From: Dyella acidisoli
Lineage (GTDB): Bacteria; Pseudomonadota; Gammaproteobacteria; Xanthomonadales; Rhodanobacteraceae
Direction: 5' to 3'
DNA length: 64,000 nt
Assembly (NCBI RefSeq): GCF_030160295.1
Contig: NZ_BSOB01000025.1
Span: forward strand, 1 to 64,000
Part shown: positions 1 through 64,000 of the stretch, piece after piece
Numbering within the stretch: the first letter of the stretch is position 1
Layout: the number at the start of each line of letters is the position of its first letter
Program-made: the position numbers and the translations under genes
The notes under the pieces: generated by a model
Told to the model about the DNA's origin: nothing
Seen by the model: only the letters and a program-made list of their open reading frames with translations
Database searches by the model: none

Positions 1-230
1 GAAATATCAGTCGGTTAACGATGGTGACGGGTGTTTTTACCGGACAGTACTGGGGCCAGCAAAGAAAAGTGACCCGGTCGCTTCGCGACCGGAAGCGCCG
101 CAGGTAATGCCACGCACTCGCCGATGAGCCAACAACACAACACACCGCACTTCGACAGCACCAGCAAAACCTTTAGCGCTCCCCATCACATTTTTCGCAC
201 CCATCTCCTTGGCCGCACAACAAAAAAATC
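1..230. other. Leader region before the flagellin promoter, no gene seen
   Basis: No convincing gene is visible in this stretch. It holds a perfect hairpin at 74-92 (8-base arms CCGGTCGC/GCGACCGG, loop TTC). The hairpin is not followed by a T-run on either strand, so it is not a clear terminator. The open frame on the minus strand here runs on into fliC and has no family resemblance. The text around 30-95 looks like the kind of intergenic repeat found in this order, but no second copy is present in the window to prove it. Confidence 0.4.
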
Positions 231-257
231 TCAAGTAATCCCCACCAGCGCCGAAAA
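231..257 (+). promoter_or_regulatory. Sigma-28 (FliA) promoter of fliC
   Basis: TCAAGTAA at 231-238, an 11-base spacer, then GCCGAAAA at 250-257. This matches the sigma-28 pattern TAAAGTTT-N11-GCCGATAA in spacing and most positions. The flagellin start codon lies 83 bases downstream of the -10 element. Flagellin is the classic late FliA target, and fliA is in this window. Confidence 0.8.
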
Positions 258-340
258 AGTCCCTGAGGCGGTCGGCACAGCAAAACGTGACTGGACCCCG
301 CCGGTTTGAGTACCACCTATCCGGTTTCAGGAGACATCCA

Positions 341-1573
341 ATGTCACTCGTTTTAAATACCAACATCGCTTCGCTGCAGGCCCAGAACAACTTGTCCAAG
401 TCGGGCAGCGAGTTGAGCACCGCCACCCGTGACCTGTCCTCGGGTCTGAAGATCAACAGCGCCGCTGACAACGCTGCCGGCTTCGCCATTGCCAGCCGTT
501 TCCAGACGCAGATCGGCGGTCTGGGTCAGGCCAGCACCAACGCGAGCGATGCCATCAACCTGGCGCAGACTGCGGGTTCCGCACTGAGCCAGATCACTTC
601 CAACCTGCAGTCCATCCGTGACTTGGCCGTGCAGTCCGCCAACGGCACGTACCAGGCTTCCGACCGCGCCGCGATCGACACCTCGGTGCAGCAGTACCTG
701 TCGGAAATCACGCGTATCGCCAACCAGACCAGCTTCAACGGCACCAACGTGTTGAATGGATCGGTCGGCCAGTTGTCGTTCCAGATCGGCTCGAACGTTG
801 GCCAGCAGATCAACGTAAACCTCGGTCAGGGCGCTACTACGTCGCAGCTCGGCCAGACCTCGGAAATCTCCACGGCCGATCTCAGTGGTGCGTTCGTCAA
901 TGCCAGTGGTGTGTCGGGCCAGTCGATCAGCCTGAGCGGCCTGACCATCGAGGGTGCGGATGGCAAGAGCTACAGCTTGAGCGGTGCCAGCGCCAACAGC
1001 GCACAGGGCGTGGCTGATGCAATCAACGCGGCGGGTATCGCGGGCGTGAGTGCAGCTGTAAACAAGAACGGTGGCATCAATGTCTATTCCACTGGCGAGC
1101 TGGCCGTTTCCGGCTCGGCGCTCACCGGTGCAGCAGGCACGGCGTTCAACCTCACCACGGGTGCTGTTGCTTTCGGTGCCAGCGGTGCAGGCTCCACGGC
1201 CACCGGCTTTGCCGCCACGGGTGCGGCTTACACCGATGGTTCGGTGATCACGGCCTCCGGTTCGCTGGCAGGCGGCGATGTTTTGACGGTGGACGACGCC
1301 AACAACCTGATCTCACGCGTGGATGTGGCGCTGACCCAGGTCAGTAACTTCCAGAGCCAGCTGGGCGGCGTGCAGAACCGCTTCCAGTCGACGATCGCCA
1401 CGTTGAGTGCGGAGCAGACCAACCTGACGGCTTCGCAAAGCTCGATTCAGGACACCGACTTTGCGGCGACTACCGCGGATTTGAGCAAGTCGCAGGTGTT
1501 GCAACAGGCAGGTATTTCGGTGCTGGCCACCGCGAATGCCCAGCCGCAGCAGATCCTCAAGCTGCTGGGTTAA
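341..1573 (+). CDS. fliC: Flagellin
   Basis: Main filament subunit, 410 residues, exported by the flagellar type III system and polymerised under the FliD cap. The N-terminal D0/D1 helices (about 1-140, beginning MSLVLNTNIASLQAQ with the SSGLKINSAADNAAG block) and the C-terminal D1/D0 part (about 320-410, ending ANAQPQQILKLLG) are the conserved flagellin ends. The middle is a Gly/Ser/Ala-rich variable surface domain. The start at 341 is set by AGGAG at 329-333 with seven bases of spacing; the reading frame opens earlier (from 287), but the flagellin family starts here. It is monocistronic between a sigma-28 promoter and a strong terminator. Confidence 0.97.
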   Translation: MSLVLNTNIASLQAQNNLSKSGSELSTATRDLSSGLKINSAADNAAGFAIASRFQTQIGGLGQASTNASDAINLAQTAGSALSQITSNLQSIRDLAVQSANGTYQASDRAAIDTSVQQYLSEITRIANQTSFNGTNVLNGSVGQLSFQIGSNVGQQINVNLGQGATTSQLGQTSEISTADLSGAFVNASGVSGQSISLSGLTIEGADGKSYSLSGASANSAQGVADAINAAGIAGVSAAVNKNGGINVYSTGELAVSGSALTGAAGTAFNLTTGAVAFGASGAGSTATGFAATGAAYTDGSVITASGSLAGGDVLTVDDANNLISRVDVALTQVSNFQSQLGGVQNRFQSTIATLSAEQTNLTASQSSIQDTDFAATTADLSKSQVLQQAGISVLATANAQPQQILKLLG

Positions 1574-1582
1574 TCGGTATGA

Positions 1583-1614
1583 CCGGCCATGGCGCAAGCC
1601 ATGGCCGGGTTTTT
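1583..1614 (+). terminator. Intrinsic terminator of fliC
   Basis: Perfect 11-base stem (1583-1593 with 1598-1608), GCAA tetraloop, then GTTTTT. It begins nine bases after the fliC stop. Its descending arm and T-run overlap the candidate sigma-54 site for fliD. Confidence 0.93.
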
Positions 1615-1617
1615 GCT
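1602..1617 (+). promoter_or_regulatory. Candidate sigma-54 promoter of fliDST
   Basis: TGGCCGG-GTTT-TTGCT has the exact GG-N10-GC spacing (GG 1603-1604, GC 1615-1616). The -12 part matches TTGCW fully and the -24 part matches TGGCACG at five of seven positions. It sits on the 3' arm and T-run of the fliC terminator, about 135 bases before the fliD start. In FleQ-type systems fliD operons are usually sigma-54 dependent, which supports the call; overlap with the terminator could also make this a chance match. Confidence 0.5.
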
Positions 1618-1751
1618 TCAAGGGGTCTGACGGCCTTCAAGCCGTCAGAAAACCCACGCGAGCGGTGGGCAAAGCTCTCATTCGATCAACAGTAGGAACG
1701 TGAGCTTTGCCGGCGGTTCGATGGCGCCAGAAACCCTTCGATGAGGCCTTC

Positions 1752-3221
1752 ATGAGCAGCATTTCCAGCCTGGGCAGTACCTCGAGCGCGCTTGCTAGTG
1801 CGATCAGCGGTGCCAGTTCCACTTCCAGCACCGGCAGCTCCAGCGGCAGCAGCATCAGCGGTACCGGCCTGCTCAGTTCGCTGGGTCTAGGTACGGGTCT
1901 GGACGTCAACTCCATCATCACGGCGCTGGTCAATGCACAGGAAGCCGGTCCACAGGCACAGATCACCAACCAGACCAACCAGGACAACAACCAGATCGCC
2001 GGACTTACCGCACTGCAGACAGCGCTGTCCGGCGTGCAGTCCGCGCTGAGCGAGTTGACCTCCAGCTCCACCTACGCCACGTACACCACCACGCTTTCCA
2101 ACACCTCGCTCGGCACGGCCAGCACGCTGCCGGATGCTTCGCCCGGCAGCTACAACATCAACGTGACGCAGCTGGCTACCGCGCAGAAAAGCGTGAGCGC
2201 AGCACAGTCGAGCACCGCTACGGTAGGTACCGGCGCGCTCAACATCACCGTGGGCGGCAAGACCTTAAATGTGTCGGTGGGTGCGAGCGACACGCTTTCG
2301 TCCATCGCCAGCAATATCAACAACGCCAGCGGCAATCCGGGCGTGACCGCCACCATCGTGTCGGGCGTGAACGGCAATCAGCTGGTGCTTACTTCCACCA
2401 GCACCGGCACCGCCAACGCCTTCAGCGTTAGCGCGGGCAGCGGCAGCAGCAGCGGCGTCAGCGCGCTGGCGAGTGCGCTCAATACGCCCAGCACCGCGGC
2501 GGGCAATGCGCAGCTGACGATCGACGGCATTTCCGTCAGCAGCCCCACCAATAGCGTGAGCGGCGCGCTGACCGGTGTCACGCTCAACCTCTCCACCACG
2601 GGCAGCACCCAGCTCACCGTCGCGCAAAGCACCACGCCGATCAGCACGGCGGTGAACGACTTCGTCTCCGCGTACAACACGTACGCCAGCACGGTGAGCC
2701 AGCTGCAAAGTTACAACAGCACCACCAAAGTTGCGGGTGTGCTGCTGGGCGACGCTACGCTGTCGGCAGTGCAGAGCCAAATCTCCAGCGTGCTGGGCAG
2801 CAAGGTTTCGAGCAGCAGCCTTGGCAGCCTGGCCAACCTGGGCATCACCCGCAATGCCGACGGCACGCTGGCGCTGAACTCGACCACGTTGGCGAACACG
2901 CTGTCCAGCAACCCCTCATCGGTGCAGCAGCTTTTCACGGGCACCAATGGTATCGCTACGCGGCTCAATACCCTGGTGACCAACTTCAACAGCAGTTCTG
3001 GCGTGCTGCAGACGCGCATCAACAACCTCAATAGCGATCTGACCACACAATCGTCGGCGCAGACGGCGTTGAACGCGCGCATGGCGGTTTACCAGCAGCA
3101 ATTGGTCCAGCAGTACACCAACTTGAGTTCGCTGATGTCGTCGCTCAACAACACCAGTTCCTATCTCACCCAGGCGATGAACGCGCTTACCGGCACCAGC
3201 AGCAGTAGCAGCAAGGGTTGA
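1752..3221 (+). CDS. fliD: Flagellar filament cap protein FliD (HAP2)
   Basis: Caps the filament tip and promotes flagellin folding; 489 residues, of usual length. A Ser/Thr-rich N-terminus is followed by the FliD_N block (LLSSLGLGTGLDVNSIITALVNAQE), a variable middle and a C-terminal FliD_C coiled region ending in a long helix with NNTSSYLTQAM. The frame opens at 1707, but 1752 is preferred because GAGG lies five bases upstream and the upstream residues have no FliD character. It heads the fliD-fliS-fliT operon; fliS begins three bases after its stop codon. Confidence 0.95.
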   Translation: MSSISSLGSTSSALASAISGASSTSSTGSSSGSSISGTGLLSSLGLGTGLDVNSIITALVNAQEAGPQAQITNQTNQDNNQIAGLTALQTALSGVQSALSELTSSSTYATYTTTLSNTSLGTASTLPDASPGSYNINVTQLATAQKSVSAAQSSTATVGTGALNITVGGKTLNVSVGASDTLSSIASNINNASGNPGVTATIVSGVNGNQLVLTSTSTGTANAFSVSAGSGSSSGVSALASALNTPSTAAGNAQLTIDGISVSSPTNSVSGALTGVTLNLSTTGSTQLTVAQSTTPISTAVNDFVSAYNTYASTVSQLQSYNSTTKVAGVLLGDATLSAVQSQISSVLGSKVSSSSLGSLANLGITRNADGTLALNSTTLANTLSSNPSSVQQLFTGTNGIATRLNTLVTNFNSSSGVLQTRINNLNSDLTTQSSAQTALNARMAVYQQQLVQQYTNLSSLMSSLNNTSSYLTQAMNALTGTSSSSSKG

Positions 3222-3223
3222 TC

Positions 3224-3658
3224 ATGAGTTACCCATCCCGCAATGGAAGCGCGCTCTACGCACAAACACGCGCGCAAGGCAGTGTGGAAGGTGCGGATCG
3301 TCACCAGTTGTTGGCGATGCTGCTCGATGGCCTGGTCGATCGCATCAGCCAGGCACGCGGCCATATTCTGCACAAGGATATTCCGGCCAAGGGCCAGGCT
3401 TTTGGAAAGGCCATCGGCATTCTCGTCGCCTTGCGCGAGAGTCTCGATCACAGCGTGGAACCTACGCTTACCGGTCGCCTTGATGCTTTATACGACTACA
3501 TCACCCGGCGCCTACTGCATGCACAGATCCACGATGATTTGCGTGCGCTGGATGAATGCGAACGCCTGATCGCGCCGATCCGCGAAGCCTGGCATGCGAT
3601 TCGCGAACCTTATCTGGCGGAACAGGCCCAGGCAAAGGCGAAAGCTGCGGCGCTATGA
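3224..3658 (+). CDS. fliS: Flagellin export chaperone FliS
   Basis: Cytosolic chaperone that binds the flagellin C-terminus and prevents premature polymerisation; 144 residues, all helical as in FliS. The family signature is visible: Y-x-Q-T near the start, then a helix with the HQLLAMLLDGLVDRI core, followed by KGQAFGKAIGILVALRESLD. The ATG at 3224 has AAGGG six bases upstream; the in-frame TTG at 3218 overlaps the fliD stop and is less likely. It lies directly after fliD and overlaps the fliT-like gene by ATGA. Confidence 0.95.
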   Translation: MSYPSRNGSALYAQTRAQGSVEGADRHQLLAMLLDGLVDRISQARGHILHKDIPAKGQAFGKAIGILVALRESLDHSVEPTLTGRLDALYDYITRRLLHAQIHDDLRALDECERLIAPIREAWHAIREPYLAEQAQAKAKAAAL

Positions 3659-3960
3659 ACGACGCGGCACTGATCAGTTTGCAGCACACCTTGGCGCTTA
3701 CCGTCGAAATGATCGACGCTGCTGCGCACGACAATTGGGCACTGGTTACCGAACTCGATGAGCGACGCCAGTTTCATCTGCAACAATTGCAAGCCGGAAC
3801 GCTCGATTCGGAATGTCGTGAAACTCTGCAGGTTTTACAGGCCCATAACCGCACATTGCTGGAGTGTGCCGAACAGGTGCGCGATAAGGTTGAGCAGCAG
3901 CTCAGCCAACATCAGTACAACCATCGGGCATTGCAGACGTATGTGATGTCGGCGCGGTGA
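3655..3960 (+). CDS. fliT: FliT-like flagellar chaperone
   Basis: Small helical protein of 101 residues, third in the fliDS operon, where FliT (chaperone for FliD) is expected. Start ATG overlaps the fliS stop codon (ATGA), which fixes the frame; the longer upstream reading frame only shadows fliS. The sequence is a helical hairpin with many Gln, Leu and Glu and no recognisable catalytic motif. FliT proteins diverge strongly, so the assignment rests on position, size and predicted fold rather than on a motif. Confidence 0.7.
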   Translation: MNDAALISLQHTLALTVEMIDAAAHDNWALVTELDERRQFHLQQLQAGTLDSECRETLQVLQAHNRTLLECAEQVRDKVEQQLSQHQYNHRALQTYVMSAR

Positions 3961-4028
3961 CGTCGCTATTGCTACCTTTCCCCGCGAGCATGGGTATAAC
4001 TTTCGATAGGGCTGAACTGTACCTTGTC

Positions 4029-4143
4029 GTCATTCCGGCGAAGGCCGGAATCCAGTTCAAATGCGTCGTGCGAAGCACTCAAAACCAATTACGTGTCCTT
4101 CGGACGCATATTTAGACTGGATTCCGGCCTTCGCCGGAATGAC
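4029..4143. repeat. REP-like inverted pair, family A copy 1
   Basis: Two 27-base units in opposite orientation (4029-4055 and 4117-4143) are perfect reverse complements of each other. Each is itself a palindrome with core GGCGAAGGCC flanked by GTCATTCC and GGAATCCAG. About 60 bases separate them. Further copies with different cores lie at 13879, 16479, 26236, 28372 and 34405. The rest of the 327-base gap between fliT and the PilZ gene shows no gene. Confidence 0.9.
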
Positions 4144-4287
4144 GGTGAGGCAAAATCGAGCCTCCCTGAAAATGTGTAGATACCTATGCCCTCCGCGGAA
4201 AGGAATCATGGGCACTGGCACGCCTTATGAATAATCCACACTGATACCGGCATGCCGTCATAAAGCCGGCACATGAGAGGGGAGTTC

Positions 4288-4884
4288 ATGCAAACCCAAC
4301 AAGATGAAGCGAAATGGCAGGCGTTTTCCGAACGCGTGACGTATCAAGGCCAGCCGCATGTCGACATCGGTGCCTTCGATCCAGCATTGGAAGACATCAC
4401 GCGTCTGAACGAGCGCAACCTTCACGTATTGAGATCGCTCGCCGCATTGGATGAGCGCCGATCCGAAAGCACCAGCGATGACGACAGCCCACTGATGCTG
4501 GAATTGCAACGGATGGACAGCAAGATCAACGTACTGCTGGATATCGTCGATCGCCTGCTGCTGCCGGCCACGCTGCTGCCACCGCGCCAGCCGGTGAGTT
4601 TCAACGCAGTGGGCATGATCGTGCCGGAAAGCGCGCTTCCAGCGGCCGAAAGTCTGCTTGTACGCCTGCATTTCGATGCTTGTCGGGCCTTGCCATTGGA
4701 GCTACCAGCGCAACGCGGGCGCCTACTAAACGATGACAATACTTTCGTTTACTTTTGTGCGTTGAGCGACGTGGTCGAGGATGGGTTGGAACGTTTCGTT
4801 TTTTGTCACCACAGACGCAAAGTGGCTGAAGCACGTCTGACGGGAATGGCGGAAAACGTGCCAGGGGGCAAATACAGAGTGTGA
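4288..4884 (+). CDS. PilZ-like protein of the flagellar cluster
   Basis: A cytosolic protein of 198 residues between fliDST and fleQ, the place where xanthomonads carry a PilZ-domain gene. N-terminal helical part (1-100) includes a long helix with QRMDSKINVLLDIVDRLL. The C-terminal part (about 100-195) looks like a beta-barrel beginning PRQPVSFNAVGM. The classical c-di-GMP signature RxxxR...DxSxxG is not clearly present, so it may be a non-binding or atypical PilZ. The start chosen is preceded closely by GAGGGGAG; an in-frame ATG at 4273 is possible. A role in coupling second messenger to flagellar control is inference. Confidence 0.6.
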   Translation: MQTQQDEAKWQAFSERVTYQGQPHVDIGAFDPALEDITRLNERNLHVLRSLAALDERRSESTSDDDSPLMLELQRMDSKINVLLDIVDRLLLPATLLPPRQPVSFNAVGMIVPESALPAAESLLVRLHFDACRALPLELPAQRGRLLNDDNTFVYFCALSDVVEDGLERFVFCHHRRKVAEARLTGMAENVPGGKYRV

Positions 4885-5253
4885 TGCCTATCACGCCATT
4901 GCACATTCAGTAACGGCGAATTCCCGCCACGCATACGTATCCATAACGATTTTGGGCGCCATCGATAAGTAGTATTTGTCGGGCAAAAAAATCCATCCAA
5001 ATCAAATAAGTAAACGATTTCTTGCTTCAGTCAGGAATGTGAATTCGTGCAGGTATGGTGCGAGAAATCCGTCACATCGCATCCGCGACGTATGCCACGG
5101 GCCAACTTGCTGCGAAATTTTTGGCGTTCTTCTTGCTGGACTGCTGCACGTGTCACGACGGATAGCTGACACACAGGGGACAACACGACATTGGGACTGG
5201 AATGGTCGTTGTTCGTCACAGCAGTCGCAGTCAATGCAGCAGGATCCGCGCTT
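4885..5253. other. Gap before fleQ
   Basis: 369 bases without a supported gene. It contains one weak sigma-54-like site (5122-5137, listed separately). The reading frame of fleQ extends upstream to a TTG at 5191 without family resemblance. A sigma-70 promoter for fleQ would be expected here but I cannot point to one with confidence. Confidence 0.4.
5122..5137 (+). promoter_or_regulatory. Weak sigma-54-like site upstream of fleQ
   Basis: TGGCGTT-CTTC-TTGCT keeps GG-N10-GC (5123-5124 and 5135-5136) and a full TTGCT, but only TGGC of the -24 box. It is about 117 bases before the fleQ ATG. FleQ genes are usually transcribed by sigma-70, so this may be fortuitous. Confidence 0.3.
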
Positions 5254-6714
5254 ATGCCAAACAGCAACGTACTCATCATCGAATCAAACGGAACACGCGC
5301 CGACATCATCACCTCGGCCATGCAATTCATGGGCTTCTTTCCGCAGCGCTGGGATGCGTCGCTGCCTACCGATTCGATGACGCACGATTGGCGAGCTGTT
5401 TATATAGGCGGTATTGAAGACGAAACCCTTTGCGACCAATTGCTGGCCTCGCTCGAAGTGCCGGTCGAACAATTGCTGGTGCTGGTCGGCTCCGATTCGC
5501 CGCAACTGGAACGTTTGACCAAAGGCGGTTCGTCGCATGCGGCGCAAATTGAAGTGCTGGATTTTCCGCTGCGCTACGAACGTCTGGCCGAAGCCATGCG
5601 TCGTGCACCCACGCTGCGCACGCAGAGCAATCCGGCGCCGCTGCGCCTGGTCGGCAACTCCACGGCGATGGGCCGCGTCAACGCGTTGATCCGCCAAGTG
5701 TCGCCGTTTGATTCCAGCGTATTGGTGCTGGGTGAATCCGGCACCGGCAAGGAAATGGTGGCGCGCGCCATTCACGATTGTTCGCCGCGTCGTGACAAGC
5801 CATTCGTGGCGATCAACTGCGGCGCGATTCCGGCCGAACTGTTGGAAAGCGAACTGTTCGGTCATGAGAAGGGTGCGTTCACCGGCGCCATCAGCACGCG
5901 CAAGGGCCGCTTCGAGATGGCCGAAGGCGGCACCCTGTTCCTGGACGAAATCGGCGACATGAGCCTGCCGATGCAAGTGAAGTTGTTGCGTGTGCTGCAA
6001 GAACGCATGTACGAACGTGTTGGCAGCAACCGTACCCAGCGCTGCGACGTGCGCATCATTGCCGCCACGCATCGCAATCTCGAAGTAGCTACGGCCGAAG
6101 GCCGCTTCCGCGAAGACCTCTATTACCGCCTCAGCGTGTTCCCGCTGGAGATGCCGTCGCTGCGCGAGCACTTGGACGACATGCCGGAGCTGATCACCGA
6201 ATTCAATCAACGCCTGCAGCGCCGCGGTCTCAACAGTGTGCGCTTCAGCGGCAGCGCGATGCAGTCGTTGCGCCAGCACAACTGGCCGGGCAACGTGCGC
6301 GAACTGTCCAACCTGGTCGAACGCCTGGCCATTCTCTATCCGAACAGCGAAGTGCGCGCCAGCGATCTGCCGGAGAAATACCGCGGCACGCAACCGATCG
6401 AAGAAACCGGCGGCAGCGTCGTGCGCGCCATGCTCGACGGTCAGAGCAAGACGGCGCCCGCACACAACCGCCATTTGATGGATGCCGAAGTGCTGCTGCC
6501 CGAGGGCGGTGTGGATCTGAAGGATCACCTGGCCGACATCGAAGTGGGATTGATCCGCCAAGCGCTCGACATCACCGACGGCGTAGTGGCGCATGCGGCG
6601 AAGCTGTTGCACATGCAGCGCACCACGTTGGTGGAGAAGCTGCGCAAGTACGGTTTGCAGTCGGCTTGCCGTAGCAATGATCCGGCGGCGGAGAGTGGCA
6701 CGGCCGTTGCATAA
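5254..6714 (+). CDS. fleQ: Flagellar master activator FleQ (sigma-54 enhancer-binding protein)
   Basis: DNA-binding AAA+ activator of sigma-54 flagellar promoters; 486 residues from the ATG at 5254. Residues 1-120 form a receiver-like domain without a phosphorylatable Asp (the site reads WRAVYIGG), as in FleQ/FlrA. The AAA+ domain shows Walker A GESGTGKE at 160-167, the sigma-54 contact loop GAFTGA at 207-212 and Walker B with FLDE at 229-232. A Fis-type helix-turn-helix lies at about 435-467. AGGA at 5241-5244 supports the start. FleQ in Pseudomonas also binds c-di-GMP; whether this one does cannot be read. The fliE promoter lies inside its last codons. Confidence 0.95.
   Translation: MPNSNVLIIESNGTRADIITSAMQFMGFFPQRWDASLPTDSMTHDWRAVYIGGIEDETLCDQLLASLEVPVEQLLVLVGSDSPQLERLTKGGSSHAAQIEVLDFPLRYERLAEAMRRAPTLRTQSNPAPLRLVGNSTAMGRVNALIRQVSPFDSSVLVLGESGTGKEMVARAIHDCSPRRDKPFVAINCGAIPAELLESELFGHEKGAFTGAISTRKGRFEMAEGGTLFLDEIGDMSLPMQVKLLRVLQERMYERVGSNRTQRCDVRIIAATHRNLEVATAEGRFREDLYYRLSVFPLEMPSLREHLDDMPELITEFNQRLQRRGLNSVRFSGSAMQSLRQHNWPGNVRELSNLVERLAILYPNSEVRASDLPEKYRGTQPIEETGGSVVRAMLDGQSKTAPAHNRHLMDAEVLLPEGGVDLKDHLADIEVGLIRQALDITDGVVAHAAKLLHMQRTTLVEKLRKYGLQSACRSNDPAAESGTAVA
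6696..6711 (+). promoter_or_regulatory. Sigma-54 promoter of fliEFGHIJ inside the fleQ 3' end
   Basis: TGGCACG-GCCG-TTGCA is a perfect match to the sigma-54 consensus, with GG at 6697-6698 and GC at 6709-6710. It lies within the last codons of fleQ, about 40 bases before the fliE ATG. The expected start of transcription falls just after the fleQ stop codon. Confidence 0.88.
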
Positions 6715-6750
6715 AGCACTCAGTAACCGCGTAAGCGTTGGAAAACCGAC

Positions 6751-7083
6751 ATGAGTCAGATTGACGTCAACAGTGTGCTTTCGCAGTTGCGCGCACTCAG
6801 CGCGCAAGCTGCGGGTACGACGCCGAAGGCTTCGTTGCCTGCGTCGGCCAATAGCCCAAGCGTGGATTTCAGCACCTTGTTCAAGCAGAGCATCGGATCA
6901 GTGGTTACGCAGCAGAATGAAGCGCAGACACAGGTCAGCGCGTTCGAACGCGGTGATCCCGGCGCCGACATCGTCAAGACGTCGATCGCAGGGCAGAAGG
7001 CGGATCTCGCATTCCGTGGATTGGTGGAAGTACGCAACAAGCTGGTCGATGCGTACACCACCATCATGAACATGCCGGTTTGA
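6751..7083 (+). CDS. fliE: Flagellar MS-ring/rod junction protein FliE
   Basis: Links the MS ring to the proximal rod and is exported early. At 110 residues it has the usual FliE size, with a disordered N-terminal half and the conserved C-terminal helix containing DIVKTSIAGQKADLAFRGLVEVRNK and ending in YTTIMNMPV. It is first in the fliEFGHIJ operon, directly behind a perfect sigma-54 site. A degenerate CCCTCTC-type repeat lies between it and fliF (about 7093-7117). Confidence 0.95.
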   Translation: MSQIDVNSVLSQLRALSAQAAGTTPKASLPASANSPSVDFSTLFKQSIGSVVTQQNEAQTQVSAFERGDPGADIVKTSIAGQKADLAFRGLVEVRNKLVDAYTTIMNMPV

Positions 7084-7153
7084 AGTGCTTTGTTCCCTCT
7101 CTCCTACGGGGAGAGAGCAGTCGCGTAACCCATAACGTTCACACCGACGACTC

Positions 7154-8830
7154 ATGGCCGACAACATTCCCGCTACCACCAACGCGCGCCCGGACCAGCT
7201 CAAGAGTCTCCTGCGCAATCCGACCGCCCGCTTGTTGATGCTGCTGATAGGCGTCGCTGCGGCAGTGGCGTTGGGCGTGGGCATCGTGTTGTGGTCGCGC
7301 GGTCCGAATTTCGCCTTGTTGTATGCGGGGCTGGACCCGAAAGATGCCGCCGCAGTCACGCAAGCCCTGCAAAGCACCAATACGCCTTTTCGTCTTGGCG
7401 CAGATGGCGCGTCCATTTCGGTGCCGGCCGACGTCCTGGCCGACACTCGCCTGAAGCTGGCGAGCCAGGGCCTGCCGCAAGGCAGTACCGCCGGTGCCAT
7501 GCTTCCGCAAAACGATTCGCCGTTCGGCATGAGCGATCTGGCCGAAAGCACGCGCTATCGCGAAATGCTGGAAACGGATCTTGGCAACACCATCGCCGGC
7601 TTGCAGTTCGTGCGCGCAGCGCGGGTGCATTTGGCGCTGCCCAAGCCGTCTGCGTTCATTCGCGATAATCATCCGGCGAGTGCGTCGGTGTTGCTCACGC
7701 TTTATCCCGGTCGCCAGCTCGACAGCAGCCAAGTGCAGGCGATCGTTCATCTGGTGTCGTCCAGCGTGCCGGATCTCGATCCTTCGCAGGTGTCACTGGT
7801 GGATCAGCAGGGCACGCTGCTGACGGTTTCCGATCCGGATAGTCCTGGTGCGGTGGGCGATGCGCATATGCGCTTGGTCACGCGCATGGAGAACAGTTAC
7901 GCGCAGCGCATCGAAACCTTGCTCACGCCTTTGATGGGCGCAGGACGTGTGCGCGCGCAAGTCGACGTCGCATTGGATTTCAGCCAGACCGAAAAAGCCA
8001 GCGAAAGCTACGACAGCGACAAACCTGCTTTGCGCAGCGAGCAGACGAACAGTGAACAGAAGCGCGATGGCGCCGCCGGCGAAATCGCGGGTGCATTGAG
8101 CAATCAGCCACCGAACACCGTGGCGCAGCCGACCGCAGCCAAGCCCAACGCCGGCACGCCGCCTGCCGCGAATGCCGCGGCAAGCAATACCGCCAACGCA
8201 ACGCCAACCGACACATCGTCCAGCGCCACGCGCAATTACGAACTCGGTCGCACCGTCAGCCACGTCAGCAATCCCGCCGGCAAGTTGACACGCCTGACAG
8301 TAGCGGTGGTGGTCGACAACAAGCCTGCGCCGGACGGCAAAGGCAAGAGCATTCCGCTTACCCAGCAAGAGTTGGAACATCTGACCGACCTCACCAAGAA
8401 CGTGGTGGGCTACGACCAGCAGCGTGGCGACAACGTTACCGTGATCAACCAGGCGTTCTCCGATTCGCCGGTCGACGCCGCGCCGGTTGCGCAACCATTC
8501 TGGATGCGTCCGGGCATGCTGGATCTGATCAAGCAAGGCGCGGGCATTCTCATTGCCGTATTGATCGCTTTCGGTTTGTTGCGGCCGTTGCTCAAGGGCC
8601 TGCTGCGCGGGCCGGAACCGATGACCGCGTTGGCCGGACCCATGCCGACCGTTTCCGTGCGCATCGCTGATGATGAACGTGATCGCGAAGACTCGGTGCG
8701 CATCACTTCGCCGCAAATCCAGAACATGGCGTACGAGCAGAAGATCGGGCTTGCACGCAAGCTGGCGCAGGAGAATTCCAAGCAAGTCGCGCAAGTCGTG
8801 ATGAATTGGGTGGGCGACGATGGCAGCTGA
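7154..8830 (+). CDS. fliF: Flagellar MS-ring protein FliF
   Basis: Forms the membrane MS ring around the export gate; 558 residues, family length. A transmembrane helix at about 25-47 is followed by the periplasmic ring-building motifs (LPQGSTAGAML, PFGMSDLAE, ARVHLALPKPS). An Ala/Pro/Thr-rich loop follows at about 320-360, then a second transmembrane helix at about 455-478. The last 40 residues form the FliG-binding helix (QNMAYEQKIGLARKLAQ). Its stop lies eleven bases into fliG, which indicates translational coupling. Confidence 0.96.
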   Translation: MADNIPATTNARPDQLKSLLRNPTARLLMLLIGVAAAVALGVGIVLWSRGPNFALLYAGLDPKDAAAVTQALQSTNTPFRLGADGASISVPADVLADTRLKLASQGLPQGSTAGAMLPQNDSPFGMSDLAESTRYREMLETDLGNTIAGLQFVRAARVHLALPKPSAFIRDNHPASASVLLTLYPGRQLDSSQVQAIVHLVSSSVPDLDPSQVSLVDQQGTLLTVSDPDSPGAVGDAHMRLVTRMENSYAQRIETLLTPLMGAGRVRAQVDVALDFSQTEKASESYDSDKPALRSEQTNSEQKRDGAAGEIAGALSNQPPNTVAQPTAAKPNAGTPPAANAAASNTANATPTDTSSSATRNYELGRTVSHVSNPAGKLTRLTVAVVVDNKPAPDGKGKSIPLTQQELEHLTDLTKNVVGYDQQRGDNVTVINQAFSDSPVDAAPVAQPFWMRPGMLDLIKQGAGILIAVLIAFGLLRPLLKGLLRGPEPMTALAGPMPTVSVRIADDERDREDSVRITSPQIQNMAYEQKIGLARKLAQENSKQVAQVVMNWVGDDGS

Positions 8831-9827
8831 GACTCTGCTCAACGGCGCGCAACGTGCAGCCATCCTGTTGCTGACCCTAGGCGAGCAAGACGCAGCCGAG
8901 GTGCTCAAGCATTTGAGCGCGCGCGACGTCCAAGCCGTCGGCACCGCCATGGCGACACTCAGCAACGTGTCGCGCGATCAAGTAGAGCACGTACTCAATC
9001 GCTTGAACGATGACATCGGTCGTCAGACCGCACTTGGCGTTGGCACCGAGGAATACATTCGCAAGGTGCTGGTCAGCGCGCTGGGCGAAACCAAGGCCGG
9101 CAGCCTGATCGATCGCATTTTGCTGGGGCGCTCCACCAAGGGCCTGGAATCACTGAAGTGGATGGAAAGCCGCGCCATTGCCGAGATGATCGGCATGGAA
9201 CATCCACAGATCATCGCGTTGGTGCTGGCGCATCTGGAACCGGACCAGGCTGCCGAAGTGATCGGCTACCTGCCGCAGCGCGTGCGCAGCGATGCCGTGA
9301 TGCGCATCGCCAATCTTGATGGTGTGCAGCCGCAGGCGTTGAACGAACTGGACGAGATCATGGAGCGCCAGTTCTCCGGCACGTCGAGCAAGCTGAAATC
9401 GGCGACGGTGGGTGGACTCAAAGCGGCAGCCGACATTCTCAACGCGATGGAAACCTCGCGCGAAAACGAATTGATGAGTGCGATCCGCACGCATGACGCT
9501 GGCCTCAGCACCAAGATCGAAGAGTTGATGTTCGTGTTCGACGATCTGGCCGACATCGACGATCGCAGCATGCAGACCTTGCTGCGCGAAGTGCCCTCCG
9601 CAGGCCTGATCGTGGCGCTGAAGGGTGCGGAGGTGGCGATACGCGAAAAGATTTTCGCGAACATGTCCAAACGCGCCGCCGATATGTTGCGCGACGATCT
9701 GGAAGTGAAAGGCCCGGTCAAGCTCAGCGAAGTCGATGCCGCGCAGAAGGAAGTGTTGATGATTGCGCGCAAGCTGGCAGATGCGGGGCAGATCAGTCTT
9801 TCGGCCAGTGGCGATGAGTTTGTGTGA
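8820..9827 (+). CDS. fliG: Flagellar rotor/switch protein FliG
   Basis: Rotor protein contacting the stator; 335 residues. The N-terminal domain binds FliF, the middle domain carries the EHPQ motif (MEHPQIIALVLAHL, about residue 123 on), and the C-terminal domain has the charged torque helix region around FDDLADIDDRSMQTLLREV. It overlaps fliF by eleven bases. The operon then meets a repeat insertion (9863-10031) before fliH. Confidence 0.97.
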   Translation: MAAETLLNGAQRAAILLLTLGEQDAAEVLKHLSARDVQAVGTAMATLSNVSRDQVEHVLNRLNDDIGRQTALGVGTEEYIRKVLVSALGETKAGSLIDRILLGRSTKGLESLKWMESRAIAEMIGMEHPQIIALVLAHLEPDQAAEVIGYLPQRVRSDAVMRIANLDGVQPQALNELDEIMERQFSGTSSKLKSATVGGLKAAADILNAMETSRENELMSAIRTHDAGLSTKIEELMFVFDDLADIDDRSMQTLLREVPSAGLIVALKGAEVAIREKIFANMSKRAADMLRDDLEVKGPVKLSEVDAAQKEVLMIARKLADAGQISLSASGDEFV

Positions 9828-9862
9828 TGGGGCGCGTTGCGTTGTCTTGCCGTAAACCAGCT

Positions 9863-10031
9863 CCCTCTCCCCCGTCTTTGATCGATAACGGGGGAGAGGG
9901 CTGGGGTGAGGGGTCAACCTCGCGAGATGTCTCTTTGTGGCACGAACCATCAAAAGAGCACAGCAACGCAAGCGTGACGTCCTACGCAAGCGCAGCCCCT
10001 CACCCCAACCCTCTCCCCGAAGGGGAGAGGG
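9863..10031. repeat. Family B inverted repeat pair between fliG and fliH
   Basis: The left unit is a hairpin CCCTCTCCCCCGT...ACGGGGGAGAGGG followed by CTGGGGTGAGGGG. The right unit is the mirror image, CCCCTCACCCCAACCCTCTCCCC, and closes with a hairpin GAAGGGGAGAGGG. Related copies occur at 18453, 21905, 36946 and 49109, with degenerate pieces near 7093, 25079 and 39403. It interrupts an otherwise tightly packed operon. Confidence 0.88.
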
Positions 10032-10056
10032 AGCATGTCGCGCGAGGAGTGCTTTG

Positions 10057-10689
10057 ATGCCCAACGTCCTCACTCGCGAAACCATTGCAGGCTTCAATCG
10101 TTGGGAACCGCCTTCGGTCGGCAGCGAAGCCGCAGTTGAACCTGCGGCACCACCCGGCCCGACGGTCTACGAACTGGAAGAAATCGAACGCCAGGCGCGC
10201 GAGGAAGGCTACGCTGCGGGCTTGGCCGAAGGCCGCGCAGCGGCAAAGAAAGAAATGGACGAGCGCCTTGCGCGCCTCGAAGCGCTTTGCGCCGCCGCCG
10301 CACGTCCGCTCACGGGCATGGACGATGCCGTCGAACACGAGCTTGCACTGCTCGCTACAGTCATTGCGCAGCGTGTGGTGATACGCGAACTGCAACTCGA
10401 TCCATCACTGATCGAGCGCGCCGTGCGCGAAGCCGCCGCGGCCTTGCCATCAGCCACGCGCGAATTGCGCGTGTGGGTGAATCCCAGCGATCTGGATCTG
10501 TTGCGCGAGCTTGCCGCGGCCGAACCGCATTGGCGTTTTGGCGCCAACCCCGCATTGCAACGCGGTGATGTCGTGCTGGAGAGCGAGCGCTCGCGTCTGG
10601 ATGCACGCGTCAGCACGCGACTGGCCGCCGTCGTCGATGCCGTTATTGGCGATGATCTCGATGACGGCGCGGAAGAGGTTTCCGCATGA
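10057..10689 (+). CDS. fliH: Flagellar export ATPase regulator FliH
   Basis: Stator-like regulator of FliI, 210 residues. It has a proline-rich N-terminus, then an AxxxG-type helix repeat ([19 protein letters not shown], about 46-66) and the C-terminal V-ATPase E-subunit-like domain ([15 protein letters not shown], then [11 protein letters not shown]). AGGAG at 10045-10049 with seven-base spacing fixes the start; the frame extends upstream to 9937 through the repeat but that part is repeat-derived. Overlaps fliI by ATGA. Confidence 0.94.
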
Positions 10690-12041
10690 CCAACGCCGCG
10701 CCAGGCAAGCATCAGCGCTGGCGCCGGCAACTTGGCCTGCGCGCCCAGCATGCGCGCGCCGCGCAATTGTTGACTGTGGAAGGACGCTTGCGTCGCGTAG
10801 TGGGTTTGACATTGGAAGCCGAAGGTTGTGAGGCGCCGTTGGGCGCGCGCTGCCTGGTCGACGCTGCCGACGGCAGCGAACTGGATACCGAAGTGGTGGG
10901 TTTCGCCGATGAGCGGCTGCTGCTGATGCCGGTAACCGAAATGCACGGTGTGCTGCCAAATGCGCGCGTGCGGCCTTGCTTACGTACAGGCGGGCTACCA
11001 GTGGGCGAGGCTTTGCTTGGTCGCGTGGTCGGCGCCGACGGCATGCCGCTGGACGGTGAAGGTCCGTTGCGTGCGGATAGCCATGCCGCGCTCAAGCGCG
11101 AGCCCATCAACCCGATGGCACGCAAACCGATCGATACGCCGCTGGACACCGGCGTGTGCGCCATCAATGCATTGTTGACGGTAGGGCGCGGCCAGCGCAT
11201 TGGCTTGTTCGCCGGTTCCGGCGTGGGCAAGTCCACCTTGCTTGGCATGATGACGCGCTACACCGATGCCGATGTCGTGGTCGTCGGACTGATCGGCGAA
11301 CGCGGACGCGAAGTGAAAGAGTTCGTCGAACACACGCTAGGGCATGAAGGCCGCGAACGCGCGGTCATCGTGGCTGCGCCGGCCGATGCGCCGCCGCTCA
11401 AGCGCTTGCGTGGTGCGCAATATGCCACCGCGATCGCCGAGTGGTTTCGCGATCGCGGCCAGCGCGTGCTGTTGCTGATGGACTCGCTGACGCGCTACGC
11501 GCAGGCGCAGCGTGAAATTGCCCTGGCGATCGGCGAGCCGCCGGCGACCAAGGGCTATCCGCCGTCCGTGTTCGCCATGCTGCCTGCCCTGGTGGAACGT
11601 GCAGGCAATGATGCCCAAGGGCGCGGTTCCATCACCGCGTTTTACACCGTGCTTACTGAGGGCGACGATCACCGCCACGATCCCATCGCCGACGCGGCGC
11701 GTGCGATTCTGGACGGCCATATCGTGCTTTCGCGCGACCTGGCCGAAGCGGGCCATTACCCCGCCATCGATATCGAGGCTTCGATCAGCCGCGTGATGCC
11801 GGCCGTGGTGGCGAAAGAGCAGATGCGCGCCGCGCAGCGCTTCCGCCAGATCTATTCGGCGTATCGCCAGCGGCAGGATCTGATCGCCGTAGGCGCGTAC
11901 CAGAAAGGTTCCGACGCGCAGGTTGATCAGGCTATCGCGATGTATCCGCGCCTGGTCCGGTTCCTGCAGCAAGAAGTCGACGAGCCTGTCGAATTGCATG
12001 CTGCACAAGAAAGGTTGGCTTCCATCATTGCGGAGATCTAA
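10686..12041 (+). CDS. fliI: Flagellum-specific ATPase FliI
   Basis: Hexameric ATPase that helps load export substrates at the base of the flagellum; 451 residues. It shows the F1-beta-like fold with Walker A GSGVGKST at 177-184, the [15 protein letters not shown] block, and Walker [24 protein letters not shown]. The start overlaps the fliH stop (ATGA) and fliJ follows three bases later, so fliHIJ is translated together. Confidence 0.97.
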
Positions 12042-12044
12042 GCC

Positions 12045-12479
12045 ATGCCATCGCGTTCGGATCGACTGCAACCGGCTGTGGACCAAGCCCAACGGCGACA
12101 AAAAGATGCGCTGCAGCGCCTGGCCGACCATCAGCAGAAACTCGCGCATGCCGAGCAGCAATTGGAAGAATTGAAGCGCTATCGCCGTGAATACAGCCTC
12201 GGCGACGGCGGCCTGACGGTGAGCGCCTTGCTCAACCGTCAACAATTCGTCGACCGCATCGATCAGGCGATCGTGCAGCAGATCAAGCTCGTCGAACGCT
12301 TGCAGCGCCAGCTCGATGGTGCGCGTGAACGCTGGTTGCAGGCACATGCGCGCGAAAACGCACTCGATAGTGTGGTCGAGCGCTTGCGTAAGCAGGAAAG
12401 CCAGCGCGAACAACGGCTTGAGCAAGCCGAAGTAGACGAGCGGATGCAATATCGCGGCAACAGGATGGGCCCGTCATGA
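12045..12479 (+). CDS. fliJ: Flagellar export chaperone-escort protein FliJ
   Basis: A 144-residue antiparallel coiled coil rich in Gln, Arg and Glu, directly after fliI as usual. FliJ is the central stalk in the FliI hexamer and recycles chaperones. The N-terminus shows LQPAVDQAQRRQKDALQRLA, typical of the first long helix. Its stop falls just before the sigma-54 site for fliK, so fliJ ends the fliE operon or reads through into fliK. Confidence 0.92.
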   Translation: MPSRSDRLQPAVDQAQRRQKDALQRLADHQQKLAHAEQQLEELKRYRREYSLGDGGLTVSALLNRQQFVDRIDQAIVQQIKLVERLQRQLDGARERWLQAHARENALDSVVERLRKQESQREQRLEQAEVDERMQYRGNRMGPS

Positions 12480-12485
12480 AGCTGA

Positions 12486-12501
12486 TGGCTCGCTTCTTGC
12501 T
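12486..12501 (+). promoter_or_regulatory. Sigma-54 promoter of fliK
   Basis: TGGCTCG-CTTC-TTGCT has exact GG-N10-GC spacing (12487-12488, 12499-12500), six of seven -24 matches and a full -12. It begins seven bases after the fliJ stop and ends 39 bases before the fliK ATG. Confidence 0.75.
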
Positions 12502-12539
12502 GTCGTTTCCAAGGCCAACGTCCTGAAGAGCATTCGCGC

Positions 12540-13829
12540 ATGAGCGCCACGCCACTACCTTCTCTACCCATCACCCCGTCGACCTCGACGCAGCACGCCG
12601 GCGCTCCAAGGTGGGAGAGCCAACAGCACAGCGGCGCCAGCTTCACCTCGCATCTGCAGTCCGCGCAGCGGCAATCGTCGGATTCAACGCAGACGCCCAA
12701 GCAGAACAGCGACGCGGAACAGAACGACAACACCAGGCAGACATCCACTGCACAGGCCGACAATCCGTCGAGCAACACCGACAAGCCGGGTGATGCCAAC
12801 GCATCCAAGCAGGATGACGCAACAAACACCAGCGATAGCGGCATCGACCTTACAGGGGGCGTCGGCACGCTGGCCAGCGTCGTGCTCAGCTTGATCGATC
12901 ATGCCGCGGGCGATACGCCTGGTGGCACGGCAGCAAGCACGCATGCGGCACCTGCAAAGCCAGTCGCGCAACCCGGCAACAAACCAATCGCCGCCGCGCA
13001 GCCTGACGCGCTGGCGACGGCGTTAATTCCCACGCCGCTTGCGGCGGCGATGGGCATTTCACCAACCACCACAACCTCAGCCAACGGCAGCTTGCAGATG
13101 TCCGATGGCATCGGTGCCCTGTCGCAAAAAGCCTCAGCTTTCGCAAGCGCAAATGCCGACAACGCCGTTGCCAGCGATACGAACAATGCTTCCGCTACGG
13201 CGGATGGCGGCGCGTCAACGCCAAGCGGTGGCGACAATCTCCAGACATTTGCCGCTGGCCTTGCAGCCATCGGTCATGCAAGCGTTCCGGCTGCGGCATC
13301 GGCGGCAACAGACAATGGTTCGCAGAATTCACCGGACCTCGCTGCGTTGGGCAGTATTACTGCAGCAGCATCCGCTGCTTCGACGGGCGCAACAACCGGA
13401 GCTACACACAATCTCGCGATGAACGCGCCGGTGGGTACCTCCGGCTTCGCGAAGGAACTCGGTCAACAAATCACCTGGCTCAGTGGCCAGGATGTGAAGC
13501 AGGCACAGATACGCCTGAATCCACAAAACCTCGGTCCGCTTGACGTGAAGGTAAGCGTGGAGCACGGCCGGGTGGACGTAAGTTTCATGACGCAGCATGC
13601 CGCCACGACCACCGCCGTGCAGCAAGGGTTGGATCAGCTCAATCAGATGCTGAGCGGGCAGGGGCTTTCGCTCGGGCATGCGACGGTGGGGCAGCACGCG
13701 CAGCAGCAGTTTGGCGGGCAGCAGGGGCAGCAGGCGCAAGCGTCAGGCACGGCCAATGACGACGTTGTTGATACGCCTGTGGCTACGGCTGCGCGTGTCG
13801 CCGTAGGTCTTGTCGACGCGTTTGCTTGA
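12540..13829 (+). CDS. fliK: Flagellar hook-length control protein FliK
   Basis: Secreted molecular ruler that sets hook length and triggers the FlhB substrate switch; 429 residues. The N-terminal 300 residues are low-complexity Ala/Thr/Asn/Gln/Ser-rich, as usual. The C-terminal Flg_hook domain (about 300-390) shows KQAQIRLNPQNLGPLDVKV and VQQGLDQLNQMLSGQGLSL, followed by a Gln-rich tail. It has its own sigma-54 site. A second, shorter FliK-like gene lies at 32294-33424 on the minus strand. Confidence 0.93.
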   Translation: MSATPLPSLPITPSTSTQHAGAPRWESQQHSGASFTSHLQSAQRQSSDSTQTPKQNSDAEQNDNTRQTSTAQADNPSSNTDKPGDANASKQDDATNTSDSGIDLTGGVGTLASVVLSLIDHAAGDTPGGTAASTHAAPAKPVAQPGNKPIAAAQPDALATALIPTPLAAAMGISPTTTTSANGSLQMSDGIGALSQKASAFASANADNAVASDTNNASATADGGASTPSGGDNLQTFAAGLAAIGHASVPAAASAATDNGSQNSPDLAALGSITAAASAASTGATTGATHNLAMNAPVGTSGFAKELGQQITWLSGQDVKQAQIRLNPQNLGPLDVKVSVEHGRVDVSFMTQHAATTTAVQQGLDQLNQMLSGQGLSLGHATVGQHAQQQFGGQQGQQAQASGTANDDVVDTPVATAARVAVGLVDAFA

Positions 13830-13878
13830 TCCAATGCGCACGCTCTGACTGAGCGTCCTGAGAACTTGCCTTACTGTC

Positions 13879-13956
13879 GTCGTCCCGGCGAAGGCCGGGA
13901 CCCAGCGACTGTGCTTCGACGTCAAGACACTGGGCCCCGGCCTTCGCCGGGGCGAC
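13879..13956. repeat. REP-like inverted pair, family A copy 2
   Basis: Units at 13879-13905 and 13930-13956 face each other with core CGGCGAAGGCCG; outer bases differ from copy 1 (GTCGTCCC rather than GTCATTCC). The two units differ from mutual complementarity at only a few positions. The remaining gap to fliL (13957-14204) holds a sigma-54 site and no gene. Confidence 0.85.
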
Positions 13957-14120
13957 GAGCTGTGGCTTTTTCATCAGCGTTGGATAGGTGGCGGCAGCAC
14001 ATCGCGCACCGACGAAATCACCACGCACACGCCCCGCCTACATCCCGACACGCGTCAATAAAACGCCGCCCTGCCTCTTCACATCACGCACAAACCGCGC
14101 CGCCACGCGGTTCCTAAGCA

Positions 14121-14136
14121 TGGCACGCCGCTTGCT
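14121..14136 (+). promoter_or_regulatory. Sigma-54 promoter of fliLMNOPQR
   Basis: TGGCACG-CCGC-TTGCT is a perfect sigma-54 consensus with GG at 14122-14123 and GC at 14134-14135. It lies 68 bases before the fliL ATG and is the only strong site in the gap between fliK and fliL. Confidence 0.88.
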
Positions 14137-14204
14137 AAAACACTCCTAGCTAAGCCCGCTTCGCGAAGCGCGGCATCACGTCTTGTTATGGAACGGGGTT
14201 GTTC

Positions 14205-14696
14205 ATGGCTAACGCCGAGTCTCTCGATGGAAACGAAACTGCGACTGCCAAGAAAAAGGGCGGGACAAAGCTGTACATCGGCATCGCTGTCGTCGCGCTG
14301 CTGGGCGCAGGCGGTTATCTGTACAGCCGCGGGCAAGGCGCGCAGGCAAATGCCGCGACGGCAACCGCGCCCAAGGCACCGGAATTGTTCCTGCCGCTCG
14401 ATCCTGCCTTCGTCGTGAATTTCCAGGATCAGGATTCCACGCGCTATCTGCAGGTGGGCGTGACCGTGATGACGCACGATCCGGCTGCCGTACAGGCCAT
14501 GAAAGAAAGCGATCCGGTGATCCGCAACGCGCTAGTGATGTTGTTCAGTAGCCAGACCTATGCCGGCCTGAGCGACATCGCGGGCAAGAAAAAGCTGCAG
14601 GCCGAGGCGCTGGACGCTGTGCGCAAGATCGTGGCCGACAAGACCGGCAAGCCGGATGTCGATGCCTTGTATTTCACCAGCTTCGTCATGCAGTAA
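14205..14696 (+). CDS. fliL: Flagellar basal-body protein FliL
   Basis: Stator-associated membrane protein, 163 residues. A lysine-rich cytosolic start is followed by one transmembrane helix (about 24-42, LYIGIAVVALLGAGGYLY) and a periplasmic domain with FLPLDPAFVVNF and RYLQVGVTV typical of FliL. The in-frame TTG at 14199 is two codons upstream; ATG at 14205 is preferred. First gene of the fliLMNOPQR operon behind a perfect sigma-54 site. Confidence 0.95.
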   Translation: MANAESLDGNETATAKKKGGTKLYIGIAVVALLGAGGYLYSRGQGAQANAATATAPKAPELFLPLDPAFVVNFQDQDSTRYLQVGVTVMTHDPAAVQAMKESDPVIRNALVMLFSSQTYAGLSDIAGKKKLQAEALDAVRKIVADKTGKPDVDALYFTSFVMQ

Positions 14697-14709
14697 CGGG
14701 GAACAAGCG

Positions 14710-15726
14710 ATGAGCGACCTGCTTTCCCAGGAAGAAATCGACGCCCTGCTCAACGGCGTCGACGGAGGCCAGATCGAAACCGAAAGCGACATGCCGCCGC
14801 CGCCGGGTTCGGTGCTGGATTTCGACTTTACCCAGCAGGACCGCATCGTGCGCGGCCGATTGCCGACGCTGGAGATGATCAACGATCGCTTCGCGCGCTT
14901 CTTCCGCACTCAGTTGTTCGGCGTACTGCGCAAGACCTGCGAAGTGTCGGTGCTCGGCGTAAAGATGCAGAAGTTCAGCGAATACGTGCACGGACTGAAC
15001 GTGCCGAGCAATCTCAACCTGATCAAGGTGAAGCCGCTGCGCGGTACCGCGCTCGCGGTGATGGAGCCGCGGCTGGTGTTCACCGTGATCGACAACTTCT
15101 TCGGCGGCGACGGGCGCTATCACGCGCGCATCGAAGGTCGTGATTTCACGCCGACCGAAAACCGCGTCATCCAGATCCTGCTCGCCGAAGTGTTTGTCGC
15201 GATGACCGAAGCCTGGGCGCCGGCTATGCAGGTGCAGTTCGAATTCACCAATTCCGAGATCAATCCGCAGTTCGCCAACATTGTCAGCCCCACCGAGACC
15301 GTAGTGGTCTCGCGCTTCCACGTGGAACTCGATGGCGGTGGTGGCGAAGTGCATCTCACTCTGCCTTACGCGATGGTGGAGCCGATCCGCACCATGCTCG
15401 ATGCCGGTGTGCAGAGCGACCGTATGGGCGAGCGCGACGAGCGCTGGATCAACTGCCTGCATGAGGAAGTGATGGACGCGGAAGTCGAGCTCAGTTCGCT
15501 GCTGCTGGAAACCGAGATCAGCATCGGCGACTTCCTGGGCTTGCGCGTCGGGGACGTGATTCCCATCGGCCTGCCGGATGTCACCACCGTGTTTGCCGAA
15601 GACATACCGATTTTCCGCGGCGAGTATGGCCAATCCAATGGCCGCTACGCGGTTCGCTACAAGCGCGCGGCCGGGCGCCGTGCCCCGCTTTCCACGTTCG
15701 ACTTTGCTCCGGAAAAAATCGCATGA
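14710..15726 (+). CDS. fliM: Flagellar switch protein FliM
   Basis: C-ring protein, 338 residues. The N-terminal CheY-P docking peptide is present (LSQEEIDALLNG, residues 5-16), followed by the CheC-like middle domain (LDFDFTQQDRIVRGRLPTLE) and a FliN-like C-terminal domain. The start codon follows the fliL stop by 13 bases. It overlaps fliN by four bases. The reading frame continues upstream to 14656, which only shadows fliL. Confidence 0.97.
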   Translation: MSDLLSQEEIDALLNGVDGGQIETESDMPPPPGSVLDFDFTQQDRIVRGRLPTLEMINDRFARFFRTQLFGVLRKTCEVSVLGVKMQKFSEYVHGLNVPSNLNLIKVKPLRGTALAVMEPRLVFTVIDNFFGGDGRYHARIEGRDFTPTENRVIQILLAEVFVAMTEAWAPAMQVQFEFTNSEINPQFANIVSPTETVVVSRFHVELDGGGGEVHLTLPYAMVEPIRTMLDAGVQSDRMGERDERWINCLHEEVMDAEVELSSLLLETEISIGDFLGLRVGDVIPIGLPDVTTVFAEDIPIFRGEYGQSNGRYAVRYKRAAGRRAPLSTFDFAPEKIA

Positions 15727-16064
15727 ATCAGAACATCGACCACAAGAACGGTGACCATCACATGGGATTGGATGCCTTGACAGCAGCCGGCGAGAACCCG
15801 GCTGACGTCAGTCTCGACATGATCCTGGACGTGCCCGTGACGCTGGCGATGGAAGTGGGCCGCACGCGCATCAGCATTCGCAACCTGCTGCAGCTCAATC
15901 AGGGTTCGGTGGTGGAACTGGATCGCGCCGCCGGTGAACCGCTGGACGTATTCGTCAACGGCACGCTGGTGGCGCACGGCGAAGTGGTGGTGATCAACGA
16001 AAAGTTCGGTATTCGTCTCACCGACGTGATCAGCCCCGCAGAACGGGTGCGCAAGCTGAGATGA
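15723..16064 (+). CDS. fliN: Flagellar switch protein FliN
   Basis: C-ring protein of 113 residues, the usual short form. After a variable N-terminus comes the SpoA fold: MILDVPVTLAMEVGRTRISI, then LLQLNQGSVVELDRAAGEPLDV and GEVVVINEKFGIRLTDV. It shares ATGA junctions with fliM and fliO, so the three are translationally coupled. Confidence 0.97.
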   Translation: MNQNIDHKNGDHHMGLDALTAAGENPADVSLDMILDVPVTLAMEVGRTRISIRNLLQLNQGSVVELDRAAGEPLDVFVNGTLVAHGEVVVINEKFGIRLTDVISPAERVRKLR

Positions 16065-16447
16065 GCATCGTAATGTCCATGCTGGCGCGCGCGCCTGCGG
16101 CGAGCGTGCCCGATATCAACGTGACCGGCGAATTGATTCGCGTGGTGTTGAGTCTGGGCGCGATCGTTGCGCTGATCTTCGCCGCAGGCTGGCTGACGCG
16201 GCGTTTGCAGTCTCGGCAATTCGTTGGGGGGCGACGCTTGCGCTGCATTGAAAGCATGTCGATCAGCGCGCGTGAGCGTGTGTTGTTGATCGAAGCCGAT
16301 GGCAAGCGCTTGCTGGTCGGCGTTGGTGCCGGTGGTGTACGGGCTTTGCATGTTTACGAAGGCACGGTGCCGGTGGACGCCGCGCCGGTGCCTGCACAGG
16401 TGCCGCCTTTTGCGGAGTTGCTGGGTCGCTTGGGGCGCAAGTCATGA
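16061..16447 (+). CDS. fliO: Flagellar biosynthesis protein FliO
   Basis: Assembly factor for the FliP pentamer; 128 residues with one transmembrane helix (about 23-43, [20 protein letters not shown]) and a small cytosolic beta-rich domain ([22 protein letters not shown]). An alternative ATG lies four codons in. Its stop codon overlaps an ATG (16444) that is in frame with fliP but is separated from the real fliP start by a repeat. Confidence 0.92.
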
Positions 16448-16478
16448 ATATCCATGCTTGTCGTGAGTTTCAAAGTTC

Positions 16479-16554
16479 GTCATCCCAGCGAAAGCTGGGA
16501 TCCAGCGCCTTGGCTCCACAAAAGTCACTGGATCCCAGCCTTCGCTGGGATGAC
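16479..16554. repeat. REP-like inverted pair, family A copy 3, between fliO and fliP
   Basis: Units at 16479-16505 (core CAGCGAAAGCTG) and 16528-16554 are near-perfect reverse complements (one mismatch in the core). The whole element stays open in the fliP frame, so an ATG at 16444 could in theory give fliP a repeat-encoded 42-residue extension. Confidence 0.88.
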
Positions 16555-16569
16555 GGGATCAGGAAGGTA

Positions 16570-17385
16570 ATGGGCAAGCTGGCATACGTCGCATTCTTTT
16601 TGTTGGCTTTGATGTTGATTCCTTTCAACGCACAAGCGGCCAACAGCACAACAACCACGACGTCATCGGCCATTGCGCCGATCACTCCCATCGCTCCGAT
16701 CTCGCAGCAAGCCGGCATCCCCGTACTAACCGTACAAAACGCAGGCAACGGCCAGAACTGGAGCGTTTCGCTGCAGGTGGTGGCACTGATGACAGTGCTG
16801 AGCCTGCTGCCCGCGGTGTTGCTGATGATGACCTCGTTCACGCGCATCATCATCGTGCTGAGCTTTCTGCGGCAGGCGTTGTCCACGCAATCCACGCCAC
16901 CCAACCAGGTGCTGCTGGGGTTGGCGCTGTTCCTGACGTTGTTCGTAATGTCGCCGGTGCTCAATCGCGCTTACGAAGATGGCGTGAAGCCGTACATGGA
17001 TCATCAGATCAGCGCGGAAGCTGCTATTCCCGCTGCCGCTGCACCATTCAAGCATTTCATGCTGAATCAGACGCGTGACGCGGATCTACAGCTCTTCACG
17101 CACCTGGCGAAGGAACAACCCTATGCCAGCAAGGACGACGTGCCGTTCCGCGTGGCCATGCCGGCTTTCATCACCAGCGAACTGAAGACAGCGTTTCAGA
17201 TGGGCTTTCTGCTGTTCATTCCCTTCCTGGTGATCGATGTAGTGGTGGCAAGTGTGCTGATGTCGATGGGCATGGCGATGGTGTCGCCGTCGATCATCTC
17301 GCTGCCGTTCAAGATCATGTTGTTCGTGATGGTGGATGGGTGGTCATTGCTGGTTGGCACCTTGGCGGGGAGCTTCTACACATGA
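16570..17385 (+). CDS. fliP: Flagellar export gate protein FliP
   Basis: Export gate subunit, 271 residues. The ATG at 16570 gives a proper Sec signal peptide ([19 protein letters not shown], cleavage after NAQA), which FliP needs, and AGGAAGG lies just upstream. The mature part has four transmembrane helices with the FliP signatures [17 protein letters not shown] and [20 protein letters not shown]. The frame is open back to 16444, but that part is repeat sequence and would bury the signal peptide. Overlaps fliQ by ATGA. Confidence 0.95.
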
Positions 17386-17651
17386 CGCCGGAATGGGTGA
17401 TCCACTTCGGCCAGCATGCGCTCTACATCGGCATGCTCGTTGCCGCGCCGCTGCTGCTTACTGCGCTGCTGGTTGGCTTGCTTATCGGCATTCTCCAGGC
17501 TGCCACGCAGATCCACGAAATGACGCTGAGCTTCATTCCAAAGTTGCTGGCGATGGCGGCGGTGGGATTGCTGGTCGGTCCGTGGATGCTGCACACCCTG
17601 GTGCAATTTACGCACGACATCATTGTCGGCTTGCCGGAAGCGATCAAATGA
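17382..17651 (+). CDS. fliQ: Flagellar export gate protein FliQ
   Basis: Small gate subunit of 89 residues with two transmembrane helices (about 17-40 and 52-72). The signature [26 protein letters not shown] is intact. ATGA overlaps join it to fliP and fliR. It was checked against the longer frames covering the same bases, which have no family resemblance before the fliR start. Confidence 0.96.
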
Positions 17652-18415
17652 CGATCGAGCTGGCTACGCTGATCCATTGGGTATCCGGCATGCTCTGGGC
17701 CCTGGGTCGCGTGGGCGGCTTCTGCATGGCGGCGCCGATCTTCAATGCCACCGTGATGCCGGCGCGCATCCGCACAGCCATCATCGTCGTACTGACGATG
17801 GTGTTATCGCCGCTCGCACCCACCGAGATGGATCTATTCAGCGCCACCGGCGTGGCGACGATGGCGATGCAGCTGCTGATCGGCGCCAGCATCGGCTTCG
17901 TGCTGCAGCTGGTTTTTCAGGCGGTTTCGTACGGTGGCATTTTGATCGGGCAAAGCATGGGTTTGGGCTTTGCGGAATTGATCAGCCCGACCAGCAACAC
18001 CAGCGTGCCGGTGCTGGGCCAGTTCTACATGGTGATGGCGAGCCTGCTGTTCCTGGCGATGGATGGCCATCTGCAAGTGATCCAGTTGCTGGCGGACAGC
18101 TTTCGCAGCGTGCCGCCCAGTGTCACGGGCATGGATGGCAAATCCCTGTGGGCACTGGTGATGGCTGGTGGCGATCTCTTCTCCGGTGCACTGCGTGTGG
18201 CCTTGCCGGCGATGACGGCACTGCTGCTGGTGAATATCGGTTTTGCGGCAACCAGTCGCGCATCGCCGGCGATGAATCTGTTTGCGGTGGGCTTTCCGAT
18301 CAGCATCAGCATGGGCTTTATCGCGTTGTGGCTGGCGATGCGCGGACTGTCGAGCGCGTATTCGGCGCTGCAGGCGGTGGGTTGGGATTTGATGCGGCAT
18401 TTGGCGGGGCTTTGA
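17648..18415 (+). CDS. fliR: Flagellar export gate protein FliR
   Basis: Export gate subunit of 255 residues, mostly membrane helices. Shows the FliR features FCMAAPIFNATVMPARIRTA near the N-terminus and QAVSYGGILIGQSMGLGFAEL in the middle. The ATG at 17648 overlaps the fliQ stop; the reading frame extends to 17336 but that part shadows fliP and fliQ. Last gene of the fliL operon before a family B repeat. Confidence 0.95.
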   Translation: MTIELATLIHWVSGMLWALGRVGGFCMAAPIFNATVMPARIRTAIIVVLTMVLSPLAPTEMDLFSATGVATMAMQLLIGASIGFVLQLVFQAVSYGGILIGQSMGLGFAELISPTSNTSVPVLGQFYMVMASLLFLAMDGHLQVIQLLADSFRSVPPSVTGMDGKSLWALVMAGGDLFSGALRVALPAMTALLLVNIGFAATSRASPAMNLFAVGFPISISMGFIALWLAMRGLSSAYSALQAVGWDLMRHLAGL

Positions 18416-18452
18416 TCATGTGCTCCCACATTCATTCGCGTTCCGTCTTAGT

Positions 18453-18597
18453 GAGCCCCTCTCCCTTCGGGAGAGGGTGCCGAAAGGCGGGTGAGGGTTC
18501 GGGCAGAGCGCGTTATCGACTCTTGCAGCGTAATTGGATGTCGCGCGCTGATCGCACCCTCACCCCAACCCCTCTCCCGAAGGGAGAGGGGCTCAAA
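18453..18597. repeat. Family B inverted repeat pair between fliR and flhB
   Basis: Left unit GCCCCTCTCCCTTCGGGAGAGGG with a diverged GGTGAGGGTTCGG tail; right unit CACCCTCACCCCAACCCCTCTCCC closing with GAAGGGAGAGGGGC. The two face each other across about 60 bases. No sigma-54 or sigma-28 site was found in this 200-base gap, so flhBA may depend on read-through or on an unrecognised promoter. Confidence 0.88.
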
Positions 18598-18615
18598 TGT
18601 GCCGTGGAGTAAGCC

Positions 18616-19755
18616 ATGGCCGAGACCGAAAACGAAGACCGCACCGAACGAGCGTCAGAAAAACGCTTACAAGAAGCGCGTGAAAAAGGCGAAGTTCCGC
18701 GATCGCGCGATCTCTCTGGCGCGATGGTGGTGCTGGCCGGCGCCAGCATTCTGCTTTCCTACAGTTCCAGCATGTACATGCATATGCGGCACATCTATGC
18801 ATTGGGCTTGGGCTATTCGCGCGATGCATTGTTCAGCGACGAACTGATGTCGCGCGTGCTGCATATCGCGTTGGGCGACATGCTAGCGCTGCTGATGCCG
18901 ATCTTCGCTGCCACCATGCTGGCGGCAGTCGGCTCCACCGTATTGATCGGCGGTCTCAATTTCAGCTCGGAAGCCTTGGTGCCGAACTTCGGCCGTCTCG
19001 ATCCGATTTCGGGGCTGGGCCGGCTGGTTTCGCTCAATGGCTTGATCGAGCTGGCGAAGTCGCTATTGAAAGTCTCCGTCATTGGCATTGCCTTGGTGCT
19101 GCTGTTGCGGCATGACGAGGCCGCCGTCATGGCGACGGGACGCGAACAGATAAGTGCAGGCGTCGGCCGTGCGTTGTCGCTGGTGGCGCATGCCGCGCTG
19201 GTGTTCGCCGCGATTCTTGGCGTGATCGGCGGCCTCGATGCGCTCTGGCAGCGTTTCGACTACGACCGCCGTCATCGCATGTCCAAGCAGGAGTTGAAGG
19301 ACGAGCACAAGGAAAGCGAAGGCGATCCGCATTTGAAAGGCCGCATTCGCCAGATGCAGCACCAGATGGCGCGCCGGCGCATGATCCAGGACGTCCCCAA
19401 GGCCGACGTGGTGGTGGTGAACCCCACGCACTTCGCCGTGGCGCTGCGTTACGACGATGCACGCATGCGCGCGCCGCGCGTCGTGGCCAAGGGCGTGGAT
19501 GTGCTCGCGCAGCAGATTCGCCTGGTAGCGGACGCGCATCGCATTCCCATGGTGGAAGCACCACCGCTGGCACGCGCGTTGTATGCCACCACGGAGATCG
19601 GGCACGAAATTCCGTCTGCGCTCTACGTAGCTGTCGCGCAGATTCTCGCCTACGTCTACCAGCTCAAGCAGGCCGTCGAACGTGGTGGCCCCATTCCCGA
19701 TGCGCCGCGGCCGGATATTGATCCCGAGCTGCAAGGCCGTTACCGCCAACCGTAA
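18616..19755 (+). CDS. flhB: Flagellar export switch protein FlhB
   Basis: Export apparatus component that autocleaves to switch substrate class; 379 residues. A charged N-terminus with TERASEKRLQEAREKGEVPRS is followed by four transmembrane helices, then the cytosolic domain with the cleavage motif NPTH at 269-272 (same numbering as in Salmonella). GGAG at 18606 supports the start. A separate 90-residue copy of the C-terminal domain, lacking NPTH, lies at 32025-32297. Confidence 0.96.
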   Translation: MAETENEDRTERASEKRLQEAREKGEVPRSRDLSGAMVVLAGASILLSYSSSMYMHMRHIYALGLGYSRDALFSDELMSRVLHIALGDMLALLMPIFAATMLAAVGSTVLIGGLNFSSEALVPNFGRLDPISGLGRLVSLNGLIELAKSLLKVSVIGIALVLLLRHDEAAVMATGREQISAGVGRALSLVAHAALVFAAILGVIGGLDALWQRFDYDRRHRMSKQELKDEHKESEGDPHLKGRIRQMQHQMARRRMIQDVPKADVVVVNPTHFAVALRYDDARMRAPRVVAKGVDVLAQQIRLVADAHRIPMVEAPPLARALYATTEIGHEIPSALYVAVAQILAYVYQLKQAVERGGPIPDAPRPDIDPELQGRYRQP

Positions 19756-19773
19756 TTGAACAAGGCGACACGC

Positions 19774-21864
19774 ATGGCAACCGCAAGCGTTCTCGATAGC
19801 TTCAAACAGGTCAGCCGCCGCGGTGCAGCTGCACCAGTGGTCATGCTCGCCATGTTGGCGATGCTGATGCTGCCGTTGCCACCGTTCGTGTTGGACATTC
19901 TCTTCAGCTTCAACATCGCGTTGTCGCTGGTGATCCTGCTGGCGGTGGTGTACGTGTTGCGGCCGCTGGAATTTGGCGCGTTTCCCACGGTCGTGCTGCT
20001 CGGCACGCTGCTGCGCCTGGCGCTCAACATCGCTTCCAGTCGCGTGATTCTGCTGCATGGCCACGATGGCGCAGGCGCGGCGGGCAAGGTGATCGAGGCC
20101 TTCGGCGAATTCGTGATCGGCGGCAATTTCGCGGTCGGCCTGGTGGTGTTCGCCATCCTCACCATCATCAACTTCGTGGTGGTGACCAAGGGCGCTACGC
20201 GCGTATCGGAAGTGACGGCGCGTTTTACCTTGGATTCGATGCCCGGCAAGCAGATGGCGATCGACGCCGATCTCAACGCTGGTTTGCTGACGCAGGAACA
20301 GGCACGTGAACGTCGCCAGGAAGTGCGCGAAGAAGCGGATTTCTACGGCTCGATGGATGGTGCCTCGAAGTTCGTGCGCGGCGACGCGACGGCGGGCATC
20401 CTGATTCTGTTCATCAACATCGTCGGCGGTTTCTTCGTCGGCATGCTGCAACACGGCCTTAGCGCAGGCGAGGCGGCGCGCACGTATACGCTGCTCACCA
20501 TCGGCGACGGCCTCGTCGCGCAGGTGCCGGCGCTGATGCTGTCGATTGCCACCGCGGTGATCGTGACGCGCGTGTCCAAGTCGCAGGACATGGGCAAGCA
20601 GGTGGTCGGGCAGGTATTTGCGCAACCGCGCGCGCTGGCAGTGGCCGGTGTGGTGCTGGGGGTGATGGGTTTGATTCCCGGCATGCCGAACATCGCCTTC
20701 CTGATGCTGGGTGCGGTTTGCGGCGGCGCTGCATGGTTGATGGTGAAGCGCGAAAAAGAAACCAAGGAACGCCTGGCCAAGGCAGCGACCGAAGCGCTGC
20801 CGGCGCCCGCTGCCGCCGAGCGTCTTGAGCTAGGTTGGGAAGACGTCGCCAGCGTCGATCCGGTGGGCTTGGAAGTGGGTTATCGCCTGATTCCGCTGGT
20901 GGACAAGAATCAGGGCGGTGAGTTGATGTCGCGCATCAAGTCGGTGCGCCGCAAGCTGTCTCAGGAACTCGGTTTTCTGGTTGCGGCCGTACATATCCGC
21001 GACAACCTGGACCTAGGGCCAAACACGTATCGCATCTCTCTGATGGGCGTGCCGATGGGCGAGGCGGAGGTGTATACCGAGCGTCATCTCGCCATCAATC
21101 CCGGACGCGTACATGGCACGTTGCAGGGCGTGACCACGCGTGATCCCGCGTTCGGACTGGAAGCGGTGTGGATCGAGAACAGCCAGCGCGACCATGCGCA
21201 GGCGCTTGGCTACACAGTGGTCGATCCGGCCACGGTGATTGCCACGCATCTTTCGCACATCCTGCAAAACCACGCGCACGAGCTGCTCGGCCACCAGGAC
21301 GCGCAGCAGCTGCTGGACCGCCTGGCGCAGACCACGCCCAAGCTGGTGGAGGACCTCGTTCCCAAGCGTCTTTCGCTGGGCGTGGTGGTGAAAGTGCTGC
21401 AAAACCTGCTGGCCGAACGGGTGCCGATCCGCAACATGCGCACCATCGTCGAGTCTTTGGCGGAGCACGCCGCCCAGAGTCAGGATCCTGGCGCCCTCAC
21501 GGCCTATGTGCGGGTGGCGCTGGGTCGCCAGATCGTCCAGGAAATCGCGGGTTTAGGCACGGAAATCCCGGTTCTGACCTTGGCGCCGGAGCTGGAACAG
21601 ATCTTGCTCGGATCCCTCTCGAGCAGTGGTGCAGCAGGTGCGGCCGTAGAGCCGGGGCTCGCCGACCGCCTGCAGCAGAGCGTCGCCGAAGCGGCGCGTC
21701 GGCAGGAGGCCAGCGGCGAACCGGCGGTGATGCTGGTGCAACCGCAACTGCGTCCGTGGCTTTCGCGCTTCACACGCCACGTGGCCCAGAACCTGCATGT
21801 GCTGGCCTACAACGAAGTACCGGATAACCGGCGTGTGCGATTGGTGCAGGCGATTGGGCGATAA
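19774..21864 (+). CDS. flhA: Flagellar export gate protein FlhA
   Basis: Largest export gate component, 696 residues. About eight N-terminal membrane helices with the FHIPEP signature (LLRLALNIASSRVIL) are followed by the soluble C-terminal domain from about 340 that binds chaperones. The TTG at 19756 is in frame but the ATG at 19774 has AAGG eight bases upstream and starts like other FlhA proteins. It follows flhB by 18 bases. Confidence 0.96.
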   Translation: MATASVLDSFKQVSRRGAAAPVVMLAMLAMLMLPLPPFVLDILFSFNIALSLVILLAVVYVLRPLEFGAFPTVVLLGTLLRLALNIASSRVILLHGHDGAGAAGKVIEAFGEFVIGGNFAVGLVVFAILTIINFVVVTKGATRVSEVTARFTLDSMPGKQMAIDADLNAGLLTQEQARERRQEVREEADFYGSMDGASKFVRGDATAGILILFINIVGGFFVGMLQHGLSAGEAARTYTLLTIGDGLVAQVPALMLSIATAVIVTRVSKSQDMGKQVVGQVFAQPRALAVAGVVLGVMGLIPGMPNIAFLMLGAVCGGAAWLMVKREKETKERLAKAATEALPAPAAAERLELGWEDVASVDPVGLEVGYRLIPLVDKNQGGELMSRIKSVRRKLSQELGFLVAAVHIRDNLDLGPNTYRISLMGVPMGEAEVYTERHLAINPGRVHGTLQGVTTRDPAFGLEAVWIENSQRDHAQALGYTVVDPATVIATHLSHILQNHAHELLGHQDAQQLLDRLAQTTPKLVEDLVPKRLSLGVVVKVLQNLLAERVPIRNMRTIVESLAEHAAQSQDPGALTAYVRVALGRQIVQEIAGLGTEIPVLTLAPELEQILLGSLSSSGAAGAAVEPGLADRLQQSVAEAARRQEASGEPAVMLVQPQLRPWLSRFTRHVAQNLHVLAYNEVPDNRRVRLVQAIGR

Positions 21865-21904
21865 ATGATGAGGTGGACGATGACGTCATGCATGCGAGCT
21901 TTGC

Positions 21905-22041
21905 TCCCTCTCCCCTCCGGGGAGAGGGCTGGGGTGAGGGGCCAGTCTCGTACTGGACTTTATTCGAAGCACGCTTCGATTAGCCGTCTGCGCAAGAGCA
22001 TCCCCTCACCCCAACCCTCTCCCCGGAGGGGAGAGGGGGCA
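21905..22041. repeat. Family B inverted repeat pair between flhA and flhF
   Basis: Left CCCTCTCCCCTCCGGGGAGAGGGCTGGGGTGAGGGG (two parts of one unit) and right mirror CCCCTCACCCCAACCCTCTCCCCGGAGGGGAGAGGG, separated by about 55 bases. This is the most regular copy of the family in the window. No promoter motif was recognised in the gap. Confidence 0.9.
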
Positions 22042-22058
22042 GAAGCAGGGAGCGCCAC

Positions 22059-23390
22059 ATGAAAATCAAACGCTTCCTCGCCCCCGACATGCGTCAAGCG
22101 ATGCGCGACGTGCGTACAGAGCAGGGCGCTGACGCAGTGATTCTTTCTACGCGCCGTCTCGAAGAAGGTATCGAAATCATCGCCGCCGTCGACTACGACG
22201 AAGCGCTGATGCGCGAAGCTGCACGAGTCAACACGCCAGCGCCGGCCGTCACGAAACCGCCGGTGAAGGAAACCATCAAGGAGACACCGCGCGAAACGCT
22301 GAAAGAGCGCGCGAAGGATGTCGCCAAAGAACCCGTCAAAGAAGTCGTGAAGGAGCCGGTGCGCGCGGTCACGCCACCGCCGCCGCCGCCGTTGCCGTTA
22401 CCGACGAGCGAAATCGCCGCGCTGCAGCCGATGATCGAACAGCACGCGTTGGAAACCGCGCGCATGCGCACCGAACTCGGTGGCCTGCGCCAGTTGCTCG
22501 AACAGCAACTTTCCAGCCTTGCGTGGAACGACATGGAGCGCCGCAGCCCCATGCGCGCTCGTGTGTTGCGCGACATGTCGCGGCTGGGGATCGATACCGA
22601 TGTGGCGCGCCAGCTCATCGATGAGCTGCCTGAAAACATCAATGCTGATCAGGCGCGCTATTTGCCGCTGGGTCTGCTCAGCCGCAGCCTGAAAGTGAGC
22701 GGCCGCAGCCTTGCTGACGTATGCGGCGTGACGGCGCTGGTCGGTCCCACCGGTGTGGGCAAGACCACCACCATCGCCAAGCTCGCCGCGTGCGCGGTGA
22801 AGCATCACGGCCCGACCAAAGTCGCCTTGGTCAGCACCGATCACTACCGCATCGGCGCCGCCGCGCAACTCGAACACTATGGCCGCTTGCTGAGCGTGCG
22901 CGTGTATCCCGCCTACGACGCGATCGGCTTGGCGCAGACGCTGCACCTGTTGCGCGATCACCACACCGTGCTGGTCGATACCGCGGGTGTGTCCGGCAGC
23001 GATCCGCGTCTGCAACAACAGATGGACGTATTGCGCGAAGCCAGCGCGCACGGTGCCTCGCAGTTGCGTACGTGCCTGGTACTGGCCGCGAATGCACAAG
23101 CGTCCGCGCTGGACGAATCGGTGCGCGCGTATCTGCCGATCAAGCCGAGTGCGTGCATCGCCACCAAGCTGGACGAAGCACCGAGCCTGGGTGGCTTGCT
23201 CTCGGTTCTGGTCCGTCACGGCATTCCGCTGGATTGCACCACCGACGGCCAACGCGTTCCCGAAGACATCAGTGCTGCCGACGCGCGCGTGCTCGTGTGC
23301 CGCGCCGCGCAGCAGCAGCGCCGGCTCGGCTTCGCGGGCGATGAGCTGGATATGGCCGAGCGCTTCGGCATGGCGGTGGCGGGTCTATGA
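22059..23390 (+). CDS. flhF: Polar flagellar placement GTPase FlhF
   Basis: SRP-type GTPase that fixes the flagellar site at the cell pole; 443 residues. The N-terminal B domain begins MKIKRFLAPDMRQAMRDVR. A Lys/Glu/Pro-rich linker (about 60-130, several KE(T/P)(I/V/L)KE units and a proline run) follows. The NG domain has P-loop GPTGVGKTTT from residue 229 and the DTAGVSGSD switch. Its stop overlaps the flhG start, so the antagonist pair is co-translated. Confidence 0.96.
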   Translation: MKIKRFLAPDMRQAMRDVRTEQGADAVILSTRRLEEGIEIIAAVDYDEALMREAARVNTPAPAVTKPPVKETIKETPRETLKERAKDVAKEPVKEVVKEPVRAVTPPPPPPLPLPTSEIAALQPMIEQHALETARMRTELGGLRQLLEQQLSSLAWNDMERRSPMRARVLRDMSRLGIDTDVARQLIDELPENINADQARYLPLGLLSRSLKVSGRSLADVCGVTALVGPTGVGKTTTIAKLAACAVKHHGPTKVALVSTDHYRIGAAAQLEHYGRLLSVRVYPAYDAIGLAQTLHLLRDHHTVLVDTAGVSGSDPRLQQQMDVLREASAHGASQLRTCLVLAANAQASALDESVRAYLPIKPSACIATKLDEAPSLGGLLSVLVRHGIPLDCTTDGQRVPEDISAADARVLVCRAAQQQRRLGFAGDELDMAERFGMAVAGL

Positions 23391-24328
23391 ACAAGGCAGT
23401 GCACATGAATCAGGCAGCCGGTTTGCACAACCTGTTTTCCGCCGCCCCTACGCCGCTCGAGGAGGTGGACGTGTTCCATCAGGCTGCAAGCTTGCGCCCG
23501 ATCGTTCCCCGCACGCGCATCACGCGCACCATTGCGGTCGCTGGCGGCAAGGGCGGCGTTGGGAAGACCACGGTGGCCGTCAATCTTGCCATGGCGATGG
23601 CGATGGCCGGCCGCGACGTGATGCTGCTGGATGCGGACATGGGCGTGGCCAATGTGGACGTGCAACTGGGCTTGAACACCATGCGCCACGTGGGCCATCT
23701 GCTGGAAGGCCAGTGCACGCTGCAGGATCTGATCATCCCGGCGCAGCACGGCTTGAAGGTGATACCGGGTGGTTCGGGCATCCGCCGCCTGGCCAAGATG
23801 GGCAACGGTGAGCATGCCGCAGTGATCCGCGCATTCGACGACTTGATCCAGCCGCCGGAATTTCTGGTGGTGGATACCGCAGCCGGCGTGGCTGACAACG
23901 TGGCGATGTTCGCCGCCGCGTCCGACGACGTGCTGATCGTGGTGTGCGACGAACTGGCGTCGCTCACCGATGCGTATGCCTTGATCAAGATTCTCGCCCA
24001 CGACTTCGGCGTGCGGCGCTTTCATATCGTCGCCAACATGGTCCGCCAGGCGGGCGACGCGAAAAAACTCTACGAAAAACTGGCGCGTGTATGCGGGCGC
24101 TTCCTCGATGTAGCGCTCGACTACATGGGCATGCTGCCGTACGACGAGTGGCTGCGTCAGGCTATTCGTCGCCAGGGGGCTGTCGTCGACTTGTGGCCAT
24201 CCAGCCGCGCGGCGATGGGATTCAAGCAATTGGCATGTGCGGTCGATACATGGGGGAAACCCGCGTACCCGGACCTGGGCCGAATTGCCTTTTTCAGCGG
24301 CCAGAGCGTGCCGGCCGCGGGGTGGTGA
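23387..24328 (+). CDS. flhG: Flagellar number regulator FlhG (FleN), MinD/ParA-type ATPase
   Basis: ATPase that limits flagellar number and restrains FleQ and FlhF; 313 residues. Near the N-terminus FHQAASLR matches the FlhF-activating DQAxxLR motif except for His in place of Asp. The deviant Walker A GGKGGVGKTT is at 53-62, and DADMGVANVD and VDTAAGVADNV are the MinD-type signatures. It overlaps flhF by four bases and is followed at once by fliA. Confidence 0.95.
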   Translation: MNKAVHMNQAAGLHNLFSAAPTPLEEVDVFHQAASLRPIVPRTRITRTIAVAGGKGGVGKTTVAVNLAMAMAMAGRDVMLLDADMGVANVDVQLGLNTMRHVGHLLEGQCTLQDLIIPAQHGLKVIPGGSGIRRLAKMGNGEHAAVIRAFDDLIQPPEFLVVDTAAGVADNVAMFAAASDDVLIVVCDELASLTDAYALIKILAHDFGVRRFHIVANMVRQAGDAKKLYEKLARVCGRFLDVALDYMGMLPYDEWLRQAIRRQGAVVDLWPSSRAAMGFKQLACAVDTWGKPAYPDLGRIAFFSGQSVPAAGW

Positions 24329-24329
24329 C

Positions 24330-25064
24330 ATGAACGTAGCTTCGGAATATCTGCAGCTGCAACGCGAGGATGCGGATCAACTGGTGCGCAAGCATGCGCC
24401 GCTCGTGCGGCGTATCGCTTACCACCTGATGGGTCGACTGCCTCCTAGCGTTGATGTGGGAGACCTGATGCAAGCGGGAATGATCGGCTTGCTGGAGGCG
24501 GCGCGAAATTTCACGACCGATCGCGCGGCCAGCTTCGAAACGTATGCGGGCATCCGCATTCGTGGCGCGATGCTGGACGAACTCCGGCGTACCGATTGGA
24601 CCCCGCGCTCGGTCCACCGCAAGGTGCGTGAAGTAGCGGAGGTAGTGCGGCAGATCGAAAACGAAACCGGCGCGGACGCGGATACCGCCGAGGTGATGAA
24701 GCGACTTGGTATGACCGCCGAGGAGTATCACCAGGTGCTGTCCGACGCGACCAGCGCGCGACTGCTCAGCCTTACCGCGCCGGACGACGGCGAGGGTGGC
24801 GAAAGCGGCGCACTGGACGTGGTCGACCACGACAGCTTGGGGCCGCAGGACAGCTTCGAGCAGGACGGATTGCGCGAAGCATTGGCCGAGGCGATCGGCA
24901 CGTTGCCCAAGCGCGAACAACTGGTGATGTCCCTGTACTACGAGCAGGAACTGAACTTGAAAGAAATCGGGCTGGTGCTTGGCGTGACCGAATCGCGCGT
25001 GTGCCAGATCCATGGCCAGGCTTTGGTCAGGCTGCGCGCGCGCATGGGTGACTGGCGCGGTTAG
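24330..25064 (+). CDS. fliA: Flagellar sigma factor FliA (sigma-28)
   Basis: RNA polymerase sigma factor for late flagellar and chemotaxis promoters; 244 residues. Region 2 (about 15-90) has HAPLVRRIAYHLMGRLP and DLMQAGMIGLLEAARNF; region 3 has RGAMLDELRRTDW; region 4 has LNLKEIGLVLGVTESRVCQIHGQA. ATG at 24330 overlaps the flhG stop region by proximity (one base gap); the upstream frame to 24237 is a shadow of flhG. Four sigma-28-like sites in this window are its likely targets. Confidence 0.97.
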   Translation: MNVASEYLQLQREDADQLVRKHAPLVRRIAYHLMGRLPPSVDVGDLMQAGMIGLLEAARNFTTDRAASFETYAGIRIRGAMLDELRRTDWTPRSVHRKVREVAEVVRQIENETGADADTAEVMKRLGMTAEEYHQVLSDATSARLLSLTAPDDGEGGESGALDVVDHDSLGPQDSFEQDGLREALAEAIGTLPKREQLVMSLYYEQELNLKEIGLVLGVTESRVCQIHGQALVRLRARMGDWRG

Positions 25065-25151
25065 CAACAAAACATATCCCCTCTCCCCGGAGGGGAAAGG
25101 AAGCAGCGGCGGGCGCCTCTTCCACACCATTGCTTTGCTGGAGAAAAGCGT
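25065..25151. repeat. Single half copy of family B repeat before cheY
   Basis: CCCCTCTCCCCGGAGGGGAAAGGA at about 25079-25102 is one hairpin unit of family B without its partner. The rest of the gap carries the cheY ribosome binding site (GGAGA at 25140-25144). Confidence 0.7.
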
Positions 25152-25559
25152 TTGGACAAGAACATGAAAATCCTGGTGGTGGACGACTTTTCCACCATGC
25201 GGCGAATCGTTCGCAACCTGCTGGTCGAACTGGGTTTCAGTAACCCGATGATCCAGGAAGCCGACGACGGCCATAACGCCCTGGCGATGCTGAAGGCCAA
25301 CGCCTTCGACATGGTGGTGACCGACTGGAACATGCCGAACATGACCGGCATCGAATTGCTGCAGGCGATCCGCGCGGAGCCCAAGCTGAAAGGCTTGCCG
25401 GTGCTGATGGTCACTGCCGAAAACAATCGCGAGCAGATCATCGCTGCCGCGCAGGCCGGCGTGAACGGCTACATCGTCAAGCCTTTTACCGCGAACACGC
25501 TCAAAGAAAAGCTGGACAAGATCTTCGAGCGCCTGGCCGCCAGTGGAGCATCCGCATGA
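25152..25559 (+). CDS. cheY: Chemotaxis response regulator CheY
   Basis: Single receiver domain that binds FliM when phosphorylated; 135 residues. The acidic pair DD at 11-12, phospho-acceptor D58 (VVTDWNMP), Thr in VTAE and K in VKPF are all present, and [19 protein letters not shown] is nearly the enterobacterial sequence. The TTG start at 25152 is chosen because GGAGA lies seven bases upstream; the ATG at 25164 would be 19 bases away. cheZ overlaps its end. Confidence 0.96.
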
Positions 25560-26200
25560 GTGCAACTATGACCGTGGCCTTCGACGAAGGCCTTCCGCCT
25601 GAAGTGTTGGATTTGCTCAACAGCAAAGATGGCACCGCCTTCGAGCAGGCACTGGATGCGATGGTGCGTCAGCGCGAACAGCATTTGTTCCGCGCACTCG
25701 GCGTGCTCGCGCGCGATCTGCATGGTGCGGTGTCTCGTCTGGGCAGCGATCTGGCGAACGAGGGCGTGCCCGACAGCATGGCCGACGCGCGCAATCATCT
25801 GGCCGAAGTGTTGGAGATGAGTTCCAAGGCCGCGCATCGCAGCCTGGATTTTGTCGACCGTATTCGCCCGGAAGCGGAAGCGCTGTCCAACAACGCCAAC
25901 GCCGTGCTGGATTTCAATAGCAGCGAAACCGATCCGGCCGCCGTGTTGGCGCGCCAGGCGCAGGTATTTGCCAGCGCGTGTTGCGAAGGCCTCAACGACA
26001 TGGTGCTGGTGCAGTCCTGGCAGGACCTGGCCGGGCAGCGCGTGAAGAAAGTGGTCGGCTTCATCGAAAGCGTGGAATCGTCACTGCTGGAACTGGTGCG
26101 CCTCACCGGTGCGCTGGCCGGACGCGAAGCGCCGGTGGAAGTGGCGAAGGTGAACAGCCAGGACGAAGTGGATCGTCTGCTGAGCGAATTCGGCTTCTGA
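25556..26200 (+). CDS. cheZ: CheY-P phosphatase CheZ
   Basis: Helical-hairpin phosphatase of 214 residues. The catalytic segment [16 protein letters not shown] carries the Asp and Gln of the CheZ active site. The C-terminal CheY-binding peptide [12 protein letters not shown] is exact in type. ATG overlaps the cheY stop (ATGA). CheZ is typical of gamma- and betaproteobacteria with flagellar systems. Confidence 0.95.
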
Positions 26201-26235
26201 GCATGCAGATGCCGGGCCGCTCAGCTCTTCTTGCC

Positions 26236-26313
26236 GTCATTCCCGCGAAAGCGGGAATCCATGTTGCTTTGATGCAAAAAGCGAAAATGGATTCCCGCTT
26301 TCGCGGGAATGAC
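26236..26313. repeat. REP-like inverted pair, family A copy 4
   Basis: Units 26236-26262 and 26287-26313 are perfect reverse complements with core CCGCGAAAGCGG, flanked by GTCATT and AATCCAT. Same core as copy 5 at 28372. It sits between cheZ and cheA. Confidence 0.92.
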
Positions 26314-26372
26314 GGCCAGGAGGAGATGAGCATCCCTGCAGACCGTTACCCGGACATCAAGGAAACACATTG

Positions 26373-28316
26373 ATGGACGCCAACCTCGACAGCGAGCTGC
26401 GTGACGATTTCCTGGTCGAGGCCGGGGAATTGGTGCAACGGCTGGGCGAGCAGCTCGTCGAGCTGGAAGCCTCGCCGCACGATCGCGAGCTGCTCAATGC
26501 GGTATTCCGCGTCTTCCACACAGTGAAGGGCGGCGCGGGTTTTCTCGGCATCGAACCCATGGTGCAGCTATGCCATTGCGCAGAAGAACTGCTCAACGAC
26601 GCGCGCAACGGCAAGCTGGTGTTGAATTCGACACATATGGATGCGTTGCTGGAAGCGCTGGACCTGCTCAACGTGATGATGGCAGCGCTGGCCAATGGCG
26701 ACGCGATGTCGCCGCCGCCATCGGCCTTGCTGGAACGCTTGCAGCCGGTCGTCGAGACTTCTTCGCTTGCACGAGGATCTGCCAAGCCTGCGCGTTCCGC
26801 CGATCCGATCGAAGCGGAGTTCGAAGCGCTGCTCGATACCTTGTACGGACAAGGCGGTGCGCCGGGCGCAACCAAGCACATCTCCAACGACATCAACGAC
26901 GACGAATTCGAAAGCCTGCTCGATACGCTGCACGGCAAAGGCAGTGCACCCGGCACGGCCAAACCTGAAGCAGCTGAAAAGAAAGAGATCAGCGACGACG
27001 AATTCGAAACGTTACTCGACAATCTGCACGGCAAAGGCAGTGCGCCGGGTCAAGTTGTTGCAGAAACGCCTGCGCCCGCACCGGCACCTGCTCCTGTTGC
27101 GGTTGCAGAGGCACGTCCCGCAACTGCGGCCAAACCGGCTGCCGAAACCACTGTACGTGTGGACACCACGCGCCTGGACGCGCTCGTCAGTCGCGCAGGC
27201 GAGCTGGTGTTGCTGCGCAATCGCCTGTTGAGTCTTGCCTCGCGCAGCGACAACGAAATGCTGGCGACGATGGCGGGCGATCTCGATCGTGTGTCCGACG
27301 ATCTACAGAATGCCGTGCTGGGCATGCGCATGCAGCCGGTCGGCCGTCTATTCCAACGCTTCCCGCGCATTGTGCGCGATCTTGCACGCCAGCTCGGGAA
27401 AGACATCGAGCTGATCACCGAGGGCGAAGACACCGATCTCGACCGCAGCCTGGTCGAAGCCCTGGCTGATCCGCTGATTCACTTGTTGCGTAACGCCGTC
27501 GATCATGGTCTGGAAGATCCCGCTGGTCGCGAACGTGCCGGAAAGCCACGCAAGGGCAAAGTAAAACTCTCCGCCAGTCAGCGCGGCGAGCGCATCGTGA
27601 TCTCAGTGAGCGACGATGGTCGCGGCATGGATCCGGACGTGCTCCGGCGCAAGGCGGTGGAGAAAGGCGTCATCGATGCGACGCAGGCTGCGCGCCTGTC
27701 GGAAGTCGAATGCTATGAATTGATTTTCCGTCCCGGCTTCAGCACCGCCGCGACGATCTCCGACATCTCCGGCCGCGGCGTCGGCATGGATGTGGTGAAA
27801 ACACGCGTCGCTGAACTCGGCGGCACCTTGCAGGTGCATTCGCGCCTGGGTTCCGGCAGCACGCTGGAACTTACCGTGCCGCTGACGCTCGCCATCTTGC
27901 GCGTGCTAATGGTGCGTGTGGGCGACCGCCTGTTCGCGCTGCCGTTGGGCAACGTCAGCGAAGTCTTCGAACTAAGCCCGCAGCACGATCACATGCTCGA
28001 TGGCCGTCGCGTCGCCGCACATCGCGGGCGTGCGCTGGTACTGGGTGATCTGGCTGATTGGGTCGGTGTGAACGGTCAGGGCGGACGCAACGTGGTGGTG
28101 CTGCATGTTGGTCATATGCATCTTGGCTGCCTGGTGCATGAAGTAATCGGTCGCGAAGATGTGATGGTGAAGCCGCTGGGTCCGCTGTTCGAAGGTGTGC
28201 CGGGTGTGGCGGGTGCGACGGTTACGGGCGACGGGCGGCTTGCACTGGTTTTGGATCTCGCTGCGTTGTCGCAAGAAGGCGGGAGCTTGCTTCCCTCTTT
28301 GAAGGTGTCGGCTTGA
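26373..28316 (+). CDS. cheA: Chemotaxis histidine kinase CheA (flagellar-operon copy)
   Basis: Kinase that phosphorylates CheY and CheB; 647 residues. P1 phosphotransfer domain with H49 (VFHTVKGGAGFLG), P3 dimerisation (from about 259), P4 catalytic domain (HLLRNAVDHGLE, DDGRGMD, GRGVGMDVVKTRV) and P5 CheW-like domain. No ordinary P2 domain is visible. Instead residues 148-226 contain three copies of (D/E)EFExLLDxLxGxGxAPG in a Pro/Ala linker. ATG at 26373 has AAGGA upstream; TTG at 26370 is the alternative. A second CheA with P2 is at 34577. Confidence 0.95.
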   Translation: MDANLDSELRDDFLVEAGELVQRLGEQLVELEASPHDRELLNAVFRVFHTVKGGAGFLGIEPMVQLCHCAEELLNDARNGKLVLNSTHMDALLEALDLLNVMMAALANGDAMSPPPSALLERLQPVVETSSLARGSAKPARSADPIEAEFEALLDTLYGQGGAPGATKHISNDINDDEFESLLDTLHGKGSAPGTAKPEAAEKKEISDDEFETLLDNLHGKGSAPGQVVAETPAPAPAPAPVAVAEARPATAAKPAAETTVRVDTTRLDALVSRAGELVLLRNRLLSLASRSDNEMLATMAGDLDRVSDDLQNAVLGMRMQPVGRLFQRFPRIVRDLARQLGKDIELITEGEDTDLDRSLVEALADPLIHLLRNAVDHGLEDPAGRERAGKPRKGKVKLSASQRGERIVISVSDDGRGMDPDVLRRKAVEKGVIDATQAARLSEVECYELIFRPGFSTAATISDISGRGVGMDVVKTRVAELGGTLQVHSRLGSGSTLELTVPLTLAILRVLMVRVGDRLFALPLGNVSEVFELSPQHDHMLDGRRVAAHRGRALVLGDLADWVGVNGQGGRNVVVLHVGHMHLGCLVHEVIGREDVMVKPLGPLFEGVPGVAGATVTGDGRLALVLDLAALSQEGGSLLPSLKVSA

Positions 28317-28371
28317 TGAGTACCTTTGTTCGCAAGCCTCAATTTCGCGCGATGGCAAATCTTGCCTTGTC

Positions 28372-28447
28372 GTCATTCCCGCGAAAGCGGGAATCCATTT
28401 GCCGTGAGGCAAGAGCGAAGATGGATTCCCGCTTTCGCGGGAATGAC
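28372..28447. repeat. REP-like inverted pair, family A copy 5
   Basis: Units 28372-28398 and 28421-28447 are perfect reverse complements with the same core as copy 4. It lies between cheA and motC; no gene or promoter motif was seen beside it. Confidence 0.92.
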
Positions 28448-28479
28448 GGCAAGAAGAATGAGCTGCGAGGGCGGGTGAT

Positions 28480-29220
28480 ATGGACGTCGTAAGCATCGTC
28501 GGCACCATCCTCGCCTTCGTCGTGCTGATCGTCGGTGCGATCCTCAAAGGCACCGACGTTTCGGCGCTGTGGAATCCGGCGGCTTTCGTGATCGTGTTCA
28601 TCGGCACTATCTCTGCCTTGTTGCTGCACACACAAGGCAAGGTGCTCAAGCGCGCGGCCGGCATGTTGAAGATGGTGTACAAGCCGCCGGTGCTGCATCC
28701 GTCCGATTTGATCAGCCGTGTGATCGGTTGGAGCGAGATCTCTCGCCGCCAGGGTCTGCTCGGCCTGGAGCCGCACATCGATGCGGAAGACGATCCGCTG
28801 GTGAAAAAAGGCCTGCAATTGCTGGTCGACGGCAGTGAGCCCGAAGCAATCCGCTCAGTGCTCGAACTCGAAGTGGAAACGCGTGAGCAAGCCGACCTGC
28901 ACGCAGCGAAAGTGTACGAACAAGGCGGCATCTACTCGCCGACCATGGGCATCATCGGGGCCGTGCTCGGACTGATGGCGGTGATGCGCGATCTCACCGA
29001 CCCGGCCAAACTCGGCCACGGTATTGCGGCAGCGTTCGTCGCCACCATCTACGGCATCAGCCTGGCCAATCTGCTGCTGCTGCCGATCGGTGCGCGCTTG
29101 AAGGCGCTGATCACCAAGCAAACGCAGGTGCGTGAAATCCTGATCGAAGGCTTGATCTCGATCGCCGAGGGTGACAACCCGCGGCAGATCGAAAGCAAGC
29201 TGCAGGGTTATCTCGTATGA
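28480..29220 (+). CDS. motC: Flagellar motor stator protein MotC (MotA family)
   Basis: Proton-channel stator subunit of 246 residues. Membrane helices at about 3-22, 30-48, 150-168 and 180-200, with the MotA-type loops containing LEPHIDAEDDPLVKKGLQLLVDG and the GGIYSPTMGIIGAVLGLMAVM signature. The place next to motD and downstream of cheA is that of the second stator set of Pseudomonas and xanthomonads. A motAB pair is not in this window. Overlaps motD by ATGA. Confidence 0.93.
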   Translation: MDVVSIVGTILAFVVLIVGAILKGTDVSALWNPAAFVIVFIGTISALLLHTQGKVLKRAAGMLKMVYKPPVLHPSDLISRVIGWSEISRRQGLLGLEPHIDAEDDPLVKKGLQLLVDGSEPEAIRSVLELEVETREQADLHAAKVYEQGGIYSPTMGIIGAVLGLMAVMRDLTDPAKLGHGIAAAFVATIYGISLANLLLLPIGARLKALITKQTQVREILIEGLISIAEGDNPRQIESKLQGYLV

Positions 29221-30305
29221 GACGCCGCCGGCACAAGCATGAGGAACATCCCAACCACGAAGCGTGGGTGATTCCGTACGCGGATCTGCTCACGTTGTTG
29301 CTGGCGCTGTTCGTCGTGCTGTATGCGATGTCCAGCGTCAACACCACCAAATACCGCGCATTGGCGCAGGCAATCTCGTCAGCATTCAACGGCTCGCGTG
29401 CGGTGATCCAGCCGGTCACGCCGAATTCGCCGCAATCGAGCGTGCCGGTGCCGACCAACAAGCCAGCACCGATTCCGCGTACGCCGCTTGCGCAGATTCT
29501 GCTGCCGGTACTTACACAGCACATTGCCACGCCCAACACGACACCGGGCACGCCATCCGACCAGAACAAGACCAAGCTCAGCGAAGAGCAACAGAATCTG
29601 GAACGCATCCGCAACCAGGTGGAACGCGCACTGCAGCCGCTGATCGACAAGAACCTGGTGGTGGTGCGACGCACGCCGACCTGGCTGGAAATCGAAATCC
29701 GCACGGACATTTTGTTCCCGAGCGGCGTCGCCACCCTGTCGCCGTCGGCCACGCAGGTGCTGACCAGCCTCGGCGACATCCTTGCGCCATTCGGCAATCC
29801 GCTGCGCGTGGAAGGCTATACCGATGACATGCCGATCAATACGGCCGTCTATCCTTCCAACTGGGAGCTTTCTGCAGCGCGCGCGGCGAGCGTGGCGCGC
29901 CTGTTCGCGGAGCACGGCGTGGATCCGGAACGTCTGGGTATCGTCGGTTGGGGGCAATACCGTCCTGCGGCCGACAATCTGAGTGCAGACGGCCGCAACA
30001 AAAACCGCCGCGTGCTGGTGGTGGTGTTGAGTGACAAGGCCGCACCGCGCCGCTTCTACACCAACAGCGATCAGATCAACCAAACCGCCGACACGCAAAG
30101 CGACACGAGCGACGGGCAGAACGCGATGACTGCGCCATCACCCGCCGTTGCCGGGCAACCCACTGCGCCTGTGGCGACGCCGCGACTCGTCGTGACGCCG
30201 CCCGCCACACTGCCTTCGACGCCCGCCATCACGCCGGTTGCCTCGCTGATCACGACGCCAGCCGAGTCGGCGCCGCATGCGAACACGCCAGACGGCAAGG
30301 GATAA
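29217..30305 (+). CDS. motD: Flagellar motor stator protein MotD (MotB family)
   Basis: Peptidoglycan-anchored stator subunit, 362 residues. A basic start (MRRRRHKHEEH) is followed by the plug/transmembrane helix with the proton-carrying Asp at D23 (IPYADLLTLLLALFVVLYAM). An OmpA-type domain (about 160-265, with VEGYTDDMPI and NWELSAARAASVARLF) follows. Residues beyond 275 form an Asn/Gln then Pro/Thr/Ala-rich tail of about 85 residues, longer than in most MotB proteins. Confidence 0.93.
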   Translation: MRRRRHKHEEHPNHEAWVIPYADLLTLLLALFVVLYAMSSVNTTKYRALAQAISSAFNGSRAVIQPVTPNSPQSSVPVPTNKPAPIPRTPLAQILLPVLTQHIATPNTTPGTPSDQNKTKLSEEQQNLERIRNQVERALQPLIDKNLVVVRRTPTWLEIEIRTDILFPSGVATLSPSATQVLTSLGDILAPFGNPLRVEGYTDDMPINTAVYPSNWELSAARAASVARLFAEHGVDPERLGIVGWGQYRPAADNLSADGRNKNRRVLVVVLSDKAAPRRFYTNSDQINQTADTQSDTSDGQNAMTAPSPAVAGQPTAPVATPRLVVTPPATLPSTPAITPVASLITTPAESAPHANTPDGKG

Positions 30306-30309
30306 CGTC

Positions 30310-30786
30310 ATGAGTCTTGTGCCCGACCTTGAAGCAATCGCACGCGAACCCTGGCTGTCATTTCAGCTGCACGGGCAGCATTACGCAGTGCTGCTCAGCC
30401 GCGTGAGCGAGGTGATCCGCGATTGCGTACCGACGCCAGTGCCCGGCGCCGCGGACGATCTGCTCGGCATCTGCCATCTGCGCGGCAACATCGTGCCGGT
30501 GATGGACGGACGCCGGCGCCTTGGCCTGGCCGGAAACTCCGCAAGCGATGCAGCTACTACGCGCATTGTCGTTTGCTCGCACGAAACACATCGCGTTGGC
30601 ATACGCGTGGATGCGGTAGGCGACCTCCTGCAACCGAAACTCGAAGCGATCGAACTGCCGCCCGCGCGTTCGGGACGCGTGGACGACCCCGTGCAAGCCG
30701 TGATGGGGTGGCACGGGGGCTTCGTGGCGTTGCTCGATGTACCGAAGTTGTGCCGGTTGGACCGCGGCATCAAAGAAGCCGCCTAG
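30310..30786 (+). CDS. CheW-like protein at the end of the fliA-che-mot operon
   Basis: A single CheW domain of 158 residues (WLSFQLHGQHYAVLLSRVSEVIRD, ICHLRGNIVPVMDGRRRLGL, GIRVDAVGDLL). It starts four bases after motD. It may be a coupling protein or, by position, a ParP-like array adaptor without its ParC partner. It diverges clearly from the CheW at 37169, so the two probably serve different arrays or steps. Last gene before the Fic-type insertion. Confidence 0.85.
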   Translation: MSLVPDLEAIAREPWLSFQLHGQHYAVLLSRVSEVIRDCVPTPVPGAADDLLGICHLRGNIVPVMDGRRRLGLAGNSASDAATTRIVVCSHETHRVGIRVDAVGDLLQPKLEAIELPPARSGRVDDPVQAVMGWHGGFVALLDVPKLCRLDRGIKEAA

Positions 30787-30844
30787 GTCACAGGCCTGCT
30801 TTCGATGCTCTCTTTCGCCTGTGCTTGCGAATTCTTTTATCGGG

Positions 30845-30955
30845 TATAGCCGATTAAATGTTGTTTTTTTAATAGGCTTTAGCCTATTAAAATTTGAAAT
30901 AGATATAGCTTATAGCCTATTATTATCGCGCCTTCTCATAGGTCATGGGCTATGA
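30845..30955 (+). promoter_or_regulatory. AT-rich promoter with repeated operator half-sites
   Basis: A sigma-70-type promoter reads TTGAAA (30894-30899), 18-base spacer, TATTAT (30918-30923). A perfect palindrome AATAGGCTTTAGCCTATT occupies 30871-30888. Variants of the half-site TAGCCTATT recur at 30845-30856 (TATAGCCGATTA), at 30911-30922 over the -10, and as an imperfect palindrome at 30938-30955 over the start codon. This layout suits autorepression by the HTH protein encoded next. The base composition differs sharply from the flagellar genes on either side. Confidence 0.75.
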
Positions 30956-31416
30956 AAAAAGCAATCTCAACAGCGGCCAAGGCCAGGAAAAACCTGGACA
31001 TTCGGCTTGGCGAAGGGCAAGCCCTGCGTCAGAAACTGGCGCGCCCCAATCAAGGGTGGATCCGTGCGATCCGCCAGGCGCTGGGCATGACGGCGGAACA
31101 ATTGGGCCACCGCATGGGCATCACCCAGGCCACGCTAAGTGGCTTGGAGGCGTCCGAAATCAATGGCGCGATCCGGTTGGCGACGCTGCGCAAGGCGGCC
31201 GAAGCGATGAATTGCACGCTGGTCTATGCCCTCGTGCCCAACACGTCGTTGGAGGACATCGTGCAAGGCCAAGCGAGGAAGGTCGCTGCCGAACAGCTCA
31301 AGCCGGTCGAACACACCATGCTGCTGGAGAACCAGTCTCTGCACGGCGGAGTGCGCGAAGAGTTCTTGCAAAGCTATGTCGAAAACGAGATCGACTTCAG
31401 CAAGTTGTGGCGGTAG
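30952..31416 (+). CDS. Mobile mystery protein A: XRE-family antitoxin-like regulator
   Basis: 154 residues with an XRE helix-turn-helix at about 34-90 (IRAIRQALGMTAEQLGHRMGITQATLSGLEASE). It is always paired with a Fic protein in this family (mobile mystery A/B, TIGR02612/TIGR02613), and the Fic gene follows four bases after its stop. The expected role is DNA binding at its own palindromic promoter and neutralisation of the Fic partner; that is family knowledge and inference. The initiation region has only a weak AGG, and an overlapping ATG in another frame at 30945 is not supported. Confidence 0.85.
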   Translation: MKKAISTAAKARKNLDIRLGEGQALRQKLARPNQGWIRAIRQALGMTAEQLGHRMGITQATLSGLEASEINGAIRLATLRKAAEAMNCTLVYALVPNTSLEDIVQGQARKVAAEQLKPVEHTMLLENQSLHGGVREEFLQSYVENEIDFSKLWR

Positions 31417-31420
31417 TTGC

Positions 31421-32014
31421 ATGGCCGATCTGTTTGATGCGGATGACGGGCAGACCGAGCTGAGTTTGGAGGAGCGCAAAGGTCTTAAACCGGCATACAT
31501 CACCTATCGCTCCGAATTGAATCGAGAGGAGCAGGAGAACATCCTGAAGGCGGAAAAGTGGCTATTCGCGCGACGTCTTGCCACTCCGGACCTTGTCGAT
31601 CAAGGTTTCATCTGCCAGGTCCACAAGCGGATGTATGGCGACGTTTGGGATTGGGCCGGCAAGTACCGCCAGAGCGATCGCAACATCGGCGTGGATTACT
31701 ACCGGATTCACCAGGAAATGCGTGTGTTCGTGGATGACGTCCGCTACTGGATCGAACATGCCATCTATCCGGCCGACGAACTTGCCGTTCGATTTCATCA
31801 TCGCTTGGTGTGGATACATCCTTTCCCGAACGGCAACGGCCGTTTGTCTCGTCTGCTGGCCGATCGCTTGGTGGTGAATTTAGGCGAACCCCGATTCACC
31901 TGGGGAAGAGCGCACTTGGTCAGCGCTGGCGATGTGCGGGCTCGTTATGTGGATGCGTTACGAAAAGCCGATGCGCACGATCTTGCCGCGCTGCTTGCTT
32001 TCGCCCGGTCGTGA
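31421..32014 (+). CDS. Mobile mystery protein B: Fic/DOC domain protein
   Basis: 197 residues with an intact Fic motif HPFPNGNGR beginning at H133, so AMP-transfer or a similar nucleotidyl reaction on a protein target is chemically possible. VWDWAGKYRQSDRNIGVDYY upstream is the usual Fic flap region. The Fic inhibitory helix (S/T)xxxE(G/N) is not evident in this protein or, by eye, in its partner. It forms a bicistron with the XRE gene and ends eleven bases before the convergent flhB-like gene. Target unknown. Confidence 0.88.
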   Translation: MADLFDADDGQTELSLEERKGLKPAYITYRSELNREEQENILKAEKWLFARRLATPDLVDQGFICQVHKRMYGDVWDWAGKYRQSDRNIGVDYYRIHQEMRVFVDDVRYWIEHAIYPADELAVRFHHRLVWIHPFPNGNGRLSRLLADRLVVNLGEPRFTWGRAHLVSAGDVRARYVDALRKADAHDLAALLAFARS

Positions 32015-32024
32015 TGATGCAAGT

Positions 32025-32297
32025 TCAGGCCTTGCGCGAAGCTTCGTAGATGCTCGCCAACACCGCCGCCGCTGCCGCGTACAACAACGGCGGAACGTCC
32101 GCGCTCATGCGCAGCGATACCAATAGCGCAGCGATCTGCGGATCGTGATGCAACGGCAAGCCAAGTGCATGCGCGTGGCGAAACAGATTCTCCACGTCGT
32201 GCGCGGGAACGCCGGGCGAACCGTGGTTCGCGTCGCTGCCACCAGGTAGCCGCAATACCACCTTGCGTTGAGGGGCTGGCAGTGCGGGCGCGGTCAT
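32025..32297 (-). CDS. Stand-alone FlhB C-terminal-domain protein (FhlB-like)
   Basis: 90 residues resembling the last part of the FlhB cytosolic domain (LFRHAHALGLPLHHDPQIAALL aligns with the FlhB segment VRLVADAHRIPMVEAPPLARAL of the full protein). There are no membrane helices and no NPTH cleavage motif. The start codon overlaps the stop of the upstream fliK-like gene (ATGA), so the two are co-translated. A much longer frame over these bases is a shadow of the fliK-like gene. Likely modulates export switching; unproven. Confidence 0.85.
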   Translation of the reverse strand: MTAPALPAPQRKVVLRLPGGSDANHGSPGVPAHDVENLFRHAHALGLPLHHDPQIAALLVSLRMSADVPPLLYAAAAAVLASIYEASRKA

Positions 32298-33424
32298 ACG
32301 GTCGCCTTCAGAAAAACGGCGCTCATGCCATTGCCGGTATGCGGCAGGCCGAATTGCACGCTCAATTGATCGAGGAATAAACCGGCGGCATCCAGACGCT
32401 GGCGTAAATCTGCGAACTGCTCTTCCAGCCGATCCACTGTTTCGCGATGCTGCGCCCATAGCCGTACCGACAGGCGCAGGCCGCGCAGCTGCAATTCGCC
32501 CACGATAGGGCCGAGCGACGGCAGGTCGAGCGAAAAGCCCATCGTCCAGTCGCGTTCGGCGTCCGGCTCGTGCTTCAGCGAAAGCTGCAATACGTCGGCG
32601 CCTTCTGGACCTTGTACGGGAATCTCCACGATCCAGTGGTTTGGATTCGCCTGTAATTGCGCTACTTCCAGACGTGCCAGCGCAGCCTGCACATCCGTGT
32701 TGAGGCGCGGCAGCAGTTCGGTGGCATCGTTGGTATTGGCCAATTCTGGCGGTAGCGGCAGACGACCTTGCGGCACCACGCCACGATAGAGCAACGGCGG
32801 GTCGACTTCGTCGTCGGCGCTTTCGCTGAGAATGGCCTGACCTTGCAGGATCGCCGTCAAGCGCAGCAGTGCGCCTTTCATATCGTCGTGCGCGGTGGTG
32901 GCGTCGTTGGACGGCGCCTGCGCGAGTTGTGCTTCCAGAAACAAGCCGCTGCGATTCATCGCCTGACGCAATCCTTCCGGCGTGGCGAGTTCGCGCGGCG
33001 TACTCATGCTGTGTTCGAGCAGCGCGAGCGCGGAACGCAGATACGGTGGCAACTGCTTGGCGATCGACCATTGGGATAGCGCATCGACCGTGGCAAGCAG
33101 CGGCGCGTAACCGTTCTGTTGCGGCAGCCGCTCGCGCAAGGCTTGATGCACGGTGCTGTCCAGATGCGAGTCGGTACCGAGAATTTCGAGCTGTGGCTGC
33201 GCGCCCACGCTGAGTACGCGCACCTGGAATTGCGGTGGCAGCTTGGTGCCCGGCGCTTCGGCCTCGACCGTGAGTCCGCCTACTTGCAGCACCAGCAAGC
33301 CTTGTTGATTCACGCCAAGCGGGCGTGCGGACAGCACGTTGCCAATGCGCCAGCCTTCGGAGCTGGCACCTGCGGCGGCACCGAGCCAGGTCAGTGCGGC
33401 AACGCTGGTTGGCTGGATGATCAC
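32294..33424 (-). CDS. Second FliK-like hook-length control family protein
   Basis: 376 residues; the C-terminal 150 resemble the FliK Flg_hook domain (VLQLSLKHEPDAERDWTMGFSL, then LGPIVGELQLRGLRLSVRLWA, ending with a helix RLDAAGLFLDQLSVQFG). The N-terminal part lacks the Ala/Thr/Gln low-complexity ruler of the main FliK (12540-13829). It forms a two-gene operon with the FlhB-C-like gene behind a sigma-28 promoter, so it should be expressed late, after hook completion by the first FliK. Confidence 0.85.
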   Translation of the reverse strand: MIIQPTSVAALTWLGAAAGASSEGWRIGNVLSARPLGVNQQGLLVLQVGGLTVEAEAPGTKLPPQFQVRVLSVGAQPQLEILGTDSHLDSTVHQALRERLPQQNGYAPLLATVDALSQWSIAKQLPPYLRSALALLEHSMSTPRELATPEGLRQAMNRSGLFLEAQLAQAPSNDATTAHDDMKGALLRLTAILQGQAILSESADDEVDPPLLYRGVVPQGRLPLPPELANTNDATELLPRLNTDVQAALARLEVAQLQANPNHWIVEIPVQGPEGADVLQLSLKHEPDAERDWTMGFSLDLPSLGPIVGELQLRGLRLSVRLWAQHRETVDRLEEQFADLRQRLDAAGLFLDQLSVQFGLPHTGNGMSAVFLKATV

Positions 33425-33486
33425 GCTTGGCTCCTTGGCCCACGTCGTGCGGGTCTGGACACGGTTTCATGGGCCTTTGGGGGAAG

Positions 33487-33513
33487 GTATCGGCGTGCCG
33501 CTGCAGAACTTTA
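33487..33513 (-). promoter_or_regulatory. Sigma-28 promoter of the fliK-like/flhB-like operon
   Basis: On the minus strand TAAAGTTC, an 11-base spacer and GCCGATAC; the plus strand shows GTATCGGC at 33487-33494 and GAACTTTA at 33506-33513. The -10 edge lies 62 bases before the gene start at 33424. Confidence 0.8.
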
Positions 33514-33534
33514 GGCCCGAAGTGTAGAGCGTCG

Positions 33535-33612
33535 CGTAGGTTGGGTTAGCGCAGCGTAACCCAACAAAATCGCTCGAAAATGTTGGGTTACGCTGCGCTA
33601 ACCCAACCTACG
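33535..33612. repeat. Perfect 32-bp inverted repeat between divergent sigma-28 promoters (family C)
   Basis: Arms 33535-33566 and 33581-33612 are exact reverse complements (CGTAGGTTGGGTTAGCGCAG... and its mirror) with a 14-base loop. It lies precisely between the minus-strand promoter (33487-33513) and the plus-strand promoter (33624-33650). A shorter relative of the GGTTGGG palindrome is at 62347-62368. Confidence 0.95.
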
Positions 33613-33623
33613 AAATCCGGCCC

Positions 33624-33650
33624 TAAAGCTGCCCCTTGCCGCGCCGATAA
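33624..33650 (+). promoter_or_regulatory. Sigma-28 promoter of the STAS-cheY-cheA2 operon
   Basis: TAAAGCTG (33624-33631), 11-base spacer, GCCGATAA (33643-33650): a near-perfect sigma-28 promoter with exact -10. The -10 ends 35 bases before the STAS gene ATG. Confidence 0.88.
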
Positions 33651-33685
33651 AGCTCACAACAGACCAACCCAGCGAGGCATCTGCC

Positions 33686-33988
33686 ATGGGCGCCAAAAGC
33701 AAAAGCGAAACGCGGGTAAGCATGCCTGCTGACTGCCGCATGGCCGATGTCGGCGAACTGCACACACAACTGAAGAGTGCGCTGGGCGGTTCGCAGATCG
33801 TGCTGGACGGTACCACGGTGGATCGCGTCGATACCGCGGCCCTGCAGTTGCTGGTGGTGTTTCAGCACGAGGCCCGCAAACGGGAGCGTCAGGTGCAATG
33901 GGCGGGCGTGAGCGCGCCGCTGTACGACGCGGCGAGCCAGCTTGGTCTTGCAGAAGCATTGGCATTGCCGGCCAAGAAGCCGGCCTGA
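33686..33988 (+). CDS. STAS-domain protein of the second chemotaxis operon
   Basis: 100 residues with a STAS fold (MPADCRMADVGELHTQLKSAL, then DGTTVDRVDTAALQLLVVFQ). The position equivalent to the regulatory Ser/Thr of anti-anti-sigma proteins reads VDTAALQ, so a Thr is available. STAS proteins in chemotaxis operons are thought to act as small partner-binding modules, but the partner is unknown. First gene of an operon with cheY2 and cheA2 behind a near-consensus sigma-28 promoter. A second STAS gene lies at 43526. Confidence 0.85.
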   Translation: MGAKSKSETRVSMPADCRMADVGELHTQLKSALGGSQIVLDGTTVDRVDTAALQLLVVFQHEARKRERQVQWAGVSAPLYDAASQLGLAEALALPAKKPA

Positions 33989-34002
33989 ACTCGAGGTGGA
34001 AG

Positions 34003-34365
34003 ATGGCAAAGATTCTTGCAGTGGACGATTCGGCGTCGATGCGCGGCATGGTGGCATTTACGCTACGCAGCGCGGGTTATGAAGTGAGCGAAGCAGAAAA
34101 CGGACAGATGGCGCTGGATACGGCTTCGTCGTCGAAGTTCGACCTGGTGCTGGCCGACGTCAACATGCCGGTGATGGATGGCATCAGCATGGTGCGCGAG
34201 CTGCGCACGCGTGCCGAATACAAAGGCGTGCCGATTCTGATGCTGACCACCGAATCCAACACGGACAAGAAGATGGAAGGCAAAGCGGCGGGTGCGACGG
34301 GTTGGCTGGTGAAGCCGTTTGATCCGGAGCAGTTGCTGGCGACGGTGAAGCGTGTGCTTGGTTGA
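34003..34365 (+). CDS. CheY-like response regulator 2
   Basis: Single receiver domain, 120 residues, with DD at 8-9, phospho-acceptor D52 (LADVNMPVMDG), Thr in LTTE and K in VKPF. It is more like the CheY of Frz/Tsr-type accessory systems than the CheY at 25152, and lacks the MRRIVRNLL helix that resembles enterobacterial CheY. GAGGTGGAAG lies just before the ATG. It probably receives phosphate from the CheA at 34577. Whether it binds FliM or acts as a phosphate sink cannot be read. Confidence 0.9.
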   Translation: MAKILAVDDSASMRGMVAFTLRSAGYEVSEAENGQMALDTASSSKFDLVLADVNMPVMDGISMVRELRTRAEYKGVPILMLTTESNTDKKMEGKAAGATGWLVKPFDPEQLLATVKRVLG

Positions 34366-34404
34366 GTATCCCCCGCTCACGTTGGAATCGTAAGTGTTCC
34401 TAGT

Positions 34405-34538
34405 CGTCATTCCCGCGAAAGCGGAGGCGCTTTTCAACAGCGAAAGCTGGTCAATCCATCTTCGCCTTTTGCTTCAGAGCAAAATGGATTGACCAGCTTT
34501 CGCTGTTGAAAAGCGCCTCCGCTTTCGCGGGAATGACG
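34405..34538. repeat. Expanded family A element: 55-bp almost perfect hairpin
   Basis: Arms 34405-34459 and 34484-34538 are exact reverse complements around a 24-base loop. The ends (GTCATTCCCGCGAAAGCGG and TCCAT) match copies 4 and 5, but each arm carries an extra run of about 30 bases (AGGCGCTTTTCAACAGCGAA plus AGCTGGTCAA) in the place of GAA. The same insertion is mirrored in the other arm. It lies between cheY2 and cheA2. Confidence 0.95.
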
Positions 34539-34576
34539 GCACGGTGATATGAGATATCTGTAGGACTTTCTATCTT

Positions 34577-36562
34577 ATGAGCAGCATCAGCATCGCCCAA
34601 TTCCACAAAGTCTTCTTCGAAGAAAGCCTCGAAGGACTCGATGCCATGGAATCGGCGCTGCTAGCGCTCGACGACGGTGGCGATGCCGAACTGGTGCACA
34701 GCATTTTCCGTGCAGCGCATTCGATCAAAGGCGGTTCGGCCACGTTCGGTTTTCCGGACATGGCGGCGCTCACGCATGAAGCCGAATCGCTGCTTGATCA
34801 GGTGCGCGATGGCCGCCGTGCGATCGACAAGTCGATCATCGAACTGATGTTGCGCACGGTGGACTGCCTGCGCGGCATGTTCGACCGTGCGCAAAGCGGC
34901 CAGCCTTTGGCTGACGCAGACAGCGAAAACCTGAAGCAGCAGCTTGCTGCGGCGGTAGGACACAACACGCCTGCCGCGGCGGCCAAAATTGCAGCAAAAC
35001 CGGCCGCTTCCAGCGGCTGGATCATTCACTTCCGTCCCCACGCTGGCATGTTGGCCGGCGGCAACGACCCGTTGCGTCTGTTGCGTGAACTGGCTGCGCT
35101 CGGTCAGCTGGTCGTCGAGGCACAGTTGGATCGTGTGCCCACGCTGGATGCACTCGACCCGTCCGAATGCCACCTGGGCTGGCGTATCGAACTGACCGGT
35201 GCGGTCAGCCAGGACGCCATCAAAACGGTGTTCGAATGGGTCGAGGACGAATGCGATCTCACTATCGAGCCGCTCGTTGTTGCTGCGCCACCGCCCGCAC
35301 CCGCGGTCGAAGCTGTTGCAGCGCCGGCTGCCGGTGCGGGCGGCGCGGCGGGAACCGCGCGCAATGCTGCAGCAAGCAGTAACGATGCCGGCTCCGTGCG
35401 CGTGGCGATCGACAAGATCGACGGTCTGATCGATTTGGTTGGCGAGTTGGTGATCACACAAGCCATGCTCGATCAGTTCCGCGAAGATTTCGACGCTTCA
35501 CGCTTGGCGCTGCTGCAGCATGGCTTGGCGCAGCTTGCACGCCACACCCGCTCGCTGCAGGAAAGCGTGATGGGCATACGCATGTTACCGATCGGTTCGG
35601 TGTTCAACCGTTTTCCGCGCCTGGTGCGCGATCTCAGCCAGAAGCTGGGCAAGCAGGTGAAGCTGGATCTGGTCGGCGAACACACCGAACTCGACAAGAC
35701 CGTGCTGGAAAAAATCGGTGATCCGCTGGTGCATCTGGTGCGCAATGCGATCGACCATGGCTTGGAAATGCCAGACAAACGTCGCGCCGCCGGCAAGAAC
35801 GAAGTGGGCACGCTGCGCCTGGAAGCGTTCCATCGCGGCGGTTCCATCGTGGTGGAAATTTCCGATGACGGCGCCGGCCTCAATCGCGAAGCGATCGTCG
35901 CAAAGGCTTTGCAAAAAGGCTTGATCAAGAGCGGCGAAGGATTGAGCGACGAAGCAGTTGGAGAGCTGATTTTCCAGCCGGGTTTTTCGACCGCGGCAGT
36001 GACCACGGATCTATCTGGCCGTGGTGTCGGCATGGACGTGGTTCGCCGCAACGTGGTGGATCTGGGTGGCAACGTGGCCATCAAGAGCCGCGCGGGGCAG
36101 GGCACGACCTTCACCATCACCTTGCCGCTGACGTTGGCGATCATCGACGGATTGCGCGCGGCCGTGGGCGGTGAGTGCTACATCGTGCCGCTGGTGTCGA
36201 TCGTGGAATCGGTGCAGTTACCCGCCGATGCGGTACGTAGCGTGACCGGCGGCGGCGAGTTGTTCCGCTTCCGCGGCGAATACCTGCCGATCGTGCGCTT
36301 GCATCAGCAATTCGGTTGCGCGGATGCGCGGCAGCAGATCGAAGAAGGTCTGGTGATCGTGGTTGAAGCAGACGGTACGCAGATCGGCTTGTTCGTCGAT
36401 GAACTGGTCGGCCAGCAGCAAGCGGTCGTGAAGTCGTTGGAAGCCAATTACCGGCGTGTCGACGGTATTTCCGGCGCCACCATTCTCGCCGACGGCTCGG
36501 TGGCCCTGATCGTCGACGTGGCCGGATTGATTCGTTTGCAGTCGCGACGCAAGGCAGCTTAG
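34577..36562 (+). CDS. Chemotaxis histidine kinase CheA, second copy
   Basis: 661 residues. P1 with H48 (IFRAAHSIKGGSATFGF), a P2-like CheY-binding domain at about 145-235 (SGWIIHFRPHAGMLAGGNDPL), P3 at about 275-340, P4 with HLVRNAIDHGLEMPDKR, DDGAGLN and GRGVGMDVVRRNV, and the P5 CheW-like domain to the end. All kinase motifs are intact. Unlike the CheA at 26373, it keeps P2 and has no EFExLLD repeats. Its stop codon lies in sequence shared with the MCP remnant that follows. Confidence 0.95.
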   Translation: MSSISIAQFHKVFFEESLEGLDAMESALLALDDGGDAELVHSIFRAAHSIKGGSATFGFPDMAALTHEAESLLDQVRDGRRAIDKSIIELMLRTVDCLRGMFDRAQSGQPLADADSENLKQQLAAAVGHNTPAAAAKIAAKPAASSGWIIHFRPHAGMLAGGNDPLRLLRELAALGQLVVEAQLDRVPTLDALDPSECHLGWRIELTGAVSQDAIKTVFEWVEDECDLTIEPLVVAAPPPAPAVEAVAAPAAGAGGAAGTARNAAASSNDAGSVRVAIDKIDGLIDLVGELVITQAMLDQFREDFDASRLALLQHGLAQLARHTRSLQESVMGIRMLPIGSVFNRFPRLVRDLSQKLGKQVKLDLVGEHTELDKTVLEKIGDPLVHLVRNAIDHGLEMPDKRRAAGKNEVGTLRLEAFHRGGSIVVEISDDGAGLNREAIVAKALQKGLIKSGEGLSDEAVGELIFQPGFSTAAVTTDLSGRGVGMDVVRRNVVDLGGNVAIKSRAGQGTTFTITLPLTLAIIDGLRAAVGGECYIVPLVSIVESVQLPADAVRSVTGGGELFRFRGEYLPIVRLHQQFGCADARQQIEEGLVIVVEADGTQIGLFVDELVGQQQAVVKSLEANYRRVDGISGATILADGSVALIVDVAGLIRLQSRRKAA

Positions 36563-36915
36563 TCGATGGAGAAAATGACTTCCATGGTGAAGCAGAGTGC
36601 GGAGCGCTGGCCGGGATCATCGCCAGTGTGAAAAAGGTCGTCGACATCGTGGACGATATCGCTGCGGCCGGTCAGGAGCGATCCGGCGGCATCAAGCAGG
36701 TGAATCGCGCGGTGATGCAGATGGATGAGGCTACCAAGCAGAACGCCGCCTTGGTCGAGGAAGCCGCTGCAGCTGCTCGCGCCATGCAGGAGCAGGCGGA
36801 TCGGTTACATGCGCAGATGGAGTATTTCCGGGTGCATGGGGTAGTGCATGCCGCGGCGAAGGGTATCTCTGCGCGTAAGCCGATCGTTGGCGCGTTGGCC
36901 GCCATCGCCGAATAG
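36563..36915 (+). pseudogene. Decayed methyl-accepting chemotaxis protein, signalling domain deleted
   Basis: The bases right after the cheA2 stop match the MCP methylation helix ([11 protein letters not shown] of the MCP at 37668, here SMEKMTSMVKQ). They then jump to the second helix (ALAGIIASVKKVVDIVDDIAAAG) with a loss of about 360 bases and a two-base frame change. The lost part includes the hairpin tip that contacts CheA/CheW. The remaining 95-codon frame from 36628 to 36915 carries only the end of the coiled coil plus an unrelated tail. No promoter or ribosome site was seen. It is a remnant, not a working receptor. Confidence 0.85.
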
Positions 36916-36945
36916 GCCGCATATTCAATCTTGCCTCAACGCGCG

Positions 36946-37080
36946 CCCTCTCCCCTTCGGGGAGAGGGCTGGGGTGAGGGGCCAATCTTGCGGTAAACCA
37001 ACTTCAGAGCAGTGCTTCGATGCGGGGGCGGCGCGAGGTTTCCCCCTCACCTCAATCCTCTCCCCGTGGGGGAGAGGAAG
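36946..37080. repeat. Family B inverted repeat pair before cheW
   Basis: Left GCCCTCTCCCCTTCGGGGAGAGGGC followed by TGGGGTGAGGGG; right mirror CCCCTCACCTCAATCCTCTCCCC with GGGGGAGAGGA at its end. It stands just upstream of the sigma-28 site for cheW. Confidence 0.85.
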
Positions 37081-37092
37081 CAGGAAGGAATC

Positions 37093-37119
37093 TCAAGTTT
37101 TCCCCCCGCCCGCCGATTT
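37093..37119 (+). promoter_or_regulatory. Sigma-28 promoter of cheW-MCP-cheRDB
   Basis: TCAAGTTT (37093-37100), 11-base spacer, GCCGATTT (37112-37119), both boxes close to consensus. The cheW ATG is 49 bases downstream of the -10. Confidence 0.85.
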
Positions 37120-37168
37120 ATCTCTCGAACCGGAGCGCCACTTGGCCGCTCCCACGACGAGGCGAAAC

Positions 37169-37654
37169 ATGTCCGATCAAGTGCAATACCTCACCGTGAA
37201 CCTCGCGCACGAGGAATACGGCGTCGACATTCTGGCCGTGCGCGAAATCCGTGGTTGGACACCCGTGACGCGCATTCCGCAGTCACCGCACTATGTGCTC
37301 GGCGTGTTGAATCTGCGTGGTGCGATCGTGCCGGTGATCGATTTGCGCTTGCGCTTCGGCCTCACTCGCGAGGACTACAACGCCACCACCGTCACCGTGA
37401 TCATCACCGTGGCCGGACGCCAGTTCGGCGTTGTTGTGGATGCCGTATCCGACGTGCTCGACGTGGCGGGCGATGCGATCCGTCCCGTGCCCGACATGGG
37501 CACCACGGTGGATACCGAATACCTGAAAGGATTGACCTCGGTCGGCGACCGCATGGTGTTGCTGCTCGACGCAGACAAGCTGCTGCAACCGCAGGACGCG
37601 CAGATGCTCGACGCCGCTCTTGATGCAGCCGGCAATGTGAAAGCCGTAGCCTGA
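37169..37654 (+). CDS. cheW: Chemotaxis coupling protein CheW
   Basis: Couples receptors to CheA; 161 residues of canonical CheW sequence ([58 protein letters not shown]). ATG at 37169 follows a GAGG. The open frame upstream to 36848 is repeat-derived. First gene of the MCP-cheR-cheD-cheB group behind a sigma-28 promoter. Confidence 0.95.
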
Positions 37655-37667
37655 AGGAATAACACCC

Positions 37668-39392
37668 ATGAAATTGCGTTTCTCGACATTCAAGTTCAAA
37701 TCACTCACTGTGCGGGCGCGGCTGATCATGCTGGTCGGCCTGCTCGGCTTCATGCTGCTGGCTGGTGCGGCCATCGGGCTGTATTCGATGTCGCAGCAGA
37801 ACGCTGGCACGCAGCGCATCTACGAATCCGAATTGGTGCCCACCCAGTACCTGGACATCGTGCGCAGCGATTCGCTCAAGTCGTTCCTCACCATGAGCGA
37901 GGCCGCCGCGCTGGTCGGCAAGCCCGATCAGGTGAAGCAGAAGATGGCGGAGTTCGACCGCTATCAGGCAGAAATGAATGACTACAAGCAACGCTTCAGC
38001 AAATTGGAGATGACTCCAGCGGTAGCCGCGGCAAACAAGGAATGGCATTCCACCGACAAGGACTATGAGCAGGCCAAGCAGGACGTGCTCGATGCCATCA
38101 AGCAAGCCGATGCCGGCGCTTCCGACCTGGTGGAAATGGAGCTGCGTCCGCTGCTGATGCAACGCCAGGATGCACTGGCCAAGCTGGTGAAAGTGCAGAG
38201 CGACGAAGCCGGCCAGATCTTTGCCGACCAGATCAAGAGCTATCAGCGCGTTCGCATGATCACGTTGATCGCGCTGATTGCCGGTCTGTTGTTCGCGCTG
38301 CTGCGTTCCACTTTACTGATCCGTTCGATCTCGCACGCGCTGAACTATGCGATGAAGGTCGCCAATGAAATCGCTGGCGGCAAGCTGGGCCACGCGATCG
38401 AAGTGAAGGGTACGGACGAACTGGCGCAACTGCTGGGTGCCTTGCGCACGATGGATCAGCGCCTGGTGGATATCGTCTCCGAAGTGCGCAATGGCTCCGA
38501 TGCGGTGAGCACGGCCGCACAGCAGATTGCACGCGGCAACGACGATCTCAGCCAGCGCACGCAGGAGCAGGCTTCCAGCCTGGAAGAAACCGCTTCGTCG
38601 ATGGAGGAAATGACCTCCACCGTGAAGCAGAACGCCGAAAACGCCAGTCACGCCAACCAGCTTGCCCGCGGTGCGCGCGAGCAGGCCGAACGCGGCGGTG
38701 AAGTCGCGGCGCAGGCCGTGACCGCCATGCGCGAGATCAATTCATCCAGTCGCAAGATTTCCGACATCGTCAGCCTGATCGACGAGATCGCTTTCCAGAC
38801 CAACCTGCTGGCGTTGAATGCTGCAGTGGAAGCGGCACGTGCCGGTGAGCAGGGTCGCGGCTTCGCAGTGGTTGCCACTGAAGTACGCAACCTTGCGCAG
38901 CGCAGCGCGGGTGCGGCGAAGGAAATCAAGCTGCTGATCAACGACAGTGCCGAAAAAGTGCGCGCGGGTTCGGAGCTGGTCGATCAATCCGGCAAGGCGC
39001 TGGCGGATATCGTCGACAGCGTGAAGAAGGTTACCGACATCGTGGCCGAGATCGCCGCGGCCAGCCAGGAACAATCGGCCGGCATCGATCAGGTCAACCA
39101 CGCCGTGTCGCAGATGGACGAGATGACGCAGCAGAACGCCGCCCTGGTGGAAGAGGCTTCCGCCGCCGCGCGTGCCATGCATGAGCAAGCTGGTGAGCTG
39201 TCGCGGCAGGTGGGCTTCTTCCGCATGAGCGACGAAGCGGCTGCGCCGGTCGCTGCTAAGCCGAAGGCGGCGGAGATCCTTGCTGAAACGGAAGCGGTGT
39301 TTGCAGCCGTGCGTCAGTCCGCGGCGCCCGTCGCACCGCAGCGTCGCAGTGTGCCGGCGACGGCCGACGCCGATGTGTGGAAGGAATTCTGA
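37668..39392 (+). CDS. Methyl-accepting chemotaxis protein (Tar-like)
   Basis: 574 residues. Transmembrane helix at about 17-38, a four-helix-bundle ligand domain to about 190, second membrane helix about 195-215, HAMP domain about 215-270, and the long signalling coiled coil with the tip [27 protein letters not shown]. The C-terminus ends VWKEF, which keeps the Trp and Phe of the NWETF-type CheR/CheB docking pentapeptide at the end of a flexible tail. The ligand cannot be read. Follows cheW by 13 bases. Confidence 0.93.
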
Positions 39393-39648
39393 GATCGCAT
39401 TGCGCCCTCTCCCGCTTGCAGGCGAGGGCGAACAGAGAAAAGCGGTATGAAAGTTGTCATGGCTGCTTGGGAGAGCAACCACAGGGGAATGGCATCTACG
39501 CAGCAGGAACGCATGCACCACGAATGCTGGAGCGAAGCGATTCGTTCCCATAACGATACGGGGTAAACGTCGTGATACTGGTTGGCCGTGCCATTTTTCT
39601 CAATGTGATCGCTACGCCGCACGCGAACGGACGCATGGAGTCGCGGAC
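39393..39648. other. Gap between MCP and cheR
   Basis: 256 bases with a degenerate family B remnant (CCCTCTCCCGCTTGCAGGCGAGGG at about 39411-39430). The cheR frame is open upstream to 39454, but the encoded residues have no resemblance to CheR. A GG-N10-GC pattern near 39489 was examined and rejected as a promoter. Confidence 0.5.
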
Positions 39649-40524
39649 ATGAATACGGCAACTGCCTCGAATTTCGGTGTCGCGGCGAGCGCGGGCGGTC
39701 CGTTGCTCGGCGATGCGGAGTTCCAGTTTCTGCGCGATTTCGTCTATCGCCACTGCGGCATCGCGCTGAGCGAACAGAAGCGTCAGTTGGTACAAGGTCG
39801 CTTGCTGCGGCGCTTGCGCGCGCTGGGATTGAAGGAATTCGCCAGCTATTGCGAATTGCTGCGTAAAGATCCCGCTGGCGAGTTGGGTGAACTGGCCAGT
39901 GCGATCAGCACCAACGTCACGTCGTTTTTCCGCGAGATGCACCACTATGATCTGCTGGTGGAGCAACTGTTGCCGCGTTGGTTGGAAGAAAAGAAAGGCG
40001 GCGGACGATTGCGCATTTGGTCCGCCGGCTGCGCCACCGGCGAAGAACCCTACGCACTGGCGATGGTGCTGGCCGAAGCGCTGGAGCGCACCGGCAGCAA
40101 GGTCGATGCGCGCATTCTTGCCACCGATCTTTCGCCACAGGCGCTGGAACACGCGTGTGCCGGTATGTATGCATTGGATCGCATGGGTGGCATTAGCGAT
40201 GAGCGCCGTCGCCGCTGGTTCCTGCGCGGCGAGGGGCGTTACGAAGGTTACGCCTGTGTGCATCAGCGCCTGCGTGAGCTGGTTGCTATCCAGCCGCTCA
40301 ATCTGTTGCACGACTGGCCCATGCGTGGGCCGTTTGACGCCATTTTCTGCCGCAATGTAGTGATCTATTTCGACAAGCCGACCAAACAGCGTCTGTTCGA
40401 TCGCTACGCCGGCTTGCTTGAGCCGGGCGGCTATCTGTTTCTGGGCCATTCCGAATCGATGCACGGTCTCAGTGATGCGTTCGACTTGGTCGGGCGCACG
40501 GTCTATCGGAAGCGCGTGTCATGA
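39649..40524 (+). CDS. cheR: Chemotaxis receptor methyltransferase CheR
   Basis: Methylates glutamates of MCPs using S-adenosylmethionine; 291 residues. The N-terminal helical domain (DAEFQFLRDFVYRHCGIAL) is followed by the SAM-binding domain with the signatures TSFFRE, SAGCATGEEPYALAM, and FCRNVVIYFDKPTKQ. The VWKEF tail of the neighbouring MCP would be its docking site. The ATG at 39649 is preferred over upstream in-frame codons that lack CheR character. Overlaps cheD by ATGA. Confidence 0.95.
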   Translation: MNTATASNFGVAASAGGPLLGDAEFQFLRDFVYRHCGIALSEQKRQLVQGRLLRRLRALGLKEFASYCELLRKDPAGELGELASAISTNVTSFFREMHHYDLLVEQLLPRWLEEKKGGGRLRIWSAGCATGEEPYALAMVLAEALERTGSKVDARILATDLSPQALEHACAGMYALDRMGGISDERRRRWFLRGEGRYEGYACVHQRLRELVAIQPLNLLHDWPMRGPFDAIFCRNVVIYFDKPTKQRLFDRYAGLLEPGGYLFLGHSESMHGLSDAFDLVGRTVYRKRVS

Positions 40525-41177
40525 CGGCCCTGGTTCGTGGCATCGCCGTTGCGCCTAATCCCAGCGCGCCCGTTCTGCCTGGTTTCGAGCACATGCGTCG
40601 ATTCTGGGATCCCACCCACGGCTGCATGACGGTGAAGGTGCTGCCCGGCGAGTTCTACGTGAGCACGCAGGAGGAAATGATCTCCACCGTGCTCGGCTCC
40701 TGCGTGTCCGCCTGCGTTCGCGATGCGGATCGTGGCGTCGGTGGCATGAACCATTTCATGCTGCCCGAGCCGATGAGCGGCGAGCGCAATGATTGGTCAT
40801 TGGCAGTAGGTCGCGCAGCACGTTACGGCAGCGACGCGATGGAGCAGTTGATCAATGCGGTGCTGAAGGCCGGCGGCAGGCGTGAATCGCTGACCGTCAA
40901 GATCTTCGGCGGTGGCCGCGTGCTGGCGCAGATGACCGATGTGGGCCAGCGCAATATCGCCTTCGTGAAGCGCTATCTGGAAACCGAGCGGCTGCCGATC
41001 ATGGCCGAGGACGTGGGCGACATCTACCCACGCCAGCTGCAGTTTTTCCCGGCCAGCGGACGGGTTCGCGTCAGGCAGCTGCGCAGCCAGCGCGATGCGG
41101 AATTGGCGGCCAACGAGCAACGCTACCTCAAGCGTTTGGCGAATGATCCGATAAAGGGAGAGGTGGAGCTGTTCTAA
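40521..41177 (+). CDS. cheD: Receptor glutamine deamidase CheD
   Basis: Deamidates selected MCP glutamines; 218 residues. The catalytic Cys-His pair is present ([22 protein letters not shown]) and the Thr/Ser region follows at KIFGGG. The C-terminus ends KGEVELF, which closely matches the end of the MCP-like protein at 42332 (AGEIELF). It overlaps cheR and is followed after 40 bases by cheB. Confidence 0.94.
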
Positions 41178-41217
41178 CAGCACTTCCTCCGTAGAAGCAC
41201 AAAGCGAGAAAGCGGTA

Positions 41218-42315
41218 ATGGAAAAAGTCCGTGTCCTGGTTGTCGACGATTCCGCCCTGGTGCGGAAGTTGCTGTCTGCCATGCTCGATTCCGATCCTGG
41301 GATCGAGGTCGTCGGTGTCGCCGCCGACCCGTTGATCGCGCGCGACAAGATCAAACAGCTCAGTCCCGACGTGCTGACGCTGGACGTGGAAATGCCGCGC
41401 ATGGACGGGCTGACTTTTCTCGAAAATCTCATGCGCCTGCGTCCCATGCCGGTTGTGATGGTGTCGTCGCTGACGGAGCGTGGTGCGGAAGTGACGCTGC
41501 GTGCGTTGGAGATCGGTGCGGTGGATTTCTTCACCAAACCGTCGAGCGACCTGGCCAATTGCTTTGCCGAAAGCGCGCAGGAAATCTGCATGAAGGTAAA
41601 GCTGGCGGCGCGCACGCGTCCGCGGCCCTACACGCAAGTGCAGAAGATCGACGTGCCGCCACGGTTTTCCGCAGACGCGGTCTTGCCGCGTTCGCAGTCG
41701 CCTGGCACGCGCGGCAGCCAGCGCATCATCGCGGTGGGCGCATCCACCGGCGGTACCGAAGCCATTCGCGTTTTGCTGGAAGCGATGCCGCCGGATGCAC
41801 CGCCGATCGTGATCACGCAGCACATTCCTGCCGCTTTCAGCGGTCCGTTTGCGGTGCGCATGAACAATTGCTCGGCCATGCGCGTGTGCGAAGCGCGCGA
41901 CGGTCAGCCGATCCAGCCGGGGCACGTGTACATCGCGCCAGGCGGCGAACACTTGCTGGTGATGTGGGATGGCGCCAAGCACGTGTGCCGCCTGCACGAT
42001 GGCCCACAGGTGAATCGCCACAAGCCCAGCGTGGATGTGTTGTTTCGCTCCACGGCCGCGAGCATAGGCGCTGCTGCCATCGGCGTGTTGCTCACTGGCA
42101 TGGGTGATGACGGTGCGCGCGGCTTGCTGGAAATGCGCGAGACCTGCGCACCGACGCTGGTGCAGGACGAAGACAGCTCCGTGGTATGGGGCATGCCGGG
42201 CGCCGCGTGGAAACTCGGTGCCGCCGACGAGAAATTGCCGCTCGAAAACATTGCCGCGCGCTTGCTGATGCTCGCGCAACAACCCATTGCCGCCGCACGG
42301 CGCGCCGTATCCTGA
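41218..42315 (+). CDS. cheB: Chemotaxis methylesterase CheB
   Basis: Receiver domain (DD at 10-11, D56 in [12 protein letters not shown]) followed by a linker and a methylesterase domain with the Ser-His-Asp triad motifs ([25 protein letters not shown]); 365 residues. Removes methyl groups from MCPs when phosphorylated by a CheA. Between cheD and a short MCP-like gene. Confidence 0.95.
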
Positions 42316-42331
42316 CGTATCGGAATCGCTT

Positions 42332-43513
42332 ATGTCCGCTATCTTGCCCACCTCTGCTCCACGCCCTTTCATCGGCATCGGTGCAAGCCTCGTTGCCTTG
42401 CTGTTGTGCCTCATCTGGGATCCGATGTGGCTGGCGCCGGTGCTGATCACCGTGCTCTGTGCGGTGTGGATCTTCGAATGCCGCCGCCTTTCCGCCGCCA
42501 CAGTGGTGGAAGTGGTGCCCGAGCCGGATCACGCACCGGTGCGCGAAGCACTGGAAGACGTGCGCGGCGCCTTGGTCGATGAACTCGGCCATGCCTCGCG
42601 CGAACTGCATCAAGCGCTGGATTTGCTCCGCGATGCGGTGTCGGAACTCGGCGGCGGCTTCGACGGCCTGTCGCAGAAGACCGGCATGCAGCAATCGCTG
42701 CTGAAACAGATCATCGACGTGCAAAACGGCGGCGTCTCCGTGCAGGACTTCGCCGCGCGCACCGGCGACCTGCTGGAGCACTTCGTGGGCCTGATCGTGC
42801 AGCTTTCGCGTGAGAGCTTGCGCATCGTCTATCGCATCGACGGCATGTCGAAAGAAATGGATGCGGTGTTCACGCTGTTGAAGAACGTCAACACCATCGC
42901 CGAGGAAACCAATCTGCTGGCGCTCAATGCGGCAATCGAAGCCGCGCGTGCAGGCGAGGCGGGCCGCGGTTTTGCAGTGGTGGCCGGTGAGATCCGGAAT
43001 CTCGCCAGTCATTCCAATCAGTTCAACGAACAGATCGGCAGTCACGTGGAGCGTGCACGCATCGCTATGGAACAAGTGCGTGGCCTGGTCGGTGAACTTG
43101 CTTCGCAGGATCTGAACGTGGCGCTGTCCGCCAAGGGCGGCATCGATGCCATGATGGCGCACGTCACCGAAAGCGATGCACGCACCAGCGCCGTGGCTGA
43201 TCAAGTGGTGGAAATCAACCGCGGCCTCGGCAACGACGTCTCCACCACCATCCGTTCGCTGCAGTTCGAAGACATCCTGAGCCAGTTGCTCAACCAGACA
43301 CGCATGCGCTTGGTGGAACTGCAGGGTGTTGCGGCAGAAACCACGCGCGATATCGAAACACTGGCCTGCGAAGCCTTCGACGCGCAGGTATTGCGTCAGC
43401 ATTCCGAACGCGTGCGCGAGCGACTGGCGCTGCAGCGTGAAAAGGCCCGTATCCGTTCGCGTGGTCCTGCTTTGCAGAACACGATGGATGCTGGCGAGAT
43501 CGAATTGTTCTAA
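42332..43513 (+). CDS. Short MCP-like signalling protein with N-terminal membrane anchor
   Basis: 393 residues. Two close membrane helices at about 12-30 and 32-47 leave almost no periplasmic part, so there is no ligand domain. The coiled coil has a receptor-type tip ([30 protein letters not shown]) and later [19 protein letters not shown]. The C-terminus ends AGEIELF, closely matching the CheD end KGEVELF. It may sense an internal cue or act as an array scaffold. Start at ATG 42332; the frame is open upstream but overlaps cheB. Confidence 0.85.
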
Positions 43514-43525
43514 GGAGTCGACGTT

Positions 43526-43831
43526 ATGAGTCTCAACGTTCAACATGACACCGAGCAGGACTGCCTCACCCTACAACTCGGTAATCACTTCGACTTCAGC
43601 GTGCATCGCTATTTCCACGAAGCATGCCTGGGCGCACGCAAACCATCGCGCAGCTACGTGATCGATCTGGGCGAAGTGGAAAGCATGGACAGCTCCGCAC
43701 TGGGCATGCTGCTGCTGCTGCGCGAACACGCCGGTGGCGATCGGGCTGAGATCCGTATCGTCAATGCCAATAGTGCGTTGCGCGGTACGCTGCGGGTGGC
43801 GGGGTTCGATAAGTTGTTTACGTTGCACTGA
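43526..43831 (+). CDS. STAS-domain protein 2
   Basis: 101 residues with a STAS fold (LTLQLGNHFDFSVHRYFHEA, VIDLGEVESMDSSALGMLLLL). The Ser-Ser of MDSSALGM sits at the site phosphorylated in SpoIIAA-like proteins. It follows the MCP-like gene by 12 bases with AAGGAG upstream, so the two are co-expressed. Its partner is unknown. It ends the chemotaxis region. Confidence 0.85.
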   Translation: MSLNVQHDTEQDCLTLQLGNHFDFSVHRYFHEACLGARKPSRSYVIDLGEVESMDSSALGMLLLLREHAGGDRAEIRIVNANSALRGTLRVAGFDKLFTLH

Positions 43832-43932
43832 TGTGACATGGCGCATCGACATGCGCCGATGCGCACGGTCTTGCACAGGGAGCGGGGTTATCGGATAGAG
43901 TTGTAGGCCTGCATAACGTGAAGGACCATGAG

Positions 43933-44511
43933 ATGTGCTGGCAGCTTGTTAGATCAGGCGCGGTGAAGGGATGCTTGGTTGTCTGGAGCGCGGCGTTGAC
44001 GGCATGCGCTCTGGCATCGCCCAGTCCCGAATCCTCCTTTCATACTTTGTCCCCGGCGCAATGCGCGCCGCCGTCCAAAGCAGGTTACAACGGACCGCTG
44101 GCGGCAACGTGGGATACCTATAAACCCTATGTCAGGGCGTGCCCGCTAACGTCGGCGAAAGCGCCGGCCAAGCTATGGTTGCTGACGGTATTCGCGCAGC
44201 CTTATCTGGATGATCATCCTGCTGAAACGGCGTGGCCGAATTTTCCTCGCCCGCTGCTCGTCACCGCCGACGGTCATTGCTTGGCGCGTTTGCCGGAACT
44301 GTTTCCATTCGACGAACCGCGCACCCTGAGCTTGCGCTATGGGTCGCCGCTTGATGGCATGCCAGCCGAAATTCGCGTGCACGTCAGCAACCCGGCTGTA
44401 GGTGGGGATTACGACTTGCCTGTATTGCATTGGATGCCCGCGCAGCATGCCTACATCGCGCAGAACAATACCGACGAATACACCAAGGACGATATGACAT
44501 GCCGGAATTGA
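43933..44511 (+). CDS. Predicted lipoprotein overlapping a Tae1-like amidase gene
   Basis: 192 residues. The N-terminus (MCWQLVRSGAVKGCLVVWSA) ends in a lipobox LTAC with Cys about residue 27, so the mature protein should be lipidated and face the periplasm. The mature part has four more Cys residues and no recognised domain. The start is placed at 43933 because AAGGA is seven bases upstream; a GTG at 43918 is possible. The next gene overlaps its last 13 bases. I infer an immunity protein, but nothing in the sequence proves it. Confidence 0.7.
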   Translation: MCWQLVRSGAVKGCLVVWSAALTACALASPSPESSFHTLSPAQCAPPSKAGYNGPLAATWDTYKPYVRACPLTSAKAPAKLWLLTVFAQPYLDDHPAETAWPNFPRPLLVTADGHCLARLPELFPFDEPRTLSLRYGSPLDGMPAEIRVHVSNPAVGGDYDLPVLHWMPAQHAYIAQNNTDEYTKDDMTCRN

Positions 44512-44993
44512 AAACGGTACTGGAAGCCGCTTACAACATGCCTGACTCGCTGCGCTCATGCAGCAATTTCGTCTGGCACGTGATTCAAGCCTATGTGCCG
44601 GATCAGCCTTACATGGTCGCCAACGATCTGGTGAAGTTTCTGGCGCGCAGTGCTGACTGGGAAGAGCTGGATGCTAACGACAGTCGCACGATGGCCGATC
44701 TCGCCAAGGCGGGGGCGGTGGTGGTGGGAGGCAGCGAGGATCATCCCAACGGGCACGTGCTCGTGGTGTATCCGGGGGATGTGAAAGAGTCTGGCGGCTA
44801 CGCTTATTCGTCCAACGGCAAGACGCTGATCATGCGCTCGCATGGGCTGTATGCGCGTTCCATGTCGCGTGCGCTGGGAAGTTGGCCGGGTGCCAAGAGC
44901 GATGGCGACAAGACAGTGTGGGATGCCTGGGCCGGGCCGAAATTCAGCAAAGTCCGCTTCTGGGTGCTCAAGTCCACCAAGCCACCGAAATAG
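44499..44993 (+). CDS. Tae1-like Cys/His peptidoglycan amidase
   Basis: 164 residues without a signal peptide. C21 in SCSNFV and H86 in HPNGHVLVV form a Cys-His pair in the same order and spacing as C30 and H91 of the Pseudomonas type VI effector Tse1 (Tae1), which has NCSGFV and YGHVAVV. Intermediate features also agree by eye (AND/AN-x-M-V, W-x-x-L, A-x-x-G-x-V-V). The expected reaction is hydrolysis of peptide cross-bridges in peptidoglycan. No type VI genes are in the window. A terminator for the minus strand lies behind it. Confidence in fold is good; delivery route is unknown. Confidence 0.65.
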   Translation: MPELKTVLEAAYNMPDSLRSCSNFVWHVIQAYVPDQPYMVANDLVKFLARSADWEELDANDSRTMADLAKAGAVVVGGSEDHPNGHVLVVYPGDVKESGGYAYSSNGKTLIMRSHGLYARSMSRALGSWPGAKSDGDKTVWDAWAGPKFSKVRFWVLKSTKPPK

Positions 44994-45016
44994 CCGGTTG
45001 CGTTTCGCTGTTACAC

Positions 45017-45049
45017 AAAAAAACCGACGGTGTGGGCTAACACCGTCGG
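45017..45049 (-). terminator. Intrinsic terminator of the 45085-45447 gene
   Basis: 10-base stem (45024-45033 with 45040-45049), loop GGGCTA, and seven A on the plus strand at 45017-45023, read as U-run on the minus strand. Confidence 0.92.
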
Positions 45050-45084
45050 CAGGTTCACACGCAAGTTGTAATGCTTGAAATGGC

Positions 45085-45447
45085 TTACCAGGCTTTCACG
45101 TCGACCACGCTGAGCGAGTAACTCTGCATGTCCGACTGATAATGCAGCAGGCGGCCCATGTCGAAATCCACCGACTGCCCGGGGCTGATGTTGGTGGTGC
45201 CGGCAGGCCAGCCCATCTTGGAAGCCAGCACGTTGCCGGAGCCGTCTTTCGCATCGAGGCGCACTTGCGCAGCAGCGGCTGCGGCGCAGTTGTTGACCAG
45301 CTTGCCCTTCACGCTCAGACGAGTAGCGATGCCGCTACCGACCGCAGCAACTTTGACGTCCTGGATCGCGAAGTCGGTCGCTGCACAGGCGGCATGGGCG
45401 GCGATGGGAGCGACCAGCAGCAAGGTCGCGGCGAGTACGGTTCTCAT
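45085..45447 (-). CDS. Small secreted protein, tandem copy 1
   Basis: 120 residues with a clear Sec signal peptide (MRTVLAATLLLVAPIAAHAA, cut near AHA/AC). The mature part has two Cys residues and ends with SLSVVDVKAW. It is nearly identical to the next gene (45669-46031), differing at ten positions. I do not recognise the family. Own terminator and likely own promoter in the 220-base gap. The pair probably arose by recent duplication. Confidence 0.85.
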   Translation of the reverse strand: MRTVLAATLLLVAPIAAHAACAATDFAIQDVKVAAVGSGIATRLSVKGKLVNNCAAAAAAQVRLDAKDGSGNVLASKMGWPAGTTNISPGQSVDFDMGRLLHYQSDMQSYSLSVVDVKAW

Positions 45448-45604
45448 GTGTCAGTCCTCAGGGTCGGATCGCCAGGAGCACGGCTTGTAATCCCTATCGG
45501 CCTGAGTGGGACGAAACTTTAGAGATGTTCGGATTCAGCCCGCGCACGCGTCATCGCACTGCAGGCCATCCTCAGCGTGTACCGACAAGCATGGTTTTCG
45601 TCGC

Positions 45605-45634
45605 AAAAAAAACCGACGGCGTGAGGGCCGTCGG
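45605..45634 (-). terminator. Intrinsic terminator of the 45669-46031 gene
   Basis: 8-base stem CCGACGGC/GCCGTCGG (45613-45620 with 45627-45634) preceded on the plus strand by eight A, matching the terminator of the sister gene in position and stem core. Confidence 0.9.
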
Positions 45635-45668
45635 CAGATTCACTAACAAGTAGTGATATTGGAGTGTC

Positions 45669-46031
45669 TTACCAGGATTTCACATCGACCACGCTGAGCG
45701 AGTAGTTCTGCATATCCGCCTGGTAATGCAGCAGGCGACCCAGATCGAATTCCACCGACTGGCCGGGGCTGACATTGGTGGTACCTGCCGGCCAGCCCAT
45801 CTTGGAGGCCAGCACGTTGCCGGAGCCATCTTTGGCATCCAGACGAACCTGCGCGGCGGCAGCGGAAGCGCAATTGTTGACCAGCTTGCCCTTGACGCTC
45901 AGACGAGTGGCGACACCACTGCCAACCGCAGCGACTTTGACGTCCTGGATGGCGAAATCGCTGGCGGCACAGGCGGCATGGGCGGCGATAGGAGCGACCA
46001 GCAGCAAGGTCGCGGCGAGTACGGTTTTCAT
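45669..46031 (-). CDS. Small secreted protein, tandem copy 2
   Basis: 120 residues, about ten substitutions from the 45085-45447 protein, all conservative (Lys/Arg, Ser/Thr, Ile/Val, Met/Leu). Signal peptide and two Cys are kept. Because the genes and their terminators are both duplicated with matching layout, the duplication included the flanks. The low number and conservative type of changes suggest both copies are under selection. Function unknown. Confidence 0.85.
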   Translation of the reverse strand: MKTVLAATLLLVAPIAAHAACAASDFAIQDVKVAAVGSGVATRLSVKGKLVNNCASAAAAQVRLDAKDGSGNVLASKMGWPAGTTNVSPGQSVEFDLGRLLHYQADMQNYSLSVVDVKSW

Positions 46032-46139
46032 AGATGAGTCCTCAGGGGGAAGGGATGTGTGCGTCGAAAGAGCAGCCAGGAAGCGCTATCGGCTTGCGCG
46101 GGACAAACTTTAGGAACGCCTGATTTCCCCGAAGACCCA

Positions 46140-46169
46140 AAAGAAAACCCCCGGGTTGCCCCGGGGGTT
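46140..46169 (-). terminator. Intrinsic terminator of the outer-membrane protein gene
   Basis: 10-base stem AACCCCCGGG/CCCGGGGGTT (46146-46155 with 46160-46169), loop TTGC, followed on the minus strand by TTCTTTT. Confidence 0.9.
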
Positions 46170-46202
46170 CTCGAACAGCTTGCAGCTACGCGTAACGCGT
46201 TA

Positions 46203-46847
46203 TCAGAAGCGGTATTCCACCGAAGCGGAGTATGCAGCCACGTTCACGCGATTACGGCCCACGCCAACGTAGTTCTCGCTGGTGCTGTTGCCGCTGTTGA
46301 TGCGGTAGTTGTCGTAGTTCAGGCCGACGCTGAAGCTCTTGGTCAGGTCGTAGCCAACGCCCAGGCCCGCGTACAGACCGTTGTTGAAGGTCTTGTAGCG
46401 GTTGTCGATGGCGCCGGACCAGGCGAACTTGGTCTGCGAACGCAGGTAACCGGCATGTGCGGTCACGAACCAGTTCTCATACACGTTGTACTTGGCGTTC
46501 ACGCCGAGGGTGACAGCGCTCGGCTTGGTCGACAGCGAGGCAAAACCATTGCCGAGGTCGGCCTTCGGGCGGCCAAGGTAGGCATAACCGATTTCCGCAC
46601 CGACGATACCGTTCCAGCGCCAGCCGAAACGCACGTTCTGGAACGTGCCCTTGTCATGGGTGAGCAGATCGGTGCGGTACTTGGTCTGGCCGAGCTGGCC
46701 GGCGACGAAGAAGTTGTCTTGCCAGTTCGGATTGACATTCGAACCGTAGGTGGCGGTGCTGGCGGCGTCATCCGCGTGGGCGGCCTGGCTCAGCACAGGG
46801 GACAGGGCAAGAGCGGCCACAGCGGCCGACAGGGCTAGCTTATTCAT
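46203..46847 (-). CDS. Outer-membrane beta-barrel protein
   Basis: 214 residues with a signal peptide (MNKLALSAAVAALALSPVLS, then QAAHA) and eight or so alternating beta-strands ending in a C-terminal Phe (VAAYSASVEYRF), the outer-membrane insertion signature. Resembles the OmpA-like/OmpW-like eight-strand porin group. The start at 46847 has GGAG six to ten bases upstream; the open frame reaches 46925 without further support. Own terminator. A divergent M61 peptidase starts at 47163. Confidence 0.85.
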   Translation of the reverse strand: MNKLALSAAVAALALSPVLSQAAHADDAASTATYGSNVNPNWQDNFFVAGQLGQTKYRTDLLTHDKGTFQNVRFGWRWNGIVGAEIGYAYLGRPKADLGNGFASLSTKPSAVTLGVNAKYNVYENWFVTAHAGYLRSQTKFAWSGAIDNRYKTFNNGLYAGLGVGYDLTKSFSVGLNYDNYRINSGNSTSENYVGVGRNRVNVAAYSASVEYRF

Positions 46848-47162
46848 GGAGGACTCCATCTCTTTTGTTATAGACCGTCGCCGCGATGGGGAAGTCGGGG
46901 CGAGGGGTCGCGCGGGGATACGCAACGTAACAAGATTGTAACAACCGTCCTGAACCCAACTTTTCCAGAGTCTTAATAGTGGACTTGACTGTTCAGTTTT
47001 ATGGGCGTGCTTAGGGCATCTCCTGGCGTCCTAATTTCAAGGAAGCCCAGGCGCTGCGCGTGACCTCTGGCAGGGGAGCGGGGAACGTGCACATGGCTAG
47101 GATCGAGGCTTACGCCGCCTTCACGTTCATGTTGGCGGCCTTGTCGCACCAGGGAGACTCCT
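46848..47162. other. Divergent intergenic region
   Basis: 315 bases between the outer-membrane protein (minus) and the M61 peptidase (plus). It must hold both promoters, but I could not single out either one. GGGAG at 47152-47156 is the ribosome site for the TTG start of the peptidase. Confidence 0.4.
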
Positions 47163-49067
47163 TTGAAACGCACTCCGCTTGCCGCCGCCATCCTTGCCAC
47201 CGTGCTGGGATGCACCGCTCTTGTCGTTCACGCTGATGACGTGGCCGCTCCGCAGAACGTTCCTTACAGCGCCGGTGCGCTGAAGATCGATGTGGATGCC
47301 ACCGACGTTGCCCGTCGGGTGTTCCGCGTGCATGAAACGATCCCGGTGGCGGCCGGTCCGTTGACGCTGCTGTATCCGGAATGGATTCCCGGCCATCACT
47401 CGCCCACCGGCCCGGTCGACAAGTTTGCCGGCCTCACCGTGAAAGCGAATGGCCAGACGTTGCCGTGGACGCGCGACGAGTACAACGTCTTCGCTTTCCA
47501 CGTCGACGTACCGCAGGGTGCTACGACGGTGGAAGTGGATTTCCAGTTCCTCTCGCCGCAGGACATGCGTCAGGGCCGCGTGGTGATGACGCCGGAAATG
47601 CTCAACCTGCAGTGGAACACCGTCGCCCTCTATCCGGCCGGTTACTACGCACGCCAGATCCAGACCGAGCCCAGCGTGAAGCTGCCGGCCGGCTGGCAGT
47701 TCGGCTCCGCACTGGAAGTTGCCTCGCATGACGGCGATACCGTGCACTTCAAGCCGATCAACTACGATGACTTGGTCGACTCGCCGATCTACGCCGGCAA
47801 ATACTACAAGCAGATCGATCTCGATCCGGGCGCAAGCACACCAGTGCATCTGAACATCGTGGCGGATGATCCGAAGTATCTGGAAATCAAGCCCGAGCAG
47901 ATCAAGATTCATCAGCAGCTGGTGCAGCAGATGTACAAGCTGTACGGCGCGCATCACTACAACCACTACGACTTCCTGCTGTCGCTCAGCGACAAGATGA
48001 GCGGCAATGGTCTGGAGCATCATCGCTCCAGCGAAAACGGCACGCCGCCGGGCTACTTCACCGAGTGGGAAAAGAGCTGGATTATGCGCGATCTGCTCTC
48101 GCACGAATTCAATCACTCGTGGGATGGCAAGTATCGTCGCGGCGCTGATTTGTCCACGCCGAACTTCAACGTGCCGATGGGCGATTCGCTGCTGTGGGTG
48201 TACGAAGGCCAGACCCAGTTCTGGGGCCATGTCATTGCCGCGCGTTCCGGCCTGTGGACCGACAATCAGTTCAAGGACATGCTCGCCGCCGTCGCTGCCA
48301 CGTATGACAAGGGCCGCCCGGGCCTGGCCAGCTGGCGCAACGTGCAGGACACCACCAACGATCCCACCATCGCGCAGCGTCGCCCGTTGCCCTATCGCAA
48401 CTACCAGGCCAGTGAGGATTACTACTCCGCCGGCCAAATGATCTGGTTGGAAGTGGACGCCAAGCTGCGCGAACTCAGCGGCAACAAGAAGAGCATCGAC
48501 GATTTCGCCAAGGCATTCTTCGGCGTGAATCCGGGTGCGTGGGATGTCGATCCCTACACCTTCGAAGATGTGGTGAACACGCTCAACGGCATCGCGCCGT
48601 ACGACTGGAAGAGCTACCTGCGCACGCGCCTCGACGGACACGGTCCGCTGATCGGCGGTGTTGAAGCACATGGTTGGAAGCTGGTTTACAACGACAAGCC
48701 GTCCGACGCTGTCAAAGCTGTGGAAGCGTTCCGCAAGGGCACGGACCTGATGTATTCGCTCGGCCTGTCCATAGGCAAGGAAGGCTCCATCAACGACGTC
48801 TTGTGGGACAGCCCCGCCTTCAAGGCCGGCATCTCGCCCGGCATGACCATCGTCGCCGTCAACGGTCGCAGCTACGATTCGGATGCCATCAAAGATGCGG
48901 TCACCGCTTCTGCGAAGGACAGCAATCAGCCAGTGGAACTGCTGGTGAAGAACTTCGATGAGTACAAGACCGTGCGCATCGACTATCACGGTGGCCTGAA
49001 GTATCCGCATCTTGAGCGCGATACCAGCAAGCCGGATACCTTGAGTCAGCTCATCAAGGCGCGTTGA
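47163..49067 (+). CDS. M61-family aminopeptidase with C-terminal PDZ domain
   Basis: 634 residues with a signal peptide (KRTPLAAAILATVLGCTALV), so periplasmic. The zinc site HEFNH begins at H314 (LLSHEFNHSWDGKYRRG), the hallmark of glycyl-aminopeptidase M61. A PDZ domain lies at about 545-600 (SPAFKAGISPGMTIVAVNGRSYD). Starts with TTG at 47163, placed by GGGAG six bases upstream. The long frame on the opposite strand (47127-49010) is a shadow. Monocistronic as far as can be seen. Confidence 0.9.
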   Translation: MKRTPLAAAILATVLGCTALVVHADDVAAPQNVPYSAGALKIDVDATDVARRVFRVHETIPVAAGPLTLLYPEWIPGHHSPTGPVDKFAGLTVKANGQTLPWTRDEYNVFAFHVDVPQGATTVEVDFQFLSPQDMRQGRVVMTPEMLNLQWNTVALYPAGYYARQIQTEPSVKLPAGWQFGSALEVASHDGDTVHFKPINYDDLVDSPIYAGKYYKQIDLDPGASTPVHLNIVADDPKYLEIKPEQIKIHQQLVQQMYKLYGAHHYNHYDFLLSLSDKMSGNGLEHHRSSENGTPPGYFTEWEKSWIMRDLLSHEFNHSWDGKYRRGADLSTPNFNVPMGDSLLWVYEGQTQFWGHVIAARSGLWTDNQFKDMLAAVAATYDKGRPGLASWRNVQDTTNDPTIAQRRPLPYRNYQASEDYYSAGQMIWLEVDAKLRELSGNKKSIDDFAKAFFGVNPGAWDVDPYTFEDVVNTLNGIAPYDWKSYLRTRLDGHGPLIGGVEAHGWKLVYNDKPSDAVKAVEAFRKGTDLMYSLGLSIGKEGSINDVLWDSPAFKAGISPGMTIVAVNGRSYDSDAIKDAVTASAKDSNQPVELLVKNFDEYKTVRIDYHGGLKYPHLERDTSKPDTLSQLIKAR

Positions 49068-49077
49068 TCATCGCAAC

Positions 49078-49150
49078 GGTCCCTTTTCCCTAAGGAGAGA
49101 GGGACCTGATCTGCTCCCTCTCCCCTCCGGGGAGAGGGTTGGGGTGAGGG
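49078..49150. repeat. Family B single unit before tRNA-Arg
   Basis: CCCTCTCCCCTCCGGGGAGAGGGTTGGGGTGAGGGG at 49111-49146, preceded by an imperfect hairpin GGTCCCTTTTCCC...GAGAGGGACC (49078-49106). The mirrored partner unit is missing here. Confidence 0.8.
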
Positions 49151-49197
49151 GCCACCCTCGCGCGATGCTCACCATGGGCATCCCCACCCACCTCCGC

Positions 49198-49203
49198 TAT
49201 ACT
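49198..49203 (+). promoter_or_regulatory. Putative -10 element of the tRNA-Arg gene
   Basis: TATACT at 49198-49203 is a good sigma-70 -10 about 56 bases before the tRNA. No convincing -35 element was found at the right distance. Confidence 0.4.
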
Positions 49204-49258
49204 CCCCTTCCGCTCGACGCCCATCCCACATGGATCACCCGCGTCAGCGCATCACTAC

Positions 49259-49335
49259 GCGCCCGTAGCTCAGCCGGATAGAGTAGTGGCTTCCGAAGCC
49301 ATTGGTCGGGGGTTCGAATCCCTCCGGGCGCGCCA
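49259..49335 (+). tRNA. tRNA-Arg (anticodon CCG)
   Basis: Acceptor stem GCGCCCG (49259-49265) pairs with CGGGCGC (49325-49331), then G and an encoded CCA (49333-49335). The D-arm reads TAGCTCAGCCGGATAGAG, the anticodon arm GTGGCTTCCGAAGCCAT with CCG at 49293-49295, and the T-arm GGGGGTTCGAATCCCTC. It decodes CGG. The genes that follow are less GC-rich and unrelated to flagella, as is common at tRNA insertion sites. Confidence 0.96.
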
Positions 49336-49564
49336 TCTTTTTCTTGGCGTTACCCCTTTGTACGTTAAACCATAAATTGTCCGCTCTTTCCGAGCGGATG
49401 TTTCCCGCGCTGATTTACGCACTGCTAAACATCTTCCGAATGCGGCTATTCCTGTTGCAGGCGATCGCTTAGCCGCTCGGTGGGGCGTTGACGTGGCAGA
49501 ACCATAAAGTAGTAGGACACTTGCGTCTTCGACCCTTTGCAGACATCTGTCCATGGGATTTCTT
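49336..49564. other. AT-richer stretch after the tRNA
   Basis: About 230 bases with visibly lower GC. A small hairpin TCCGCTC/GAGCGGA lies at 49380-49398. No integrase fragment and no repeated tRNA end were found. The minus-strand frame across here only shadows the tRNA. Confidence 0.4.
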
Positions 49565-49948
49565 ATGGAACCTGACCAGCGAGCAGTCTCCATTGCAATC
49601 GAGTGGATCGAAAAGTGGTCGCTTGCCAACGCAGTTAATACCGCAAATTCACGTGCGTCTGGCTTGGACAACGAAATTCCAAGGGACGACCCGGAGCTCT
49701 GCTTAATAGCTATTTTGGAAATACTCAAAAGGATTCCATCCGATCCGGCGGACCATTACTTTCAGGTTCTGGCCGCGGGCCCGCTCGAAGATCTGTTGGT
49801 TTACAACGGTGAGCATTGTGTGAGCCAAGTTGAGTTGGCGGCGAGGCAAAGTCCATCGTTCCGACTACTTCTCAATGGAGTTTGGTCTTCTGCCATAAAG
49901 CCACGCGTACTTGATCAGCTTTCCAAATACCGAAATGCTCCTTGGTAA
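49565..49948 (+). CDS. DUF6869-like protein
   Basis: 127 residues, no signal peptide. The central part (YFQVLAAGPLEDLLVYNGEHC and VELAARQSPSFRLLLNGVW) looks like the DUF6869 family, whose function is unknown. The start at 49565 has GGGA seven bases upstream; an in-frame ATG at 49553 would add four residues. It is directly downstream of tRNA-Arg and AT-richer than the flagellar genes, consistent with acquired DNA. Confidence 0.6.
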   Translation: MEPDQRAVSIAIEWIEKWSLANAVNTANSRASGLDNEIPRDDPELCLIAILEILKRIPSDPADHYFQVLAAGPLEDLLVYNGEHCVSQVELAARQSPSFRLLLNGVWSSAIKPRVLDQLSKYRNAPW

Positions 49949-50050
49949 ATCGCTAAGCTTTAGATTCAGTGTGTTGCATCCACCAGCTGAATCTGTAACC
50001 CAAAGGGACACAGGGCCAGATATCGGCGTTTGAACGATGCGAGAATCCAG

Positions 50051-50272
50051 TCACCTGATCCTGCAATGGCGCGTGGCGCAGCTCTCCTTGGACATGCAGC
50101 GAATCAGTGCAGGTATGAAGCGCGTCAGTGCAAGCACCATCACCACGGCGGCGATAGCGCCGGATGTCGACAGAATCATCCGGCCACCATGAGCCTGATA
50201 CCAAGCCAGGGCGATCAGGACACAGGCGGCGGCAAGACCGAAAAGGATGGACGCAATGCGGGCGTTCGACAT
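50051..50272 (-). CDS. Small two-helix membrane protein
   Basis: 73 residues with two membrane helices (about 5-24 and 33-53) and a short basic tail. ATG at 50272 is preceded by GGAGG with good spacing. It is last in a three-gene unit with a larger membrane protein and an ECF sigma factor. Function not recognised; by analogy it may be part of the sigma factor's control complex, which is inference. Confidence 0.65.
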   Translation of the reverse strand: MSNARIASILFGLAAACVLIALAWYQAHGGRMILSTSGAIAAVVMVLALTRFIPALIRCMSKESCATRHCRIR

Positions 50273-50352
50273 GGTTCCTCCAAGAGTGGGTGCCGGATCG
50301 ACCTGTGTTGGTCTCAGCCGTCGCAACCAAAGTCGCGGCCACGTGGGATTTC

Positions 50353-50943
50353 TTACAAACTTTCTTCCAATGACTTCAGTTTCCCAGTGAGCTCATGGAG
50401 TTGGCTCCGTCTGGCGCGAGCCAGCGCGAGACCCGCGATGATCATGGCGACCAGGGCTATCAGGCCGACGATCGTTTGTATCAACACCAGACTGGGTTGG
50501 ACGACGTGCCCGCCTGGCACCGACTTCGGTGCCAGAACCCTCATCAGAACCTCACCCGCCACTGCGCCCATGGGTGCTCCCAGATAAAGACAGCGCGCCT
50601 GGAAGAGTCCTCGCTCTGCCCGGGCGATCATGCGCTTCAGAAGGCTGACCGTATCGAGGTCGAGCGGATCCACGGCGCGGCAGCGCGCGCGCTGATATCC
50701 GATCGCACCGGCAACAAAGGCAATCCACAGCGCGCTGAGGAGCCCGTGTGTACCGGACCGCCCGGTGGCTTCCTCGAAAACCAAAAACAATGCAACGCCA
50801 CAGAGAATGATGATGAGGATTCGGCTGTGCCACTGCTGCGCTTTATGCAATCGCTGCAGGTCCAGCAAGAGCTGCCGGGTGTCCGGTTTTGGAGTGGATT
50901 GCCAAAGCGTGGCAAATGGGTCGGTTTGCGATGGCTCGCTCAT
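50353..50943 (-). CDS. Membrane protein encoded with an ECF sigma factor
   Basis: 196 residues with a cytosolic start (about 1-40), membrane helices at about 41-58 and 65-82, a soluble stretch, and two more helices at about 120-138 and 148-172, ending in a cytosolic helix. Its ATG overlaps the sigma factor stop codon (ATGA). Position and topology suit an anti-sigma or sensor role, but it lacks the ZAS zinc-binding motif (HxxxCxxC), so it is not a classical one. Confidence 0.7.
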   Translation of the reverse strand: MSEPSQTDPFATLWQSTPKPDTRQLLLDLQRLHKAQQWHSRILIIILCGVALFLVFEEATGRSGTHGLLSALWIAFVAGAIGYQRARCRAVDPLDLDTVSLLKRMIARAERGLFQARCLYLGAPMGAVAGEVLMRVLAPKSVPGGHVVQPSLVLIQTIVGLIALVAMIIAGLALARARRSQLHELTGKLKSLEESL

Positions 50944-51425
50944 GTCTCGGCTCCGAAGTTCAACCGGATGAAAGTTTTGGCGCGATGCAGCCGCACGGAC
51001 GTGTTGCTTTCGCTGATGCCAAGGATCGTCGCGATTTCCTTGATCGGGATCTCCTCAAGATAGAGGCCAGCCACAGCCTTCAGAGGCTCTGGCAATTGAC
51101 GTATCACCTCGGTCAGGCGGGCCAGCTGTTTGGCGTGGTCGGTCACCTCATCGACGGGCATGGACATATCCGGAATGCTGTCGCCTAGGGGCTCGTCCTT
51201 GCGCACAAGTGCGCGACGCACATGGGTGACACAAATGTTCTGGGTGATGCGAGCGATATAGGGTTTGAGCATCGACGGATTGTCCAGGCGAGGCAGCGCC
51301 TGCCAGACCGCCAGCCAGACTTCCTGCACGAGATCGTCAATACGGTCGGGATGGCGCTCGTAGACCATCGCAATGCGGCGAACCATGCCGGCGTGCTTAT
51401 CGACGATCTCTTCGAGGCTCAGCAC
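50940..51425 (-). CDS. ECF-type RNA polymerase sigma factor
   Basis: 161 residues from a GTG at 51425. Region 2 (VDKHAGMVRRIAMVYERHPDRIDDLVQEVWLAVWQ) includes the DDLVQEV core-binding motif; region 4 (LPEPLKAVAGLYLEEIPIKEIATILGISESNTSVRLHRA) is the -35-binding helix-turn-helix. The frame stays open further upstream to 51596, without sigma resemblance; the precise start is uncertain. It drives a short operon with two membrane proteins and is divergent from the hydrolase gene at 51585. Confidence 0.85.
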   Translation of the reverse strand: MLSLEEIVDKHAGMVRRIAMVYERHPDRIDDLVQEVWLAVWQALPRLDNPSMLKPYIARITQNICVTHVRRALVRKDEPLGDSIPDMSMPVDEVTDHAKQLARLTEVIRQLPEPLKAVAGLYLEEIPIKEIATILGISESNTSVRLHRAKTFIRLNFGAET

Positions 51426-51584
51426 GGCGTTGGTATCCCATCCCTTTGGGGGCCTTAGTCGCTTGAGCCGGGATCTTCTTACAAGGCAGGCAAAAAAAAA
51501 TCGTGGCCTGCGCTGTAAGACTCGTGTCCGGGCCTCGACTGCAAGTCTGACGCCAATCCGGCGTTCTTGCAGAGGGGCATGACC

Positions 51585-53000
51585 GTGAACATGCATGGGA
51601 CGAAACGATCGGTGGCGAAACGCCTATTTGCTGTCGGAAGCCTGTTGGCTCTGGCTGTCTGCGCAGCATCGGCCGAAGACGCAGCAGGTGATTGGGGCGG
51701 CCTCCTGGCCGGCCAGTACCACATCGTGGTGCACGTAGCCAAAGATGGATCGGGTCACTACACGGCGACGCTCGAAAGTCCCGATCAAGGAAGCGTTGTT
51801 CTATCCGCCGCTGATGTCGTGACCGATTCCGACCATTTGAGTTTCACTCTTCCCAAAATCAGTGCCACCTATGCGGGACGCTGGGACGCCGGCAAAAAGA
51901 GCTGGATCGGAACCTGGGCGCAGGGCGCCACCATGCCGCTTGTTCTGACCCGGATGACTGGCAAGACGTCGGATGCCGTGCTTCCGAAGCGTCCACAGGA
52001 AGAAGCCATTGCTGCCGGCCCTCGTCCTTACCGGCAGCAGGAGGTCATCTTCGACAATGCAGCGGCAGGGATAAAGCTGGCAGGCACGCTTAGCGTGCCC
52101 GATGGTACCGGTCCCTTTCCGGCCGTCGTGCTGATCGGCGGCACCGGACCTGGAACGCGTGACGAAAATGTATTCGGCCACAAACTGTTCGTTGTCCTCG
52201 CCGATGCCCTCAATCGTCGCGGCATAGCTGTGTTGCGCTATGACAAACGAGGTGTTGGCGGATCGGGTGGTGACTTTGCTGCGGCGACGATCCCCGACTT
52301 TGCCTCCGATGCCGAAGCGGCCATGACCTTCCTGATGTCACGCCCAGAAATCGAGGCGAACCATATCGGCCTTATCGGCCACTCGGAGGGTGGCGCCATT
52401 GCGCCCATGATTGCCGTTCGCAATCCGGCAGCGCGATTCGCCGTACTCATGGCCGGACCGGGTATGCGCATCGGCCGGCTCTTGAATGTACAGGACGCCC
52501 GAATTGCCAGGGCATCCGGCGTTCCCGAGGAACAGATCGCAAAGCGAAGCGCCTTTTTCAACAAGCTCTATGCCGACCTCGCGACCGCGACCAGCAACAC
52601 TGCGGCGCTGTCAGTGGCCAAGGCGGATATTGCGCAGGGAGTTACCGACAAGCTCATCCAACCTGAAAATGAGGACGCGCTCGCTCATCAGATCACCAGT
52701 CCTTGGGCGCGGCAGGCTTTCAATTACGACCCCATCCCGACCCTTCGCGCCCTCCGGACACCGGTCCTTGTCCTTGATGGCAGTCGCGATCTTTACGTGC
52801 CGCCCGAAGACAATCTGAGTGCCATCAAGGCGGCCTTGAAGGGCAACCCAGGTGCGACGATTGTCGAACTACCGAATATCAACCACATGTTCCAGACGGC
52901 CAAAATCGGAACGCCAGCAGAATCCGCCAGCATCGAGGAGACCATGTCAACGATTGCCCTGAGCATGATTGCCGATTGGGTGGTGATGCACGGCTCTTGA
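51585..53000 (+). CDS. Secreted alpha/beta hydrolase
   Basis: About 471 residues. A signal peptide (KRLFAVGSLLALAVCAASA) and an N-terminal beta-rich segment (about 30-130) precede an alpha/beta-hydrolase domain with nucleophile elbow GHSEGG, an acid in LVLDGSRD and His in INHMFQ near the end. It is probably a periplasmic esterase of broad type. Start choice: GTG 51585 has AGAGGGG seven bases upstream; ATGs at 51579 and 51591 are alternatives. Divergent from the ECF sigma gene, so a sigma-dependent promoter may be shared. Confidence 0.85.
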   Translation: MNMHGTKRSVAKRLFAVGSLLALAVCAASAEDAAGDWGGLLAGQYHIVVHVAKDGSGHYTATLESPDQGSVVLSAADVVTDSDHLSFTLPKISATYAGRWDAGKKSWIGTWAQGATMPLVLTRMTGKTSDAVLPKRPQEEAIAAGPRPYRQQEVIFDNAAAGIKLAGTLSVPDGTGPFPAVVLIGGTGPGTRDENVFGHKLFVVLADALNRRGIAVLRYDKRGVGGSGGDFAAATIPDFASDAEAAMTFLMSRPEIEANHIGLIGHSEGGAIAPMIAVRNPAARFAVLMAGPGMRIGRLLNVQDARIARASGVPEEQIAKRSAFFNKLYADLATATSNTAALSVAKADIAQGVTDKLIQPENEDALAHQITSPWARQAFNYDPIPTLRALRTPVLVLDGSRDLYVPPEDNLSAIKAALKGNPGATIVELPNINHMFQTAKIGTPAESASIEETMSTIALSMIADWVVMHGS

Positions 53001-53009
53001 CGACAAGGG

Positions 53010-53040
53010 GCCTTCAGCGAGATCGATTCTCGCTGAAGGC
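53010..53040 (+). terminator. Hairpin after the hydrolase, terminator-like
   Basis: 12-base perfect stem GCCTTCAGCGAG/CTCGCTGAAGGC (53010-53021 with 53029-53040) ten bases after the stop codon, loop ATCGATT. There is no T-run, so it may act as an RNA 3' end stabiliser rather than as a strong terminator. Confidence 0.6.
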
Positions 53041-53359
53041 TCAGGCAAGCGGGCGCCATGCTCACCGTGCAAACGTCGGACTGGCTGGATCTGCAAACGT
53101 ACGATGTTCGCTTTCGACTGCGTGTTCAATGGAGCAAGACGGTCTTTTGGCCGCCTTCTTCTTTGGGTGATCGCACGCCAGTAGCGTGAATAAAATTGTC
53201 TAAGCCCAAGCTGGTCAATAAATGGTTTAGCGGGCTAAAGAGTCACACTACGAGTGTGGACACCTAAGGCCAAGAGCCTGAGAGTGGCCAATTTATGGTT
53301 AGCGCTCAGCCATAATTTGGCCGGGCGGTGATTCAGCTACGAGGCTTCTCTGTAGGCAG
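53041..53359. other. Gap with no supported gene
   Basis: Contains a short open frame of 43 codons at 53058-53189 without family resemblance, and an AT-rich imperfect palindrome at 53286-53322 (GGCCAATTTATGG against CCATAATTTGGCC, one mismatch) that may end transcription from one side. GC content drops here. Confidence 0.4.
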
Positions 53360-53875
53360 CTAGTTATTTGGTGCAGGTAAGACGAAAGTTTTGACACTAA
53401 ACGGTTGGGTGAGGTGAAGAAACGAACCAGTCAAGATGCTTTGAGACACACCGCTCCCGTAGGTAAGAGCGAGGTGAAATCCAATTCCATCGATCTTCTG
53501 CCGACAATTGGTGCAGGTTGCTGCCTGGTCGTCTGAAATTGTTGGTGCTGCAGCCTTGATTTGATCCTGTGATGCAGTTGGATATAGGAGAGAAACCAAT
53601 TTCTCGACAGTGCCGAGGGGAATTTTTGTGTCTGAGCCAATAGGGTTGTTACCCGAGAAGATCACGACTTTTTGGGCTTCTTTCTTATTCTTTTGCGGAA
53701 TGAGCAGATCAACTCCCGTTACGGTAGCCGGCGTATCTGTTTTCTTATTGACCAATGTCAAAAAGACATTCCCATTTTCTGTCGAGAAGGTCGCGTCCAC
53801 ATTTCCGTTGAGACTCTTGGCGCTTGCTGATTGAGCCAGGATAAGCGTGGCGGCCAGCGTAATGAGCTTTTTCAT
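53360..53875 (-). CDS. Secreted protein of unknown function, low GC
   Basis: 171 residues with a signal peptide (MKKLITLAATLILAQSASA). The mature part is beta-rich with a CTNC motif at about residue 119-122 and no recognised domain. Start ATG at 53875 has AAGGAT seven bases upstream. Base composition is clearly lower in GC than the genes around, and the flanking gaps share this, which suggests horizontal acquisition. No partner gene in operon. Confidence 0.75.
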   Translation of the reverse strand: MKKLITLAATLILAQSASAKSLNGNVDATFSTENGNVFLTLVNKKTDTPATVTGVDLLIPQKNKKEAQKVVIFSGNNPIGSDTKIPLGTVEKLVSLLYPTASQDQIKAAAPTISDDQAATCTNCRQKIDGIGFHLALTYGSGVSQSILTGSFLHLTQPFSVKTFVLPAPNN

Positions 53876-54344
53876 TGGATCATCCTTAAATTGGCAGGGC
53901 GCTTTGCCCAGAACGAACACTTAGATCAGAACGATGCAGTGACGTAAAACGCGATAAGCTGTGACCATCGCTCTTTCTTTGGTACTCAAACTTAGAGTGC
54001 CGCCTGTATCGGTCAATGCAGGCCTTGCTCTCTGGCTGCGAGCGCAAGAGGTCTGGCCGAGATTGACGAAGATAGATCGGCAAATGCTTAGAAAGCTTTA
54101 GCGCGTAGGCTGGGATGCTAATCCCAGCGCTTTCAAGTTTCCTGTTGCCGAGATTGTCATCCCACCGACAAGTTGATGTGCATGGTTGTCACATTGCTTT
54201 CACACGCGATAACAACACTCGATCTGCATTCTTCCGCCATTGCGAAGACCATCGCAGCTTGCGCGGCCGACATAGTTCATAGTGCGCGAGTTGTATCCGC
54301 TTAAACGCCAGATCATTCCCCACTTTCGTAAGGACGAAGAAAGT
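53876..54344. other. Low-GC gap before the beta-helix gene
   Basis: About 470 bases, no gene supported. It should hold the promoter of 53360-53875 (minus) and of 54345 (plus), not identified. A short hairpin GGCTGGGATGCTAATCCCAGC lies at about 54110-54132. Confidence 0.4.
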
Positions 54345-56141
54345 ATGCGCACATTCCCCGCTTTGCGTGCGACTGTCCTGGTCGCCATGATGTCGTCTGC
54401 TTTTGCCTTGACCACGCCCGCCATTGCTGCGGTCACCGTAGCCGTATCCCCCTCGCAAGTTTCGCTGCCTGCAAATGGCGCGCAACAGTTCACTGCTACG
54501 GTAACGGGCAGTACGGATCAAAACGTGACTTGGCTGGTGAACGGTGTGCCGGGTGGAGCGCCGAGTCTGGGCACGATTTCGACGAGTGGTGTCTATACCG
54601 CGCCGGCCAATGCACCAACGTCATTTACTGCGACAGTGACGGCGCAAGCCGAAGCCGCGCCGCTGTCGACCGCCGCGGCCTCCGCGGTGGTGGCCGCATC
54701 CACATATAGTGGTTCGATGTACTACGTCGCGACCACCGGCAGCGATAGTGCGAGTGGCAGTGCTGCGGCGCCCTGGCGGACGATCCAGCATGCGATGAAC
54801 ACAGTGCCGGCTGGTGCGACAGTGCAAGTGGCGGGTGGTACGTATAACGAACTGGTGACGATCACGCATTCGGGTTCGGCGACTGCGGGCTACATCACCT
54901 TGACCTCCGCGCCTGGCCAGACCGCTACGATCGATGGCACCGGGCTTGGTGTGCCGCAAGGGCAGCAGGGCCTGGTTACGTTGCAGAACGCAAGCTACGT
55001 GCGCGTGATCGGTTTGCAATTGCAGAATTACACGTCGAATTCGTCGAGCCTGGTGCCTCTTGGCATCTACATCGCGGGCTCGGGCGATCACATCGAAATC
55101 CGCAACAATCACATCCACAACATCGTTACCACGGTAACGACGTCGTCCGGCGATGCATTTGGGTTGGCAGTCTATGGCACGGCGACTACGCCGATCAGCA
55201 ACTTGATCATCGACGGAAACGAGTTGGATCACCTCACGACCGGCTACAGCGAATCGCTGTCGGTGAACGGCAATGTGCAGAATTGGCAGGTGACCAACAA
55301 CAAGGTGCACGACAACGACAATATCGGCATCGTAGCCATCGGTTTCGAGGGCACGGCGCCTACCACGAGTCTGGATCAGGCTCGCAATGGTTGGATCGCC
55401 GGCAATACCGTTTACAACATCTCGTCGACGACTAATCCTGCTTACAACGATCAGCCCGGTGCCGACGGCATCTATGTGGATGGCGGCACACAGATCACCA
55501 TCGAATGGAACAGCGTGCAGGCGGCGGATCTTGGCATCGAATTGGCGAGCGAGCACTCCAGTCGTGTCACCAGCTACGTGACGGCGCGCAACAATCTCGT
55601 GCTGTATAGCAATGTCACCGGCATTTCCATCGGTGGATACGCATCTTCCGTGGGTGGTACGAGTCATTGCACGATCGTCAACAACACATTGTTCGAGAAC
55701 GATACGCTGCAATCGGGAAGTGGTGAATTCCAGGTTCAATACCACGCAAGCAACAATCTATTCGCCAACAATATTCTGTACGCCAACAGCCAAGGATTGC
55801 TGGTAAACAGTTTCGTTGCATCCAGCACACCGCCGGTGACGTTGGAAAACGACCTGTCCTATACGAGCGATGGCGCATCCGCCGCGTATTGGGTATGGAA
55901 CAACATTACTTACACCACCCTTAGCACCTTCCAGCAAGCCAGCAAGAGCGAAACCAATGGTTTGCTTGCCGATCCACTGTTCAAAAGCGTCGCGACGCCT
56001 GACCTGCAGCTTTCCGCAGGTTCGCCAGCCATCAATACGGGTGTGAATCTTGGTTTAGCGACGGAAGGCGCATATGACTACGCCGGGTCGCCGCGTACCA
56101 CCAGCAGTGGTTTGATTGATCGTGGTGCTTACCAGAACTGA
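54345..56141 (+). CDS. Secreted right-handed beta-helix protein with Ig-like domain
   Basis: 598 residues. A signal peptide (LRATVLVAMMSSAFALTTPAIA) is followed by a bacterial Ig-like domain (about 30-115, VSPSQVSLPANGAQQFTATV) and a parallel beta-helix (about 125-560) with N-N-x-(I/V) turns, e.g. IRNNHIHNIV and VTNNKVHDNDNIGI, preceded by YYVATTGSDSASGSAAAPW (DUF1565 type). Such folds are found in polysaccharide lyases and adhesins; no catalytic site could be identified. ATG at 54345 selected because signal peptide follows directly. Many GA/GT-rich, Thr/Ser/Asn codons but GC returns to normal. Confidence 0.85.
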   Translation: MRTFPALRATVLVAMMSSAFALTTPAIAAVTVAVSPSQVSLPANGAQQFTATVTGSTDQNVTWLVNGVPGGAPSLGTISTSGVYTAPANAPTSFTATVTAQAEAAPLSTAAASAVVAASTYSGSMYYVATTGSDSASGSAAAPWRTIQHAMNTVPAGATVQVAGGTYNELVTITHSGSATAGYITLTSAPGQTATIDGTGLGVPQGQQGLVTLQNASYVRVIGLQLQNYTSNSSSLVPLGIYIAGSGDHIEIRNNHIHNIVTTVTTSSGDAFGLAVYGTATTPISNLIIDGNELDHLTTGYSESLSVNGNVQNWQVTNNKVHDNDNIGIVAIGFEGTAPTTSLDQARNGWIAGNTVYNISSTTNPAYNDQPGADGIYVDGGTQITIEWNSVQAADLGIELASEHSSRVTSYVTARNNLVLYSNVTGISIGGYASSVGGTSHCTIVNNTLFENDTLQSGSGEFQVQYHASNNLFANNILYANSQGLLVNSFVASSTPPVTLENDLSYTSDGASAAYWVWNNITYTTLSTFQQASKSETNGLLADPLFKSVATPDLQLSAGSPAINTGVNLGLATEGAYDYAGSPRTTSSGLIDRGAYQN

Positions 56142-56186
56142 TCTGATCATCGCTTGTCGCGTCCGCTTACGGTGATCATTCTGATG

Positions 56187-56216
56187 CCCTCTCTCCTCCT
56201 CGGAAAGGAGAGAGGG
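56187..56216. terminator. Bidirectional hairpin between convergent genes
   Basis: 11-base stem CCCTCTCTCCT (56187-56197) with AGGAGAGAGGG (56206-56216) followed by TTGTT. It stands between the stop codons of the beta-helix gene and the minus-strand PEP-mutase-like gene. It may also be a degenerate family B unit. Confidence 0.65.
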
Positions 56217-56247
56217 TTGTTGGTGCGGTAAGCGCTGCTGCGCGTTA

Positions 56248-57171
56248 TTAGCTTGATGCTGCAGTGGTGATCACGGGGTTATCACCTGCGCCACTATGCG
56301 GCACGTTGTCTGCGCGACCAGCATTGTTTGCGGATGCCTTGAACAAGCCGTTGGCTTCCGCCACCGTCAACATCGCCTTGCCCATCGTGTCGTAGCGGCC
56401 TTCATTCAAAGCCTCCGCAGCAATGCTGGCCAGATGTGCGAGCGTGGCTTGTATCGTTCCACAACCCAGGCTGATCCGCCGCACACCTAACTGATAAAGC
56501 TCATTCGAAGAAGGTGCGCCCGGGTATCCGGCGTAGATGTTGAGCGGCACAGGCAACAGCCGGGCAAGCGCCGCGATTTCGTCCGGATTGGCCAGTCCCG
56601 GTACGAAGATGCCGTCCGCCCCGGCATCGACATAGGCAAGTGCGCGCTTTCGTGTTTCCTCCAAGCGCACTTCCGGCTGCAGATCTTTGCTGAAATAGGT
56701 GTCGATGCGCGCATTGATAAAAAGCGGCACATCATGATGGCGTGCCACTGCTCGCGCGCTGGCAATGCGCTCGCATAGCGCGCTTGGATGCGACAGCGTC
56801 TGTGTGCCAGGAATTACGCCGTCTTCGATATTGATGCCGATTACGCCGAGCTGGATCAGTGCGCCTACCAGTTCACCGGTGTCTTGGGCATCGCGTCCAT
56901 AGCCGCGCTCGATATCGACACTGACCGGCGCCGTCACGACGTTGCAGATCCGCCGGCAAGCCGCCAGCAATTCCTGCACCGGCATCTGCTCGCCATCGGG
57001 ATAGCCCAGCGACCACGCCATGCCGGCGCTGGTAGTGGCGATGGCTTTGGCGCCAGCGTTTTCGATGATTCGCGCGCTGGCCGCATCCCAGGCGTTGGGC
57101 AGCATGAGCGGCGTCGGGCCGGCGTGCAGCTGGTGGAAGTGCTCGGCGCGTGTTCGCTGTTCGTGGTTCAT
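56248..57171 (-). CDS. Isocitrate lyase/PEP mutase superfamily protein
   Basis: 307 residues, cytosolic TIM-barrel type. Motifs NAWDAASARIIENAGAKAIATTSAG near the N-terminus, DIERGYG (Mg2+ region) and NIEDGVIPG are the hallmarks of the carboxyphosphonoenolpyruvate/oxaloacetate-decarboxylase-like branch. It lacks the KKCG motif of true isocitrate lyases. Substrate cannot be read. Divergent from the AraC gene, which may control it. AGAGG eight bases upstream supports the start. Confidence 0.88.
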   Translation of the reverse strand: MNHEQRTRAEHFHQLHAGPTPLMLPNAWDAASARIIENAGAKAIATTSAGMAWSLGYPDGEQMPVQELLAACRRICNVVTAPVSVDIERGYGRDAQDTGELVGALIQLGVIGINIEDGVIPGTQTLSHPSALCERIASARAVARHHDVPLFINARIDTYFSKDLQPEVRLEETRKRALAYVDAGADGIFVPGLANPDEIAALARLLPVPLNIYAGYPGAPSSNELYQLGVRRISLGCGTIQATLAHLASIAAEALNEGRYDTMGKAMLTVAEANGLFKASANNAGRADNVPHSGAGDNPVITTAASS

Positions 57172-57346
57172 GGTTTTGGCCTCTATCTACATGCGTTCGC
57201 TGAATGAGTGAAGCAGACCATTGAGTATGCCTGCCGCGCTATCAGAATCTTTAGTTATTGCTTCGCTGGCACAGGTGGGCCATGCCGGCGCTTGGTAAGC
57301 TCAGGCTAGCCAATCACTTTGCCACAGGCGCTAGTTGGCGCACATC

Positions 57347-58174
57347 ATGTCGACCCTTACTTCCAAGCTGCTGCTGTCAACGGAGTCGTTGACGCTGCGC
57401 AACGTCCACTGCAGCGGCACCTGCCGTCATCGCAGTGCGGAGGAGTGTGCGTCGACCACCCAGCTGGTTTTTCCGTATCGGGGCTTGTATCTGCGTCACC
57501 TGGGCACGGACCAGGCCGTAGCGGATGCCAACCACGTGATGTTCTTCAATGCGCAGGACGGATATCAGATCAGCCATCCTCTGGATGGCGGTGATGCCTG
57601 TTTGTCCCTGGCGCTGAATCAGTCACTGCTTGCTGAGCTGGCGCCGAAGGCATTGCTGCATGCCCATGGCGACACGGCCTTCCGCGCGCCGTCGCAACGC
57701 ATCGATGCGCGTGCGCAGGCGCTGGTCGCGCTGCTTCGCCATTCCCTCAACAACGGCACCATCGAGCCGCTGGAAGCGGAAGCGCTGGTGCTCACCCTGG
57801 TATGCCGCAGCCTGGGGCCGCGCACGTCCCGGCGGCCTGCTTCTACGCATGCGCGCCAGCGACTGGCCGATCGCGTGAAGGTGTTGCTGGCGAGCGATCT
57901 CTCGCGACGATGGACGCTTGCCGAAATCGGCCAGGACATCGGCAGCTCGCCTGTTTATCTGACTCAAGTGTTCCGGCAGGTCGAAGGCATGCCTTTGTAC
58001 CGCTATCAGTTGCAGTTGCGTCTGGCGAGGGCGCTCGATCTCATCACGCGATACGAAGATCTTTCTGCCTTGGCCGCTGAACTTGGTTTTTCCAGCCACA
58101 GCCATTTCGCCAATGCGTTTAAGCAGGCCTATGGCAGGTCACCGACGGAATTTCGCCGTTCTTCTCAGGCGTAA
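57347..58174 (+). CDS. AraC-family transcriptional regulator
   Basis: 275 residues. The C-terminal 100 residues contain two helix-turn-helix units (RWTLAEIGQDIGSSPVYLTQVFRQVEG and LSALAAELGFSSHSHFANAFKQAYGRSP). The N-terminal domain is a divergent AraC ligand-type domain with a His/Cys-rich start (HCSGTCRHRSAEEC). Divergently placed to the PEP-mutase-like gene, a usual arrangement for a local regulator. Start ATG 57347; TTG 57335 is the alternative. Confidence 0.88.
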   Translation: MSTLTSKLLLSTESLTLRNVHCSGTCRHRSAEECASTTQLVFPYRGLYLRHLGTDQAVADANHVMFFNAQDGYQISHPLDGGDACLSLALNQSLLAELAPKALLHAHGDTAFRAPSQRIDARAQALVALLRHSLNNGTIEPLEAEALVLTLVCRSLGPRTSRRPASTHARQRLADRVKVLLASDLSRRWTLAEIGQDIGSSPVYLTQVFRQVEGMPLYRYQLQLRLARALDLITRYEDLSALAAELGFSSHSHFANAFKQAYGRSPTEFRRSSQA

Positions 58175-58258
58175 ACACCTAAAGAATTCGACAGCGCGCA
58201 GTTGCTTCTGATGGTTTCCTAAACCTGCCCATTGACGGGTTACAACAGGAGACATCAC

Positions 58259-58402
58259 ATGAGCGAGAAAACCTGCGCCGCGTGCGATTACGCGTTGGAC
58301 GACACCGCCATCCAGGTCACTATTGGCGGACGCGTGGTGGAAGTGTGCTGCGAGGAATGCGCAGAAAAATTGCGCGAGGCCGACGCAAAGGCGCGCGCGT
58401 GA
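58259..58402 (+). CDS. 47-residue Cys-rich metal-binding-type protein
   Basis: Short gene with AGGAG at 58247-58251 and seven-base spacing before the ATG. The protein has CAAC near the N-terminus and CCEEC about 20 residues on, with GGRVVEV between them, which resembles TRASH/YHS-like zinc or copper binding modules. It ends one base before the next gene's ATG, so the two form an operon. Too short for ordinary gene calling. A metal-chaperone or sensor role is inference. Confidence 0.75.
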   Translation: MSEKTCAACDYALDDTAIQVTIGGRVVEVCCEECAEKLREADAKARA

Positions 58403-58403
58403 C

Positions 58404-58793
58404 ATGATCGCTGGCAAGCGCCTTGCCATGGTTGTGGGCATGCTAGGCGCCATCCGGCTTGCGTCCGGCGCCGATATCACCGATACGTCGCCGGACGCTC
58501 TCGCTACCCGGGTGCAGACGCTGCTGCACCAGCATTACGCAGAACGCGACAAACTTGCCGTGGTCGATCGCGTCCTTACTATCGAGAAGCGCATCGGTGC
58601 GTATCGAGCGGCGCACACGAAGGCGGAACTCATCTACCGCATTAACGTGGACTTGTGGGTTGCCACGAAGGATCACTGTGTGAGCGTGCGCGAACAGTCC
58701 GGGCCACCAGTCGCCGGTGTGAAACGGTACGAATTGGGCTCGGATCTTGTGCTGAGCATGCCCGACGGCACATTTCATCGGGAGCAGCGCTAG
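58404..58793 (+). CDS. Small secreted protein of unknown function
   Basis: 129 residues with a signal peptide (AGKRLAMVVGMLGAIRLASG, cut near SGA). The mature part has a helix with LLHQHYAERDKLAVVDRVLTIEKR and one Cys. No domain recognised. Coupled to the Cys-rich gene upstream by a one-base gap. The frame is open further upstream (from 58323), but that overlaps the Cys-rich gene. Confidence 0.7.
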   Translation: MIAGKRLAMVVGMLGAIRLASGADITDTSPDALATRVQTLLHQHYAERDKLAVVDRVLTIEKRIGAYRAAHTKAELIYRINVDLWVATKDHCVSVREQSGPPVAGVKRYELGSDLVLSMPDGTFHREQR

Positions 58794-58874
58794 CAGGAGG
58801 ACTTCCGGCACGCGGAAAACCCCTATGGTCGGGCGCATGGTGGGCGCCAGGCAGGCTATCCGTCAGGGGGCGTC

Positions 58875-59624
58875 ATGTCGAATTCCCATCCGGAGCGGTT
58901 TTCCCCGCTCGTTCTGGCTCGAATCGTCGGCGTCGTCTCCCTGATCGGGATCGTGACCGGCGCATTTGATATTGGCTACGTTCGAGAGACGCTGATCGTG
59001 CCGGGCGATGCCGCGGCGACGATTCACAACATTGCCACTCGGGAAACCCTGTTTCGCGCGGGTTTTGCGGCCCACATCGTCTTGCTGTTGTGCAATGTGC
59101 CTGATGAAATCATCAGCTTCATCCTTTTCAGGCGGGTGAATGGGGTCATCGCGGCGATGGCGATGGCTTGCGGACTCGTCGGCACGGCCATCGAAGCGCT
59201 CGACATGCTCAACGCCTACGTGCCGCTGAAACTTGCGGCCGAAGGTGCGGCGATGGCGGCGTTCAATCCACAGCAATTGCAGGCGCTTTCCTATCTTTCG
59301 GTGCAGTTGCAGGACACGGGATTGTTGATCTCGTTCGTGTTTTACGGTGTCGACGAGATGCTGGCCGGCTATCTGATTTTTCGCTCAGGCTTCGTGCCAC
59401 GCCTTATTGGCGTGCTGTTGGCTGTTTCCGGATTCTGCTATTTCGCGGATGGATTCATCAGCTTCATCGCACCTTCGCTGCAAGCGCGGCTGATGCCCTA
59501 TCTCCTGTATCCATGCCTGCCCGGTGAAGGTTCGCTGGCCCTATGGCTCACCATTGTCGGTTTGAACGTCGCAAGGTGGCGCGCGTGGGCTGCCGACCCA
59601 CGGACGGCGCGTTGGGCGCCATGA
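58875..59624 (+). CDS. DUF4386-type membrane protein
   Basis: 249 residues with six to seven membrane helices and the pattern of DUF4386 proteins (LARIVGVVSLIGIVTGAFDIGYVRE at the start, LSVQLQDTGLLISFVFYG in the second half). Function of the family is unknown. AGGGGG lies just before the ATG. It is monocistronic or read together with the hydrolase gene 61 bases further on. Confidence 0.8.
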   Translation: MSNSHPERFSPLVLARIVGVVSLIGIVTGAFDIGYVRETLIVPGDAAATIHNIATRETLFRAGFAAHIVLLLCNVPDEIISFILFRRVNGVIAAMAMACGLVGTAIEALDMLNAYVPLKLAAEGAAMAAFNPQQLQALSYLSVQLQDTGLLISFVFYGVDEMLAGYLIFRSGFVPRLIGVLLAVSGFCYFADGFISFIAPSLQARLMPYLLYPCLPGEGSLALWLTIVGLNVARWRAWAADPRTARWAP

Positions 59625-59685
59625 TCTCCCGTACGCATGCGCACAAAATGTTCTGTAATGTACGCAGGCCAACAGGGGAACTGCT

Positions 59686-60576
59686 ATGGAACGACAGGCA
59701 AGGCCTGAGTCGATGGTGGGCAACGGCATGATGGGTGCTGGCACGACATGGTTGACCATGGCGGATGGCCAGCAGCTGTTCTTGCGCGACTGGTCCGGTC
59801 GCGCCGCACATGACGCGGTGTTGATCGTGCATGGCCTCGGTGAACACAGCGGGCGCTACGAATCGCTGGCGAAATGGTTTGTCACTCATGGGTACGCCGT
59901 ACGCAGCTACGACCAGCGTGGGCACGGCCGCACTCCTGGTCAGCGCGGCGCCTTGCGGCACAGTGACGATTTGTTGAAGGACCTTGCCGCCGTCTACGAA
60001 AACTACGCAGCCAGCTTCGGCAAGCGCCCGCTGCTGCTCGGTCACAGCATGGGTGGGCTGATTGCAGTGCGCGCGGTGCTGGATGGACTCGTGGAGCCGC
60101 CGGGGCTGGTCCTTTCGTCGCCCGCCTTGCGCTCGTACGAAGCACTCTGGCTGCGTCGCCTCGCCGCGGTGCTGGCGCGCGTGCTGCCCAATTTGCCGCT
60201 GCGCAACGGACTGCCGGCGGAAGCGCTGTCACACGACGCAAAAGTGGTCGAGGAATACCGCAGCGATCCGCTTCGTACAGGTTGGATAACGCCGCGTCTG
60301 GCTGAATTCATTTTTCGCGCCGGCGCATCGAGTATTGCGGATGCGTGGCGACTGCCCGTGTCGACCCTATTGCTGGTGGCAGGCAGTGATCGCCTGGTGG
60401 ATCCTTCTGGGAGCCACGACTTCGCGAACGGTGCATGGGCGACGAAGCGGCTCACCAGTCGGTTCTTCGATACGCTGTTCCACGAGCTGTTCAACGAAAC
60501 GGAGACCGGGCGACATCAAGTGTTGGCGCAGCTGACCGAATGGCTGCGGCGGCTGCCGACGATGTCAGGGCAGTAG
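59686..60576 (+). CDS. Monoacylglycerol-lipase/lysophospholipase-type alpha/beta hydrolase
   Basis: 296 residues, cytosolic. Nucleophile elbow GHSMGG, oxyanion stretch VHGLGEHSGRY, SYDQRGHGRT and acid Asp in VAGSDRLVD, with His near FHELFNE. These are the signatures of the monoacylglycerol lipase family (PldB-like). Its end overlaps the convergent GNAT gene by 12 bases. The physiological substrate is unknown. Confidence 0.88.
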   Translation: MERQARPESMVGNGMMGAGTTWLTMADGQQLFLRDWSGRAAHDAVLIVHGLGEHSGRYESLAKWFVTHGYAVRSYDQRGHGRTPGQRGALRHSDDLLKDLAAVYENYAASFGKRPLLLGHSMGGLIAVRAVLDGLVEPPGLVLSSPALRSYEALWLRRLAAVLARVLPNLPLRNGLPAEALSHDAKVVEEYRSDPLRTGWITPRLAEFIFRAGASSIADAWRLPVSTLLLVAGSDRLVDPSGSHDFANGAWATKRLTSRFFDTLFHELFNETETGRHQVLAQLTEWLRRLPTMSGQ

Positions 60577-61029
60577 TTTGCGGTAGACGATAAAGCCTGA
60601 TTTCTCCGCGAGCTTGTCATATAGCTGCATTGCCGTCCCGTTAGTTTCGTGCGTTTGCCAGTACACGCGGCGGCAACCGGTTTCTACCGCAGTTTGGTAG
60701 ACCGCTTCGATGAGCGCGCGACCGACGCCCATGCCGCGAGCAGAGGAAGCCGTGAAAAGATCCTGCAGGTAGCAGCTGGGTTCCAGTTGGATGGTGCTGC
60801 GATGGAACAGATAGTGCGCCAAACCAAGCAGCTCGCCATCGCGCTCTGCCACCAAAGCATGCACGGGTTCGTAAACATCGAGGAAACGCTGCCATGTCAT
60901 CTGCGTGATGTCTGCCGGCAAGGCAGTGGGGCCTGATCTCCCATAGAAGGCGTTGTAGCCGTCCCATAATGGCAACCAGGACGCAAAGTCTGTTTTCCTT
61001 ATCGACCGGATGGCGAACGATGGGCTCAT
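60565..61029 (-). CDS. GNAT-family N-acetyltransferase
   Basis: 154 residues with the acetyl-CoA binding motif (SSARGMGVGRALIEAVYQTA) and the family end strand QLYDKLAEKSGFIVYRKLLP. The ATG at 61029 has AAGGA seven bases upstream; the longer frame to 61233 is not supported. It is convergent with the lipase gene. Substrate unknown. Confidence 0.85.
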   Translation of the reverse strand: MSPSFAIRSIRKTDFASWLPLWDGYNAFYGRSGPTALPADITQMTWQRFLDVYEPVHALVAERDGELLGLAHYLFHRSTIQLEPSCYLQDLFTASSARGMGVGRALIEAVYQTAVETGCRRVYWQTHETNGTAMQLYDKLAEKSGFIVYRKLLP

Positions 61030-61097
61030 GCGATTTCCTTGATGACGACGGCACCGGTGTGCATGCTTAGACAAATGCAAAAGACCGACGAGACGTG

Positions 61098-61931
61098 ATG
61101 GCCACAACCAGGACAACCCGGCTCGACGAACTGCTACAGGATCGATCGTTGCGCAACCCGGATCAACTGGAGCGTCGCATCGATGCCTTGGAGCAACTCG
61201 AAAGCTGGCTCTTTCATGACTCATGGTCGCCATTGCTTCGACAAAAGAGCGAAGCCCTGGTTGCTGAGCTGGAGGCCATCAATCAGCGGCTCTTTCAAAC
61301 CATTCGCCATGATATCCGCCAAGGAAGAGGTGCCGAAACGCTGCGGACATGGGCGGCATCCATGTCTGGCACTCATGCTGAGGAAAGCTACGGTTCACTC
61401 GACACGCTGATCAGCGGTGTGTTGGACTTCAAGGAGCCGCCGGATGCGATCGATCTGGAGCCGGAGATGGTGTTCTATCAGCCAACGCCCGCTCGGCATA
61501 TCTTCGACTTTATCGAGCGGGCATCTTTGACGCATCAGGATGTCGTGATGGACCTGGGCGCCGGTCTTGGCCACGTGACGCTGCTCACTGCTATCTGCAC
61601 TGCCGCCCAGTGTGTCGGTATCGAACTTCAGCCTGCTCACGTGGCGAGCGCTCGCCAATGCGCCGATGAGTTGCAGGTGCATAACGCACAGTTCATTGCG
61701 CAGGACGTGCGTGAAGCCGATGTATCGCGCGGTACGGTGTTTTATCTGTATACGCCTTTCACCGGCGGCATCCTGCGCACGGTGTTGGATACGTTGAAGC
61801 GAGAGGCAGAAAGCCGTGCGATTCGTCTTTGCACGTTGGGGCCGTGCACGACGGTGGTCGCGAACGAGCCATGGCTGAAGCCAGACGGCGCTTGTAGCGC
61901 GAAACGGACGGTTTTGTTTCGTAGCGTTTAA
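61098..61931 (+). CDS. SAM-dependent methyltransferase-like protein
   Basis: 277 residues. A helical N-terminal half (about 1-95) is followed by a Rossmann methyltransferase domain with motif I (VVMDLGAGLGHVTLL), post-I GIELQPAHVASARQ, and motif IV-like FYLYTPFTGG. The lysine methyltransferase DOT1 group has a comparable layout, but the identity is uncertain. Divergent from the GNAT gene. Ends just before a strong hairpin. Confidence 0.8.
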   Translation: MATTRTTRLDELLQDRSLRNPDQLERRIDALEQLESWLFHDSWSPLLRQKSEALVAELEAINQRLFQTIRHDIRQGRGAETLRTWAASMSGTHAEESYGSLDTLISGVLDFKEPPDAIDLEPEMVFYQPTPARHIFDFIERASLTHQDVVMDLGAGLGHVTLLTAICTAAQCVGIELQPAHVASARQCADELQVHNAQFIAQDVREADVSRGTVFYLYTPFTGGILRTVLDTLKREAESRAIRLCTLGPCTTVVANEPWLKPDGACSAKRTVLFRSV

Positions 61932-61941
61932 GCGTGATCGA

Positions 61942-61984
61942 CCAGAACGTGCCGCGTCACCTGCTGGTGACGCGGCACTTCTGG
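61942..61984. terminator. Long hairpin between convergent genes
   Basis: 13-base perfect stem (61949-61961 with 61966-61978), TGCT loop, extended by CCAGAA/TTCTGG with one bulged base. It lies between the methyltransferase stop and the convergent DUF1328 gene and can serve both directions. No U-run follows, so strength is uncertain. Confidence 0.7.
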
Positions 61985-62003
61985 CTTGCGGAAAGCGGGC
62001 TCC

Positions 62004-62177
62004 TTATAGGCGCGGTCCTCTGCGTATGCCGCCGAAGATCAGCGACAACACGAACAGAACGATGAACACCAGGAACAGTATTTTCGCGATGCTCGCCGCA
62101 CCGGCAGCAATGCCGCCGAACCCGAATATGGCGGCAGCAATGGCGATGATGAAGAACACTGCGGCCCAGTAAAGCAT
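62004..62177 (-). CDS. DUF1328 (YtjA-type) small membrane protein
   Basis: 57 residues, two membrane helices. The sequence from [20 protein letters not shown] to the Leu/Val/Phe-rich second helix and the RRGP end is typical of the DUF1328 family. The start at 62177 has GGAG six bases upstream; a longer frame begins at 62195. The family's function is unknown; it is often stress-induced. Confidence 0.9.
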
Positions 62178-62346
62178 GACAATCTCCATGTGCATCGATG
62201 AATGTGCCGGCGCATGCTGCGTTCGGCAGGGTTGATTCGATCAATGTGCTTGTGAACGGTACGTACGCGATGCGTGCGTGGCGTTCGGGAGATTCAGTCA
62301 GGTGAAGAGTTTGCACAAAGCGCGTGGGCGATACGTGCAAGCTGTG

Positions 62347-62368
62347 GGTTGGGGTTTGCACCCCAACC
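62347..62368. repeat. Short relative of the GGTTGGG palindrome (family C)
   Basis: GGTTGGGG/CCCCAACC 8-base arms with loop TTTGCA at 62347-62368, followed by TACG. It shares the CCCAACCTACG end with the large palindrome at 33535-33612. It lies just past the stop of the virJ-like gene. Confidence 0.75.
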
Positions 62369-62372
62369 TACG

Positions 62373-63155
62373 TTAGTGAGTCGGCGCGTCGTTCGGCAAC
62401 TCGCCGATCATGTGTACCGCGAGTCCATCGTAGTTGTAGTCGAAATGATGATCGCCCGGCATCACGTGCACGTTCACCCACTTCGGGAAATTCGGGTCGT
62501 TGCACACGGTGTCATCGCTGTCGTCGCGGCCGTAGTAGCAGACCAGCGGCGGATGGCCTTGCAGCGCCTGGATCGGCGGCAACGCTGGATAGTGCGGTAC
62601 CGGATTGAACCATTGCTTGACCTTCTGCAGGTGCGTTTTCAGCCAGTTCTCGCGCACCATGATGTAGTCCTCCATCTCCACCTCGAAGCTCACATCCGTG
62701 CTTGGCGACAGCAGCACTATCTGCGTGATGCGCGCGCGATTCTCCGGGCTGAGCTTGCTGACAATGGTGGGCAGGATATCCGCGCCAAACGAGAAGCCGA
62801 TCAGCCACACCTTCTGCTTGTGCAGTTGAGCGGTGTATTGGTTGAGCAGCGCATCGAGATCACGTGCGGATTCATCGGCCGAACGCATGTGCCAGTAATA
62901 GTCCAGGCAACTGATGCCGAGCACCGGAACGCCATGCGCCTGCAGGCGCTTGCCGAGCTGCTGGTCCAGATCGCGCCATCCGCCGTCGCCGGAATAGAAC
63001 ACTGCCAGTACATCATCGTGCCCGGCTGGTGCCGCTGCGGTGGGCATCAGCTTGACGGTGGCGTGTTCCAGGGAGGGGTGGGGAAAGGGCTTGAAGATCA
63101 CCAACGCGGCAATGATGGCCAGCACGACAACCACTGCAGCAAGACGCAATTTCAT
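62373..63155 (-). CDS. virJ: VirJ/AcvB-family hydrolase, partner of MprF
   Basis: 260 residues with an N-terminal signal anchor (LRLAAVVVVLAIIAALVIF) and an alpha/beta-hydrolase domain with nucleophile motif GFSFGAD. GDGGWRDLDQQLGKRLQAHG and the final GDHHFD are VirJ/AcvB signatures. In Agrobacterium and Rhizobium the AcvB/AtvA proteins hydrolyse lysyl-phosphatidylglycerol made by the MprF-like enzyme; the overlap (ATGA) with mprF here fits this pairing. It has one VirJ domain, not the doubled form of AcvB. Confidence 0.88.
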   Translation of the reverse strand: MKLRLAAVVVVLAIIAALVIFKPFPHPSLEHATVKLMPTAAAPAGHDDVLAVFYSGDGGWRDLDQQLGKRLQAHGVPVLGISCLDYYWHMRSADESARDLDALLNQYTAQLHKQKVWLIGFSFGADILPTIVSKLSPENRARITQIVLLSPSTDVSFEVEMEDYIMVRENWLKTHLQKVKQWFNPVPHYPALPPIQALQGHPPLVCYYGRDDSDDTVCNDPNFPKWVNVHVMPGDHHFDYNYDGLAVHMIGELPNDAPTH

Positions 63156-64000
63156 CGACGCACAACTCCGCTAAGGCCGCCCGAAATCAGGCTGGCAACA
63201 TTGGTGAGCACCACCGGCAGCGCAATGCCGCCCGGGGCCGCCAGGTACCGCGGCTCCCATTCCGGGTCGAACTTGTCCTTGTAGCGGTGCAGGCCCTGGA
63301 AATTATAGAAGCGCGCGCCACGACCGAAGATGAGCGCGCCGAAGCGGTTCCACAGCGGCGCCTGGCGGCGGCTCTGCAGGCCGGACAGCGGCGCCATGCC
63401 GAGATTGAACCAGCGATAGCCCTGCGCCTTGGACCACTGCATCAGCTCCACGAACAGGTAATCCATCAGCCCCGGTGGTGCGTCGGGCAGATAGCGCATC
63501 AGGTCGACCGAGGCTTCGTCCATGCTGTCGGTGAGGAACAGATTGGCGAACGCCACCGGTTTGTCGTTCTGCCACACCACCGCCATGGGCGTGCGCACGA
63601 GATAGCGTTCGTCGAAGGCGCCGAGCGAGAACCCTTTTTCGCGCACACGCTTCTCACGCAGCCATGCGTCGGAGATCGGTTTCAATTGCGGTAGCAGGGC
63701 AGATACCTGCTCAATCGGCACGATCTCCAGGCGTATGCCTTCGCGCACCAGCTTGTTCACGGTATTGCGCAATACCTTCTTCGACTTGCCATCGAGGTTG
63801 AACTGTTCCAGTCGAACGCGCGCTTCTTCGCCGATCTTGAGCAAGCTCATGCCCACTTCGAGATACAGATCCAGATCGTCAGGATTCACCTGGTAGAACA
63901 CCGGCCAGCCGCCGCCGCGTTCGCAGCGTTCGCGGAAGGTCCATACCAGTTCCTGCCGTGCACGATCGTCACGCCCCACCGGATCGCCCATCGCCACCCA
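63152..64000 (-). CDS. mprF: Lysyl-phosphatidylglycerol synthase MprF, C-terminal part (cut by window edge)
   Basis: Only the last 283 or so codons are in the window; the gene continues beyond 64000. The visible part is the DUF2156 aminoacyl-transfer domain: ALGDPVG-like start (here MGDPVG), YLEVGMSLLKIGEEARVRLEQF, and the end LHRYKDKFDPEWEPRYLA. It transfers lysine or alanine from aminoacyl-tRNA to phosphatidylglycerol and so lowers the surface charge. The stop overlaps the virJ start, indicating co-translation. Confidence 0.9.
   Translation of the reverse strand, partial: WVAMGDPVGRDDRARQELVWTFRERCERGGGWPVFYQVNPDDLDLYLEVGMSLLKIGEEARVRLEQFNLDGKSKKVLRNTVNKLVREGIRLEIVPIEQVSALLPQLKPISDAWLREKRVREKGFSLGAFDERYLVRTPMAVVWQNDKPVAFANLFLTDSMDEASVDLMRYLPDAPPGLMDYLFVELMQWSKAQGYRWFNLGMAPLSGLQSRRQAPLWNRFGALIFGRGARFYNFQGLHRYKDKFDPEWEPRYLAAPGGIALPVVLTNVASLISGGLSGVVRR

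Follow-up and report, generated by a model that had tools for sequence, protein, structure and literature searches.

The flagellar CheA encoded in the 64,000-nucleotide stretch of Dyella acidisoli DNA analysed here (the window) has no P2 domain and carries, between P1 and P3, three copies of the motif x-(A/D)-E-F-E-x-L-L-D-x-L-(H/Y)-G-x-G-x-A-P-G. This repeat in the place of P2 is real, widely conserved and apparently so far undescribed; no occurrence of the motif letters was found in the literature searched. Judged from sequence, the best remaining explanation is that the repeats are linear helices on which CheY docks in place of P2, a tentative reading that falls a little short of an even chance. 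Independently of CheY, the conserved repeats lie in the region given as the LID and are not tied to ParC/ParP.

Three linker repeats in a P2-less CheA

The gene, cheA1 (26370-28316; this and all other window features given here are on the forward strand), encodes 648 amino acids and probably starts at ATG 26373 rather than TTG 26370. Its product has the core domains of a CheA kinase in order by Pfam: Hpt (residues 9-100), H-kinase_dim (260-317), HATPase_c (367-506), and CheW (512-635). The P1 (Hpt) domain (26394-26721) contains the phosphorylation-site motif FHTVKGG and is modelled as a four-helix bundle with a pLDDT of 96-98. We assign cheA1 to chemosensory class F6 from the gene order flhF-flhG-fliA-cheY-cheZ-cheA-motC-motD-cheW and from its closest relatives. 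The flagellar-chemotaxis cluster of the window is of the Dyella type, the closest named relatives being Dyella monticola and D. mobilis. REP-like palindromic elements (ttcccgcgaaagcgggaa) lie on both sides of cheA (26238-26325 and 28372-28452), and directly after cheW, within the flagellar/chemotaxis region, come two ORFs, one HTH-type and one Fic-like (30952-32014), that resemble a toxin-antitoxin-like pair.

Three CheA repeats between P1 and P3 were announced in a preliminary description and are present as described, albeit with residue numbers that were off by 1-2. Repeat 1, EAEFEALLDTLYGQGGAPG (26811-26867), has the core EFEALLDTLYGQGGAPG at 26817-26867 (residues 150-166); repeat 2, DDEFESLLDTLHGKGSAPG (26898-26954), has the core EFESLLDTLHGKGSAPG at 26904-26954 (residues 179-195); and repeat 3, DDEFETLLDNLHGKGSAPG (26994-27050), has the core EFETLLDNLHGKGSAPG at 27000-27050 (residues 211-227). 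All three are supported by sequence, motif score, and dN/dS. The (D/E)EFE opening originally given for the repeats does not hold for copy 1, which starts A-E-F-E. Downstream of repeat 3, a Pro/Ala-rich spacer of low pLDDT (27051-27143) leads to P3. With a 13-mer motif score, the three copies reach 34-44; in 2220 shuffles of the linker, the best score has a median of -16 and never exceeds 8.6. Shuffled linkers, together with conservation across the class, rule out a chance repeat or a local expansion.

P2 is missing from over half of all CheAs (PMC10782961), and the proposed absence of a visible P2 from cheA1 is borne out: neither P2 (PF07194) nor the CheY-binding domain (PF09078) gives a Pfam match even at E<=10, and hhalign matches no P2 region to the linker. 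In an AlphaFold2 model of residues 2-259, built from an alignment of 72 sequences, the chain after P1 is modelled at low confidence, and each of the three repeats there forms a short helix of its own (residues 145-158, 176-187, and 208-218, numbered from Met 26373; pLDDT around 65-79), with neither strands nor a P2 fold between P1 and P3. A hidden P2 is thus ruled out by Pfam, AlphaFold2, and hhalign. The repeat region likewise has no match in the PDB at E<=10. Among 19 repeat-bearing CheAs, none has a Pfam match to P2 or the CheY-binding domain; such a match is found in two of 11 repeat-less CheAs, and in most of the rest the stretch at this place is of P2 length.

The second CheA of the window, cheA2 (34577-36562), was used for comparison and is the converse of cheA1 by Pfam and sequence, having no repeat and a P2-like block. 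This block of around 92 residues (35003-35278, limits approximate) lines up collinearly with the place of P2 in other CheAs that lack repeats; Pfam calls no P2 in cheA2, and hhalign matches the block only weakly (E 0.045) to two CheY-binding domains that Pfam recognises. Elsewhere, in a sister family, a ParC-like gene (around 290 bits) adjoins the second CheA (G019, C37:9873-10649; G030, C1:2465105-2465881); in G019, this ParC-like gene and the second CheA are far away from the repeat CheA.

Distribution and conservation of the repeat

Every P2-less CheA of the cheA1 type examined in the Gammaproteobacteria has the repeat, usually in two to four copies. A first survey of 111 CheAs, partly biased because the motif itself served as one of the two peptides used for searching, gave one copy in two cases, two in 24, three in 73, and four in 12; E3, F4, and L8 of the repeat were 99-100% conserved in this set. 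The survey of repeat number that had been proposed for CheA orthologues was also made on 80 class members picked for overall CheA similarity alone: between one and eight copies occur in 69 of them, and the 11 without are more distant CheAs of other kinds. No repeats were found in 12 CheAs from a phylum-wide search, most of which come from beyond the class or represent other kinds of CheA, and no non-CheA ORF in around 290 loci scores over 18 for the motif. Genomes that appear Vibrio-like from their few large replicons (L262, L265, L266, and L268) have three copies between P1 and P3 and no P2-like block.

Across 13 Dyella-type genomes, dN/dS is 0.054 for the repeats, 0.110 for P1, and 0.233 for the spacers; no other part of the N-terminal half of CheA evolves as slowly as the repeats. 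The largest array seen, with around eight copies, is in L229 (G062). In L126 (G220), the CheA linker carries a different module, LPEGVDPDGEITDDEFEALLNQRD, three times, with the helix kept and the HGxGxAPG turn replaced. A Dyella-type chemotaxis cluster also occurs on a contig titled Candidatus Eremiobacteraeota (L023; CAJCJD010000236.1), which is probably misbinned.

The repeats in the absence of ParC and ParP

In Vibrio CheA, the LID lies between P2 and P3 and is bound by the AIF domain of ParP; published work restricts it to species that have both ParC and ParP (PMC5706961, PMC7534058). Most of the loci read have parC and parP downstream of cheA, and ParC is encoded in the same locus for 54 of the 69 repeat CheAs of the class sample. 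The position of the cheA1 repeats, between P1/P2 and P3, is that of the LID, and in ParP-bearing species the repeat-bearing linker is probably the region described as the ParP-binding LID. ParC and ParP are themselves missing from the window genome: the motD-cheW junction (30270-30310), where relatives have parC-parP, is empty, with the motD ORF ending at 30305 and the next ATG at 30310. In Rhodanobacter (L024), the same junction holds parC (13952-14737) and parP (to 15279), and parC-parP are retained in Luteibacter (L034) and in L032 as well.

The absence extends to the whole genome. True ParC scores 284-408 bits and generic ParA around 180 bits, with a single match in the window genome (G000) and its congeners; the best G000 match, at 182 bits, is at the generic ParA level seen in every relative. 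Full-length ParP is likewise absent from G000 and congeners, where only partial CheW-like matches of around 31 bits occur (versus 82 in G024 and 134 in G016). Genome-wide, neither ParC nor ParP was found in the window genome, in 14 congeners with a cheA1-type CheA, or in G017 and G018. One congener, G003, has no cheA1-type CheA altogether; the repeats are present in all other congeners. Six further families (f33, f36, f13, f22, f99, and f165) keep the repeats without ParC or full ParP, although the repeats are degenerate in f36 and some of the genomes are incomplete MAGs. For P. aeruginosa, genes related to ParC/ParP have been given as lacking (PMC12410967, 2025); Pseudomonas-type loci L054, L087, and L096, which are not from P. 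aeruginosa itself, have clear parC-parP between motD and cheW.

With neither ParC nor ParP encoded anywhere in the genome, the repeats are nonetheless under strong purifying selection, and this constraint therefore has a cause other than ParP. It is impossible that ParP is the sole partner of the repeats, and another partner must keep the motif constant. A ParP-only anchor is ruled out for the Dyella lineage by the absence of ParC/ParP combined with the dN/dS of the repeats, barring a ParP that has diverged too strongly to be recognised. Dyella and its relatives thus offer a natural lineage for a clean test of a role that does not involve ParP.

A proposed model for CheY docking

The proposed docking partner is CheY1, encoded in the same operon (cheY1, 25152-25559; Pfam Response_reg). 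In this reading, the linker between P1 and P3 of the P2-less CheA is disordered and bears the repeats as short helical linear motifs for docking. Each repeat has two parts, an acidic, amphipathic helix with a cap (DDEFExLLDxL) and, behind it, the flexible turn GxGxAPG. The repeats may hold the operon's CheY by its alpha4-beta5-alpha5 face, the one by which P2, the FliM N-terminus, and the CheZ C-terminus hold it. With P1 on the same arm, a held CheY could be phosphorylated quickly, and several weak sites would concentrate CheY locally at the array. Where a species has ParC/ParP, the motif would serve two partners, CheY and ParP, the latter probably being an additional partner wherever it is present; the Dyella lineage would have kept the CheY role only. 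Should the repeats indeed dock CheY, multivalent linear motifs instead of a folded domain would do this job in the principal flagellar CheA of many bacteria with polar flagella.

The N-terminal EIDALL helix of FliM is an established CheY-binding site that occupies the alpha4-alpha5 groove of CheY (PMC9126983, PMC6946799). Both peptides with which the repeats had been compared are found in the window: QEEIDALLNG at the FliM N-terminus (14728-14757, by sequence and FliM profile) and a C-terminal peptide of the CheY-binding type (26159-26197) in cheZ (25556-26200; Pfam CheZ). A FliM-derived profile places the best CheA repeat among the top five of around 13,800 windows in 55 of 55 loci; being related, these loci are not independent. 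On a subset of 10 loci, the observed median was matched by none of 60 profiles with permuted columns. By this sequence comparison, the FliM match of the repeats is in register and not only a matter of composition. Within the window, the repeats rank 5, 6, and 15 of 56,987 windows, and unrelated peptides score as well. The CheZ profile performs more weakly, with a median rank of 6 across loci, a rank of 35 for the window, and one of 60 permutations as good; among all 56,987 windows of the single-window comparison, the repeats rank only 36-191. The reported resemblance to FliM and CheZ peptides accordingly stands for FliM and is weak for CheZ.

The suggestion that linear docking motifs replace P2 gains from the missing P2, the isolated helices, the purifying selection, the FliM register match in all loci, and the converse situation in cheA2; weighing against it are the weak CheZ likeness, an overlap with SHOCT, and the lack of stabilisation of the helices by CheY. 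This last point comes from an AlphaFold2 chain with CheY and CheA in cis, in which the presence of CheY brings the repeat helices, at a pLDDT of 72-74, no gain in confidence; the chain yields no interface scores and its tether is a nonsense sequence, which makes it a weak test. The chain was obtained by reading through from cheY to cheA with TGA taken as Gly, which serves as a modelling tether only and makes no claim about translation.

Competing explanations

FliM-type EIDAL helices bind FlhG as well as CheY. The resemblance of the repeat to the FliM EIDAL helix could also point to docking of another partner (FlhG, CheW/CheV, CheB, or a polar organiser) that localises the array or the kinase. 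A gene for FlhG, assigned by gene order as the MinD-like ATPase ORF with GGKGGVGKTT (23387-24328), lies just upstream of fliA-cheY1, and in the loci read, cheA1-type CheA is found with polar-flagellum gene clusters. Such a partner would be a plausible contender, though somewhat unlikely. A role confined to the LID, in which the repeats would bind the AIF domain of ParP to tie CheA into polar arrays and do nothing else, draws on the position and ParP binding of the published LID, on the repeats being the conserved element of the P1-P3 linker, and on the frequent presence of ParC in the same locus. Strong purifying selection in a lineage without ParC/ParP and the six families that keep the repeats without ParC or full ParP make this role improbable; moreover, if the LID is the repeats, its published restriction to ParC/ParP species fails. 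Of the earlier alternative of a LID or ParP anchor, what survives is the region, probably rightly identified for ParP-bearing species, and not ParP anchoring as the only role.

The least probable of these explanations appears to be that the repeats are SHOCT-like helices which order the CheA linker or dimer by associating with one another or with P1/P3. PF09851 matches 14 of the 19 repeat CheAs at E<=0.1 (best E 3.9e-9), and arrays of one to eight copies with free spacing would suit such a role. The window CheA, however, reaches only 9.2 of the 27 bits that the cut-off requires (E 1.4, with 13 of the 28 profile positions covered), AlphaFold2 gives separate helices, and SHOCT, a domain of two helices that is usually C-terminal, did not oligomerise when tested (PMC3581485). 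Part of the motif is thus shared with the generic SHOCT helix, so that some of the resemblance to FliM is that of a common capped helix, and the shape itself may be generic. The SHOCT matches of related CheAs fall on the I-T-x-E-E-F-E type helix.

CheY docking in place of P2 may extend beyond Dyella. Throughout the gammaproteobacterial flagellar CheA class (Pseudomonas, Shewanella, Vibrio-like, Dyella, and others), the folded P2 could be replaced by an array of helices that mimic FliM and dock CheY, a generalisation that is possible though rather doubtful. The ParP-binding LID would then be another use of the same array, because the array outlives ParC/ParP in several lineages.

Comparison with known systems

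Judged by published position, the cheA1 repeats are in the same place of the same CheA type as the Vibrio LID, which is published as following a P2 and as occurring only with ParC/ParP, whereas the cheA1 repeats occur without either protein and without any P2. P2 (PF07194, PF09078) occupies the same place in the chain and would do the same proposed job of keeping CheY near P1; it is, however, a folded alpha/beta domain of around 70-90 residues, in contrast to the isolated helices of 11-14 residues formed by the repeats. SHOCT is approached closely by related CheAs but differs in its two helices and its usual C-terminal location, with the window copy far under the cut-off. The CheZ C-terminal peptide, from the same operon, is an acidic helix whose LL falls in register with that of the repeats, although its profile similarity is weak and it ends in GF at the C-terminus. 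The FliM EIDALL helix shows the same capped, acidic, amphipathic register (S-Q-D-E-I-D-A-L-L in FliM, T-D-D-E-F-E-A-L-L in the repeats), but is a single N-terminal copy without the LDxLHGxGxAPG extension. Where the repeats have their invariant F, FliM has I/V, and the FliM and CheZ peptides together show I/V/A.
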